DNA from: Lentinula raphanica
Taxonomy: Eukaryota > Basidiomycota > Agaricomycetes > Agaricales > Omphalotaceae
NCBI GenBank assembly: GCA_027919835.1
Contig: JANVFP010000009.1
Coordinates: 1 to 64,000 of the forward strand
Direction: 5' to 3'
Length of the DNA: 64,000 nucleotides
A model generated the notes under the pieces. The model saw only the letters and a program-made list of their open reading frames with translations. It made no database searches and had not been told where the DNA came from. The stretch's first letter is position 1. Every line of letters begins with the position of its first letter. Below are positions 1 through 64,000 of this stretch, one piece after another. Both the position numbers and the translations under genes were made by a program.

Positions 1-430
1 GGTCGCCTTCCATGAGAATTGGATTAAAAGGAGGATAGTATATGAATCTGGATATCTCCTTCTTCTTCCTATAATCCAAGTTAGGTTGTGAAAAATCGCC
101 TAACAAGTAAATATCATAGTATCAAGGAATGCCATTTACTGCAAAGGAGTTGAATCTCTCACCGTAATCAACGCTAATGGGTTGGTGTGAATGAACGTGA
201 ACCATGTTAGGGATGGGTGAAGAACAGGGTCCTAGTGCTTCTCCTGGAGTTATTGTAGCAGTAAGAACCATTTTGCTTGTCTCAGCTGAAGCTGCCAATT
301 GGTGAAATTTAGCTCGAGCATCAGGATCCAGAGTAGGATGATAATGGTATTCAAGATGGTCTGGATCATCTTTCTTGGTTAGATATGCAGAGAATGCATC
401 GCGGACGCTCTTGAAGCCGTATAACACCAT
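1..430 (-). CDS. Partial gene of unknown function, cut by window edge, in-frame TGA
   Basis: A minus-strand frame opens at an ATG at 428-430 and gives 102 codons that look like real protein (a mixed, His-rich composition with motifs such as HYHPTLDPDARAKFHQLA). It meets TGA at 122-124, but the same frame is then open for another 40 codons to the window edge. Either the gene carries a premature stop, or a 40-nt intron (donor just upstream of the stop, acceptor TTGTTAG) removes it; the frame after that acceptor is also open. 40 nt is shorter than the other introns in this window. I do not recognise the family. Confidence 0.4.
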
Positions 431-825
431 CTACTATAACTACTGTCATTAGGAGGCGAAACAAACTCTGCCAACACCTACTCACTCTGAGCAGGGACTT
501 TTTGGGTTCGTTGTTATTTGCAATGTTAATAACATGCTAGAAACTGGGTTGTGCTCAACACAAGAGTTTCTAGCGCAGCACTTTTGCTCATCGAGTTCTC
601 AACATTGTCGGTAATTTGTACCCAACGGCATTTCGGCATTCTCTGGGCATGTCCGCGGTGTTCGGATATATATGGAAGTTCAATCATCACATCAACTTTT
701 CTCGATCATATTTGTCACGTAATTGTCACCCTTCTAGACATATCACAAACCTCCATTTCTAAGTATGAATCAATTCACGACTCATATAAAAGATCCAGCC
801 AAAATCGAGTCGATTATAATTTGCT
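431..825. other. Upstream region of BAH1, conserved with BAH4
   Basis: No gene is supported here. From about 620 the sequence is nearly identical to the region upstream of the paralogue at 25.5 kb (from about 25,325), so the duplication includes the promoter. It carries the shared TATA element annotated separately. Confidence 0.6.
781..792 (+). promoter_or_regulatory. TATA box of BAH1
   Basis: CTCATATAAAAG ends 33 nt before the ATG of BAH1. The same 12-mer occurs at the same distance before BAH3, BAH4 and BAH5, and a TATATAAAGG lies at the matching place before BAH2. Confidence 0.65.
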
Positions 826-2480
826 ATGTCTAACCCACCAGAAGTTGAGCTCGACCCAAAGAAATACCCGGCCAATCAGCCCCGTATTGCCGGACGGATC
901 CGTAAGGCAAAAGGAACCTTGACACTTCGCTTCGAGGGGGATGAAATAACACTTATAGAAAAAGACGACATGTATGTGAATCTCAAATTCAGTTCAACTC
1001 AAGCCGTTTCACTAATCTCTCAATTCAGTATCGCGATAAAGAACGAGTCGTCTATAACTGACGACAGGGAACACCTCTCCTATGGGAGGGTCAGGGGCAT
1101 TCGCACCAAGAACAAGCAGACAAAAGTCCTCGTAACGTGGTTCCTTCGATCGACCGAAATCAAAAAGTGCCTCCGCGAAAACGGGTATACCTCCGAAATC
1201 ATTGACGGATTATCCAACAATGAGTTTGTAGAAACGGACATTGAAGGGATCGTGAACGGAGGGGACATCATAGGTAAGCATTCAGAATATCCCTCAATCG
1301 AAGCCTACCATTGAACTTAATTATTGTAGATCTAGCAGGTCTCCACCTGCTGACTGACGACATAGAGGACGAGCACTTTCACCTCCTTACCGCCAAAGCG
1401 TTTTTTTATCGGTTTTCCTTTAGTACCAAGACTGGTCGTCTGGATGTTTTGGGAAAAGGTCATTGGCTCGAAAACATATGCAGGGTCTGCAAGCAGATAT
1501 ATAATCCCGACACTTGCTGTCAAATATACTGCGTAAATTGCCGTAACTGGTTCTGTCTGCTGCATGTCGATGATCCAGACAAAAAGAAAGCTGCCAAACA
1601 AAAACCTGCTCACAAAGCTCCTCACGCAGCGCCAGCACAACGATCAACACAACCGTCCTCGGCACGTCCCCGACATCCATCTTTTTCAAAATTCCTGCCT
1701 GTTGCACGTTCTTCCACTCACAAACCCACATCCTCGACGACCAGTGCAGGTCCTCCTCCTCCACCGGCCAAGGCCGGAAAGGATAAGGACCCCAAGCTCA
1801 CTCAGAAAGGTCAGGAGGAGGGAATGGACATCGATGAGGAGGGGCCGAAGCTGGATGAGGATGAGGGTATGGACGACGACGGAGAAAATGAAGTAGAAAG
1901 CAAGAATGACGACGATGCCGAGAAGAAGAACGACGACGACGACGACGAGAAGAATGACGACGACGACGACGAGAACATGGACGACGACGACGATGCAGAT
2001 GGAGATGAGAAAAAGGACGACGAGGATGATGACGGGGATGCTGATGCTGATACTGATGCAGGGAGCGGGGAGGAGACCAAAGTGGATGTCACATTGAAGA
2101 TTCTGCCACCTATCCGGAAAGCGAATCATGCCACCAACCATGGCAAAACCAAACTGAAAGCGAATGCTACTCCGGCCCAGATACTGAAATCTTTGCAGGA
2201 CGCACACATTATCCGAGGCCTCATGTGGGTAGAGAAATTGTATCCCGAAGGCCACGCTCCAGGAGTCCACGGCTGGCTCGTGACCGGAAACCATTTTCTC
2301 CACTCTACGCAATGGGAACCGTCGCAGGGATTTCCTGGGGAGGATTGGGAGGAAATATGGGCATTCTCCTACGAGCAGGGCTCGCGAGCGACTCCTCAAG
2401 CCGTTGCCGAGTCGATGATGGCGGTCTTGCCGGCCATTGAGCAGGAATGGAAGTGTTCCGTTTGTCGCCATTCTATCTAA
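826..2480 (+). CDS. BAH-like / PHD-like zinc-finger protein, paralogue 1 (BAH1)
   Basis: Three exons: 826-971, 1029-1273 and 1330-2480, giving 513 aa. Intron 1 (57 nt, GTATGT...TTCAG) is in frame and has no stop, so a retained form would add 19 aa. Intron 2 is 56 nt. The N-terminal ~130 aa resemble a BAH fold (YGRVRGI, VLVTWF, NEFVETDIEGI, then a DIIDLAG junction). Next is HLLTAKAFFYR and a derived PHD-like finger with CxxC, CxxC and WFCxxH. A Pro/Ser linker and a long Asp/Glu/Lys stretch from a (GAC)n-type repeat follow. The conserved C-terminal domain has GVHGWLVTGNHF, EDWEEIWAF, ATPQAVAESM and a final CSVC. A chromatin-reader role is an inference from BAH and PHD families. Nearly identical to BAH4 over its first two thirds. 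Confidence 0.75.
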
Positions 2481-3176
2481 GGACCAATTTTCGTTCATAA
2501 TTTTCGTGCAGCTTTCACATCCGTGGCCTCCTTCGCGGCTTTTCCTCATTTTCTGAATGTTCCCGTTCTTTCCAGACAATACAAGAATATATATATTCCA
2601 CGAGATATGTAAAGTATCATATAGTCCGGTAGTCGTCCAGCCAGAACTTTTTATATCATTTTCTTGTATCGGTTGTGTATAATCAAATTTTCAAGGCATC
2701 TTCTAAGTGACCTGGCAAACACCTGCAGCAATTCGGAAGGACTGGCGAGTCTATGACTGATTTCTTTATTTGTGCATGAGGGAGGATTGGATGGGTACTA
2801 TCATTGACTGGGGTACTGCCTAAGAAGTTTGATATAGAAAAAGTTATGAAGTAGCGGAAGGAAGACAGGAAAATGAGTTAGTTTCACATGAGGAAATTGA
2901 TTTGATTCTTGTTTTCAAGGTTGCACTATGAGATATTTGGAAATGACCCTTCATTATCTACTCCCTCTGCCTTCAAATTTGATGAGCATGGAGCTGATGA
3001 GTATATACACGTACTGATATAGCATGAAAGGGGTATTATTTTCAGAGTCCAAGACAATGATCATGTACCTCTGGATGGTACACAAGAACAGGGCCTGCTA
3101 CTGCCCTGCAACTTGTACCAGCTCTAAGCTCTAGTGCCTCATAGGTCCTCTGGACGCACAAAGGATACCAGGAAAT

Positions 3177-3840
3177 GGTCAAGAGCTTGCCAAGTTATGA
3201 CCACCTCGACTTCCAAGCAATCAAGATCTATCTTCCATGCAATGACGGGGGCGCGTGCCACTATATGACTAAAGTCTAACGCAGTTATTACTACCTACTG
3301 AGGGCTTCACAACGCGCGTTGAATTCGGAAAGAAAACGGTCAAAATGACCAAGTTGTGACCACATCTACTTCCTTGTATGTACCTAAGAATCAAGATGTC
3401 CTTTCCATTCAACAAGGGTACCGCGCGCGAGTCTATAGCTTACACCCTTACTAAGGGCTTCCTGACGTGCAACAGACGAAAAGAAACGGTTAAGATCGAC
3501 CGAGTTATGACCTCCTTGGCCTCCAGGCTCCTTGTACCTATCAGCCAAGGTCTGCTCATTGTTCAATGACAGAGGTATTCTCTACCTAGCGCCTCAAAGT
3601 TTAAAGCATGCTAAAAACGAAGGAGGATGGTTAAAAATTGCCTGAGATATAGCTATCCTTACCTCCTTGGACCATACAGAGTAAGTAAGGCGCTTCTTGA
3701 TGACAAGGCCATGCATGTAATCTCATGAGCCTCTAGTAAGTGCTTTTAGATGCCCCAAGAATAAAAGGGGATGGTTAAAAGCCTATTGGGCTATGACCAT
3801 AATCTCCTACTTATACCATGGAAAGACAGTGACTATGAAT
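3177..3840. repeat. Degenerate ~140-160 bp tandem repeat, about five units
   Basis: A recurring block, roughly GGTYAARA followed by a degenerate RAGTTATGACC and a pyrimidine-rich CTCC/CTTCC stretch, starts at 3177, 3338, 3488, 3629 and 3773 (spacing 161, 150, 141 and 144). Several units also share an ACTRAGGGCTTC segment. The units are strongly diverged, so the array is old. It is distinct from the 92-100 bp satellite. Confidence 0.55.
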
Positions 3841-4027
3841 GAGTTGAGCATTGGAGAGATTTTGGTCTCATAGCTTATACAGCATGTAGAGCTCAATCAT
3901 ACCTTAGTATTCCTGGTTCCACTTGTATGGAAGGAGAACACTTAGACTTTTACTGATTCATGACTTGAATTCTCGGTCAGTGACACTGGTACTGCCGAGC
4001 ATCCATTGGCGAGGCACGAGCAAATTT

Positions 4028-4238
4028 CACTTATATATTAGCGTTTGATCCAGGCTCCTTACGCAGCCCTCGCTACGGAGAGAAAGAATGAGGGGTCACA
4101 TGGTATAGAGTTTTCGTTTCTCTGCGGAGAAAGTTGAACTTGAAACGAAAAACCGTTAACACACGTGACCTCTCGAATTCTTTCTCCGCAGAGTTTAAGG
4201 AGCCTGCGTTCGCGATGTACTGATCAAACACTTATATA
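4028..4238. mobile_element. Fold-back / MITE-like element with 10-bp direct repeats
   Basis: Arms at about 4043-4120 and 4141-4228 are imperfectly complementary. Both contain GGCTCCTTA, GGAGAAAGAA, GAGGTCAC and TTTTCGTTTC in inverted order, and the outer ends are GTTTGATC and GATCAAA. The identical 10-mer CACTTATATA flanks it at 4028-4037 and 4229-4238, which looks like a target-site duplication, although the left arm has about 6 extra bases before the inverted repeat begins. No coding capacity. Confidence 0.55.
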
Positions 4239-4249
4239 CAAACAAATGG

Positions 4250-4440
4250 ACAGAGGTGCTGTCCTTCCAGGATGCCCTGTCTGTCAAGTCATATTTAGAA
4301 TAGCAGTATTCTCTCCTTCCAGGACTCCCTGTGTCAGTGTGTCATGAGGGCAACTGTATAAAAAAGAAAATAGAATACGAGGATGCTCTCCTTCCAGGAC
4401 GGCGTTTGTAGCAAGCTATATCCAGAACATCTGCTCAGGA
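4250..4440. repeat. Satellite monomers (CCTTCCAGGA family), small block
   Basis: Two to three diverged monomers of the dispersed satellite, each recognised by TCCTTCCAGGA followed by a GCCCTGTCTGTCAAG-like segment. Confidence 0.6.
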
Positions 4441-5125
4441 AAGATTGATCTATTGTGGTAGGTTTAGAATACGGAAAACCACCGGCGCGTATAAATTACA
4501 TACACCCCAACAGGCGAAGCCTTGTCAAACATTTGCATCAGCAGGCATCGGCTGTACTATGAGCATCCTCAGTACATGATAAAGTCACGGTGACGTAGTA
4601 GGGCCAAATAAATGAGTCCCTAGTAACAGTAAGCATTGATATTTCTATTTTGAACACCTGCTGCTCGATTACATAGCTCAACATTAGAGCGCGCCAGACA
4701 TCTGTTTTTGGCAAGGAAGTTGATTTCTGGACTTTGTGAGATCAAGTCTGGCAGCTGGCATAAACTGTTTTTATCTGACCTTTTGACTTCTAGATCAGTA
4801 GTCACCTCCATACTTAGAGCCGGTCTTGACCAGTAAAACTTGACAAGTTCGAGATTGTTTGGCTATGTTGCATTATGAAACCCAAGTATAGTAGTACACT
4901 GACTAGGCTCCTCGAACTATTCCTTACTATACGTAGAGAATGAGAGGTCAGTTACATAGATTTTTTGCAATACACACGTATAAGCCTTAAAAATCCCAAA
5001 TCTGATATGTTCTGCCACCTCAAACACAAGGAGATAAAATATGAGATTCCCTCAAAAAAGTATCCTCCTTTACCCCTGGTAAAACGATATACTACATACT
5101 CAACCATCAACTAAGCAGATTCAAT

Positions 5126-6323
5126 CTACATGCACTGATTACACTCTGGGCAGATCCAATATTTGTCAATCCCTGTGATAGCTTTGAACATTGATGTCGC
5201 AATAGAAGAGGGTGAAGCAGAGCTGGAATGATCATAGGTCCAGGAGAGACGTTTCCATGAAGGACCAGGATAAACTGCAGAATCATCATCCATCAACGCC
5301 TCATTTCCAGTTACTAGCCAACCCTGGTCCCCAGGCGCAAATCCCTTCGGATACAACAGCGGTATCCATCCTAATCCACGGATAGTGGGCCCTTGTCTGA
5401 AAAGGTGTTTGGCCTCGGTTAAACTCAAGTCAGCCAGTGGCTTGTGGTTGGGAATACGGTTTTCTTTAGCCTCTGTAACTCGTTGTATCTTCTTCCCAGT
5501 CTCCTCCTCGCTTTCATCATTGATGCAAAACCAGTGGTGACAACGTGGGCAAATGATTTGTGCATCTCTGTCCGGATTGTATACTCTGCTACATGATTGA
5601 CAGGCATAATCAATCCAGTCCTCATTGCCGTCTTCTCCCAAAAAAGCATATTGGGGCGTGGTAACATGCTCGAATGAGAACTCGACCCGATAAAAACATG
5701 CCTTTGCTGTTAGAAAATGATGATTGGCCATGTCAGCCTTATTATCAACCAAGGTATGAATGCCAGCAAGGTCTGAAAGAAGTCAAAGCTGCAGATTGAT
5801 ATGAGTTATTCTCCCAAAGAGCATACCTAGAACCTGTTTGGAGTCTACCACTGCTTCAACATCAGTGAGGATGAACTCTCCATTGGCAGAACCCTGTAGC
5901 AAAGAACGACCTGTTTCGCTGATATGGGAGTTCATTGATAAGACTTTTTTCTTTGCATAATGTGAAATATTTACGTGGCCTGGAGGAAGGACTGCAGCTC
6001 TTTGGGACGCATGAACCAATTGAGCAGGATTTTAATTCTCTTTCCGAATTTCTTGATTGCAAGAATGTGACCCAATGACAGGTCAAACCTGTTCTGTTGT
6101 GTGAAATCGTAGACAGCATTCTGAATGACAATGCTACAAAGGTCAATACAGACAATTTTGATCTAGCCCTGGAAGAGGAGCAGGAAAATACTTACTTGCA
6201 ACCCTTGTGCACTAGATTTCCATGGAGCTTAAAAGTATCACGACCTTGGCGAATGCGATCAGCGATAACTATTGTCGAACGATGGTATTTTGCTGGATCC
6301 AACATGAGTCGTGGTTTCGACAT
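5126..6323 (-). CDS. BAH-like / PHD-like zinc-finger protein, paralogue 2 (BAH2)
   Basis: The most diverged and shortest member: four exons on the minus strand (6323-6196, 6133-5975, 5918-5827, 5772-5126), 341 aa. The introns are 62, 56 and 54 nt, and all phases close without a stop. The BAH-like core is clear (LSLGHILAI, KILLNWFMRPKEL, NGEFILTDVEAVV). It is followed by LAGIH, HFLTAKACFYR and a PHD-like finger (CQSC, CPRC, HWFC). The long Pro/Ser and acidic linkers of BAH1, 4 and 5 are absent, so this may be closest to the ancestral form. The C-terminal domain (IRGLGW, GDQGWLVTGNEAL, final CPEC) is kept. The splice junctions were placed by alignment to the paralogues. No lesion seen. Confidence 0.7.
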
Positions 6324-6357
6324 GGTGATGTAATATGTTTCAATGTAAGTAAAGGTC

Positions 6358-6367
6358 CTTTATATAC
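6358..6367 (-). promoter_or_regulatory. TATA box of BAH2
   Basis: TATATAAAGG on the minus strand ends about 34 nt upstream of the BAH2 ATG, the same geometry as in the four other paralogues although the surrounding sequence has diverged. Confidence 0.55.
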
Positions 6368-6579
6368 TCAAACAATCTGGACCCCAATCACTTCTCTGAC
6401 GTAGTTCTGACACGGAACTTGGAAGCAAGTTTGAATTTCAAAGACTACATATCAGCCATGAACATACCTTGGCCCTACTACGTCACTGTGGCTTTATTGT
6501 AACAAGGTTAGCCTGGGAAACTTGCTGAACGCTTGGAGAAAAGTCGCTTACAGATACATATGCCGCACGCTGCCGATGC

Positions 6580-6966
6580 ATGGACCACATGTGGCCAATG
6601 GATGGACCCCAGCCACCACGTCATGCGGTGACTGTTGCCGCAAATGAAGTACATACTGCCAATACAAGCGCGGTGCAAGTGATGTTTGGTACTCCGTTGA
6701 AGAAGGAACAAACTTTTCTGGCTCCTCAGCCAAGGAAAGAAACACTCATAAAGCGACCACCACCAACTGCAGTCTTAAGCTCTATTCCATCCCAACTACA
6801 TTCTAATTTTGCATTGCAAATCATGGGCAGACCGATAGCATCCGAGATCATCTTCAAACTAAACATGGACGGAATATCGTCAAGTTGTGTTATCGAAACA
6901 ACTCAAGGGTTGGCAGAGTATCGGACAAAATGTGCGTTTGATCAACTGAGCACCTCGGTGAAATGA
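6580..6966 (+). CDS. Small ORF, 128 aa, hypothetical
   Basis: An uninterrupted ATG-initiated ORF (starting MDHMWPMDGPQPP) runs divergently from BAH2. Its middle (TPLKKEQTFLAPQPRKETLIKRPPP) is plausible as protein, but I recognise no family and no paralogue in the window. It could be a chance ORF. Confidence 0.25.
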   Translation: MDHMWPMDGPQPPRHAVTVAANEVHTANTSAVQVMFGTPLKKEQTFLAPQPRKETLIKRPPPTAVLSSIPSQLHSNFALQIMGRPIASEIIFKLNMDGISSSCVIETTQGLAEYRTKCAFDQLSTSVK

Positions 6967-7689
6967 ACATGAACCGTTCTCGCTGGATTGTCTTTCATGA
7001 AAAATTTGTTTGCTGGGTACCCGATTTGGTTTTTGAACGGTATTTTCAATATTGTTTCAAGTCAATATTTTAAAGAAAAAACTTTGTAGCATGTATCTCC
7101 TCTATCTCGGTCAAAAACTCTCCAGCACGGAGCTACGCGGCCATTGAGGAGCTCTATTAGATGCACTCTAAGAGGAAGATGATGTTTCAGAACTTGTTGA
7201 GGTATAACCATGCCTATCTCCTTGTACCACTGAGGACTTAGCTCTATTTATCACTTAAGCACAGATTCCGAGCTCAATGGACCCTTCTCAGTGTAGCCAC
7301 GCTGACTGAGATTCAGAACAGCCAAGCTATATTGATCTCTATCTCTATAGTATTCTAATGTGTCAATATCAAATTGAGCTTTGGTGCCTGCAAATTAGTC
7401 TTTCCAGGAGATACTCGAGCGGAGCTCCTTGGTAGCGTGTATGGCTCTTCTGCTGGTGCCTCAGGAGCAACTGGCGGAAACCGGCAAAAAAAAATTCAAA
7501 ATAACCTCGATTTAGGCTAAAGTAGGCTCCCCGTGTTACTGCATAAGTTCTTCTCATATCAAGGGAATTTCACATAGTAAGGTCTTCTGGTCAGTCCATG
7601 CTATTATTTATGGTTATTAACATATTCATTCATACCACACAGTGCTACTGCAATTATATGCCATATAAGACTATAGTTCAGCCACAAAC
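6967..7689. other. No feature recognised
   Basis: AT-rich sequence with no supportable ORF, RNA gene or clear repeat. Confidence 0.5.
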
Positions 7690-8760
7690 GGCGTGCTCAG
7701 CATCCTGCTGAACTATCTCCATTTTTGTTATCAAATTGCTTTCTTGACACCCAGTGTATCCTGGAATGACAGCATCCTGCTATACTATGCCTGCCACAAA
7801 AGGGCAATATTGTCTTGCATGCAGTTTCAAGTATTGCTTGTCAAAAAGGGCATCCTGGGAGGACAAACTCCTGGTATTCTATATCTGCCACACTAAGGAA
7901 ATATTTCTTGACAGAATCTTGCTAATCCATATGTACTACAAAAGAGTACAAAAGGGCAATATTGCCTTGCAAGAAGCTTTGGAATATGACTTGACCCACA
8001 GGGAAGTCCTGGAAGGTCTATATCAACCATATTAGGGAAATATTGCTTGCCAGAAAGGGCATCCTGGAAGGACAGAATCCTGCTAATCCATACGTAAATC
8101 AAGAGGGCAATATTGCCCTGCAAGGAGTTCCGGATATAAGCAAATTGTCACAGAGGGCGTCCTGCAGGGACAGCATCCTGCTATCCTATACCTACCACAA
8201 AAGGGGGCGATATGACCTTCGAAGAAGTTAGAAGTAATCAGGATGCAGACGCACGCCCTTTGAGGCAACCAATATCCAAGAGTTCTATAGTCCGTCCAGG
8301 ACGCCCTATGTGTCAAGTAATATCAAGGCAATATTTCTCTCTTGTGGTAGAGCTAGAATCGCGGGATGCTGCCGTCCAGGACAGCCAAGCAAAAGGCAAA
8401 TATTGCTCTCGTAGGCATGGGATCGCATGATGCTGTCCTTCCAGGACAACCTGCGTATCAAGCAATATATCCAAGATATTGCCCTTTGTGGTAGGTATAA
8501 AATAGCAGGATGCGGACCTTCTAGGACGCCCTTGAATGGTGTGAATATATCTAGGCAATATTGCTTTTTTGTGGTAGAGATAGAATTGCAAGATGCTGTC
8601 CTTCCAGGATTACCCTATGTGACAAGTAATATCAATGCAATATCAGTGCTCTCTTTCGGTAGGCATAGAATCGCAGGATGCTGCCCTTCCAGGACGCACT
8701 GGGTATTTGGTAGTATTCAAGAGGCTTCTTACAAGGTAATAACACCCTTTTGTCGTAGGT
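7690..8760. repeat. Satellite block (CCTTCCAGGA / GGCAATATTGC family), locus A
   Basis: About ten diverged monomers of ~90 bp. Each carries a near-palindrome GTCCTTCCAGGAC and a second palindromic motif around GCAATATTGC, joined by a TGTCAAG segment and a TTGTGGTAGGTATAGAAT segment. The block is colinear with 28,080-31,350: a shared run from the AGACGCACGCCC segment onward appears at 8,245 and 29,862. Confidence 0.75.
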
Positions 8761-8939
8761 ATAGATTTACAGGAGCTTGTAGCATAAAAGTACCATCAGT
8801 GGCGTCACTAGTAGGGAAGCTGCTCGCGCGACCTCTAACTGAACTAGTTTCGTTGTACTACTCGTCCAATTATTTGTGTTTCCCAGCTCTGGTCGTTGTC
8901 CCGTTCAAGCTCCAAATGCTCCAAATTCACCGCTCCCAG

Positions 8940-11118
8940 TAAAATGGAGTACAAGCCCAATGTCTACTGCGAGAATGGAACTCGCATCACCCGAGTTGTA
9001 TGTACACTCATTTTCACTCATATTCAAAAACCCCAGCCAGGTCCAATAAGGTGATGCTCAAACATCGCTGCTGTACTTCGTGAACAATACAGTACAGCCA
9101 ATTCATCATTTGGCTGGACAATTTTGTATCGGTGAGTTTGGTCGACTAGTGGGATACATAGTATACTAAGGAAAACTAGAAAGCTAAGCAAAATCGATAC
9201 TCGCGTTTGGTTCATGTTGATTTTCACAGGAAAATCGCGGTATGTAGTAGATCTCCGGATTGACAAAAGAGCACCTGATTTCGAAAATGTTAGGCATTCA
9301 CCGCAGAACGCACATCCTCTGACACTGATCGTCTCGGCGATAGCAAGTAGTGCGGGATGATAGGACAGACGCGTAACAAAAAAATCAAGCTAAACAGTCA
9401 GCCATCTGGCAGAGGCGAATCATAATATAGATACTTACTATACTTTTCATAATGGTGCGCCAGTTGGTGAAATTTATTGGATGCTTGTGAACAGCTGAGA
9501 CTCTCCTGAGGAGAGCCAACAGAAGGGGGACAACGAAACTCGATTCAGTTGGCAAACGTTCCCACCCCAACAGCTTTGCAGCGGGTAGATATTCGTGTCG
9601 ATTTAGATTATATGTCGTGCAAAGAATTGTCTGTTCCGCGAAACATATTTCTTGTTGTATCATCATTGCTCCTACAGCATAAAAACAGATATGCATGAAA
9701 GATTGTTCAAAGAGAATCAGAGTACTTACCTTGCTCAAACAGGCGGCAAGTAGGCAGCACACTTTCTGGAAAGTTGAAGATCGTCACCTGTCCATAAGCA
9801 GTAGTCGATATTTCCTGTTCTGACTGCAAGATGTCTGCTTGGATTTCAGCCTCTTCTTTGCTCAAGCATACCAAAGGTTGATGCGGTTCTGTGTGAGTAG
9901 AGCCTTGCATCATAGAAGGCAATTTTCGGCGCAACATAGATGATTCGTAGAATATTGGTTCCTTCTTGTACGCCATGGGATCTCCCACTTGGAAAGAACA
10001 GTCGGCATGCGAGTTTGTAGAACCAGTGCAGACTGTCGCAACTGGGCGGACCTGTTTTGAGTCAGGATTCATGTATTGAAGTACACCTATTGAGGCACTG
10101 TCAGCGGCGCAATTGCTGCGATCTCTATAGATAGGCATATGGGAGAGGTGGAATAAAAGGGAGACACTACTTCCGAGGAGCTTTTCAAGATTGACAGTGA
10201 GAGGAATCATCCCTGACGGTAGCTCCATTGCTGTAGAAATTGAGAATCCATCTCCTGCGACTGTTCGGAAGCCACCACTTTGGACAACTGGGCTTTGCAA
10301 TGCTCTACTATGTGCCTCGTAAGGTTCTCGTACTCCAGAGGGAATAGAGTTTACAGAAGAGCCCAGAGTCGAATTCGGCGATGTCATCGTCCTAGACCAT
10401 ACTTGCGGCGAGGCCGTTGCGAAAGATAGCTTGGAAGAACCAGAGGATGTGGAGGAAACAGAGTGTGAAGAAGGCCGTCGACTAGCTGTATTCTCTGAGT
10501 TGGACGGTTGTGTCTGCAACACTAACAAAGAATCAGAACCCACGACAAAGGAAAAGTCTACGCCGCATCATTCAGCAAAACGGAGCAACTTGAATGAAAT
10601 GATATAACGAGGTATTGAAATGTTGTTTTTCAATCTATACCCTCAAACGCGATCACTTACTGGCATAGTTCCCCTCTGCCCTCCACATATTCTTGAGCAC
10701 TTGTAGATGAGACGCAACTTGTTTCCGGGTGCGTTCAATCTCATAGTGCACGAGATACTTTACAAGGTAAGCATTACGCAAGCGAGAGCGACCGCGTACA
10801 GCAGCGTCTGAAATTTTAACCGCGTGATTTTGCGAACCAGTCGAGGCTGAGTGTACGCTCGAAGACCTGTTAGCAAATAACAATCATAGTCGGAAACAGG
10901 GCTGAGCTTTGAACATCCGACATCTATACAGATTCGGGTCAAACTTCATTACCTGAGCCGTCCTTCAGAAGTTTGTGGTGCTTTCGAAGCGGCGTCATAC
11001 CAGATTTTGCTGTAGTACTAGCAGTAAAGGGAGAGGTTGATTCCAATGTCGAACGATAGAAATCCGTGGAGGATTCATTGTAAACAAACGAAGGGCTATC
11101 GGGAAATTTGTCGGCCAT
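8940..11118 (-). pseudogene. TEA/ATTS-domain transcription factor, degenerate copy A
   Basis: Exon 1 starts at 11118 (MADKFPDSPSF). It carries the first TEA helix region (RKHHKLLKDGSGNEVW), but the Trp codon is TGA and a ~29-bp deletion relative to copy B removes the exon's 3' splice region. The next exon (about 10883-10670) encodes the diagnostic TEA C-terminal helices, RSRLRNAYLVKYL and RTRKQVASHLQVLKNMW. A Ser-rich exon follows (about 10525-9730), then a segment at 9660-9440. About 160 bp near 10,030-10,190 is unrelated to copy B. The TEA family (Tec1, AbaA) regulates fungal development. Given the stop, the deletion and the replaced segment, this copy is unlikely to work. Confidence 0.65.
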
Positions 11119-11790
11119 TATTGTGACCTGGCACCAGTGGAAATAGAAGAATCTTAGATGAGGGCCTGTTTACAAAGTAGAACACGAAAACAAGAAAACA
11201 AGACTTTATTGGTTGACTACGCTACAGACTGTGCCTATTGGGACCTACATGAGGCTTTTCTTGTCGATATGTCTCAGCACTTTCCTCTACCTCATTTGAA
11301 CACCTTCACCGACGCGTCTGCATTGCATTATATCAAAACCTTTATATTCGACTGGACGGCGGTCATCAAAACCGCCCACTTCTTACACGATGGATTGTCT
11401 TATTGGAAGTCTTTTGTCAATTGAGGGACGGACTTGGGTTCAGATGAGGAAGAGGAAGAGGATGAATTGCGTACTGGTTTACTACTATACTTATCTAGGA
11501 TATTCATGTATCCACCCCACGCTTTCCTCCCCGCTGCAGTCTACCTTCCTCTTATGCGGGTTGAGATCGCTGCAGTTGGGGATGTTAGTTCCTAGTTGGG
11601 ACCCCACTTACAGTGGAGCCGCGTATTATTCATTCATTCATTCCTACACCGGTGGAGCCGGGTGTGATCATCATCCATTCATTCAATCGTACGTAAGTTT
11701 CACGTAAAAAGAGGTGATTTCGTGGGAAAACTTCCTTCCCTCCTTCTCGGTTTGTCACATTCCAAGACGACATCACATAGATTCATTGCT

Positions 11791-11802
11791 CTCATATAAA
11801 AG
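11791..11802 (+). promoter_or_regulatory. TATA box of BAH3
   Basis: CTCATATAAAAG ends 31 nt before the BAH3 ATG, identical to the element before BAH1, BAH4 and BAH5. Confidence 0.6.
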
Positions 11803-11833
11803 GCATAGTCTCCTCGCATTGGAACTTCAAATC

Positions 11834-13292
11834 ATGACACCTACGCCTCATCTCAGAATTAACAAGCAAAAATACACAAAAAGCTCATCGAGTCACTGCG
11901 CAGAAATTCGGGGTGGTACTGATGAGTATAAAATTCGACTAAAAACTGGTTCAATTAAGATTAAGAAGGGCATGGCGTAATTGTTATCTCCTCGTACTTG
12001 TCATTTGAAGTTACTGATTCAATATTCTTTCATTCCAGTGTTGCGATAAAAAATGGCCTCCATAGCAATGATCGTTATGAGCAGTCTTATGGCTGGGTAG
12101 AAGGAGTAAAAGAAACCCAAAGTGGGTACAAAGTGCTCGTGACATGGTTCATGCAGAAGAAGGAGGTTGAAGAATATCTGAGAGAAATCGGTTACGGGAT
12201 AGAGCTCATGGATGGTCTATCTGAGAAGGAATTCATCCTCACCGATATTGGTGCAGTTCTTGACCGGGACGATATCATGGGTAGGTATTTTCGCTGTTCC
12301 TGTCTTTCAAAGCTGACTTTTACTGTCTAGATGCGGCCGGCATGCATGTCCTCACAGACAATATACATCACCCGGATTTTCACCTGTTAACAGCAAAGGC
12401 ACTGTTTTACAGGTTCGAGCTCTACACTATGGGGCACTTCCTAAAGGTTGTTGGGCAAGGACGTTGGCATTGTAATGTTTGCATGCGATGCAAGCATATA
12501 TACAATCCGGAAATTGCACGTGAGGTTTTTTGCCAAAGGTGTGACAAATGGATCTGCCTTCGTCACATGACAGGTCCCTTCCAAATTCATTTCCAACCTC
12601 CTATATCACAAACTTCACTCCCTTCCCCACCACCAGAACTGGTTCTCCCAGACTCCATTCGGCTGCGGCTTCCACAGACTCACCCTCCAACACGTCCTGC
12701 AACATGTCTTCCCTCTCAGCTCCAACCTGTCGTCTCGCGAATATCACTTCCTTCTCCACCACCAGAACTTGGAATTCCCGAGTCGGTCATGCTCCCACGT
12801 TCCTCACTTTCGACCTCAGGCTCTAGGCCTAAACTCTCAATCACCCTTCCAGCTGCCGGGATTGATAATCAGGAACACGATGAGCCCCCTCTTGGACAAG
12901 TGCTGTGGCACATGATACCACCCTGTAGAAATTCAAGCCAGGAAAGCCTATTTGGGCATGAGGGCACTCAATTGGAGAATGTATCAGCAAAAGATCTACT
13001 CCAAATTTTGCGCACCGGCCCCTTCATTCGAGGACTTGGATGGGAAAGCGTCCTTTATCCCAATGGCCACATTTCGGGAGTCCAGGGGTGGCTGATGACG
13101 GGCAATCACTTTCTCTGGTCTGATGCATGGAAAGGGAGTAAGTTTCCCGGCAAGAATTGGACAAATCGTTTTGCTTGGGCATATGACACTGATTCACAAG
13201 CGACACCGAATGCTGTTGCTGAATCTATGGCTGAGGTCCTCACTGCTATTGTGAGTAGTTGGGAATGTCCTGTATGTAAATCAAATATCTAG
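11834..13292 (+). CDS. BAH-like / PHD-like zinc-finger protein, paralogue 3 (BAH3)
   Basis: Three exons (11834-11976, 12039-12280, 12331-13292) giving 448 aa; introns 62 and 50 nt, phases consistent. The start was chosen because it is the first ATG after the TATA box and the protein begins like its paralogues. BAH-like core: SYGWVEGVKE, KVLVTWFMQKKEVEEYL, EKEFILTDIGAVL. Then HLLTAKALFYR and the PHD-like finger (CMRC, CQRC, KWICLRH). The linker is Pro/Ser-rich with an internal duplication (the stretch LPSPPPEL appears twice) and lacks the Asp-rich repeat of BAH1, 4 and 5. C-terminal domain: IRGLGWESVLYPNGH, VQGWLMTGNHFL, ATPNAVAESMAEVL, final CPVC. Apparently intact. Confidence 0.75.
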
Positions 13293-13499
13293 AAAGATTA
13301 TGATCCATGTTGTATGAAACTCTACTAAGCATAAAATTTTGTCTAATCTCGCGCTCAACTGACATATGTACAATATACCATACCATATCCAAGTTAGTGC
13401 CTACGCTTCGCTTCGGCGGAGTGATGAGTAAAATGAGTAAAAGTTCCTCTCTATCTTTTCCGAGTCCATGGCTTTGATCGTTGTCCAACATGTGTTAAG

Positions 13500-13770
13500 C
13501 TACATCCAAAACTTCTTTCAAGGCAATATTGCACTCTATGTATGCATTGAAATAGCAGGATGCTGTTCTTCCAGGAAGCCCTGTGTGTCGAGCTAAATAC
13601 AGGACTTCTTGCAAGGCAATGTTGCTCTCTTGTACTAGGTATGGAATAGCAAGAGGCTGTCCTTCCAGGAGGCCCTGTCTTTCAAGCAGTATTCGCCCTT
13701 TTGTGATAGGTATCGAAGTGCAGGATGCCGGCCTCCCAGGGCTCTGTACGATTCTACAACAAATACTTGC
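13500..13770. repeat. Satellite monomers, small block
   Basis: Three monomers with the GCAATATTGC-like and CTTCCAGGAAGCCCTGTG motifs, then a junction into unrelated sequence. The 13,770-14,177 stretch after it holds a small direct repeat (CAGATAGAGAATCCCGTT and a near copy around 13,925 and 14,027) and nothing else I can name. Confidence 0.6.
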
Positions 13771-14177
13771 TGCTTCTTTTGCTTATTTTGACAACAACTT
13801 GAATACAGGTCTTGTTCTTCCTGAATTAGAGGATCCAAATCAGTAGTTGCAGTCATGCCAAATGCTTTGAAACAGTTCCTATTACCAGCAAATATGTAGG
13901 TAAGAGACAGATTACCGGTTTCAGACAGAGAATCCCGTTAAAGTTTATCTAAAGTGCTACTACTTCCAAGAAATTGAGGAGTAATACACCGGCCTCCCGA
14001 GAATTCTCATTGACTGATACGTGTTTCAGATAGAGAATCCCGTTGAAAATTTCGTCAAGCGCTGATGCTATCAAGATGGCAGAACTTCTGCAAGTCGAGA
14101 ATCTTATCCTTCTTCAAGTAATACTGTACGCCTTAAATAACAAAGTCAATCTAATTTTTTCTTCCATCGTTCATCCA

Positions 14178-15527
14178 ATGGGTCCCAACACACGCTCTGC
14201 TCTAGTCCAAGAAGCCGACAGCGTTTCACCAGAGAAGCGTGCCACTACTGCCTCTCCTACATATACTTCCAAGATTGTAACGTCTGCTTCAGGAAAGTTA
14301 GTCGCATCGTTTGTTCCATCACCAGTCAAGTCGGTCGCGCCATCTGTTTCATCTCCAGCCAAGTCGGTCACGCCGTCTGTTCCATCTCCCGCCAAGTTTG
14401 CTACCTCTCCTGCAAATTTACTTGCGCCATCCAAGCCATCCATTCCATCTCCAACGTCCCTATCACCCTTGCAGGGAATGGAACATTTGCACTCCCTTCC
14501 TGATATCTCCACAAATCCTGACTGTATTCTTATGAGGCCCGATCATGGATCCGTAGATCCAACTCCTTTACCTCCATCACAATCAGGGTCATCAAAGAGG
14601 TCATTGGTATCGGAAAAGCTTTTGGGTAAACGAAAGGAGATCAGTACTGAAAAGCCAGGTGATATTTCCTGATGAAATATATGCTAACAATCTGACGATC
14701 CAGCCGGTACTTTGTTTCCCTTGCTAGTAGAGGCTCCAAAAACCCCACCAGCAGCTACCAAGAAAGTCAAAAGAGCTCAATGGGAAGTTGCACTCCGCAA
14801 CTATACTCGAACACCTTCTCCTGTATCGAATGAATTCGGCGATTACCTTGACCTATTAACAATGGCCCAGAAGGCCCACTGGCGAGCCTTTGCACAGAGT
14901 GGTTTGGCCTCATCCTCGTCATCCTCGAGTGTAACATCAACGACAGCACAAGCTTCTGGCTCTGAATTAGTGACCAGTAATTCTTTCACCAGAGTCGAAA
15001 CCAGTATGCCCTCTTTGTTTTGCTCGAAGCATTATTTGTTCATGAATTTTTTTTCACCAGATCCCCAACACTTTGCATCTGTCAAAAATACTGGGCCACA
15101 TATTATATATGAAGCTGACTGGAAGATCAGTCTGCAGACTGGTGGGATGACTGCCTCGACTCTGCATAAGATTGTGCACTTTTGTGAGGACTGTCATGTC
15201 TTCATTAGGTATCTATTTCTCTTGATCAGATTCTGGCCATAACTAATATGCACAAGATGTGATAAATCTAGGATCCATAGAATGGAAGATTGCCCCCCAC
15301 ATCGCCCTCAGTATGAATCCACTCAGGATCACCATACTGCCACAAGCTTTCTCCAATTGTGGTTTGGTTTTCAGTCCCATGGATTGAACTCCGACGAGAT
15401 GCACATTCTGTTCCGGAAGTGCAGTGCTTGCACTCATTATGTTCACCGGGACTATGAAGGTGCACATGATTTGCATTGTGAGCCACCAGCTCCGATAGTG
15501 ATTACCTCTGATTCTGAGAATGATTGA
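14178..15527 (+). CDS. Ser/Pro-rich protein with C-terminal zinc-finger motif
   Basis: Four exons (14178-14658, 14704-15003, 15061-15208, 15272-15527) giving 394 aa; introns 45, 57 and 63 nt. Intron 2 is in frame without a stop. I chose the ATG at 14178 because the in-frame sequence upstream looks non-coding. The N-terminal half is a low-complexity Ser/Pro/Ala/Lys stretch with five or so degenerate copies of SPxKSVxPSV. A short LLGKRK motif precedes a globular part with Cys/His residues (FCEDCHVFIRIHRMEDC) and a last motif CSACTHYVHRDYEGAHDLHC, compatible with a zinc site. The end is acidic (SDSEND). I do not recognise the family; a transposon-derived accessory protein is possible. Confidence 0.6.
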
Positions 15528-15699
15528 TTGATGTTCATTATGACCCTTTGAGCCAACCTGATTTTCATACTTTTGATGATAGTCGTGGTTAGGGAAGTTC
15601 CGGGGTTCAGGAAGTTCCTTGATATTGTGCATTTATGATTTATATACATTGTCCTCATTATTCTTCACTTCATCATATACTTGTTTGTATATTTTCAAG

Positions 15700-16270
15700 A
15701 GAGTACGTGTTAGGAGAAATTGATTCTTCACAGAACAGCGTGATTTGACTTGGAGCACCAGGAACAGAGGAAATACCGGACTTGGACTATTTTACTTATG
15801 TAGCACGAACCTTATATCAGGAAAATCCCTCAAAATCCCATGTACATGTTTGTGTTTCTACCCTTTTTTGTTTACTTTTATTGTCCTTTATGTCCTGTGT
15901 AAAATTTGAGGTGAAAGCCTAGGTAAAATAGAAGAACTGTTTTGGCGAATGTTATGACATGAGCGTAATCTTTTGAGAAATGAGTGATTTCTCCACCTTT
16001 ATGGACCGAGAGAAACGAAACCACAGCTTGCCTCAAGAAGCGTATGCACTAACTTGTATCTGGTGAATAAACTCTTATATGAGTAAAACTTGTATTTTAT
16101 TCTTTCATGTCGTCCCACTCCATAGCCCGGCTCGGTTCCCCGAACTTCGTCCCGACTTCCCCGAACTTCGTCCCGACTTCCCCGAACTTCGTCCCGGCTG
16201 TAGCGTAGTCAACCAATTAAATCTTGTTTTCTTGTTTTCCCCGAAGTCCGGCCCAGTGTCTCCCTGGGTG
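15700..16270. repeat. Segmental-duplication flank, partner of 35,400-35,870
   Basis: Nearly the same sequence occurs at 35,400-35,870, including CTTGGACTATTTTACTTATG, the stretch around TTGAGGTGAAAGCCT and a short tandem repeat of about 20 bp built on CCCCGAACTTCGTCCCGACTT (three units at about 16,139-16,200, two at 35,775). It marks the 3' boundary of the duplicated segment in both loci. No gene seen. Confidence 0.7.
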
Positions 16271-16484
16271 TTTGCGCATAAAGTAAACCGTCAACTCGAA
16301 GTAAATAGGTGGAAAAGGAGTCATCAGGCTTGCAGTACTTTAATTCATTATCAAAATTCTGTTCATTTATATGCTCATGAGTTACAGTGGGTATGCAACG
16401 ATGAAAACTATGTAAGGAAAGGAGATATCGGGGTGGAGAGAAATAGAGGTTGTTCGTTGGTGTATACCTGATACAAGAGAGCAA

Positions 16485-17000
16485 TTGACACACAGCGTCC
16501 TAGAAGGACCGCATCTTACTAGTCTATACCTACTGCAAGAGAGCAATATTACATTACAAGAAGTTTTGGAGACTGGTCACTGGACACACAGAGCGTCAAG
16601 GAAGGACAGCATCCTGCGAGTTTATACCTACTCCAAGAGAGCAACATTGCATTGCAACAAGTTTTGGATGTGGCCTAACACACAGGACGTCCTGGAAGGA
16701 CAGCATCCTGCTAGTCTATACCTACTAAGTACAACAGAGCAATATTGCATTGCAAGAAGTTTTGGATGTGACCTAACACACAGCGTCCTGGAAGGACAGC
16801 ATCCTGCTAGTCTATATGCTAGTCTATACCTACTAAGTACAACAGAGCCATATTGCGTTGCGAGAAGGTTTGGATATGGCTTGACACACGGGGCGTCTTG
16901 GAAGGACAGCATCTTGCTTGAAATGGTCTATACCTACTCCAAGAGAGCAATATTGCATTGCAAGAAGTTTTGGATTTGGCCTAACACACAGCGTCCTGGA
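16485..17000. repeat. Satellite array, left part, up to the MITE insertion
   Basis: Five monomers of 93-108 bp in head-to-tail order, each starting with a CACACAG or CACACGG segment and GCGTCCTGGAAGGACAGCAT. The last is broken at 17000 by the MITE. Confidence 0.85.
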
Positions 17001-17332
17001 CAGTGTTGGACAGTCATTGACGACGAGTCAATGTCAAAGTCACAAAATGTGACTTTGACTCTCAGTCATCAGAAATTCGTCAATTGTCTTGACGATTGGC
17101 TTTCGGTTACTAAAATCAGCCGAATACCGCTTGACCCAACGGTTGACATGAGTTTCACATCTTGTGACCGTTGCTGTCTCATCACTTGCTTTTCAAGATT
17201 TTCCTACTCTTGCCGGGTGCTGCCGTGCATTCCCAGGATGCTGTCAAATGTCATCGTCATTGACTGACTACCATTGACAAATAGTCACAAGTCAGTGACT
17301 GTTTGACTAAGTCAATGACTTGTCCATCACTG
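17001..17332. mobile_element. hAT-like MITE, 332 bp, inserted in the satellite
   Basis: Terminal inverted repeats start CAGTGTTGGACAGTCATTG (left) and CAGTGATGGACAAGTCATTG (right, reverse complement). The exact 8-bp duplication GTCCTGGA lies at 16993-17000 and 17333-17340. Removing the element and one duplicate restores the satellite monomer perfectly. An 8-bp duplication and a CAGTG terminus are typical of hAT non-autonomous elements. The interior is rich in GTCA/TGAC motifs, including a palindrome around GTCAAAGTCAC, and has no ORF. Confidence 0.85.
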
Positions 17333-19645
17333 GTCCTGGAAGGACAGCAACCTGCTAGTCTATATGCTAGTCTATACCTACTAAGTACAACAGAGCAATT
17401 TTGCGTTGCGAGAAGTTTTGGATATGGCTTGACACACGGGGCGTCTTGGAAGGACAGCATCTTGCTTGAAATGGTCTATACCTACTCCAAGAGAGCAATA
17501 TTGCATTGCAAGAAGTTTTGGATTGCCTAACACACAGCGTCCTGGAAGGACAGCATCCTGCTAGTCTATATGCTAGTCTATACCTACTAAGTACAACAGA
17601 GCAATATTGCGTTGCGAGCAGTTTTGGATATGGCTTGACACACGGGGCGTCTTGGAAGGACAGCATCTTGCTTGCAATGGTCTATACCTACTCCAAGAGA
17701 GCAATATTGGATTGCAAGAAGTTTTGGATGTGACCTAACACACAGCGTCCTGGAAGGACAGCAACCTGTTAGTCTATATGCTAGTCTATACCTACTAAGT
17801 ACAACAGAGCCATATTGCGTTGCGAGAAGGTTTGGATATGGCTTGACACACGGGCGTCTTGGAAGGACAGCATCTTGCTTGAAATGGTCTATACCTACTC
17901 CAAGAGAGCAATATTGGATTGCAAGAAGTTTTGGATGTGACCTAACACACAGCGTCCTGGAAGGACAGCATCCTGCTAGTCTATATGCTAGTCTATACCT
18001 ACTAAGTACAACAGAGCAATATTGCGTTGCGAGCAGTTTTGGATATGGCTTGACACACGGGGCGTCTTGGAAGGACAGCATCTTGCTTGCAATGGTCTAT
18101 ACCTACTCCAAGAGAGCAATATTGGATTGCAAGAAGTTTTGGATGTGACCTAACACACAGCGTCCTGGAAGGACAGCAACCTGTTAGTCTATATGCTAGT
18201 CTATACCTACTAAGTACAACAGAGCCATATTGCGTTGCGAGAAGGTTTGGATATGGCTTGACACACGGGGCGTCTTGGAAGGACAGCATCTTGCTTGAAA
18301 TGGTCTATACCTACTCCAAGAGAGCAATATTGGATTGCAAGAAGTTTTGGATGTGACCTAACACACAGCGTCCTGGAAGGACAGCATCCTGCTAGTCTAT
18401 ATGCTAGTCTATACCTACTAAGTACAACAGAGCAATATTGCGTTGCGAGCAGTTTTGGATATGGCTTGACACACGGGGCGTCTTGGAAGGACAGCATCTT
18501 GCTTGCAATGGTCTATACCTACTCCAAGAGAGCAATATTGGATTGCAAGAAGTTTTGGATGTGACCTAACACACAGCGTCCTGGAAGGACAGCAACCTGT
18601 TAGTCTATATGCTAGTCTATACCTACTAAGTACAACAGAGCCATATTGCGTTGCGAGAAGGTTTGGATATGGCTTGACACACGGGGCGTCTTGGAAGGAC
18701 AGCATCTTGCTTGAAATGGTCTATACCTACTCCAAGAGAGCAATATTGGATTGCAAGAAGTTTTGGATGTGACCTAACACACAGCGTCCTGGAAGGACAG
18801 CATCCTGCTAGTCTATATGCTAGTCTATACCTACTAAGTACAACAGAGCAATATTGCGTTGCGAGCAGTTTTGGATATGGCTTGACACACGGGGCGTCTT
18901 GGAAGGACAGCATCTTGCTTGCAATGGTCTATACCTACTCCAAGAGAGCAATATTGGATTGCAAGAAGTTTTGGATGTGACCTAACACACAGCGTCCTGG
19001 AAGGACAGCAACCTGTTAGTCTATATGCTAGTCTATACCTACTAAGTACAACAGAGCCATATTGCGTTGCGAGAAGGTTTGGATATGGCTTGACACACGG
19101 GGCGTCTTGGAAGGACAGCATCTTGCTTGAAATGGTCTATACCTACTCCAAGAGAGCAATATTGGATTGCAAGAAGTTTTGGATGTGACCTAACACACAG
19201 CGTCCTGGAAGGACAGCATCCTGCTAGTCTATATGCTAGTCTATACCTACTAAGTACAACAGAGCAATATTGCGTTGCGAGCAGTTTTGGATATGGCTTG
19301 ACACACGGGGCGTCTTGGAAGGACAGCATCTTGCTTGCAATGGTCTATACCTACTCCAAGAGAGCAATATTGGATTGCAAGAAGTTTTGGATGTGACCTA
19401 ACACACAGCGTCCTGGAAGGACAGCATCCTGCTAGTCTGAATGCTAGTCTATACCTACTAAGTACAACAGAGCAATATTGCGTTGCGAGAAGTTTTGGAT
19501 GTGACCTAACACACAGCGTCCTGGAAGGACAGCAACCTGCTAGTCTATATGCTAGTCTATACCTACTAAGTACAACAGAGCAATTTTGCGTTGCGAGAAG
19601 TTTTGGATATGGTTGACACACGGGGCGTCTTGGAAGGACAGCATC
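17333..19645. repeat. Higher-order satellite array (100 / 208 / 416 bp)
   Basis: Two monomer types alternate: an A type with a duplicated CTAGTCTATATG segment (about 108 bp) and a B type with CTTGCTTGMAATGG (about 100 bp). They form a 208-bp dimer. Dimers alternate again by fixed differences (CAACCTGTTAG with GAGAAGG versus CATCCTGCTAG with GAGCAG), giving a 416-bp unit repeated four times almost unchanged between about 17,670 and 19,335. The array breaks off abruptly at about 19,645. ORFs in it are by-products of the repeat. Confidence 0.9.
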
Positions 19646-20176
19646 TCGATGTACTCGTTGAATGTTTTCTTTGTTTTACGACAATGTCTACCTAACCATA
19701 GAATCGTATATTTTCATTCCTTCTGCAGAGTCACCACTGGCGACGCGAGTTCCATCATTCCGATCGCGTTAGCCTTTGAATCAATCGATCCTCATGTGAC
19801 GAAACATTTCCCCTTGCCACCTCAGGTTGTCCTCCAGGCAAATAATTGTAAAATGTTGAAGTCCTTTTCACTTTTGCGTATCCAAATATTCCGAATCCTG
19901 ATATCGGTGATGTTCAATTTCGACCGACTTGCATATTTCAGGGAATCTGTACAAGTTTGCCCACGATCGCTCGATTCAAAAAACCCGTCATGTGTCACAA
20001 CGACTGTGGAAACACTTGGGTCAGGCCTGAAGGTTAGGGGAGGGAGAGAGAGCGAGAGCGCGCGTTCAAACGGTAGCAAAAGAATATCACAGGCGCGGCA
20101 AAAGACCAGAACTTCTCATCGTCTTATTACAATCCCTCAAGAAGGCAACTAGTACTTTCAGTTGGCAACTCTCCGA
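19646..20176. other. Unique sequence between satellite and Ras gene
   Basis: No supportable gene. It includes a short GAGA-rich run near 20,040. This is the 3' flank of the minus-strand Ras gene. Confidence 0.45.
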
Positions 20177-21032
20177 CTACAAGATAATGCACTTTGTTTT
20201 CTTTACACTCTGTGGCTTCGGGCTACCGTCGTTGATCCTCCCACGTAGAGCACGTACAACGTCCATGAACATTTGATCGACGTTTTGCGTTGTTTTGGCG
20301 GAGGTCTCGAAGAACGGGCATCCGTACGACTTTGCCAGTGCGCCTCCTTCCTCTTTTGTGACCTCTCGATCTTGTGTCTTGTCGCACTGGTTTCCGACCA
20401 ACATGAAAAACGGATCTTCCCTCTTGACTCGTCTCACTGCTTGCCGGTATATATCGAGTTGGTCAAATGTGTACCTCGACGTTGTCGAGTAGACAAGTAC
20501 GAATGCTTCCCCCTCCCTAGAATTTGGAATGAGCGAACGTGTGCTGACTGTCGCACGGCAACAGTGATATTACCGAATCCATTGGTCTCTCAGCGTCGCG
20601 AATTCCTCTAGATAAAATACCTAAGTAGCGTTTCGCTTTGACGGGATAGGTCAATCACCCTGTCCAGCAGTGTCGATGACCTCAACACAACACATTCGAT
20701 TGTCTACTATCAGCTGTCTTCGGTATGCATCTTCTATTGTAGGATCATAAGTCTAGCAAAAAAAGTATCAGATAACCATGGACCAACGGGTGAGGTAGAA
20801 TTGTCGGTCTACTTCTACAGAGCATGAATTGGACATAATTGCGGGTTAAGAAACATTCCCGGAACTGTCAGGCAGCTAGGCGTTTACCAACAAAGCAATT
20901 GAGCGTAAACTGGGATATAAACGTCGTTGAAACTTAGGCGGTGTAGCACTGAGACAGAGAACACACCTGGACAGCCAACGCAGTTTTGCCGACACCACCC
21001 TCGCCAAGCACCGTGATTCTCCAGTTGTCCAT
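20177..21032 (-). CDS. Ras-family small GTPase with a C-terminal CaaX box
   Basis: A membrane-anchored signalling GTPase of the Ras type. Exons on the minus strand: 21032-20967, 20909-20888, a proposed 2-nt microexon 20814-20813, 20752-20659, 20607-20574 and 20516-20177; 185 aa. Motifs in order: P-loop GEGGVGKT, effector region ending [17 protein letters not shown], then GNQCDK in place of the usual NKxD, ETSAK, and CaaX CIIL (Leu suggests geranylgeranylation). Without the microexon the conserved Glu before TYDPT cannot be coded and the frame breaks; with it the 135-nt gap becomes two normal introns of 73 and 60 nt. The Lys-to-Gln change in NKxD is unusual and may alter nucleotide affinity. 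The gene is boxed in by satellite arrays on both sides. Confidence 0.8.
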
Positions 21033-21859
21033 TCTGAGTGAGTCGATAAATGAGCATAATCCCAGAACGTGGCAAAGTGAAAACCGCTTGCACCTCCAAA
21101 AATGTTTGGCTTGTCGGATTTTGGAATCCACTCGAAGACGATAAACAGGAAATTGGATGAGGGGAAAGGTGATGGGAATGGCGTGAAGAGAGAGAGAGAG
21201 AAGCAATAAATATACTCAGACAATCGCCGCGGGTCATAACGAGGGGGCAGAGAAACGGGGTGCGGTGTCTGCAGCAGGACGATGCTGCGGGCTTCAAACT
21301 TTGAAGCATAATTGCGTACATATGGATGCTCTTGTGAACCCTGTTGATACATCAATGCCCTTTTCAAGACCGCCTGCCCATTCTAGGTTGGTCAAAGGAC
21401 AATTATATAGGTACGCTCACTGTCATCAATCTTCTTTACCTTGCCTTTTTGGTAAGGCTGTGCCAGAAGCCTTGAAGTTCAAACCATGTGTGTTATAAAT
21501 ACCTGTATGTGTTCAACCGCCAGCTGCGATGGCCTCGGTCGTATTCAAATCCACCAATTGGATATGAATATTTTAGGCTTGTTGTTGCGACTCCTTGTTA
21601 ACTTCTTCTTTCCCTCTTTTTTTTCTAACCTCAACGGCAATATACTATTGTTGAATTCCAAGTTTGTACGCGTAGCGCGTTTCCTCACGTGGGCGTTTGG
21701 CGCTCTGAGGTTCTGCATATATCCAGCCGTCGGCCTTTCCTTTCAGCATATACTTCCGCTCGCACAGCTCCGTGCGTTCGTTTCAAGGTGTGGTTTCAGG
21801 GTGTGTATGGGGGTCCGTATTGGACAAAAATAAATGAAAAAAAAGTAGCATAGAAAAGA

Positions 21860-22625
21860 AAAAATTTTGTCGTGATCACAGTAAATACTAAAAGAATTGT
21901 CGTGATCATGACAATTTCTGAAAAATATTGTTGTGATCACGATTGCCGCAAAAAATATATGATGATCACGACGAAAAATTTTCTTTGAAATTGTGTGACT
22001 TAAATTTATTTTGTTTGCATCATGATTGCATCTTTTTTCTCCAATCAGCGAAATATTTTTTGAAAACACGGTCATGATCCAAATCACGATCATGGTTTTG
22101 GCACAGAACATAATTTTTTCCTGTAATCATGATCTTCAATTTTTACCTTTTGCCAATTTGATAGGGGAATCACAATTATGCAGATACATAAATGAAGAAG
22201 CAAACACTTAGTTTCTGAGGTTGATAAGGGAGAGGAGGGGGGAAAGGGAGGAAAGAATGAGAAGTGGTCAGAATCAATGCTGTTAAATAGAAGAATTTAC
22301 AGAGCTTATCTGGATAGATGTGATCAAATGGAAGCTTGCTGAGTCTCAAGTAGACTATCATATATTGTACCTTATTGTACAGCCTGAGTACAGGTACTCT
22401 TGAGTCTTTGGAGTCTACACCGAGTCTACACCCTCATACAGGTATATCACGTGATCTTAACGCTTATGTAAACTCACTGAGCTAGGTACTTTAACGCCCA
22501 GTCACGATTGCCGGCCGGCCGAATTTTTTTGTTGCTGGGAATTTTTTTTTGGGGGGACAAAATTTTTTTCACTCAATCACGCCGCCAATCACAATCACGA
22601 TCGTGATCGTTAATTCACGAAAAAT
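21860..22625. repeat. AT-rich region with clustered ATCGTGATC-type palindromes
   Basis: Motifs such as GTCGTGATCA, CGTGATCATGAC, TGTGATCACGA, GATGATCACGAC, CATCATGATTG, GGTCATGATCC and CACGATCATGG recur at roughly 30-70 bp intervals on both strands between 21,866 and 22,130. A second patch near 22,575-22,615 centres on ATCACGATCGTGAT. Homopolymer A/T/G runs lie between them. Confidence 0.5.
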
Positions 22626-22824
22626 CTTAGAATAATAGAATTCCTATAAGCTCCGGTCTCGAGTCACTCGCTTACGGTGAAAGAAATTTCACTTACAATT
22701 TTCTCCTCGAATTTTCTCCTATTTATACATGTACGAAAATGTCCAATCCCTACTAAGAACTCGTCTTCCTTCTGAGGGTACGTCTCAAATTTTCCCCTCT
22801 ACTTTTACCCTTACTCATAGTCGT

Positions 22825-22925
22825 TACCTACAGGTCTATCGTGTACTTACTTAGGATCTTAGGTAACAAGAGAACTCGTCTTCGTACTGAGGGTCTATCG
22901 TGTACTTACTAAGGATCTTAGGTCT
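22825..22925. repeat. Short direct repeat, ~60 bp period
   Basis: The block TCTATCGTGTACTTACT followed by AGGATCTTAGG occurs twice, with an AACTCGTCTTC element before each. Two copies only. Confidence 0.5.
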
Positions 22926-23049
22926 CGCGAATCTGTCAACTATTATTACCCCATTTTTTCATAAAGCAACAAAGAGGTGCTTCCAAAACAGCACCCATTT
23001 TCCGCACGGCTAACGGCTTGAGTGCATTGTAGCATGGTGTATACTGGAC

Positions 23050-23995
23050 CTCGCTATGAATCTTGGACAGCATCTTGCTTGAAATGGTCTATACCTACTC
23101 CAAGAGAGCAATATTGCATTGCAAGAAGTTTTGGATTTGGCCTAACACACAGCGTCCTGGAAGGACAGCATCCTGCTAGTCTATATGCTAGTCTATACCT
23201 ACTAAGTACAACAGAGCCATATTGCGTTGCGAGAGGATTTGGATGTGGCATGACACACAGCGTCCTGGAAGGACAGCATCCTGCTAGTCTATATGCTAGT
23301 CTATACCTACTAAGTACAACAGAGCAATATTGCGTTGCGAGCAGTTTTGGATATGGCTTGACACACGGGGCGTCTTGGAAGGACAGCATCTTGCTTGCAA
23401 TGGTCTATACCTACTCCAAGAGAGCAATATTGGATTGCAAGAAGTTTTGGATGTGACCTAACACACAGCGTCCTGGAAGGACAGCATCCTGCTAGTCTGA
23501 ATGCTAGTCTATACCTACTAAGTACAACAGAGCTTGCAATTGGATATGCAAGTCTGGAGACGATGTAGTCTATACCTACTAAGTACAACAGAGCAATTTG
23601 CGTTGCGAGAAGTTTTGGATGTGACCTAACACACAGCGTCCTGGAAGGACAGCAACCTGCTAGTCTATATGCTAGTCTATACCTACTAAGTACAACAGAG
23701 CAATTTTGCGTTGCGAGAAGTTTTGGATATGGCTTGACACACGGGGCGTCTTGGAAGGACAGCATCTTGCTTGAAATGGTCTATACCTACTCCAAGAGAG
23801 CAATATTGCATTGCAAGAAGTTTTGGATTTGGCCTAACACACAGCGTCCTGGAAGGACAGCATCCTGCGAGTTCATACCTACTCCAAGAGAGCAATATTG
23901 GATTGCAAGAAGTTTTGGATGTGGCCTAACACACAGGGCGTCCTGGAAGGACAGCATCCTGCTATTATATACCTACTCCACCAGAGCAAAGGGGT
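23050..23995. repeat. Satellite array, right part
   Basis: The same A/B monomers as in the 17.3-19.6 kb array resume after the 3.4-kb Ras-containing segment, less regular and with one rearranged unit (near 23,530-23,580). The array ends at about 23,990 in unrelated sequence. Confidence 0.85.
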
Positions 23996-24704
23996 TAGGG
24001 GTCTTTCTCTCTCAGCGGCTCCTTTCTTTTAAATCCAAACGCTAAATAATTACTTTGATTTGTTACACACACTGTAGGAAAGAGGCTCATAGCATCCAGT
24101 TCATACATTATATTTCGAATTCTCCCTCTGACTTCAGTTGGTACTGCTTCAACTCAATAATTCTGAGCTTTCTGTGTGATTGCCAATCTTTCCAATTGTT
24201 CATTTGATTTTTAGATTTAGAGAATATCAATAACATCGGATTATAAACCTATAATACTCTCAGAGACTCAAAATGAAGCACTGCAAAGCTATGCTCTCCC
24301 CAGTATTTTCGCGGCACTGGGATGCCGGAGTTCCCTAAAACATCTGGGTACGAGATTACACGGTAGAGCGCCAAAATTACATACAAAAAAACTGTTGGAT
24401 TCAAGCGAGTTTGACTCTCACAGCTGGCATTGCGGGCCTGACACTTCTGTCTCCTTTTGACCTCCAGATCAATGCTCTCCAGCTCCTCCAGGCTCCTAGC
24501 GTAGAAATCTTGGAAATTGGGTTGTGTTATGCTATGTACATAGTAACAGTATATACAAAAGACTTAGTATATCCTGTGTAACTCAAGAATAAATCAATGT
24601 TAGACGTTGGAGTTTAGATCGTACGAGTCCATGGCCTGAAGTAAGATTTCGGCTGCATGCTGACTTTCGACAGGGATATCAATAAAAATTTTCCCTAAAC
24701 GTTC
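23996..24704. other. No feature recognised
   Basis: No supportable gene or repeat; the last ~100 bp is the 3' flank of the minus-strand gene that follows. Confidence 0.45.
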
Positions 24705-25270
24705 TATATAATCTCCAACAAAATCCTGTTCCGACCCTTCGAATCAGAAATTTGGTCCACGAGCGCATTGTTTTCATTCAAGAGATATATGGTCACAAAT
24801 TTATCATGTTCTTCGAGGAGAGCATCGGTTTGGGCCGAGAGCTTGCGGTTTTCAATGATCTCCCCCGATGGAATGTTGGGAACCTTGAATCGAGAAGGTT
24901 CTATGCTCCCATGGTTAGATGTACTTGGATAGCCTTAGATACCAGTATTTACCGTCAGAAGACAGACCCGATTCTTAGATCTCAAAACTCTGGTCCTCTC
25001 CATCGTCAACATCAAAAGGGTGCTGACTTACTGATTTAGCGGAGTGCCGATTCTATACGCGTGGGTTTGTCTGCCTTTGTCCTCAACTTCTACTGCTCCT
25101 TCTCCAGCCTCTGATTCCTGATAAAATTTCTGCCTTTTGCGTCGATTCTGGCGATCATGGTCTGGAGAACTGGCAGGAGGACTGATAGAGGGATGGAAAG
25201 GAGAGGAAGATGGGCCACTGAGAGCAGTCTTGCGGGCGACAGAACGTCGACGGCCTTGTTTAGCATTCAT
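24705..25270 (-). CDS. Small basic protein with coiled-coil C-terminus, hypothetical
   Basis: Two exons on the minus strand, 25270-25032 and 24900-24705, giving 144 aa. The donor is GTAAGT and the acceptor CATAG with a CTAAC branch motif nearby. The 131-nt intron is long for this window, so a further small exon may hide in it. The N-terminus is basic (MNAKQGRRRSVARK), then Ser/Pro-rich, then a likely nuclear signal (RQNRRKRQKF). The second exon reads as a coiled coil rich in Glu, Leu and Asn (ENRKLSAQTDALLEEHDKF). The family is not recognised. It runs divergently from BAH4 and may share its upstream region. Confidence 0.5.
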
Positions 25271-25494
25271 GATGGTGGTTAGAACCTGAGGAGGAAAAGC
25301 CGAAATATGTGAGGTTGAACTTGGTTCTACCCAACGGCATTTCGGCATTCTCTGCTCCGGGCATGTCCGCGGTGTTCGGATATATATGGAAGTTCAATCA
25401 TCACATCAATTTTTCTCGATCATATTTGTCACGTAATTGTCACCCTTCTAGACATATCACAAACCTCCATTTCTCAGTATGAATCAATTCACGA

Positions 25495-25506
25495 CTCATA
25501 TAAAAG
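25495..25506 (+). promoter_or_regulatory. TATA box of BAH4
   Basis: CTCATATAAAAG, 33 nt before the BAH4 ATG, in a promoter region nearly identical to that of BAH1. Confidence 0.65.
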
Positions 25507-25539
25507 ATCCAGCCAAAATCGAGTCGATTATAATTTGCT

Positions 25540-27305
25540 ATGCCTATCCCACCAGAAGTTGAGCTCGACCCAAAGAAATACCCGGCCAATCAGCCCCGTA
25601 TTGCCGGACGGATCCGTAAGGCAAAAGGAACCTTGACACTTCGCTTCGAGGGGGATGAAATAACACTTATAGAAAAAGACGACATGTATGTGAATCTCAA
25701 ATTCAGTTCAACTCAAGCCGTTTCACTAATCTCTCAATTCAGTATCGCGATCAAAAACGAGTCGTCTATAACTGACGACAGGGAACACCTCTCCTATGGG
25801 AGGGTAAGGGGCATTCGCACCAAGAACAAGCAGACAAAAGTCCTCGTAACGTGGTTCCTTCGATCGACCGAAATCAAAAAGTGCCTCCGCGAAAACGGGT
25901 GTCCCTCCGAAATCATTGACGGATTATCCAACAATGAGTTTGTAGAAACGGACATTGAAGGGATCGTGAACGGAGGGGACATCATAGGTAAGCATTCAGA
26001 ATATCCCTCAATCGAAGCCTACCATTGAACTTAATTATTGTAGATCTAGCAGGTCTCCACCTGCTGACTGACGACATAGAGGACGAGGACTTCCACCTCC
26101 TTACCGCCAAAGCGTTCTTTTATCGGTTTTCCTTTAGTACCAAGACTGGTCGTCTGGATGTTTTGGGAAAAGGCCACTGGTTGGACAATATTTGCAAGGT
26201 CTGCAAGCAGATATATAATCCCGACACTTGCTGTCAAATATATTGCCAGAATTGCCGTAACTGGTTCTGCCTACTCCATGTCGATCCATTGCCAGATCCA
26301 GACAAAAAGAAAGCTGCCAAACAAAAACCTGCTCACAAAGCTCCTCACGCAGCGCCAGCACAACGATCAACACAACCGTCGTCGGCACGTCCCCGACATC
26401 CATCTTTTTCAAAATTCCTGCCTGTTGCACATTCTTCCACTCACAAACCCACATCCTCGACGACCAGTGCAGGTCCTCCTCCTCCACCGGCCAAGGCCGG
26501 AAAGGATAAGGACCCCAAGCTCGCTCAGAAAGGTCAGGAGGAGGGAATGGACATCGATGAGGAGGGGCCGAAGCTGGATGAGGATGAGGGTATGGATGAC
26601 GACGGGGAAAGTGAAGTAGAAAGCAAGAATGACGACGACAACGAGAACATGGACGACGACGACGATGCGGAGAAGAAGAACGACGACGACCATGACGAGA
26701 AGAATGACGACGACGACGAGAACATGGATGACGACGACAAGAAAAAGGATGACGACGATGAAGATGAAGATGAGAAAAAGGATGACGACGGGGAAAGTGA
26801 AATAGAAAGCAAGAATGACGACAACGACGATGGTGACGAGGAGGCTGATGGGGACTCATCTTCGGCGAGTGATGTTTATACAGAGGGCAAGAAGACCAAG
26901 GATCGTGGGAGGATCACCGTAACTTATCTTCCACCTATCCGGGTAGCTACTCATGGCACCAACCATGGCGACGCCGAACTGAAAGCCAACGCTAGTCCGG
27001 CCAAGAGACTGGAGGCTTTACGGGAGGCACCCATAGTTCGAGGCCTAGGGTGGGAGCAAGAGCTCTATCCCCGCAAACACGCTGCAGGCGTCCACGGCTG
27101 GCTCGTGACCGGCTCCCATTTTGTCCACTCTACGAGATGGGAATCGGCGCAAGGCTTTCCTGGGGAGGATTGGGCGAGCACTTGGGCGTACGCCTACGAG
27201 CAGGGCTCGAAAGCAACGCCACAGGCCGTTGCCAAGTCGATGATGGCAGTCTTGCCGGCCATTGAGCAAGATTGGGTCTGCCCAATTTGTCTTCAAGATC
27301 TCTAA
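25540..27305 (+). CDS. BAH-like / PHD-like zinc-finger protein, paralogue 4 (BAH4)
   Basis: Three exons (25540-25685, 25743-25987, 26044-27305), 550 aa. The first ~270 codons, the two introns and the upstream region are almost identical to BAH1. The Asp/Glu/Lys repeat is longer and rearranged compared with BAH1. After the acidic tract the sequence switches: RGRITVTYLPPIRVA and RGLGWEQELYP match BAH5 far better than BAH1, so this looks like a mosaic made by gene conversion or unequal crossing-over. PHD-like finger: CKVC, CQNC, NWFCLLH. C-terminal domain: GVHGWLVTGSHF, EDWASTWAYAYEQ, final CPIC. Apparently intact. Confidence 0.78.
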
Positions 27306-28079
27306 GGACCGATTTTTGTTCATAATCTTTGTGCAGCTTTCATATCCGTCGCCTCCTTCGCCGCTTTGCCCGCTTTTTCTTGTTCCCATATATATCGAGA
27401 TATGTATAACATCATACGAAAGACTCTCCTGCTTATCAATATCGGACTGTGATACTTCATAAGTACAATGGTTTGTGATGATGAATATAATTTGACTCCT
27501 GTTCGTTCACAATTTAGTTACGTTTCCAATACAAATTCACTACTAGATTCTTTCCAGAGCTGTATGTAGGGTTGAGCTGCTGCAATCTCTGTTCATTCTG
27601 CTCATGATTTGCAGACTCATTCTTTTCTGTACATGTCAGTCTTGCGGCAAGTACATCCAACTATGCTGTCTTGCCACTGGCTCATCTCTGCACAATGCAG
27701 ATGCTAGACCACGCAAATCATCCCCTACCACCATCAACAGCTTGTGCAAACGGTAAAGTCCAGCTTGAGCAACATCTGCTCGTAGAGTTGCCTCATTGCG
27801 CTCCTGAATGAGCTGCTTTGTGTACCCATCGATATCTGAATCCATATCAAGATTCTTGCCAGGCATCGCAGGCTTCTGATTATAATCAGTACTTCGAAGC
27901 TTCAAGTGTTATATATAACTCGGAACTCTTGCATGATTTGGGAGGTTCTTTCTTGAGTGCAAAATCTTTGAGCTGATATATCGTCTTTGAGATTCTAACA
28001 TCCTGCCGAGAATCATAAAGAAATCCAAGTAGTACGCATTTCTATTTCTATTTTAAACACCTGCTGCTCGATCCAATTC
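27306..28079. other. Region downstream of BAH4 with one weak ORF
   Basis: On the minus strand 27866-27636 encodes 76 aa after an ATG (MPGKNLDMDSD, then a likely helix LIQERNEATLRADVAQ). It is too short and isolated to call a gene with confidence. The remainder shows nothing. Confidence 0.3.
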
Positions 28080-28370
28080 ATATTACGACAAAAGGGTAAT
28101 ATTGCCTTGCAAGAAGCTTTGGATATAACTTGACCCACAGGGGGTCCTGGAAGGTCTATACCAACCACACTGGGGAAATATTGCTTGCCAGAAAGGGTAT
28201 CCTGGAAGGACAGAATCCTGCAAATCCATACGTACCTCAAGAGGGCAATATTGCCCTGTAAGGAGTCTTGGATATGAGCAAATTTGCCACAGAGGGTGTC
28301 CTGGAGGGACAGCATCCTGATATCCTATAATTACCACAAAAGGGGGCAATATGACCTTCGAAGAAGTTAG
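28080..28370. repeat. Satellite block, locus B, left part
   Basis: Three monomers matching 7,940-8,235 of locus A monomer by monomer. The match stops at about 28,370, where locus B has ~1.5 kb that locus A lacks. Confidence 0.7.
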
Positions 28371-28475
28371 AAATATTGGGTCCTAAAAGGACATCAACAA
28401 GGGCGTCCTGGACCTATGCTAGGTGGTAGAGAGCATTCATCCGAAGGTCAAAAAAATCACAAGGTGTGGTTACAT

Positions 28476-28568
28476 ACCTGCCGCGAGAGTCGACCTCACA
28501 TGGGCCAGCACGCTTAGTTTGTCATATTTGTACATAGATCCGGGGCTCTACCGTTGAGCTAAGCAGGT
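28476..28568 (-). tRNA. tRNA-like sequence, probably a pseudogene or tRNA-derived repeat
   Basis: Minus strand: a 7-bp acceptor stem (ACCTGCT with GGCAGGT), a D arm matching the A box (TAGCTCAACGGTAGAGC) and a T arm (GTGAG-GTCGACT-CTCGC, B box). The anticodon arm does not fold into a standard 7-nt loop with U33, even allowing for an intron, so I do not assign an amino acid. Confidence 0.45.
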
Positions 28569-28925
28569 TCACTTTACAAGTGTTTGGCATTGTCATATCA
28601 CGGATTATCGCGACAGGACAGACTGAAAGAGATCCGTATCTAACATTCACCCATTAATATGATATCCACTGTTATCGTATCACGATTTACCTCTTTCTAC
28701 CTGTGCTCCAACAGCGCTAATAAGGCTAATACCAGTTGGCGTTTTATGATCAGTACCGTATAGGTTTCAAGGGTCTACCGATGATTCTTGCTGTAAAATC
28801 TTGTAGAACCTTGTGCCTCAACACCCGTCTGATCCCTTGCATTGAGTACTTCATTCAACCTCATTCATCAAGCACAGGCCAGTCACATCTGCTAGGATTG
28901 TGAAATCCAACATTCATTGGAATAT

Positions 28926-28997
28926 GGCCCAGTAGCTCAGTGGTAGAGCACTGCACAGGAAAGGCAGGAGGCGCAAGTTCAATCCCTGGCTTTGGCC
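28926..28997 (+). tRNA. tRNA-like sequence, 72 nt, likely pseudogene
   Basis: Acceptor ends GGCCCAG and TTTGGCC, a good A box (TAGCTCAGTGGTAGAGCA) and a B-box-like AGTTCAATCCC at the right spacing give a 72-nt tRNA-sized unit. Position 33 is not U and the T stem has two mismatches, so it is probably inactive or the head of a SINE. Confidence 0.45.
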
Positions 28998-29744
28998 GGT
29001 TTATTTTCATTCTTACAACATCACCCTCTGGGCATCTCTGTGCTCCCCTCATTCCGTCGCCCATTGAAAGCTTGAAGTTTGAAAGCAATTATTTAGCAAG
29101 CACTGAGTCCGTACCGTGACGGGGTCCTTACTTTCCTGTTCATTGCGAACTTCACAAGGTGTGTCTCGGGTACCGGTTTTTGTTCAGACTTCAACTGATG
29201 AACAGTGCTAATCACGGTGGCCCAGGGCCTGCAATATTTACAGGCTTATCGAGTTGCAATCGGTATCAATCGGCAAACATTTATTTATTTACAACCTTCA
29301 TCTTATTACTCTGCTCTCACTTCTCATGTATATTCCGATAATTATCCTGGTATTCCATCACGTCAAAGAAACATGAAGCTTGAAGCTTGAAGCTTTGAAG
29401 TCCACTAGTGCGTCATCGATCGTCACGATCCAGTTTTCTGATTTTTCAGAAAGAGCTAATTTAGTACTAATACTGAGATTATATAGGGCATACTGTATCC
29501 TAGTTCTGCGTAATGAGAACGGTGGTGGAACCAGTATTATCTTAGATTTATATGTGCTGAACGAACAGCTCTGTAGATGATAGACCGCCCTAAAATTAAT
29601 TTTACTCAAGACTTAGGGATGCTAAAGTTGGTACCATCATCCATGACGACCACACTGGTTTTGAACGGGGAGGAATTGCAGCAGCATTAACACAAAGAGG
29701 GCTGTATAGAGGCGCAAGGTAGGCGTTTTTCTTGCTGCAAGATA
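28998..29744. other. No feature recognised (part of the ~1.5-kb segment specific to locus B)
   Basis: AT-rich, with a small AAGCTTGAAGCTTGAAGC run near 29,375. No gene supported. Confidence 0.45.
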
Positions 29745-31360
29745 TTGCAACAGAAAAATCGTGTGACTCTGTCCTTCCAGGATGCCCTGTATGTCAAGCA
29801 AAATTTCAAACTCAGTGCCAGCCAATATTATCCTTTTGTGGCAAGACTAGGATATCAGAATGCAGACGCACGCCCTTTGAGGCAACCAATATCCAAGAGT
29901 TCTACAGTCCTTCCAGGACGCCCTATGTAGTAATGTCAAGGCAATATTTCTCTCTTGTGGTAGAGCTAGAATCGCGGGATGCTGTCCGTCCAGGACGCCC
30001 TATGTATGTCCCAAGCAAAAGGCAATATTGCTCTCGTAAGCATGGGATCGCATGATGCTGTCCTTCCAGGACAACCTCAGCCTGCGTATCAAGCAATTTC
30101 CAAGATATTGCCCTTTGTGGTAGGTATAAAATAGGAGGATGCGGACCCTTCTAGGACGCCCTTGAATGGTGTGAATATATCTAGGCAATATTGCTCTTTT
30201 GTGGTAGATATATAATTGCAAGATGCTGTCCTTCTAGGACGCCCTATGTGACAAGTAATATCAATGCAATATTGCACTCTTTCTGTAGGCATGGCATCTC
30301 AGGATGCTGCCCTTCCAGGACGCCCCCTGCGTCAAGTCATATCAAAGTAACATTACTCTCTTGTGGTAGGTATAGAACAGCAAGATAATGTCCTTCCAGG
30401 ACGCCCTAGTATGTGTCAAGCAATATCGAAGCAATTGCTTTTTTGTGTTAGGCATAGGATCCCAGGATGTCGTCCTTCCAGTCAAACCTCTTTGTAGGTA
30501 TAGATTAGCAGCCTGCAGGATGTGGTCCTTCCAGGACGCCTTCTGTGTCAAGTAATATTAAGGCAATATTTCTTTCTTGTAGATAGAATCACAGCGTCCT
30601 GTCATACGAAGAAAGGAAAACAGTTTCATAACAGGAGCTAACAGAGACCAAAAGGGCTTGTCTGTGTGCCCAGTCGAGAAGATTAATTATTGATTGTTCG
30701 GCAAGTACACACGGTCAGTTCGAAGCCAAATGAGTGTATGGGAGTTGATCAGAGCGCAAATTCAATACGAGGTTACTTTGAAGTATTCTTCCGTGACTGT
30801 ATTGTGCGGTCTATGATCTACCGAGCTGTTCGTTCAGCACATATAAATGTAAGATACGGTATCTCTTACACCAATTTTATCCTTTTGTGGTAAGAATAGG
30901 ATGTCAGCCTGATGCTGTCCTTCCAAGACGCATACCCTTTGCGGCAACCAATATCCAAGACTTCTAGCCAGGCAATATTCAACACTTTTGTGGATGCCCT
31001 GAATGTCAAGTCATATCAAAACCAACTTCCAAGGCAATATTGGCTTATTGTGGTACGTATGGATTAGTATGATTCTGTCCTTCCAGGAAGCCCTGAGTAT
31101 CAAGCAAGATTCGAAACTTCTTGTAAGGTGATATCATCGTTTTATGGTAGGCGTAGAATAGCGGGATGCTGTCTTTCCAGAACGCCCTTTGTTGCAATGG
31201 TGTGGTATGAATAAAATAACAGGATATTGTCCTTCCTGGATGCCCCTTTTGCCAAGCTACACCTAAAAACTTGTTTTCTTGTGGTAGGGATAGCTGGATG
31301 CTGTTCTTCCTGGACTCACTGCGTATTTGGTAGTATTCGAGAGGCTTCTTACAAGGTAAT
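29745..31360. repeat. Satellite block, locus B, main part
   Basis: About fifteen diverged ~90-bp monomers with the CTTCCAGGACGCCCT and GGCAATATTGC motifs. It is broken by ~290 bp of other sequence at 30,590-30,880. Its ends are colinear with locus A (8,245-8,760). Confidence 0.75.
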
Positions 31361-31559
31361 AAGTTAATGACACCCTTTTGTCGTAGGTATATATTTGCAG
31401 GAGCTTGTAGCATAAAAGTACCATTAATGGCGTCACTAGCAGGGAAGCTGTTCGCGCGACCTCTAACCGAACTAGTTTCGTTGTGCTACTTGTCCGATTA
31501 TTTGTGTGTCCCAACTCTGGTGGTTGTCCCGTTCAGTAAAATAGCTCCAAACTCACCGC

Positions 31560-33310
31560 TCCCAGTAAAATGGAGTACAAGCCCGATGTCCACTGCGAGA
31601 ATGGAACTCGCATCACCCGAGTTGTATGTACACTCATTTTCACTCATATTCAAAAACCCCAGCCAGGTCCAATAAAGTGATGCTCAAACATCGCTGCTGT
31701 ACTTCGTGAACAATACAGCACAGCCAATTCATCATTTGGCTGGCGTGTCGATTTAGATTATATGTCGTGCACAGAATTGTCTGTTCCGCGAAACATATTT
31801 CTTGTTGTATCATCATTGCTCCTACAGCATAAAAACAGATATGCATGAAAGATTGTTCAAAGAGAATCAGAGTACTTACCTTGCTCAAACAGGCGGCAAG
31901 TAGGCAGCACACTTTCTGGAAAGTTGAAGATCGTCACCTGTCCATAAGCAGTAGTCGATATTTCCTGTTCTGACTGCAAGATGTCTGCTTGGATTTCAGC
32001 CTCTTCTTTGCTCAAGCATACCAAAGGTTGATGCGGTTCTGTGTGAGTAGAGCCTTGCATCATAGAAGGCAATTTTCGGCGCAACATAGATGATTCGTAG
32101 AATATTGGTTCCTTCTTGTACGCCATGGGATCTCCCACTTGGAAAGAACAGTCGGCATGCGAGCTTGTAGGACCCCACACATACGTGATACATTTGCATG
32201 ATATTGCCGATGTGTGTCTTCCCACTGGACAAACGGCCTCTAATCTAGCGGTGAAACCAGGTTGTATGGTCTTCGCTTCGAAGGAAGAGGAGACAGCCTG
32301 GAAATCAGGAACGTCTAGCTGCAAGTGTAAAGACACGACACCACTTCCGAGGAGCTTTTCAAGATTGACAGTGAGAGGAATCATCCCTGACGGTAGCTCC
32401 ATTGCTGTAGAAATTGAGAATCCATCTCCTGCGACTGTTCGGAAGCCACCACTTTGGACATCTGGGCTTTGCAATGCTCTACTATGTGCCTCGTAAGGTT
32501 CTCGTACTCCAGAGGGAATAGAGTTTACAGAAGAGCCCAGAGTCGAATTCGGCGATGTCATCGTCCTAGACCATACTTGCGGCGAGGCCGTTGCGAAAGA
32601 TAGCTTGGAAGAACCAGAGGATGTGGAGGAAACAGAGTGTGAAGAAGGCCGTCGACTAGCTGTATTCTCTGAGTTGGACGGTTGTGTCTGCAACACTAAC
32701 AAAGAATCAGAACCCACGACAAGGGAAAAGTCTACGCCGCATCATTCAGCAAAACGGAGCAACTTGAATGAAATGATATAACGAGGTATTGAAATGTTGT
32801 TTTTCAATCTATACCCTCAAACGCGATCACTGGCATAGTTCCCCTCTGCCCTCCACATATTCTTGAGCACTTGTAGATGAGACGCAACTTGTTTCCGGGT
32901 GCGTTCAATCTCATAGTGCACGAGATACTTTACAAGGTAAGCATTACGCAAGCGAGAGCGACCGCGTACAGCAGCGTCTGAAATTTTAACCGCGTGATTT
33001 TGCGAACCAGTCGAGGCTGAGTGTACGCTCGAAGACCTGTTAGCAAATAACAATCATAGTCGGAAACAGGGCTGAGCTTTGAACATCCGACATCTATACT
33101 TACCTTCTATGAATATGCATTTTCCACAGATTCGGGCCAAACTTCATTACCTGAGCCGTCCTTCAGAAGTTTGTGGTGCTTTCGAAGCGGCGTCAAACCA
33201 GATTTTGCTGTAGTACTAAAGGGAGAGGTTGATTCCAATGTCGAACGATAGAAATCCGTGGAGGATTCATTGTAAACAAACGAAGGGCTATCGGGAAATC
33301 TGTCGGCCAT
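31560..33310 (-). pseudogene. TEA/ATTS-domain transcription factor, degenerate copy B
   Basis: Same gene as the copy at 9-11 kb. Exon 1 starts at 33310; the Trp codon is intact here, but the exon's last codons read NAYS-stop, where the TEA family suggests NAYIEG, consistent with a 2-nt insertion. The exon with RSRLRNAYLVKYL and RTRKQVASHLQVLKNMW is at about 33053-32820; its 3' donor, GTAAGT in copy A, is lost through a 4-bp deletion. The Ser-rich exon (32700-31890) is complete and includes the segment missing from copy A. About 476 bp present in copy A (9,115-9,590) is deleted. The two copies carry different lesions, so neither alone looks functional. Confidence 0.6.
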
Positions 33311-33661
33311 TACTGTGACCTGGCCGAGTGAGGAGCGTAAAACTCAAGAACATACCTGTAAATATGTAAAAGGTATATATATTTTCCTGAAGTAGTGTGT
33401 ATGGAAATAGAAGAATCTCAGGGGAGGGCGTTCACAGAGTAGAACAGACTGTGCCGATTGGGACCTACACCGGTGGAGCCGGGTGTGATCCATTCACTCA
33501 ATCGTACGTAAGTTTCACGTAAAAAGAGGTGATTTCGTGGGTAAACTTCGTTTCATCATCTTCCTGAATCCTCGATCATCCCCGTTCTATTGCTTCTATT
33601 CGTCACATAATTGTCCTTCTGGACATATCACAAACCTCCATTTCTGAGTATGAATTCACGA

Positions 33662-33673
33662 CTCATATAAAAG
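33662..33673 (+). promoter_or_regulatory. TATA box of BAH5
   Basis: CTCATATAAAAG, 32 nt before the BAH5 ATG; the region before it (GACATATCACAAACCTCC) is shared with BAH1 and BAH4. Confidence 0.6.
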
Positions 33674-33705
33674 ACCAGCCAAAATCGAGTTGATTAGAAT
33701 GCGCC

Positions 33706-35349
33706 ATGCCTGCCCCAGTCAAAATCAATCTCGACACAAGGAAATACCGCCCGAGCAACAAGTCCGCCACCCGGATACGTGACAAGGGAACATCCTTGAC
33801 ACTCTACTTCGAGGAGGGCAAAAAAACATCGATCGAACTACATGACGTGTATGTAAATCTCAAATTCAGTTCGACTCAAGCCGTTTCACCAATCTCTCCA
33901 TTCAGAGTTTGCATCAAGAATCGCCTCTCTAATTTCAAACGTGAACGTGAACTTCTGTCCTATGGGACAATCAGAGGCATCCTTGAGATCAACAAAGAGA
34001 TAAAAGTCCTCGTAACGTGGTTCCTTCGAAAGACCGAAATTGAAAAGTACCTCCGCAAAATTGGGTATCCCCCGGAACTCATCGCCGGGTTAGCCGAGAA
34101 TGAGTTTGTCGACACGGACATTGAAGGAATCATCGACGAACGGGACGTTTTAGGTAAGGACTCAGAATATCCCTCTATCAAGCCTGCTATTGAACTTGAT
34201 TATTGTAGATTTGGCTGGCCTACATCTCCTTACAGACGACATAGAAGATGTCGATTTTCACCTCCTTACAGCAAAAGCGTATTTCTATCGGTTTTTCCTT
34301 AGTACCAAGACTGGTCGTCTGGATGTCTTGGGAAACGGACGCTGGTTCGACAATATATGCAACGTCTGCAAGCATATATATGATCCCGATACGTGCTATC
34401 AGGTATACTGTCAGGGATGCCGTCATTGGTTCTGTATCCTTCATGTGGACCCATTGCCAGATCCGGAGGAAGCTAAGGGAGGAAAACCTGTCACAAAAGT
34501 ATCTGCAGACAAATCTTCTCTTGAGGCGCCAGCACAAACAGGACATCAACTGTCTTCAGCACCTCCCCCAGTTCCTTCGTCGACACCTCCCCCAGTTCCT
34601 TCGTCGACACCTCCCCCAGTTCCTTCGCCAGCACCTCCATCTTCAAGACCTGCGCATGTTGTACCATCTTCCACTCGCCAACGCACATCCTCGGCGATTG
34701 CAGGTACTCCTCCTTCACCGGCCACCAGTGACGTTGCAAAGGCTGGAAAGGATAAGGATAATAATATGACCAACCTCGGTCAGAAGGGTCAGGAGGAGAA
34801 GATGGACGTCGATGAGGAGGGGCCAAAGCAGGATGAGGACCATAAGAACGACGACGACGACGACGGGGAAAGTGAGATCGAGGACCAGAACGACGATGGG
34901 GACAATGGGGACGGAGAGACTGATGCTGATGCAGAGAGCGAGGAGACCAAGGATCTTGGGAGGATCACAGTGACTTATCTGCCACCTATTCGGGTAGCAA
35001 GTCATGCCACCAACCATAGCAACACCAACTTGAATGCCAAGGATAGTCCGCCCAAGATACTGAAGGCTTTGCGGCAGGCTCCCATCCTTCGAGGTTTAGG
35101 ATGGGAGCAGGAGCTGTATCCCCACGGCCACGCTGCAGGAGTCCATGGCTGGCTCGTTACCGGAAATCACTTTCTCCACTCTACGAAATGGAAACCGAAG
35201 CAGGGATTTCCTGGGGGGATTGGGCGAACACTTGGGCGCTCTCCTACGAGCAGGGCTCGCGAGCGACGCCTCAAGCCGTTGCCGAGTCGATGATGGCAGT
35301 CTTGCCGGCCATTGAGCAGGACTGGAAGTGCCCCCTTTGTCACATCTAA
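33706..35349 (+). pseudogene. BAH-like / PHD-like protein, paralogue 5 (BAH5), frameshifted
   Basis: Exons 33706-33848, 33906-34153 and 34209 onward; intron 1 is again 57 nt and in frame. BAH-like core (SYGTIRGI, VLVTWFLRKTEIEKYL, NEFVDTDIEGI), PHD-like finger (CNVC, CQGC, HWFCILH), a linker with four tandem PPPVPSST-type units, and a shorter acidic tract. At 35,211-35,218 the paralogues read CTGGGGAGGATTGG but this copy has CTGGGGGGATTGG, one base fewer. The frame shifts and ends early at 35293; the original frame continues to the expected stop at 35349 with the conserved YEQGSRATPQAVAESM and final CPLC. Either a recent 1-nt deletion or a sequencing error in a G run. Confidence 0.7.
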
Positions 35350-35399
35350 TCTAAGGACCGATTTTTGTACAGTCCATCATCTATATCTCGAGACGTGGA

Positions 35400-35870
35400 T
35401 TCATCACTGAAATGTGCTTTGGACTTGGACTATTTTACTTATGTAGCTCATAAAAATCCCTCGAATTCCCATGTACATGTTTGTGTTTCTACCCTTTTTT
35501 GTTTACTTTTATTGTTCTTTATGTCCTGTGTAAAATTTGAGGTGAAAGCCTGGGTAAAATAGAAGAACTGTTTTGGCGAATGTTATGACACGAGTGTAAT
35601 CTTTTGAGAAATGAGTGATTTCTCCACCTTTATGGACCGTAAGAAACGAAACTACAGTTTGCCTCAAGAAGCGTATGCACTAACTTGTATCTGGTGAATA
35701 AACTCTTATTGCATATGAGTAAAACTTGTATTTTATTCATTCATGTCGTCCCACTCCGTAGCCCGGCTCGGTTCCCCGAACTTCGTCCCGACTTCCCCGA
35801 ACTTCGTCCCGGCTTCCCCGAAGTCCAGCCCGGTGTCCCCCCCTGGGTGTTTGCGCATAAAACAACACAA
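35400..35870. repeat. Segmental-duplication flank, partner of 15,700-16,270
   Basis: Near-identical to the region downstream of the 14.2-kb gene. It ends in the same CCCCGAACTTCGTCCC tandem motif. Confidence 0.7.
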
Positions 35871-36479
35871 AAAAACAAGAGGCGTCGTAGAAGGACAGGC
35901 TCAACTACTGTAGGGGTAAATCTTGGATGGAAAAGGTCTATTATACCCAGCCCTGAGGGCGCCTTGCAAGGCGTGTTACCCCATTCTTGTTGCAAAGAGT
36001 ACCGAGCTAGATACTATCAGGGTACTACCACAACAGATTTGAATGTAAAAGGGTTAGCATTGATGGAGAGGACTTCGTACGAAGCTTGTCATGTAGTACG
36101 CACCACAAGACCACCAAGTTGTTTCAAAAAGAAAAATTGCAGGCGACAAGGCGAAAGAAGGGGCGTCCTGGAAGGACTTCCCCAAGGACCACCTAGGCTA
36201 AATTGTGAACGGACAAGTGAGCTTAAAGGAAGATAGCTACTTCTGCAGCAATCCATACAGGAAGCTCACTCCTCAATTCCTTCTTTACTGGAATTCCGTC
36301 GTAGTGGCAATGCCTATTTTGATTACAACCACCCACCAATACCTTGCAGTAAGGAAACACACACTCTGCGCTGCTGCTGCAATTCCTTACAGTAAAAATA
36401 ACAGATGCACTAATATTTCTCTCGTTCGTATCCCAATTTAAAGCTCAAAAGGCTGTATCATCTCCTCTCAACTGATACT
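35871..36479. other. No feature recognised
   Basis: Short ORFs only, and no repeat I can define. Confidence 0.4.
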
Positions 36480-37140
36480 CCTTGCTGTCTTTCCAGGACA
36501 CCCTATGTATCAAGCAATCAACAAACCTCCTTGAAAGGCACTATTGGTCTTTCCGGGACGCCCTATGTGTCAAGCAATATCATGGCATTATTTGTGGTAG
36601 GTATAGAATAAGGGGATGCTTATTGCTGTCTTTCGAGGACACTCTGTGTATCAAGTAACATCCTTGCAAGGCAATATTGCCCTTATGTGGTAGGTATAGA
36701 ATAACAGGATGAAGCAATATTTGGAACTTCTTATAAGGCAAAACAAGCATTTGACTATTCCATACCTACTCTAACACGGCAATATTGCCCCGCAAGAAAT
36801 TTGCATAATGCTTGACACGCTACCGACCACCGAAATGGCAAATATTGCTTGACACACAGGGCCTCCTGGAAGGACAGGATCCTGTTATTCCATTCCCACT
36901 ACAAGAGAGTAACATCGCCTCTCGTAGCGCGATACACAGGGCGTCCTGGAAGGCCAGCATCGTGCTGGTCTATACCTGCCACAACAGGGCAAATATTGTT
37001 CGACACGCAGGGCCTCCTGGAAGGGCAGGATGGTGCCATTCCACCAGGAGAAAGTCCTGGATGTAGTTTGATACGCAGGGCGTCCTGGAAGGCCAGCATT
37101 CTGCCAGTCTATCCTTACCGCGAAACGACAAATATTGCTT
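36480..37140. repeat. Satellite block next to the palindrome
   Basis: Six or seven diverged monomers. The direction appears to switch near 36,780: before it the CTTCCAGGACGCC strand reads 5'-3', after it the CGTCCTGGAAGG strand does. The last ~120 bp belongs to the palindrome arm. Confidence 0.65.
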
Positions 37141-37225
37141 AACACAAACACAGACACCTGTCTGTTTAGCAAACCTTGCAGCAAAAAGAAAAAAAAACCA
37201 ACCCTACGGCTGTCTGTTTAGCAAA

Positions 37226-37485
37226 CGTGGGCCTGTGTGTTAACGTGGACCTGTGTGTTAAAGTGGGCCTGTGTGTTAACATGGGCCTGTGTGTTAACAT
37301 GGGCCTGTGTGTTAACATCATGGGCCTGTGTGTTAACATGGGCCTGTGTGTTAACATCATGGGCCTGTGTGTTAACATGGGCCTGTGTGTTAACATGGGC
37401 CTGTGTGTTAACGTGGGCCTGTGTGTTCACGTGGGCCTGTGTGTTCACGTGGGCCTGTGCGTTAACGTGAGCCTGTGCGTTTAGC
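37226..37485. repeat. 18-bp minisatellite, left arm
   Basis: About 14 units of GTTAACATGGGCCTGTGT. Some are 21 bp through an extra CAT, and the edge units carry single changes (GTTCACGTGGG, GTTAAAGTGGG). Confidence 0.85.
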
Positions 37486-37924
37486 AAACCTTGCAGCCAA
37501 AAAAAAAAAAAAAAACAAAACAAAAAGAACAAAAAAGGAAAAGAAAAAAAAGAAGAGAAAAAGAGAGAAAAAGAAAAAGAACAAAGAAAAAAACAAAAAA
37601 AAACAAAAAAAACAAAAAAGAAGAAAAAAAAACCAATTCTACGGCTGTCTGTTTAACAAACCTTGCAGCAAAGAGAAAAACAAAACCTTACGCCCTACGT
37701 CTAGGACAGACGTAGGGTGGTTTTGTTTTTCTTTTTGCTGCAAGGTTTGTTAAACAGACAGCCGTAGAATTGGTTTTTTTTTCTTCTTTTTTTGTTTTTT
37801 TTGTTTTTTTTTGTTTTTTTCTTTGTTCTTTTTCTTTTTCTCTCTTTTTCTCTTCTTTTTTTTCTTTTCCTTTTTTGTTCTTTTTGTTTTGTTTTTTTTT
37901 TTTTTTTTGGCTGCAAGGTTTGCT

Positions 37925-38222
37925 AAACGCACAGGCTCACGTTAACGCACAGGCCCACGTTAACACACAGGCCCACGTGAACACACAGGCCCACGTTAAC
38001 ACACAGGCCCATGTTAACACACAGGCCCATGTTAACACACAGGCCCATGATGTTAACACACAGGCCCATGTTAACACACAGGCCCATGATGTTAACACAC
38101 AGGCCCATGTTAACACACAGGCCCATGATGTTAACACACAGGCCCATGTTAACACACAGGCCCATGTTAACACACAGGCCCACTTTAACACACAGGTCCA
38201 CGTTAACACACAGGCCCACGTT
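37925..38222. repeat. 18-bp minisatellite, right arm (inverted)
   Basis: The reverse complement of the left-arm array with the same order of variant units, plus one extra 18+21-bp pair, so about 16 units. Confidence 0.85.
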
Positions 38223-38476
38223 TGCTAAACAGACAGCCGTAGGGTTGGTTTTTTTTTCTTTTTGCTGCAAGGTTTGCTAAACAGACAGCCGTAGGGTTAT
38301 TTTTTTTTCTTTTTGCTGCAAGGTTTGCTAAACAGACAGGTGTCTGTGTTTGTGTTAAGCAATATTTGTCGTTTCGCGGTAAGGATAGACTGGCAGAATG
38401 CTGGCCTTCCAGGACGCCCTGCGTATCAAACTACATCCAGGACTTTCTCCTGGTGGAATGGCACCATCCTGCCCTT

Positions 38477-38960
38477 AACAGGCAGCCGTACAATATTGCC
38501 TTCCAAGAAGTTCTAGACATAACTTGACACACAGGGCGTCCTAGAAGGACAGCATACTGCTATACTATAGTCTTGCCTTGCAAGAAGTCCTGGATGTGGC
38601 GTGACACACAGGGCGTCCTGGAAGGCCAGCATCCTGGTAGTCTATACTTATAAATATCAAGGCCACCTTCATCTCTTGTGATAGCCCTAGAATGCCAGGG
38701 TGCTGAGTTTCCAGGACACCCTGGGTCTTAAGCAATATCCAAATCTCCTTACAGAGCAATATTGGTCCTTCCTGGACGCCCTATGTGTCAAGTAATATCA
38801 GGCAATATTAATGTCTTCTGGTAGGCTTAGAATGGCAGAATGTTATTTTTGTACCACACCCTGTGCATCAAGTGATGTCCAAACCTCCTTGCAAGGCGAT
38901 ATTGCCCTTTTGTGGTACATATAGAATAACTCGGTGAAGCAATAATTATTTCAAACTTCT
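38477..38960. repeat. Satellite block right of the palindrome
   Basis: Four to five diverged monomers, some in each orientation (CGTCCTAGAAGGACAGCAT near 38,540; CTTCCTGGACGCCCT near 38,770). Confidence 0.65.
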
Positions 38961-39477
38961 AACAAGGCACAATTAGCCTTTTCCTAGGGTGAACTGTGAC
39001 TGAGGTGCAGAAGAGAAATAGGAGAGAGGTGTTAGGTTAGCATGAATAAGCAGGATGAGTACTAAGGGCATATTTGGTGAATCATGTCCATCTCATATGA
39101 GAGTGACTTAATTTCTAATGTTCTGCCGCTTAGATGCTTACTATAGTAGATATATATATATATATATATGTGATGAGTCCGGACGAACAGCTTCATAAAA
39201 GTCTTGGGGCTCAGATTCTGGCACTCAAAAAACTCTCTACATCGAAACGGAAGGCGAGAGAAGATGAATTGGAGTAATAGTCTAATAGAGCATGTCATAG
39301 GTGGTGATACATGGAAAATTTGACCTATGATACACTGTCCCGGAGAATTTGGTAGTCTACAGACGTGTGAGGCAATGTCCCGGAAAGTTTGGGCGAAATC
39401 ATGTCCCGGAAAAAACCACCTATTTCAGAAAATATCGGAAACGACTTTTCAGTTGACTTTCAGGGGTCCTGACCCAC
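38961..39477. other. Gene-free, with a TA run and three TTTCCGGGACA-type motifs
   Basis: (TA)n at about 39,149-39,169. TGTCCCGGA followed by A/G-rich sequence occurs at about 39,339, 39,377 and 39,402. These may be subterminal motifs of the old transposon whose coding remnant begins at 39,478. Confidence 0.4.
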
Positions 39478-40221
39478 CTAACCGAGTAGAGAGAACAAGC
39501 TGATAGCATCATCATATGCAGCTCTGGAGGCATCGTCGAGCTCGGAATCAGAAGGGAATGCTGAGAGGGCAGCGACATCGATCCCACGTCGGTCCAGATA
39601 GCTGTGATTGTACCCTCTGGCACGAGCCTTTCCATCCTTTCCCTGCTCTGAAAGTTGCACTGCATTTCGTAGCATGAGCATGATCTTGGGCAGGAGAATG
39701 TACCAACTGTACATGGTAAAATCGGGGTCGATTTTTCGACTGATTCCGAAGACATGCTCGCAAATGCTAGTGCCAATGATATGAGGAAACACTGGATGTT
39801 GCTTGGGAAGATGATCACGATGGATGAAGATGATCTGGAAGAATCCACGAATCCAGATCCGGATAATGTCGATTGAATCACGAGAGAGGAAGTATTTGGA
39901 TTTGGGATATCCAGCGACATCGAGAAATTTCTCCCAGATGTTTAGAAAGAAATACGCCCTGAGAACCATACGCGCGCGCTCCATAAGGGATATTGTTCGA
40001 TTTTGAAAAGCATCGATGAGCTCGCCGAAAACAAAGATATAGACAATCAGTCCGATATTCTCGTCGGAGTAGTGTTCACCTGAAACAAGCCACTCTAACG
40101 TGTTAGCTGAACAGAACCGTAAAGCAGCATTGTCGTCTTGTTTGTCTGAATTAGACCCTACATCTCGGTTGTACAGTGGTCCTTTTTGTAAGGCAATTTC
40201 TCGAACTTGACGGTAAAGGAC
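39478..40221 (-). pseudogene. Truncated DDE-like transposase, older copy, C-terminal part
   Basis: The minus-strand frame ending at 39478 encodes the C-terminal third of the same transposase family as the 42.2-46.4 kb protein. Shared landmarks: a DKQDD motif, an IYxFVxGExIDAxQNRTIS segment, HRDxxP, SICEHVFGISR (versus EVCEHIFGVGR), a YNHSYLDRRG segment and a SLFSLLG end. Sequence identity is modest, so this is a different, older element. It is cut at 40221 by the insertion of the intact transposon. The frame seems to resume beyond the right end of that insertion (46,648 to about 46,720, minus strand, NGAHLLV then a stop). Confidence 0.7.
40214..40221. repeat. Target-site duplication, left (TAAAGGAC)
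   Basis: Exact 8-mer TAAAGGAC directly before the left terminal repeat; its partner is at 46640-46647. Confidence 0.85.
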
Positions 40222-43200
40222 AGGACCCCGGAAAATCCGCAACCTGCCCTCATCCGGAATGGCCGAATTTTGGCCTGATTTGACGTTCAGGTATAGTGCC
40301 AAAGGCCGATTCATTTCCTTTTTGGGACATCAAGTATGGTCCCAGAAAAGGCTGGAAATAGGCAATTCTTGGTGAGGTATGATGCCAAAGGGCTGAAAAT
40401 CTCAACTCTGAGGTGACCAGGTCTAAGGAACTAAGCTGTATGTATCCTGCAGTGGAAGGTAGTTGTTGCTAGTCATCGTCTCGACCTGTCTCGACAGTAA
40501 AAATGTAATAGCCTGTAATAGCTGAATCATCACGCATCACTACCTACCGCCACAACGAAAGCACTTGCGAATCTCATAGACCAATGTACAGTTCAACAAA
40601 AATTTATTTTTCTTTCCAATCCATGAGTGCGCCCATGAGCCTAACTATAGACTCCATCGAGATAGACGAGCGCAGTGACGATGACATCCTCGAACAGATT
40701 CAGCCCTCGCCGGAGCTCCTTTCGTCCCTAAAAATCCATCCCACAACTTCTGTCTCAAACCTTCTCTCTATGGCCATGCCTAACTGCCCTGGGAGCCGAC
40801 GAATCTACGTCAAGGATTCCGAGTGGTTCAGTAAGGAAGAACCCAACTCAGAGCTCAACCTTGACCCTGCGCTGTTGGTCATTCCATCTCTGCGACAAAG
40901 TGCGGTGCTTGATGGGGAAGCTCTGCGAAAGGCCGTCAAGCAAAAGTGTCGGTCAGTGAGGCATCCAGTCAAAGACAATGTTCTGCTCCCTTTAGGTGCC
41001 GTACGAGCCTGGAAATGGGCAGGCATTCTCCTTGGATCAAAGCTGTTCTGGGAAGAAAGGCTCAAATGGGTCGAGCGAACAGCCGCGAAGGAAGAATGGT
41101 GTTCAGATTTGCTGTCAGCGAGCAAGTGCGCTATTCTCCAATCACCTTGGCAGTTGGGCACCATCACTGGAAGAGGAAATATCGTATCCATCAGACATGT
41201 CGCCGAAATTCTCTTGTCTTCTAAATGGGTCACTGGCGAGACAGTCGATTGTGTCCTGAACGCTATTGGCGCCCCCGCTGCAGATCCTAACGTTGATTTC
41301 GAGCAAGCATTCACGGAGAGTTCTCTCTGTGAGTTTCTACAAAGAAAATATATGCCTGTGGTCAATGGGGAGATGTGCAGTAGCCAACGGCCCACTCACT
41401 GGGGAGATAAACTTCGAGCGGGCGATCTAACCATCCTTCATCTACCTTGGAACATCACCAACCTCCACTGGCTATGGCTTACGGTGGATACCAACCAGAA
41501 GGTTATTCAGGTTCACGATACCGCGCCAGAAGTTACAGCTGCTCACCTGGATGGAATATTACTGTGCTTAGAGCGGTGGCTGGGAGAGTATTTCCCGGGG
41601 TCACAATGGACGCAGATCCTTGAAGACAGTAGCATAGCGAAGCAGAAAGATACATTCTCCTGCGGCGTTGGAATGCTGATGACAATGTGGCATGAAGTTT
41701 CTCGCTCGATGGCATGTACTTGGAATCCGGATCGAGCGTTGGAAGGAAGAGCTCGTCTTTTCAACCTGGTAGTGAGTTCCCTCCAAGGGACAAACGTAAG
41801 TCATGAAAGACTTAGACTGTGGATGAATACTCACATATTGAACGCTACAGCTGGCAGAGCAACAAATGGATGTTTTGGTCGAGATGGAGGCAGTCCTAAA
41901 GAGCCAAAAGCACTCAAATTCTCACACGGCCACTGCTCAAAATGATACAGCATTACGGAACCGCACCTTTTTCAAGGCTACACATAACATACACGAACAC
42001 GACTCTGATTCAGTAGAGAGTGACACAGATTCTGAAACACACGACGTCGCAAACCTTCAGCAAAGCCACGGGAAGCTGACACCGAAGCCTCAAGCAACGG
42101 CTGTGAAGAAAGAGAAAACATCGAGTCCTACCATAGTGAGTACATTGAGTCGATCATGAATTCGTTATGCTGACACAAGTGGCTTTCAAGACCTCATCCA
42201 ATCCGTGGTGGTGGTCTGAGAAAACCTTCCAGAGATTCATGACAAAAATACGTGCGATCGATCCAAATACCGACTTCCATCGTACAGATTCCAGGATCCT
42301 GATTTGTGGACGATGTCGGAAACTTGTTGGTCTTCGTGATGACAAGAACTCTGTTGATCCCTATAAGCAGCATCGAAAATCTCAAAGGTGTTCTAGTACC
42401 AACCCTGGGCAACTTGGTTTGAGTCATTTCCTCTCTCCGACAGCAACAGCTCCTTCTAAACCTGCTCCACTTGTGACGGTGGCTTGTACTGGCCTGACTG
42501 CAAAAATCGAGCCACGTATTCCTATCTATCTCTCTCGTACTGAAATGGGCAACGGCGGTGCTCCTCATCGTTCCACTATACAACAGATACTCATTTCTGA
42601 GCATGAGAAAGGAGGCCAGGCTTCGAAGGCTTATACACCGTCGAAGGAGGAGATCAGGCTGAAAGAGTGGGCACTTTCGCAATGGGTCAACCGACATGAT
42701 CTCAATGCTGTCTTCTCCAAAAATTGTCTGGGAACGATTACAATACAACCTTCTGGCGGACCAGTCTGTGCAAATTGTCTTACGGTCCCGAAAATCAAAA
42801 TCTTCCAAAATGCGTTGAAGAGAACGGCACCAGAAAACAAAAACATGAAGTTCACGCCTCGCGAGTTTCGAAACCCTCTTTTGGGATCAGTATTTCTTGC
42901 GCATGAAGATATTGGGGGGCTTATGGAGATGGTATGCTACTTCATATATGAGCAGTCACAGCTTGCTCAACACCGTTTTCATTTGTAGGGAAACAAGATG
43001 TACTTTGAGTTCACCAAACGGGCACTCCAAGATCGTTACGAAGGAATGAAGGTGTTCAAGGGCTTACTCGAAACAACAATGATCATCGAACAACGGCAAC
43101 ATAAAGGCAAGGGGTTACAGAACATCAAATACCCGGCGGAGTACGACCATTTGATGACAACGCTGGCCTTAACGTCGGCTCGTGCTTATAATCTTGTACA

Positions 43201-46200
43201 AGGAGAACTTGGTGGGCGAACTCTCCGTGGAGTCAGGTAAGTAGCTTTCTGTGGAAGTAATCACATATACCTTCAATGGCTGATATGCAACGTGAAATAG
43301 ACAACTCAGAAGTAAGCACGGACGGTTCCAGCCTGGAATAGTTGACAAGAACTTCGATGACGCTCTCGAATGGGTGAAAGGAATGGGATACGATGGTCCT
43401 TTGGCACTTGCGGTCGATGACACCAAACTCACCCGAGCACTTCGCTCATACAAAGATGGTGACACCTGGAAGCTGGCAGGTATGCATGGGAAGGTTCAAG
43501 TCTTCGAGAGTTACGAGCAGTTGTTGGAGATGAGAGACATTGAGCGTAAGAATCTAGCTGAAAAGGTGACATTTACTCCATGTCAGTTCATGGTTGGTAA
43601 TCTCATTGCTCTATATACAGGTTCGGGTTTGGATGCTGATTGTCCCTGTACCGGGAATTCCACCGAAGATGATCGCTACGGTTGCAATCGCAAGCTCGGT
43701 CACGTCCAAAGAGCTGCGTAGCTGGCATGACGAAATCGAGAAGAAGCTACAGGAGCGAGGGCTTCATCACATATCATATAATGTCGATGGTGCTCAAACT
43801 GAGCGTAGTCTGGGACACGATCTAGTAGATGAAGCCCTTGCATCTGAGCAGTGTCGTATGTGGTCGTTCTCTCACCCTGCCGCCGAGGGTCAACAAATCA
43901 CGTTGAAAGCTCCGCTTTTGCCCAACGGGAAGCCTCGAGTAGTCACGTCTGATGGTAAACATGGGAAGAAAAATGGACGAGGAAGCGCAACTAGTGGTGC
44001 TCGTATTCTTTGTCCGGGTCGCTATATCGTACATTACGGTCAACTTGCTCATCTCGCAGAAGGCCCCGATACACCTCTCATGAAGGCCGATATCATTGGT
44101 GTTGATAAGCAAGACGACAGGGCTGCTGCTAGACTGTTCTCTGCTTCGGTCATTCAGTACATTTCCAAGATACTGCCGGATGAGCTGGGCACCACTATCT
44201 ACCTCTTTGTCATCGGAGAAATCATTGATGCGCAGCAGAACCGTACCATCTCTCATGTGGAACGTGTCAAGATGCTCTGGAGAGGTCGCTTCTTTCTCGA
44301 AGGTTGGCATAGTTATGTTCAGCGACATCCCCACTATAACATCAACACGCACTTCATCACTCGGGACCTTTATGATATTCTCTCAATCTTCATCTCGAGT
44401 ATGCTGATGCTCCCACTAATCCATCGGGATTACTTTCCCAACGTTCCCTGCTCCCCGTGGTCTCATTCGACTGAGGTTTGCGAACACATATTCGGAGTCG
44501 GTAGAACCAGTATCCCCGGTCTGAAGGATTTCACATTCGCGGACTGGATTTTGATGAAACCGAAGGTGGAATTCATCATGAATGGTGCGGCGAAATTCAA
44601 ACAGACTCAAGCTTCAGCTAGCAGTCATCGTTCGGGATACCATCACTCCTGGTACGACAATGCAAACGTCGATCTCAAGAATTTAGCCACATTTCCAACC
44701 GACGTAGAATTCCAGCAAGCTATGGATGTCGGTTTTATCGAGGCGAAACGACTTCTTGCAGTACTTGGTATGGACTATATGGGTTCGCAGACAGAAGACA
44801 TGGCTCAGGGACTGCAAGAAGCATTAGCTGCGATGACGGAGGAAAGCAAGGTCAATGGTGTCGGCGCTGTACACTATGACTCGTTAGATGACATTCCAGT
44901 CGACACCATCCTCGAGCGTATACTGCAGACCGATATTGATGATGAACAACAGCATATCCTTCCTCATCTACATGAGACGCGAATGGCAAATCTAGGAGCT
45001 GCTGCAGCATCAGCAGTCATATATGACACGCTTCGCATGTGAGTGCCAAATCGAGAATAATTGTGCCATGTTCCCTTCCCTAATGCTTCTACAGAGACGA
45101 ATTACCGGAGCTCTCAGATGAAGACCAACAGGGCTGGATGAGCACGATCAAAGACCTTGCTCTCGAGATGCAGAAGGTACAGCAAGAACGACGCAAACAG
45201 CCTGAAGCAAACACTGTATTGATGGTGAGTCTGAACCACTTCGTATATGATCGGTCAAGCAAAGATGGAGTCTGACATGTGTTCATATATTCCAGACCAC
45301 GGATCGCGATGCTCTGCTTGCTCTTGCTGCCAAGAAAGCTACCGACTTCGGAACATCAAACAATTTCAAATACTCCGCACTCGTATCATTGCGGGAAGCC
45401 CACGAAACACAAGAGGCCAAGACTGCAATCGCGTCTCGCTTCCGTCATGCAGATATCACAAAGCAGATAGAATGTCCGGCGGTCAACGACTCTGGCACAG
45501 AGTCTGAGTCTTATGATACCAAACCACTCAAAGCTGCACTAGTCAACGAAATCACCCGATTGATATCAGCTAATCTCACACAGGATGTCACCTCTGTATC
45601 TGGCATGGAACGTCGAGCCCGTTGGCAAAATCTACGAATACCTGGTCTCTCAATTCCGGAGGAACAGACGCCTGCTGCCACGACTCCCACAACAAATATC
45701 CAAAACAAATCGATAACTACCAGACTCGCAACGCCACGAAAAGGAAGAGCTCGCTATGAAATTTTGGAGAGGAGAACCCGCCTCCCACTGGTGTCTGCTG
45801 GAATCTCAGAATTCCGACCGCTCAGACAAGGTTCGTGGGTTATTGTGATGCTGCAGGCAAAGTTATGGGTTGGACAAGGTGTGTATCACTGCTTATCATT
45901 ACCAACGTCGTCTCATATAGCTGTCTTAGTTAAGGTGATCTATCATGAAGGCGGACTCAAAAGAACCACCCATAATTACACCCCACACTCCACGGATGTT
46001 CGTTCTATTTCCCGACTCGTTGTCCAACTGTATACCGACTTCGGTGGTTATCTATCACCACAAGTTGCAACAGTCGAGAACGTTTCCCGTCCAGCACCTT
46101 CGTTTGCATTCCTGCGCTCGGCCAATCTCATTGTTTCCCTAGATTCTAATCTATCGACACATACAGGAATGCTATGCACAAAGGTCCAAGACATACCGGG

Positions 46201-46639
46201 AAGCGTCGAAATTGCCCCACAGTTATATTTGGTCAAATATCCTGAATCTCTCGATGTGCTCCTGCGGGACTTACAACCGCAACACTCAGAGCTGGTCGCA
46301 ATTGCCAAGGCAATTGTAGAGGACCAATCGCCTCATGGTAAACGCAAGGCGGCTGCTATGAATTGAGGCGGCTGCTGGCAATGGTGTAGCGGGTGAATTG
46401 ACTTCTAATTGACATTCTACTGAGCCTCTGTAGTCTAATACAATGTTTTTGACATGATCGTAAGAGGGCGTAAGGTGTTTGCTGCTCGAGAAGAGGTATG
46501 ATCCCAAAAAGGGCCGAATTTTGGAATTTTGGTCAGAGGTATCGTGGAAATGGCCGAATTTTATCCAAATTGGGAACGTGGGAAAGGCCGAATTTGGCCA
46601 ACTCAGGATGAGAGCTCTTTCCGGATTTTCCGGGGTCCT
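40222..46639 (+). mobile_element. 6.4-kb DNA transposon encoding a Ulp1 protease-transposase fusion
   Basis: Perfect 18-bp terminal inverted repeats, AGGACCCCGGAAAATCCG at 40222-40239 and its complement at 46622-46639, continue imperfectly inward (a shared CTCATCC and GGCCGAATTTTGG-type subterminal motifs). They are flanked by an exact 8-bp duplication, TAAAGGAC. The element holds one predicted gene on the plus strand that fills most of it. It is inserted in an older transposase of the same family. The 8-bp duplication fits hAT, P and KDZ/Zisupton-like elements alike; I cannot place it more precisely. All reading frames and splice sites look intact, so it may be autonomous and recently active. 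Confidence 0.85.
40584..46366 (+). CDS. Ulp1/C48-like protease fused to zinc-finger DDE-like transposase
   Basis: Eight exons: 40584-41795, 41851-42135, 42191-42931, 42989-43236, 43301-43565, 43621-45038, 45095-45224, 45296-46366; 1789 aa (a start at 40623 is equally possible). Introns are 54-71 nt and all phases close. Residues ~1-410 form a Ulp1-like cysteine protease: His295 (LHWLWLTVD), Asp312 (VHDTA), Gln354 and Cys360 (FSCGVGML). The spacing nearly equals that of yeast Ulp1 (His514, Asp531, Gln574, Cys580). After an acidic linker (~405-499) comes a WWW-containing DNA-binding-like part with a C2HC finger (CGRC, then H and C). The RNase-H-like catalytic region has candidate acids in LAVDDTK, YNVDGA and EVCEHIFG. 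The tail is Ser/Thr-rich. The intron at 42136-42190 that joins protease and transposase has a GTGAGT donor and CTGAC branch; without it they would be two genes. Confidence 0.75.
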
Positions 46640-46647
46640 TAAAGGAC
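46640..46647. repeat. Target-site duplication, right (TAAAGGAC)
   Basis: Exact partner of 40214-40221, directly after the right terminal repeat. Confidence 0.85.
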
Positions 46648-46773
46648 AACACAGTTAGGAACTTAGACCAGAAGATGGGCACCGTTGTATATGCGTAGAC
46701 GAGCCAAGATGTTGAATTTGAGGAAGGGAAAAGCCAAAAAAAAGTATACAAACCGAGGATGAGGAGATCGCGA

Positions 46774-47388
46774 TCAGGGAGTGTCGAACGAGGACGAACG
46801 TACAAAACGGGGGGAGGGGGAGGGGCGGAGCCGAGGGCCTAGCACAACAAAAAGGTTGCTGGGATGTGTACCGTCATTCAGGACGTCTAAACGAGGTGAA
46901 GACGAGCCGAGAAACGATGGTCTCTGAGGATCGGTTGAAGGTGATGTTTCTGATGAATTCTCCTCGACGCGAATAAAGTCAGCAGCGTCCAAGAACCATT
47001 CCGGATTATCGGCCATGACTTTGTACGTCAATCCTTCGGGGAAATCTTGCACATTGGGAAAATTATTGAATGGTGGATGAATGAAAACGGCGTTGGGGTC
47101 AGTAGGCGATGGATCCATACTGGCAGGAGGGATAACATGAACTTCGGGTCGAGTGGTATGGCGCGAGAGATGATTGTATCTGTTCTTAGAATGAGTGCCG
47201 GATAGCGGATTCGCGCTGGGAGTATAAGGACGTGGGTTGAACGATGATTCTGCTGGCTTGAAAAAGTCCAAATCGGCAGCAGAGGTAAGAGCTCGCTTGA
47301 GTACTCTTGGGAAGGTAGACGATGCAGAAGATGCACCGGAGAATGAATAAGATGGTGCTAGAACAGGGCGGGGGGTGTTAGCTTCCAT
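46774..47388 (-). CDS. Ser/Pro-rich ORF, 204 aa, hypothetical
   Basis: A clean ATG-to-stop frame on the minus strand, starting MEANTPRPVLAPSYSFSG. It is rich in Ser, Pro and Arg, with a more ordered segment FPEGLTYKVMADNPEWFLDAADFIRVEE. It starts ~170 bp to the left of the double-hairpin module. Its relation to the older transposon remnant to its left is unclear. Family not recognised. Confidence 0.4.
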   Translation of the reverse strand: MEANTPRPVLAPSYSFSGASSASSTFPRVLKRALTSAADLDFFKPAESSFNPRPYTPSANPLSGTHSKNRYNHLSRHTTRPEVHVIPPASMDPSPTDPNAVFIHPPFNNFPNVQDFPEGLTYKVMADNPEWFLDAADFIRVEENSSETSPSTDPQRPSFLGSSSPRLDVLNDGTHPSNLFVVLGPRLRPSPSPRFVRSSSFDTP

Positions 47389-47556
47389 CGTGAGCCAGGC
47401 TGCACAGGGAGGATGCTAAATAAGAGATGGGCAGCTCCGAGAATATGTCAGATGAGAGAGTTGTAGAATAGAGATGAAGATGTCAGAAAAGGCGGGAGAC
47501 GCGCAAAGAGACTGAAGGATGTGTAAGTCAATGGCGGGAAAGAAAAGAAGAAGGGT

Positions 47557-47632
47557 ATCCGTTCATCTGAACGGATTATGCACCAAATGTGTAAGTGTTG
47601 GTTGGCAGGCCGTGTCATCACGGCCTTCAACC
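47557..47632. ncRNA. Double-hairpin module, copy 1
   Basis: Hairpin 1: ATCCGTTC-ATCT-GAACGGAT (47557-47576). Hairpin 2: GGTTG, GCA, GGCCGTG, loop TCAT, CACGGCC, TT, CAACC (47600-47632). Two more copies with compensatory changes lie at 55.56 and 58.70 kb. RNA or DNA function is not known; it lies between a minus-strand ORF and the T5orf172-like gene. Confidence 0.55.
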
Positions 47633-47943
47633 CTCTAAGTTACACCTTGTCGTCTCTAGGCTCCCTTGATCATGTCTTGCAGTCGTTGGTGTTGTTTTAG
47701 AGGTCCTATCATGCTAGTATAGTGTAAGAAGATGAAGTTTATCATCAAGTAAATGACCATAAACAATTACTGATCCCATCGACACAAACACTTTGGACCT
47801 ATTCCATCGCACACAACCTTCAATACAGACCTGCTCATCACTCATTGTATACCTACACTACACAGGGCTGCTCTCTCTACCACCATAAACTCTCCCAAAA
47901 CCAACTCTACCCGGTTTCCCCACTCCAACTCGTGATCTAAATC

Positions 47944-48447
47944 ATGTCCCGGCGATCCAAACGCGTCCTGCGCTCTCTATATGCGTCTCGAAAGGCACGT
48001 CCAACGTCTCGTGCAGACGGGCCTGGGTACCTCTACGCATTCGTGGATCACAGTCGTCGATGGAAGATCGGGATGTCGAAGAACTTCCACCAAAGGAGGA
48101 GGCAATGGAACATAAAATGTAGATCCCCCGGTCGTAATTGGCTCCCACCGTTAGCTGTAAAGAGGAGGAGGAGAGCTGGTGCGTGACCAATTCATCGATC
48201 CCAAGACTTTCGTCGATAGCTATGAATTTCAGAGGCCCTGGCGCACCTTCTATTAGAACGTGTCTGTTACGATAGACCGCGAATCAATTGCCCTAAGTGT
48301 GAGTTCTAATCGTCTGTATAGGCTCAACGCTTAGGGGTCATTCAAGGCTGCAACACGCACCGGGAAATTTTCCTGTTCAACTCAAAGCAGTCGATCGTGT
48401 GGAAAAAAATCATTCGACCTATTCTTCGCAAAGCTGCAATGGAGTGA
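47944..48447 (+). CDS. T5orf172 / GIY-YIG-like small protein
   Basis: Three exons (47944-48178, 48233-48298, 48347-48447), 133 aa; introns 54 and 48 nt. The first exon carries GYLYAFVDHSRRWKIGMSKN and a QRRRQWNIKC segment, the hallmark of the T5orf172 DNA-binding/GIY-YIG-like family found in many copies in Agaricomycetes. Splicing restores the expected continuation RRRRAEALAHLLLERVCYDR, a CPKC zinc-like pair, and a C-terminus THREIFLF then VWKKIIRPILRKA. The match of all three exons to the family order makes the model strong. In phages and bacteria this domain binds or cuts DNA; the function in fungi is unknown. Confidence 0.75.
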
Positions 48448-49369
48448 GGTATGTCTTTCGATTTCATTTCCAATGACTGTTTTACTGACTAGTATCAGTT
48501 ATATAGTGATAAAGATAGCCATACAATACATGATTGAATCAATACTTCAGTACCAAGTACCGAATATTCACAAAACACAACATTTTGGAACGATCTTTGA
48601 GTTACGTGTTACGATACTTGCCCGTCACGCTGTCTTGACGATTCTTTGCCAGGCTCATGCCTTCTGCAATACGCGTTGTATTTCGGGAGAACACCAATAC
48701 TGCATCCTCAACCTCATTTTCTCATTGGCCGAACTGTGCCGAGCCGAGTCTTATTCGGCATAGGCACAACTTTTATTTTTTTCTCACACTCTTCCTTCTC
48801 CTCCACCGCTTCCTTCTCCTCCTTTACCGCCACTTCTTCCTTCTTTTCCACCACCACTACCGGATACGACAACAAGAAGACGAGGAGGAGACCACCCAGA
48901 TGACAAAGAAAGGACAACAAGGAACAAGGACAACGAGGACGACGGCAAGGAGATGACGAGGAGATGACGAGGACGAGGAGATGACGAGGACGAGGAGATG
49001 ATTAGGACAACAACGAGGAGACGACGAGGATGACAAGAGGAGGAAACGACTAGGGCACTAAGGAGGGGTCGATCAGGACAACAAAGAGGAGACGACCAGG
49101 ACTACCAGGACACAAGGACGGAGAAGTTTCGCGAGGAAGATCAGCACAGCAACGACATCACCAGGACACAAGGACGACGACGAGGAGATTAGCGGGATGC
49201 GAGGAGGAGGAGGAGGAGACTACCGGGATGTGCATACCGGCACGATAGGAACTTAGGAAAAACATCAACGGGCACAAGACACACAAGGGATGAGCAACAG
49301 GACAATGAGGACAGGGTATGGAGGGTTGGAGGCTGCGATGACGCGGCCTGCCAACTAGATAACCTCAAG
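48448..49369. other. Gene-free, with a GA/GAC-rich low-complexity tract
   Basis: From 48,880 to about 49,240 the plus strand is a degenerate GACGAGGA/GAGATGACGAGG microsatellite interrupted by short unique pieces. No open frame spans it. The flanks show nothing. Confidence 0.55.
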
Positions 49370-49814
49370 GTGCGTAATCAGTTCATCCAACGGATTACAC
49401 TTACGCTAACGAGGTCCCGTCGTCAAGACAGGATCATCGTCGACGTTAGCCTAACTCCTCTCAAGCACATCCGGATCTACGACACCCAGTATCGTGCCTG
49501 CTTCTTCCTGTACACAATAATCCATCGGTCCCGTCTTGTCAAATGTCGTCTCGCCCCAGCGTTTTTCCGTTCGGCAATCCCTTCAATGTTTCTGTCATCG
49601 CCGGCCTCCCCTCAATCCGTTTGGTCAACCCTGATTACAATATTTCCCAAATCCCACTCCTGCCATTATTGGCTCATACATGCGTCGTTCAGGCTTTGCT
49701 CAACACAAAAACCCCATCCTCGGCTGGTATATGTGTTTCGCCGAACCGACAAACACTTTGGCACTGTTCATTTGGTATGTATAGATGTTCTTCGTGACCC
49801 CGACGAATCAAGCT
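49370..49814. other. Possible exon, weakly supported
   Basis: An ATG at 49543 opens a frame starting MSSRPSVFPFGNPFNVSVIAG that looks protein-like for ~60 codons. A second frame (NPILGWYMCFAEPTNTLALF) looks better after 49,700. No consistent splice joins them, so I leave it uncalled. Confidence 0.2.
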
Positions 49815-50140
49815 GAGTCAAGACGATTCCTCGTCTGGGGCCTCAAGATCCAATGACCTTCTGACACTCGTAAACAGCCGGATCGACACGTTTCCATGTC
49901 GATTCGGGTCCTTTCGAGTCATGGTAAGTCATAACGCGCTGTCGTTATACAACAATGACTTGTTAGCACGTCCCGGCACTGGGACGTGTCATTACAATAT
50001 TATCATTGCAATGACATGTCTTCCCGCCGACATACAATCACGTTATATATCAATACCTAGACACACCTATATAAACTGTAGGTACTTTGTATCCAAACCC
50101 CAGTTTGGTTATTTAATCTAGTGGTTTCTCTATTGTTTGT
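49815..50140 (+). repeat. Long diverged inverted repeat, left copy
   Basis: Matches the reverse complement of about 54,750-55,065. The clearest part is ATATAAACTGTAGGTACTTT then CCAAACCCCAGTTTGGTTAT here against ATATAAACCGTAGGTATTTT and CGAACCCCAGTTCGGTTAT there. A GAGTCAAGACGATTCCTCG motif further out also matches. A TATA-like core suggests a promoter. Confidence 0.6.
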
Positions 50141-50289
50141 ACTCTCTAGTCTGACACAGTCTCTATAACAAGGTTAAACAAGTCCTTCCAGGTTCTGATC
50201 CTCAGTGTAGAACACACTGCTTAGTAGCTCTCACTCCATGTTTTGGAATGATTAACTCATAGCCATTGAATCTGGTGCCAATGCTCTCA

Positions 50290-51010
50290 AGGGCACACCT
50301 AACATCATCCCTATCCTTGTCATACCTCATCCCTACTCATTGTAAGTTCATTCTTACCCCATTCTGATCTCTGCCCATATCCATCCCTATCCCATTCCTA
50401 TCCCATTCTTAGTCCTACACCTACCCCCCTTACTCCATTCTTATCCCTTCCCCTATCCATCCCTATCTCATTCTTATGTCTACTCCTTCCTATCTTATGC
50501 CATTCTTATCCCTTCTCTTACTCATCCCTATCCTTGCTCTACCTCATCCGTATCCTTGCCCTATCTCACCCCACAGCTTCAGAGCAGTTAGGATGATAAA
50601 GCCAGTGGCCAAGGTTTGCTGACCAAGCTGTGGATTTTACAAGTGTTGCTTCTATCTCAGTTGTGGTCTTTCAGCTTTGAATCTACTTATCCCTAGGCTT
50701 CCCTAGCCGTCCCTACCCATCCCATCCCTACCCCCTACCCATCTCATCCCTACCCTACCCTACCCTACCCTACCTTACCCCCTACCCTACCCTACCCATT
50801 CCTACCCATCCCTACCCATCCCTACCCATCCCTACCCCTACCCTACCCATCCCTACCCCTACCCTACCCATCCCTACCCCTACCCTACCCATCCCTACCC
50901 CTACCCTACCCATCCCTACCCCTACCCTACCCATCCCTACCCCTACCCTACCCATCCCTACCCCTACCCTAATTTTTGATTCGACCCCTACTCCAACCCC
51001 TACTATCATC
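50290..51010. repeat. C-rich minisatellite (CCCTACCCCTACCCTACCCAT)
   Basis: A pyrimidine-rich region degenerating leftward. The regular core, about 50,785-50,970, has ~21-bp units of CCCTACCCCTACCCTACCCAT repeated six to eight times. The G-rich strand has runs of GGG every 3-4 nt, so quadruplex formation is likely. It is not a telomere (CCCTAA), though it resembles one. Confidence 0.8.
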
Positions 51011-51028
51011 TAATAACCCCTACCGCGG

Positions 51029-52690
51029 ATGGATCCTAAGGAGGATCCTGATGATGTAGACCAGATGCGTACGTTGAAACTCATCACTGAAATAAGTACC
51101 CTCCCCCCTAATCACTCTCAAATAGTGCTTGCAGAAATCGAGGAAATGAGCCTTGATCCTACGGCAAATGAAGATCTAGATCCTTACCTGAGTGAGGATG
51201 TAGAACGTGTCTCAGTTAGGGAGTCTACACCAAATCTTACCCGTGGTGTAGAGTTCTCACGTTTAGGCACCCCTGAGGGTCATCCATCTCATGGTAATGG
51301 AGACTTTACTCAGAAATCTACGTCTGAGCTACGCAGAAAATCTCCCAATCCTGGATCCAACTCTGCTCAGGTGGATGCTCTGTCTTCCCAGGATGTCCCT
51401 TTACTCCCACTTCTACCACCTCGAATTGAACCTACTCAGAATGCGTCATCTGAGAAAGGTCAGATGACGGCAAGTGCTGAAGCTGCACCTGTCCTTCCTC
51501 AAAGAGGACATGATGCTCCTTCACCAGAGCTTACACGTCTTCAAGTTCCTCTTTTGTCTCAGTCGCTCTCAAGCAACGAGACTTCTATTCCTACATCTTC
51601 CAACAACGTGTCTGAAAGAGCTCCATCTTCCGAGGTCTTCTCTAACGATGGACTGTTGAACCCCTCGAATCATCCATTACCACATTCTTTCAGTCAGCTA
51701 CGTGCTTCAAAAGACTCACGGGAACCAACGTTATTGGTTCCTGAGTCTTCGCCACATTCTTTGGATCAAGTAGGCGCTTCAAAGGACTCACAGGAACCAA
51801 ACTCAATGGTTCCTGACTCCTCTCCAAAGGCTTCCTCGAAACCCAGATCTCCTACGAAGATTCTTGGTAAACGATCTTTGCCACCATCTGGATCTGAAAG
51901 CGAATCAGAATCACCACCACGTACCCCCCGCAGAAGCTATAACTGGCAGGCATGGCAGTCTGCTCATTCTAAGACGGCTAGAAAGCACAAACGGAAAAGA
52001 ATAGCCCACTTGCCTCCTCCTCCGCCTCCTATATTTAAGCTGGAACGGAGTACAGCCAAACCTGTTCTGAAAACCCGTTCTTCATCAGGTCCTAGTGCTT
52101 TGTCCACTCAAATTCCACCATCTTCTGCCAAACCTGTCCCCCAGACTCGTTCCTCATCAGGTCCAAGTCTCTTCTCGTCTCAAAATGCTCCGTCATCAGT
52201 TAAGCCATCTGGTAGAGGTAATCCATTCATGACGAAAACTCCTACCTCAACACCTCACTCATCCAGAGCGGGTACCCCTTCCACTCCCAGTCATTTCAAC
52301 TCCACTATATCCAGACCCAACAACGAGTTCCTTCGTGAATGTACTCAGTGCTTTACTGTGAGTACAGACTGGATTCAGCGTGCTGGGTATCTTGCTATGC
52401 AAATCAAGCAGCATGCAACCAACGAGAGAGATTTTATGATGAATTGCAACCAGCTCATCACAATGACTGTCATGGAATGGAGCCCACAGGTTTTATCTGA
52501 TTCTATCATGGATGAGGCATTGAAGTTGCTTTATCATCATGACCGTGGAGTTGTCGGAGGTTTGTTGTCATTGAAAAAGGTGATTACATTCATCAACGAC
52601 AACAACTATTTCCAGTCAGTGGATGTACAAAGACACAAAGACGTTTACAAGTGGTTGGAACATGCTCAGGCTATTGTTGGATCGATGTGA
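51029..52690 (+). CDS. 553-aa Ser/Pro-rich protein, hypothetical, single exon
   Basis: An uninterrupted ORF that begins 60 nt after the C-rich minisatellite, unusual here because almost every other gene is split. The N-terminal ~290 aa are acidic, then Ser/Pro-rich with two near-repeats (SQLRASKDSREPTLLVPESS and a later GASKDSQEPNSMVPDSS). Next come LGKRS, an SESESES run, a basic nuclear-signal-like KTARKHKRKRIAHL, a PPPPPP run and a second internal repeat (KPVLKTRSSSGPS / KPVPQTRSSSGPS). The last ~130 aa (from ECTQCFTVSTDW) look globular and helical. The LGKR motif and layout recall the 14.2-kb protein, but I see no convincing homology. Possibly the cargo of the region bounded by the 49.8 and 54.9 kb inverted repeats. 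Confidence 0.65.
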   Translation: MDPKEDPDDVDQMRTLKLITEISTLPPNHSQIVLAEIEEMSLDPTANEDLDPYLSEDVERVSVRESTPNLTRGVEFSRLGTPEGHPSHGNGDFTQKSTSELRRKSPNPGSNSAQVDALSSQDVPLLPLLPPRIEPTQNASSEKGQMTASAEAAPVLPQRGHDAPSPELTRLQVPLLSQSLSSNETSIPTSSNNVSERAPSSEVFSNDGLLNPSNHPLPHSFSQLRASKDSREPTLLVPESSPHSLDQVGASKDSQEPNSMVPDSSPKASSKPRSPTKILGKRSLPPSGSESESESPPRTPRRSYNWQAWQSAHSKTARKHKRKRIAHLPPPPPPIFKLERSTAKPVLKTRSSSGPSALSTQIPPSSAKPVPQTRSSSGPSLFSSQNAPSSVKPSGRGNPFMTKTPTSTPHSSRAGTPSTPSHFNSTISRPNNEFLRECTQCFTVSTDWIQRAGYLAMQIKQHATNERDFMMNCNQLITMTVMEWSPQVLSDSIMDEALKLLYHHDRGVVGGLLSLKKVITFINDNNYFQSVDVQRHKDVYKWLEHAQAIVGSM

Positions 52691-52957
52691 TTGTTATTAT
52701 ATCATTTTCAATTATTCTTATTATATTATTACAGTTATAATCGCTAGTGAGTCACTTTCTTGCTTTTAAAAAGAGTATCATGTTAAGTCTAGCCTACGTC
52801 TGATATTATTCTCATTATATTATTACTGTTATAATCACTAGTACCTCACTTTCTTGCTTTTGAAGAGAGTATCATGGTAAGTCTAGCCTACATCTAATTT
52901 TAAGCGCCTCAAGACGCCTACGTTGTCAAAAAGAATTTTTTTGAAGAATTAATGGAG

Positions 52958-53048
52958 TGTCCACTGCAAGATTCGAACTTGCAACTTCCAAATAACGCTG
53001 GTAATCACATACTGTTCTTGGGTGCTTGACCATTAAGCTAAGCAGACA
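52958..53048 (-). tRNA. tRNA-like sequence, type X, copy 1
   Basis: Minus strand: ends TGTCTGC and GTGGACA, an A-box-like TTAGCTTAATGGTCAAGCA and a B box AGTTCGAATCTTG. About 91 nt, so an intron or insertion in the anticodon arm would be needed. Probably a tRNA-derived repeat. Confidence 0.45.
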
Positions 53049-53265
53049 TACTCCAACAACGGTTCACTTGTGATATGAAAAGGCTCGGTCAGCCAGCAGT
53101 CACGTCTGGGCGTTAAACTACTTGGCTCAGCAAGTTTACATAAGCGTCAGTTGCACGTGATTTTCTCGAACACTCGTAAAAAGTCAGGACATGGCCACTG
53201 ATCATGCTCTGCCCTCACAGGTAGCCGTTGTGGGGACCAATAAAAAATCCAAATAATTACTGGTG

Positions 53266-53362
53266 TGTCCACTGCAAGATTCGAACTCGCCACCTTCAAA
53301 TAATGAATCACGCATCCATCATTAATCATTATCTGATGCTCTACCACTGAGCCAAGTGGACA
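53266..53362 (-). tRNA. tRNA-like sequence, type Y, copy 1
   Basis: Minus strand: a perfect 7-bp acceptor stem (TGTCCAC / GTGGACA), D arm GGCTCAGTGGTAGAGCA, T arm GCGAG-TTCGAAT-CTTGC, and an anticodon stem TCAGA / TTTGA enclosing 31 nt. Fungal tRNA introns would fit that length, but position 33 is not U, so I cannot name the isotype. Confidence 0.5.
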
Positions 53363-53575
53363 TAGTTATCTGAAAAGCTCATTGATACCACTCTCCTCAG
53401 TCAATGATATCTGCCTGCACAACTATAATAGTGATTCAGATTTCATAATGCTCAAATCTACTCTATATATATAAGCTTCAGAATTCTTCGTATGGTAAGT
53501 CTAGCCTGCATCTAATTTTAAGCGCCTTAAGACGCCTATATTGTCAAAAAGAAACTTCTTGAAGAATTAATGGAG

Positions 53576-53666
53576 TGTCCACTGCAAGATTCAAACTTGC
53601 AACTTCCAAATAACGCAGGTAACCGCATACTGTTATTGGGTGCTTGACCATTAAGCTAAGTGGACA
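53576..53666 (-). tRNA. tRNA-like sequence, type X, copy 2
   Basis: 618 bp after copy 1. Here the acceptor ends pair perfectly (TGTCCAC / GTGGACA), but the B box has lost its G (TTTGAATC). Confidence 0.45.
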
Positions 53667-53883
53667 TACTCCAACAATGGTTCACTTGTGATATGAAAAG
53701 GCTCGGTCAGCCAGCAGTCATGTCTGGGCGTTAAACTACTTGGCTCAGCAAGTTTACATAAGCGTCAGTTGCACGTGATCTTCTCGAACACTCGTAAAAA
53801 GTCAGGACATGGCCACTGATCATGCTCTGCCCTCACAGGTAGCCGTTGTGGGGACCAATAAAAATTCCAAATAATTACTGGTG

Positions 53884-53968
53884 TATCCACTGCAAGATTT
53901 GAACTTGTCACCTTCAAATAATGAATCTCACGCACTATCTGATGCTCTACCACTGAGCCAAGTGCACA
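53884..53968 (-). tRNA. tRNA-like sequence, type Y, copy 2, decayed
   Basis: 618 bp after the first type Y copy; acceptor ends TGTGCAC and GTGGATA no longer pair fully, and a 13-nt stretch of the anticodon region is missing. Confidence 0.4.
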
Positions 53969-54450
53969 TCGTCAATGATATCTGCCTGCACAACTATAAT
54001 AGTGATTCAGATTTCATAATGCTCAAATCTACTGAGTCAGTCTATATCAACTTCAGAATTCTTCGTTATACTTAGACATTTGAACACACGACAGAAACTC
54101 TATCACAAGTACAATAACTTACTTGGCCATTAGACTCTTGTAGGAAATCTTGGCACATTCATTCATTTAGTGAGATTTGAACATGTAAAGAAAGTGATGT
54201 CTAGTATATGCTTATCTGATTTTAAGCGCCCTCAAGCGCCCTCAGGTTTTTCAGTGGCCTTACATAAAAGGATATTAGATGCTCTCTCCAATAAGAATTG
54301 GTGGACACGAATTTTTTTAAAAAAACATTGCAACCAAATGATGCAGCCAGATCCCATGCTACTCTGCATATTGCTATATGACCTTCTAACATTGAGCCAA
54401 GCAGACTTACTTATCAGAACAGCTCATTCATATATATGGTGTTTTGAGTC

Positions 54451-54744
54451 TTTACGTTGGGTTTAGTATTGTTACAAAGTTTGTTAGAGAATACAGAAAA
54501 GATCAAGGAGAAAGCAAATAGATTAAGAATATCTGATTTGGGAATTTTACAGGATATAGATAGGGTATTTATAGAGTTTCTGTTAGGTGCTAGCACGAGC
54601 TAGTCATCCTAAAACGCGGGGTAAAGACTGCTAGGCAGTATGTCTATACCAAAGATTGGGAGCTGGAAGGATGATATTCATCCTTGTTGCTAATCGTTGG
54701 AGACTTGATAAAGTTACAAGGGCATTCAGAGACCAGATTTAGAG
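54451..54744. other. No feature recognised
   Basis: AT-rich sequence between the tRNA-like cluster and the right inverted repeat. Confidence 0.4.
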
Positions 54745-55065
54745 ATGAGAACCAAAGCTAGAATTAATGAGAATAACCGAACTGGGGTTCGGGTACAAAA
54801 TACCTACGGTTTATATAGTATTTTGGGTAGGTATAGATATATAAAGGTAATGTCGGCTGTGGGACGCGTCACCACGATGACAATCGTGATGACATGACCC
54901 GAAGCCAGAACGTGTTAAACGTCGTCGATATGACTCGACGACGAGTCAAAACAATGAAGGCACGGGTCAACGTAGGTATACGGGTCGACCCGGCGGGATT
55001 ATAGACCAATGGAAAATGAATAAACAATGAGAAACATCGACAGGCGAGGAGTCGCCTTGACTCGT
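54745..55065 (-). repeat. Long diverged inverted repeat, right copy
   Basis: Reverse-complement partner of 49,815-50,140 (see there). The two copies bound ~4.6 kb containing the C-rich minisatellite, the 553-aa ORF and the tRNA-like cluster. Confidence 0.6.
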
Positions 55066-55129
55066 TTTGAGTCGCCTGTCGTCGTAAAAAGCTCGAGATG
55101 CCAAATTGAATGGAAAGGGAGGCCAAACG

Positions 55130-55760
55130 TGGCTAGACAAAGTGTATGCTAGCCAGATACGACGTTTGTGGTTTGTTGATGAAGTCAAATGGCCCATGTT
55201 GATGTACCGGCTGTGCAGCATTGTAATCAGAAATGTCCAAACGAGGTGTAAGAGTCCCAAGGATGACGAAGACGAGGTGAGGGAAGGATAAACGGAAAAA
55301 AGGAGGGGCGGCGTTGACGTTGACACAGCGGAACTGGGGGCTTGACACGAAGTGTCGGAGTTGTCGGGCGTATATCGTGAAAAAGAGGAGGCCGACGATG
55401 AGTTTGACAAGGCGGGACTGAGGGGTAACATAAAGAGGCGGGGCCAAAGATGAGTGGGGGCTCCATAGATCCGGGGGTGCAGGGCAGTAGTCGGAGATCG
55501 TCGACGCGAGTCGACGATTGCCCTATCCTGATGCAGGGGCTATGTGAGCGAGGGTAATCCGTTCGGATGAACGGATTACGCACCAAGAATTTATTGGTTG
55601 GCAGACCACGTCACCGTGGTCTCCAACCCTCTAGATTAGTCCTCGTCGTCGCCTCTATATGCCCTCCATCGTCTCCTGATGTCCTTGGTGTTGTCCTGGG
55701 GGTCCTGTCGTGTTGAGGAACGAAATGGTGGCCGAAGAGATGAGAGAGAGGAAGAAGAAG
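55130..55760. repeat. Dispersed repeat module around double-hairpin copy 2
   Basis: Colinear with 58,470-58,900 and partly with 46,860-47,720: GACGAAGACGAGG-like sequence, a GACGCGAGTCGACGAT motif, the hairpins, then a CCTCCATCGTCTCC and TTGGTGTTGTCC segment. Minus-strand frames through it (for example 55586-55227) are Pro/Ser-rich and not conserved between copies as protein. Confidence 0.55.
55555..55628. ncRNA. Double-hairpin module, copy 2
   Basis: Hairpin 1: TAATCCGTTC-GGAT-GAACGGATTA (55555-55578). Hairpin 2: GGTTGG, C, AGACCACG, loop TCAC, CGTGGTCT, CCAACC (55596-55628), perfect apart from one bulged C. Confidence 0.55.
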
Positions 55761-56423
55761 AAGCGTGGGAGAAAGTTACAGGACAGCGCTTTTGAACGAT
55801 ACGCCGAGGTGCCGAGAACGCGATGACCGCCGAAGAGTCGGCGAATTCGGCTGAAAGTGATGCAACGTATCGGCATTTCGGCCGAACAAAGTAACGCCGA
55901 ACGCTTGCCGAAATGTGGCAAAAATTTTGTACGCGACACTAGTACATGATAGTGTCGCACTAGATAGCGTACGATGAGCAAAGCTCAACGTGAATGACGC
56001 TGTCTTCATCGCCTGGACGCAGCGACGACAATAGCTGTTACCAGGCGATGAGGAGAATCATCTTCATTGACGCTGTTCTCCTCCTCAACCCATTTCCCTG
56101 AAACCCTTGCATTTAAAAGACTGATCTACTCAGTCTTTTGTGGCTCATGAACATCTGTATATGGCCCGTCACTGCGCGCGGCAGCATTGACGATGACTGT
56201 TGCAGTTCAAGAGCGCAAATTAACTAAGCGCCGGTCGGATCACCGGTCCGGAGCGCTTAATATCGGATAGCTTATAAGGGCGCACTTTTTTCACTTTTTC
56301 CCCCCCAACTCTGACGACGCCCAAGTCCTCGGCAATGCTCAGGGCATTCCCGCTGCAGCGTAAGCTCACCGCGTTGCTTCTCTGTCGTCCTCATCATCAT
56401 TGCCATCGTCGACAATCAAAATT

Positions 56424-56863
56424 ATGGCCGAAACTGAGGTACGTCTTTCGATTCAATCTGCATATACGACTAACAGCGGTACATAGATTACAATCTACTG
56501 GGCAACGTCTACGCATCACCGTCCATCGGACGCCAGTATTATTCGAGCAGTACGAGGAGCTTGGGCGCATCGAGCGGAATGGGACTGTCCATATGGGATT
56601 CCGAAGATATGGGTTATTGCGTACGTCGTCGGTCAATACTTTTTATCATCCGTCAACTAACGCTGCCTTCGTCGTGAAGCTGTGGCCCCCGTATATTTCA
56701 TCCACACTATACCATTCGACTCTTCTACCCTACGCGCCCGTACGCGTATTACACCATTCACCAACACAGGCTGTGGCACGGCTTTTATCCGACGGGAAGT
56801 CAGTTCATCACGTTTGGGGGATATAGTCCATCTTTTGTTGCAAGAATAAGTGTACCGATTTGA
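56424..56863 (+). CDS. Possible 110-aa protein, three exons, hypothetical
   Basis: ATG at 56424; exons 56424-56438, 56487-56620 and 56680-56863. Both introns (48 and 59 nt) have GTACGT donors and CTAAC branch motifs, which supports real splicing. The product is rich in aromatic residues and His (PRIFHPHYTIRLFYPTRPYA). Other start choices give open alternative frames, so the protein sequence is less certain than the intron positions. No family recognised. Confidence 0.4.
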
Positions 56864-57039
56864 GTTGATTTGATATTGCAAGCTTTTTGTACTGTATATA
56901 GTAGTGTGCTGTATTATACGATCGTGCTGTATTTCTTGGATATTGTAAATTGGGTATTGTAGAATGAGTATTGTAGATTATTTGTACTGCACTTGAATGC
57001 AAATGAGACTGCTCTGAGCTGAAATCTTTAGTATATTAC

Positions 57040-57540
57040 ATACATCTGACCTTCATCCGACATTAGACCACTTGAGACTTCAAGCAATTACGACCCTACC
57101 AGCACGGCCACAAGTGAGTCTTAGATGTATGCTACACTGCTATGAACAGCTGAGATATGTATCATGAGCAATGAGTAGTACTTTAGATACTTCTGACTCT
57201 CTTCTGACTCTCTTCCGACATCCAACTTTCTTCCGACATTGGATCAATTAAGACATTAAACAGCTTCAAGCAGCCCTCAGAGCTACTCCAAAATGCCACT
57301 GATATCTGACATGATCACATAGACTATAAGATAGTACCATAGATGCATCTGACTGTCTTCTAACTTTCTTCCGACATTTGACTTTCTTCCGATATCGGAG
57401 CGCTTATGTGCTTTATTTTTTATTTTTTTTTGCTACAAGGTAAGCAATGACTTTAACCGTCAATGAGAGTACTGATAGAGTCTCAGCATAGTATATAGGT
57501 AATGCACCATGCATGGATCTGATGTTCTTCTGATATCAGA
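57040..57540. repeat. Degenerate copies of a CTTCCGACAT / TCTGACNNTC repeat
   Basis: Several diverged blocks with CTTCTGACTCTC, TTCCGACATT and CAATTAAGAC-like pieces. They appear to be ancestors of the 164-bp tandem repeat that follows. Confidence 0.45.
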
Positions 57541-58110
57541 GCCAGGACTACAATATAATATATGAGACATGTCAGATCTAAGTCGGATCTGACATAGAGC
57601 GCTTAACTGCTGTAAAACAGTGCTTCAATCACGATTGAAATATATAGTACAGCTCAATAGTAGCTACTATGAGTGCTGAAAATATGACAAACTATTATTG
57701 TAAAAACATGACTATAATATGATATACGAGACATGTTAGATCTAAGTCGGATCTGACATAGAGCGCTTAACTACTGTAAAACAGTGCTTCAATCACGATT
57801 GAAATATATAGTACAGCTCAATAGTAGCTACTATGAGTGCTGAAAATATGACAAACTATTATTGTAAAAACATGACTATAATATAATATACGAGACATGT
57901 TAGATCTAAGTCGGATCTGACATAGAGCGCTTAACTACTGTAAAACAGTGCTTCAATCACGATTGAAATATATAGTACAGCTCAATAGTAGCTACTATGA
58001 GTGCTGAAAATATCACAAACTATTATTGTAAAACCAGGACTGTAATATGATATACAAGACATGTTAGATCTGAGTCGGATCCGACATAGAGCGCTTAATT
58101 GCTCTATTTT
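57541..58110. repeat. 164-bp tandem repeat, about 3.4 units
   Basis: GAGACATGTYAGATCTAAG starts at 57564, 57728, 57892 and (changed to AAGACATG) 58056, an exact 164-bp period. Each unit has a palindrome GTCAGATC...GATCTGAC (perfect in the first unit), then AGAGCGCTTAA, and a second inverted motif around CTGTAAAACAG. Units are nearly identical, so amplification is recent. Confidence 0.85.
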
Positions 58111-58430
58111 TTCTCACATATAATTTTCATTGTCGTCATAATTTTCTATACCAACAGTGATGCACAATATGTGTCTAGGTATACTCCTGAGCATCCTAGA
58201 TAGTAGTTGAGTAAAACACTCATTGTGGTTGCGGTGAATAATGGTGAAATTTTTGTGCCTATAGAAAGCGTGGGAAAGAAGCTGTCATTTCTGCTCATTG
58301 CCTGCAACGTCCATAACGCGCCATCCCCTTAATTATATCGTTAGGTGAAAATTTTCTGGAGGTCCTGGAGGGTATTCTAAGTGTTCTCTATTCATCAATA
58401 TGCTGTATATTTTTGATAAATTAACCCACT
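58111..58430. other. No feature recognised
   Basis: AT-rich sequence, no gene supported. Confidence 0.4.
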
Positions 58431-58703
58431 CGCTATATAGGACAGGGTAATGTTTCATCATCAAGGATGACCAAATGAGTTGAGGGGGGCCGAAGATGAC
58501 AAAGACAAGCCAGGGATGGGTCGAATGGAGAAACGGGGTGACAAGAACGATGTTGACACGTCGGAACCGGTGTGAATACGAAAAGGGCAGGGCCGAGGTT
58601 TGTTGGGGTTGTCGAGATCCGGGAGCGCATGAAGAGGTCAGTAATTGTCAACGCGAGTCGACGATGGACCTGTCGTGACTGCGGCACCTCGTTAGCATGG
58701 AGG

Positions 58704-58777
58704 TAATCCGTTCATCGAACGGATTATGCACAGGTAATTGTAATGGCTGGCAGACCGTGTCCTCGCGGTCTCCAGCC
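58704..58777. ncRNA. Double-hairpin module, copy 3
   Basis: Hairpin 1: TAATCCGTTC-ATC-GAACGGATTA (58704-58726). Hairpin 2: GGCTGG, C, AGACCGTG, loop TCCT, CGCGGTCT, CCAGCC (58745-58777), with one G-T wobble. It lies in a repeat module (about 58,470-58,900) related to 55,130-55,760. Confidence 0.55.
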
Positions 58778-58924
58778 CTTAAAGGTCATTCCTCATCGTC
58801 TCTATGTGCCCTCCATCGTGCCTTGTGTTCGTTAGCGTTGTTTCCCAGGTCCTATCTTGTTGGGAGGCAAGGTGGTGGTTCAGAGGATGAGGATGAGAGT
58901 AGCGATGAGAAGATAGAGGCGTGA

Positions 58925-60926
58925 AAAAAAGGAAAAGTCGGCGCTTCTGCGTTCAAGTGCCGAGACGCCGAATAAGTGCCAGCTCAGCGAAGGCTTGGCC
59001 AACGATAAAAAAGGACTGCAGAGGTTGTTCAAGCCCAAATAAATGATGGAAAAATATGGAAAAATAGTAGGAAAATCAGGAAAAATCAGGGGAAATGCTG
59101 GGAATATTTGAGAAATTTGTGGGGGCTTAGAAGTACATGTTATGCTTCATAACACCAGATTGACTTGGAAATTTTCATAGTCATTCTTCAAGACCATTTG
59201 AGCATGCCCATGTAACTTTTTCCTGGGTCGGTACCTAATTTGCACTGTTCCTGGCATGTTACTACCAAATCACAGTGAGATCATACGGAAATATGAAGTT
59301 TTATATCTATTCTGTAAGAAATTCCTTCCTAATGGTTAAATACATCGATAGCACACTACATCAGTGAGATATACTGCAATTTGCAAAGGCTCTGAGTTAC
59401 TTGAATGCTCAAAATTGAGCATTTTTCAGGGAGGGAATGATCCCTGTGTGGGAATGATCCCTAACAACCATAGTAGTCTATTTCCTTGATATATGCATGA
59501 CATAGTTTTTGGGTCTGTGAGACATGTGACAGGGGCAGTATCTCGGAGGATGCTGGCAATATGCAGGTTATCCATTCAAAAATTCTCAAAATAATCATAG
59601 CGGGAAAAGTAAGGGTCAAGGGAGGATTGTTATGTCAGCATCCTCCGGTATGACATTTTAGCTACTCAGGAAAAAAATCCGGGGAGGATTGACGAGGTAG
59701 TTATGAAGATGCTGAGGTTTTGAAATGGGGGTGGAAAAGGACCGGCCTTGGCTCCAGGGCCGATGCCACGTCCACTGTGGGAAAAACGAAACCTCAGCGA
59801 GCTCTAGCGAGCTGGGCTCGCATCTTAATAATTGCATCCTTTCACGTCTCTCTATCATCTCTACACCAGCATCTCTCGGCATCCATTAGAGAAACCTTTC
59901 ATTTATTTGGCAACACCAATTTGAAGCGGATTTGTGAAGAGGCTGCGAAGATGCTGATGTTCAAAGATTTCGGCCGTACTAGGGACTGGGGTTAGGCTCC
60001 GAGATATCATATCATGTATTATCGACCCTCACAAGGAGACAGTGGCGCTAGCGTGGCTGACACTACGTGACTACCCTCGAATGAGCTGCGAGCACCTTTT
60101 CCGAAATATGATGCCTAGCCTAGTGCAAATTTCCGTGTCCTACTGACAGCTGTGCCCCATCGCTTAGTTCTGAAGAAGTTGCACCGGCAGTCACGCTCGA
60201 ATGTGTGTAGAGATGTGCATTGGCAGTGATGGGTTCTCGTTCAAAGGTGCTAGGCCCAGTTGGATAAAAGGACAAAGTTTGGAAGAGACCGAAGTCTGGC
60301 AGTATTTGCCAGTAGTAAATGGAAAAGTCGGAGCAGAAGAGATAAATCTAAGTTCGCACGCTTTTCTAACTCTTTCAATTTCTGCCCTGTTCTCGACCAG
60401 CACGTTCGAACCTACAGCTTCTTTCTCCTTCGAGAGCTCGACGCTGTATAGTTTGCGCACCTGTTCACCCATCAATGCGTCGCTTGTGGTACGGCGTATG
60501 TACCTTTCCGACTTGCACAATGCTGTTGTCAAAAATTAGCTCTTGCTCAAGAACTTCTGAACAATGAAGACGATTATCAGGTACTGACAGCCGCGTATTC
60601 ATCCCATTTCAAAAAAGTTCATCTGAAGTCAGTCATGTTCAGAGTCAAATGTTCAATGAATCAGTTCTTGGAGGCTCCTTCAGGCTAGCTCAGGCTTCGT
60701 TCGGGTAAGAGCCCAAGTTCCTGTGCTTCCGTTAACCGCTGTACTCAATATAGACATCCTTTCAGGACCGCTGACCATTCAAGTCTTCGAATAGACCAAT
60801 TAACCAACGTAGAGCATGGCCTGACGTGTGTGGTGGCGAAAATCAGCAGAGATGTAGCTTTTTATAAGAGAGGCCCTTCCGAAAACATTCCTCCCATCTA
60901 ATTCCGCCAAATTCACCTCGTCGACT
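58925..60926. other. Two kilobases without a supportable gene
   Basis: Includes overlapping opposite-strand ORFs at 60,190-60,540 (112-113 aa each), of which the minus one (SVELSKEKEAVGSNVLVENRAEIERV region) might be a transposase tail. Neither has a clear start, neighbour or motif. An ORF at 59,720-59,995 is likewise unsupported. A TTTTTATAAGAG TATA-like element at about 60,859 probably serves the gene at 60,927. Confidence 0.4.
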
Positions 60927-62053
60927 ATGTCTCAAGAATTCGAAGTTGGGTATGTTGGCAGCCGCAACACTTCATGCAGCTCATCGTAAATTTCTGGTAG
61001 ACATTCTGCCGTTCCTAATGCTGCAACTACTACTGTGGAAAAGCCAATCGCGTGAGTGTTATGCTAGTAACCGCACTACAGACTCCTTACCACCTTACGA
61101 TGTTTCGATATAGCTCTCCGACCACCACTATACAGCCACCTTGGGCAAAACGACACATCAATCTGATCCTCATAGGCGACGTAGATTCCGGCAAGACTGC
61201 CATGCTTGACCTCCTAGCAAACGTTTGCGCAGGGGTTCCGTTGGAAGATTTCAAACCCGTTCACAAAGCTGCCAACGAGCGAGACAGCTCACAGCCAGGC
61301 AGTAACACCAACGTCCCCGAATTCTACACCATCTCTTGCGCGAACGGAAACGAGGTCAACATTCTCGATACTCCTGGACTAGGTGACCTTCGAGGGATTG
61401 AAATAGACGCTGAGCACAGAGATGCCATCGTCAAGGCTATGATACGCCATTTCGAGACCGTCGACGCTATCATCATCCTTACCAATGGAGCGCTCTACCG
61501 ACTCAGTCTGGGTGTCAAGTTTGTCCTGAACACTCTCTCCAGCATATTCCCTCACTCCATTGTCAATAACGTCGCCTTCGTTCTTACTATGGTTTCTGAT
61601 CCCACGATGATTGGCTTCAAACGATCATATCTTCCGATTGAACTCAAGGATGCCAAGGTCTGGGACATCAACAATCCCTTTGCACAGTGGACGAGGTATC
61701 AGAAGAAGCTCGCAGAAAACCCGCGCGCTTTGCCGGAGGATCTCTTGGAGGAAATAAACGACAGTATTCATCGGGACTATTCTAAGACCTTGACGACACT
61801 CTCTGAGGTCTTCCAGTTCTTGGACAAGTGCGAGGTTCAGTCGATGGAGAGCGCCTACAGCTTCAAGGAGAAGCCCGATGTAGAGGCTGCCATACCGAAC
61901 GTTATAGCAGGCACGAACGAAACGGAGAGTACTCATAACGAGCTCGAGCCTGAACTCTACACTGAGGAGACCAAGTTTGTATCCATTACTTGTCGAAACA
62001 CAAAACTGACGTTTACAACCAGGGCAATTGTAAAATCAAAGGGCGTGTTATGA
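60927..62053 (+). CDS. AIG1-like P-loop GTPase
   Basis: Three exons (60927-60949, 61001-61051, 61114-62053), 337 aa; introns 51 and 62 nt. The splicing is supported because it turns an unlikely leader into MSQEFEVGHSAVPNAATTT and enters the domain in frame. Motifs: INLILIGDVDSGKT (G1) near residue 40, ILDTPGLGD (G3) near 105-115, DAIIILTNGALYRLSLGVK and FVLTMVSD in the G4 area. The middle is helical (KKLAENPRALPEDLLEEIN). The layout fits the septin-related AIG1/GIMAP-like GTPases that are expanded in mushrooms. Cellular role unknown. A TATA-like box lies ~60 nt upstream. Confidence 0.75.
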
Positions 62054-62608
62054 TGCCGTTGTGCTGAACATTATGCATTCAACAGACAACGGCGATAGCT
62101 TTGAGCCTGGAGGTCGCTTGGGTTTTGTCGACGGTCTTATTCGTTAATCAAATGAAGAATGAAACGTTTACATATCTCCTATGAACATCATTCCGTTGAG
62201 CTGCAGTTTTTGTTAGTCGTAAGTTCCAGTTCAAGATTCCGCTATGTGCATTGCGCACCTTCTCAACGTGAACACTAGGCTGGTGTCGCCGATTCCTTAT
62301 ACAAACTTTGATGCGCTGCCTTTCCATGTTTAATTTTTGAGGATAGAGTCAACGTCTACGGTACTTTGATATGTTGATAGCACTGGATAGCTGTCTATAG
62401 CTGTGGATACTCGTATCGAATTGAATATCCGTGGTCCCGTACAGGCTTGAGCGGGAAAGCTGCGCATGGGTCAACCGGCAGAATCGATGGGAAAAATTCA
62501 TCCGAAAATAGAATCAACTACTTTCTCTTCCTGTTACCATCTCTCCTTTAACCCTTTCCTCCTTGTACAGCCAAATCCTTTCCTTTTTATCCCTTCACTG
62601 CTTGCCTC
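62054..62608. other. Intergenic region and promoter of the next gene
   Basis: Contains no gene. A CT-rich stretch at 62,520-62,605 directly precedes the ATG, typical of fungal promoters. Confidence 0.5.
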
Positions 62609-64000
62609 ATGAAGACATGGAACCTTCTCAAGTCAATTTTTCGTCGCCTGGACGACTACCAGCGAATTCGACCAGATGATTACAGCTACGAATTACATTC
62701 TGGTAACGAAGATGAAGATTACGGACTACCTTCACCAGCTCATCGAAGACGAAAGAGTGTGCTCCACAAACGCAGGTTCTCTTCCACCATCTTCTCCGTC
62801 GTTTCACTCGTTCAACATACGCTCACGCTGCGGAGATTGGTATTCATCCTTACTGCTACATTCTTCCTGCTCGTCATGGGTATATTATCCTCCGGAATTC
62901 CTTCGACATATCAGGACGTCAGGGCCTACGAAAGGCTGCTGCCCCAGCATCGGATCAGAGAAGCGGTCAGTGAGAAGATTGGTAGAGACGGTGTGACGGA
63001 GAGGATACATAGAAGGAAATATCTCTGGTTCGACGGCGCTCTATGGGGTCATGGCTTGAATAATGTACTACAGGAAAGGTCAGTAGTATCATTCTTCTCA
63101 ATCCCCTTCGAAGCTCTCAACATAAGGCCCTGTAGCTTCGTTATGGCCTACATTGCGCAGCTCTCCCATCGCTCATATGTCTTCGAGGATCATGTATGGT
63201 CCAAATCACCCTTGCCGTACACCCTATATGATTTCGCGCTTCGTCCCTCACGTATACCCATGAACGCCTTCATTTCCGGTCCCTCCGCAGGCGGTCCCTT
63301 TCCTGAAGGTGGAATCACCCGCCGCGCAGTCAGTTTAGAATTCTTCAACACTGTCTGTAGGCCAGAGGAGAGAATCGTGTTGAACACAAAGGACGCGCCA
63401 ATAGATGCCAGTCTCGGGAAAGGCGCAGACGAAATCGTTAAGTGGTTCATAGACGAAATCAAAAAAGTAGAAGACGAACCGTGTGTCGTCATTGATTCTG
63501 CGGGTAGGACACTCTTTGATAGAGAGTAAGTCACACTTTTCTTGTCCTGGGGTTTACGCTAACCATGTTCAACCACCGAAACTAGACTCTTTGGCACCAA
63601 ACGCATCCTTCCTATCCTTTCCTCCTTACTCGAGTCCCCTATCCTTGCAAATTTTGCATGGTCGCCCCTCGTTCTTTCCGCAGTCGCACGTAACTTTGCC
63701 ATCCTCCAACCCGACAATCTCGACGATCTATATCCTTCGTCTCCATCATACTCGCACTCGAACGCGGGTGTCCTATCTGGTCTCGTCGCCGTCCATCTTC
63801 GTCGAGGTGATTATTCGCGACATTGTTATCGTCTCGTCGGCTGGGACGACGAGTATATGGGCGTCAACCAATATGAAAAACTTCCAGATCGTTTCGACGC
63901 AGACGCGTATCTCCGTGAACATAACTTCCATTCGTCTCCTGTCATCTCTTCTTCCCCTCTAATGTCAACCGCTTTATCTTCAAGAAACTCTTCCACCACT
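62609..64000 (+). CDS. O-fucosyltransferase-like type II membrane protein, 3' end beyond window
   Basis: Exons 62609-63078, 63136-63525 and 63586 to the window end; introns 57 and 60 nt, phases consistent. A basic cytosolic tail of ~75 aa (RRRKSVLHKRRF) precedes one transmembrane segment (LVFILTATFFLLVMGIL), then a lumenal domain: KYLWFDGALWGHGLNNVLQE, AYIAQLSHRSYVFEDHVW, ISGPSAGGPF and, in exon 3, VAVHLRRGDYSRHCYRL. The HLRRGD motif is the GDP-fucose-binding signature of the O-fucosyltransferase superfamily. Golgi or ER location is inferred from topology. The stop codon is not in the window. Confidence 0.75.

Follow-up and report, generated by a model that had tools for sequence, protein, structure and literature searches.

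A complete DNA transposon of 6,418 bp occupies positions 40222 to 46639 of the window, the 64,000-nucleotide stretch of a Lentinula raphanica contig analyzed here. It is predicted to encode, on one polypeptide, a Ulp1/C48-like protease, an acidic linker, a zinc-finger-like motif, an unclassified DDE-type transposase, and a C-terminal region. The explanation that we favor as a whole, and consider probable, is that of an autonomous transposon with 8-bp target site duplications (TSDs) whose single-gene fusion carries a tethered deconjugase favoring mobility. We hold the structural part of this explanation with high confidence, while the deconjugation role of the protease falls just short of an even proposition. 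In this model, the zinc finger and the DDE core would bind and move AGGACCCC-type ends, and the tethered protease would strip SUMO, or a different ubiquitin-like tag, off either the transposase or silencing and repair proteins at the ends or the target; such tag removal at the transpososome would favor mobility. A role for Ulp1 in several unrelated transposons has only been proposed, according to passages of PMC2836005. Because the frames of the predicted fusion are open, its ends are known, short deletion derivatives exist, and a sister family has moved recently, such a role can be tested. Related elements in this genome have the same layout, which opens the connection of transposons with SUMO-type proteases to testing as well.

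Ends, target site duplications, and mobility

The element ends in perfect 18-bp terminal inverted repeats (TIRs; 40222 to 40239 on the forward strand and 46622 to 46639 on the reverse strand), which sit within a longer, imperfect 55-nt pair (78%), and it is bordered by identical copies of TAAAGGAC at 40214 to 40221 and 46640 to 46647. The perfect repeats and the exact 8-bp duplication had both been proposed in the initial annotation of the window, and both are borne out. The element is nested inside a gene fragment for a related transposase (39391 to 40221, minus strand) that has 56% amino acid identity to the L038 relative; at the rejoined empty site, the frame of this flanking fragment runs a few codons further and then meets a stop.

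A genome-wide search for the terminus and its 8-bp duplications, which the initial annotation had suggested as a check, recovered a whole group of insertions. Across the 49-Mb genome, allowing up to 2 mismatches, the 17-base terminus has 59 matches and its reversed control 3, and exact 8-bp TSDs flank 11/11 of the independent insertions that were inspected and for which both ends were located. These are the window event, L038 (AATTTTGT), L041 (ATTCCGAT), L042 (ATTTTGAA), and insertions at C25, C27, C3, C18, C34, C26, and C71/C15, which are deletion derivatives or short relatives, each bordered by an exact TSD of its own; C71 and C15 have one common TSD and were counted once, and the ends at C27 lie 19.6 kb apart and were paired by their TSD. 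Outside this count are L033 (the other C26 copy) and L039, each without one end, as well as C28 and the remaining terminus matches. The derivatives at C25, C27, and C3 (L028 to L031) have a common internal deletion, with its junction at about 40691/46331 in window terms and further DNA inserted in each.

Full copies of the window type are present on C9, C24, and C21 and are near-identical. Because their TSD and duplicated flanks are common, they represent one insertion that was duplicated, and on the same evidence we rejected the idea that the full element had recently transposed three times. Including the element, the duplicated stretch is 99.9% identical over 9.1 kb (C24) and 8.1 kb (C21), with flanks of about 2.7 and 1.7 kb as far as fetched. 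It corresponds to about 38747 to 47840 of the window, measures at least 8.1 to 9.1 kb on the three contigs, and is located no further than about 45 kb from one end of each.

The initial annotation had regarded all frames as intact and the element as possibly still mobile. The window copy does have open frames, the only one of the three full copies to do so: exon 5 of the C24 copy is missing 8 bp, and in the C21 copy exon 3 is missing 1 bp and exon 6 contains a stop. Movement itself is shown by the derivatives and short relatives with TSDs of their own and, for the group, by the two C4 copies, which are 99.98% identical over 6,258 bp, with different TSDs (ATTCCGAT versus ATTTTGAA) and flanks that do not match; a Ulp1-bearing member has therefore moved recently. 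The window element is probably an autonomous cut-and-paste transposon.

Gene model

A hand-made gene model on the forward strand has eight exons and seven introns of 55 to 71 nt and yields a continuous protein of 1,776 amino acids. Exon 1 (40623 to 41795) encodes the protease, intron 1 (41796 to 41850; GTAAGT..CTACAG) lies behind it, and exon 2 (41851 to 42135) encodes the linker, which is rich in acidic residues and serine. Intron 2 (42136 to 42190) is 55 nt long and in phase 0, with a GTGAGT donor, a CTGAC branch-like site, and a CAAG acceptor. Initially described as the single intron joining two coding parts, it does join the frames in phase but is only one of seven introns and the second of two between protease and finger. 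Exon 3 (42191 to 42931) contains the motif C-x2-C-x(n)-H-x(n)-C, which is BED-like by eye; the zinc finger noted earlier is a motif recognized by eye, and a Pfam search of the window protein matched no zinc-finger family. Exon 4 (42989 to 43236) leads to exon 5 (43301 to 43565), which holds the first catalytic Asp (LAVDDTKL), and exon 6 (43621 to 45038) carries the transposase core with the second Asp (NVDGAQTE) and the final Glu (CEHIFG). The model closes with exon 7 (45095 to 45224) and exon 8 (45296 to 46366), the latter encoding the C-terminal region, which has no Pfam family match; an extra intron at about 45880 to 45930 is possible, with the frame staying open without it.

Splice predictions came from a home-made model that is capable of inventing introns. 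Its dynamic-programming run recovered both protease-to-finger introns of the window, altered other introns, and placed one cut inside the finger.

The protease domain

The active-site residues of the window protease are H282, D299, Q341, and C347. Their spacing (17/42/6) is nearly that of yeast Ulp1 (17/43/6, counted by eye in the profile alignment), as the initial annotation had claimed. It had also suggested a C48 profile search with the N-terminal part, which gave an affirmative answer for the group and a weaker one for the window protease alone. Exon 1 scored 18.3 bits against Pfam C48 (PF02902), below the cut-off of 20.7, whereas the corresponding proteases from relatives on C11 and C4, also placed ahead of this kind of transposase, scored 34.4 and 32.5 bits once spliced as predicted, above it; that of the C28 relative had no Pfam match. 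A profile built from the four proteases matched yeast Ulp1 (1EUV) best in the PDB, with an E value of 9.6e-9, followed by OtDUB, another ULP protease, XopD, and SENP1. As OtDUB and XopD are also among the matches, ubiquitin is possible as a substrate. With only 18 to 23% identity among the four lineages, the protease alignment has seven invariant columns, among them the catalytic His, the Trp behind it, the Gln, and the Cys (4/4); the Asp does not fall in one column across all four rows.

The transposase core and its relatives

The D, D, and E columns are invariant in an alignment of three lineages, comprising the window element and its C11 and C4 relatives. Pfam, PHROGs, NCBIfam, and a profile search against the PDB returned nothing usable on the family of this transposase. 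The comparison with P, hAT, and KDZ transposases put forward in the initial annotation gave no match: no Pfam model of the P element (P/THAP9 type), hAT, KDZ (Kyakuja-Dileera-Zisupton; PF18758), or Plavaka (PF18759) families matched the cores of the window element and L041 at E values of up to 10. We accordingly rejected these four assignments, although 8-bp TSDs are common to our element and the P and hAT elements. For KDZ, no match lay in the element among the own-genome matches listed; for Plavaka, none lay in the element either, and its TSDs are of 2 to 3 bp rather than 8 bp. Ginger1 was rejected on the N-terminal position of Ulp1 in our element and the lack of an integrase match by Pfam. 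P-like motifs picked out by eye are a weak observation.

AlphaFold models were poor, with pLDDT values of 44.8 and 35.8, the former too poor to judge an RNase H fold. Searches with Foldseek (transposase model) and VIA-align (protease model) returned only unrelated, mostly helical proteins, with no transposase and no Ulp1 among them, a result that speaks neither for nor against the assignments. Viral contigs, scanned twice for relatives of the transposase, had none. In its own genome, relatives are present on C11 (35% amino acid identity), C12 (34%), C28 (32%), and, twice, C4 (29%), and the fragment on the flank of the element and its duplicates are 35 to 37% identical. A further relative of the C4 type, on C25, is truncated and without the protease region.

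Comparison with known Ulp1-bearing transposons

The initial annotation had set an in-frame fusion apart from the Ulp1-like peptidases known as separate genes in some transposons. Such a fusion is already known from Ginger1, in which, in the passages of PMC2836005 drawn on here, one transposase polypeptide includes Ulp1 (pfam02902), with Ulp1 or OTU in a C-terminal position, and Ulp1-type domains lie within plant CACTA and Mutator-like elements (PMC2528002, likewise in passages). What appears to be new here is the N-terminal variant of the fusion. Ginger1 and the window element are alike in having Ulp1 on the transposase chain and in cut-and-paste movement with TIRs. According to the same passages, however, Ginger1 has a Gypsy-integrase-like core, a C-terminal Ulp1 or OTU domain, CCGT-type duplications, and hosts among the animals of its Table 1, whereas the window element has an N-terminal Ulp1, an unclassified core, and 8-bp duplications. 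The plant elements, among which passages of PMC2528002 mention rice proteins with Tnp2 and ULP1 domains, differ in belonging to other transposase superfamilies and in occurring in plants. Oomycete Cryptons also carry a C48 peptidase but use a tyrosine recombinase, not a DDE enzyme (passages of PMC3212892). Duplications of 8 bp are a trait of P elements (passages of PMC7776569) and of hAT and Zisupton (passages of PMC12730594), from all of which the cores of the window element and L041 are set apart by the failed Pfam comparisons above.

Plavaka elements of the same genome resemble it in layout: in two examples, a C48 domain, a C2H2-like finger scoring under the Pfam cut-off, and the transposase follow one another on one strand. 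Plavaka differs from the window element in its Pfam transposase family, in its duplications of 2 to 3 bp (passages of PMC12730594), and in a C48-to-finger splice that is absent or poor in these two examples. Because Plavaka, with another transposase family, carries the same kind of protease upstream, Ulp1 may have been recruited more than once by fungal DNA transposons. An N-terminal fusion of Ulp1 to a transposase with 8-bp TSDs was not found among the papers listed in searches of the open-access PMC literature, which is no proof of its absence, nor did such searches return any paper for Ulp1 with Agaricomycetes and DNA transposons or for Ulp1 with Zisupton. We tentatively propose, as an idea with somewhat less than even chances, that the element belongs to an undescribed fungal superfamily with 8-bp duplications, AGGACCCC ends, and a transposase permanently placed behind a SUMO or ubiquitin-like deconjugase, next to Plavaka with a seemingly separate protease gene; the repeated recruitment of Ulp1 would plausibly counter SUMO-dependent silencing or steer repair.

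C48 proteases in front of transposases genome-wide

A search of the L. raphanica genome for C48 domains, with matches under the Pfam cut-off included, gave 64 pieces that merged to at least 47 loci; counted as pieces, there are at least 158 KDZ and at least 129 Plavaka matches, numbers in keeping with an agaricomycete. A Plavaka match lies 0 to 5 kb downstream on the same strand of 22/47 C48 loci, at distances of 1.8 to 4.4 kb, and 0 to 5 kb upstream of none (81 of the 129 matches used, one per place). With 150 of the 158 KDZ matches used (87 in a first count), none of the 47 loci has KDZ downstream, and one has it 4 kb upstream. Seven further loci precede transposases of the window family, three of them being one duplicated insertion. 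In all, 29/47 C48 loci precede a transposase of one or the other kind, which suggests a general trait of this fungus.

At the Plavaka loci L045 and L046, a weak C2H2 finger lies between C48 and the transposase. Six C48 loci have pairwise equal scores (C19/C20, C24/C4, and C14/C33), five of them without Plavaka or KDZ within 5 kb downstream; these loci may be part of further transposons.

Predicted fusion of protease and transposase and alternative explanations

The reading frames of protease and transposase can be joined by splicing in three divergent lineages. For each, the stretch that begins one codon ahead of the catalytic Cys and ends at the first Cys of the finger was searched for the highest-scoring path that keeps the frame by way of canonical introns, and this path was compared with those of 1000 dinucleotide shuffles. 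Any joining path was found in 103 (window), 112 (L039), and 137 (L041) shuffles, and a path equaling the real one in 0, 0, and 2, respectively. The first intron of the real paths lies 138 (window), 132 (L039), and 125 nt (L041) from the start of this stretch and is 55, 56, and 54 nt long. Its phase is 0 in the window element and L039 and 2 in L041, and it is therefore perhaps not one ancestral intron. Together with the open frames of the window copy and the same domain order in the C11/C12 and C4 relatives, these joinable frames support, as a prediction, the initial description of a complete transposon whose gene links Ulp1, finger, and transposase in frame, and a single-chain protease-transposase fusion generated by splicing is what the sequences predict.

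A rather improbable alternative is that one transposon holds two adjacent genes, protease and then transposase, and that the splice keeping the frame arises by chance or yields a minor isoform. This seems to be the arrangement of the Plavaka elements in this genome, and C48 precedes Plavaka at the 22 loci described above; as contrast loci in the splice test, L045 had no joining path, and L046 had a poor one (46/500 shuffles with a path, 32 of them as good). The C28 relative, whose transposase is decayed and has stops, also lacks a joining path from protease to finger. Within the window element, two separate products are conceivable because the unspliced protease frame meets a stop at 42157 to 42159 and an ATG in the transposase frame follows at 42167. 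Only 7 nt separate the two, however, leaving no room for a second promoter, and it is the canonical introns joining the frames in three lineages, rarely or never equaled in shuffled sequence, that lead us to prefer the fusion.

Given a fusion, the protease might act in cis and cut a polyprotein into protease and transposase, as the initial annotation had also considered. The prediction of both in one chain would suit this idea. Ulp1 enzymes, though, cut behind the Gly-Gly of ubiquitin-like proteins. Gly-Gly is absent from the linkers of the window element, L039, and L041, which makes self-processing less likely, and Pfam found no ubiquitin-like domain in residues 1 to 905 of the spliced model or in exons 6 and 8; the idea has gained no support, and we regard it as improbable. 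To an equal degree we doubt that the protease is a passenger, that is, a captured host Ulp gene hitchhiking without a role. Transduplication of ULP has been reported in plant transposons (passages of PMC2528002), and one copy of the C11/C12 pair has a stop in its protease. Against this, four lineages with protease identities as low as 18 to 23% retain the H, W, Q, and C, and such conservation of the active site makes a passenger less likely; the placement of 29/47 C48 loci before transposases of two kinds would also be hard to explain without use. A tethered deconjugase thus remains our preferred reading of the fusion.

A test of selection lacked material, since the window-type copies all stem from a single duplication and L038 and L039 differ by just five synonymous and five replacement codon changes, which give no clear sign of selection; one of the replacements is the stop in the L039 protease. 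L038 lacks about 554 bp that are present in L039, the finger-like motif included. A weak candidate for a SUMO-interaction-like stretch, picked out by eye, lies close to the N-terminal end of the L038 model.
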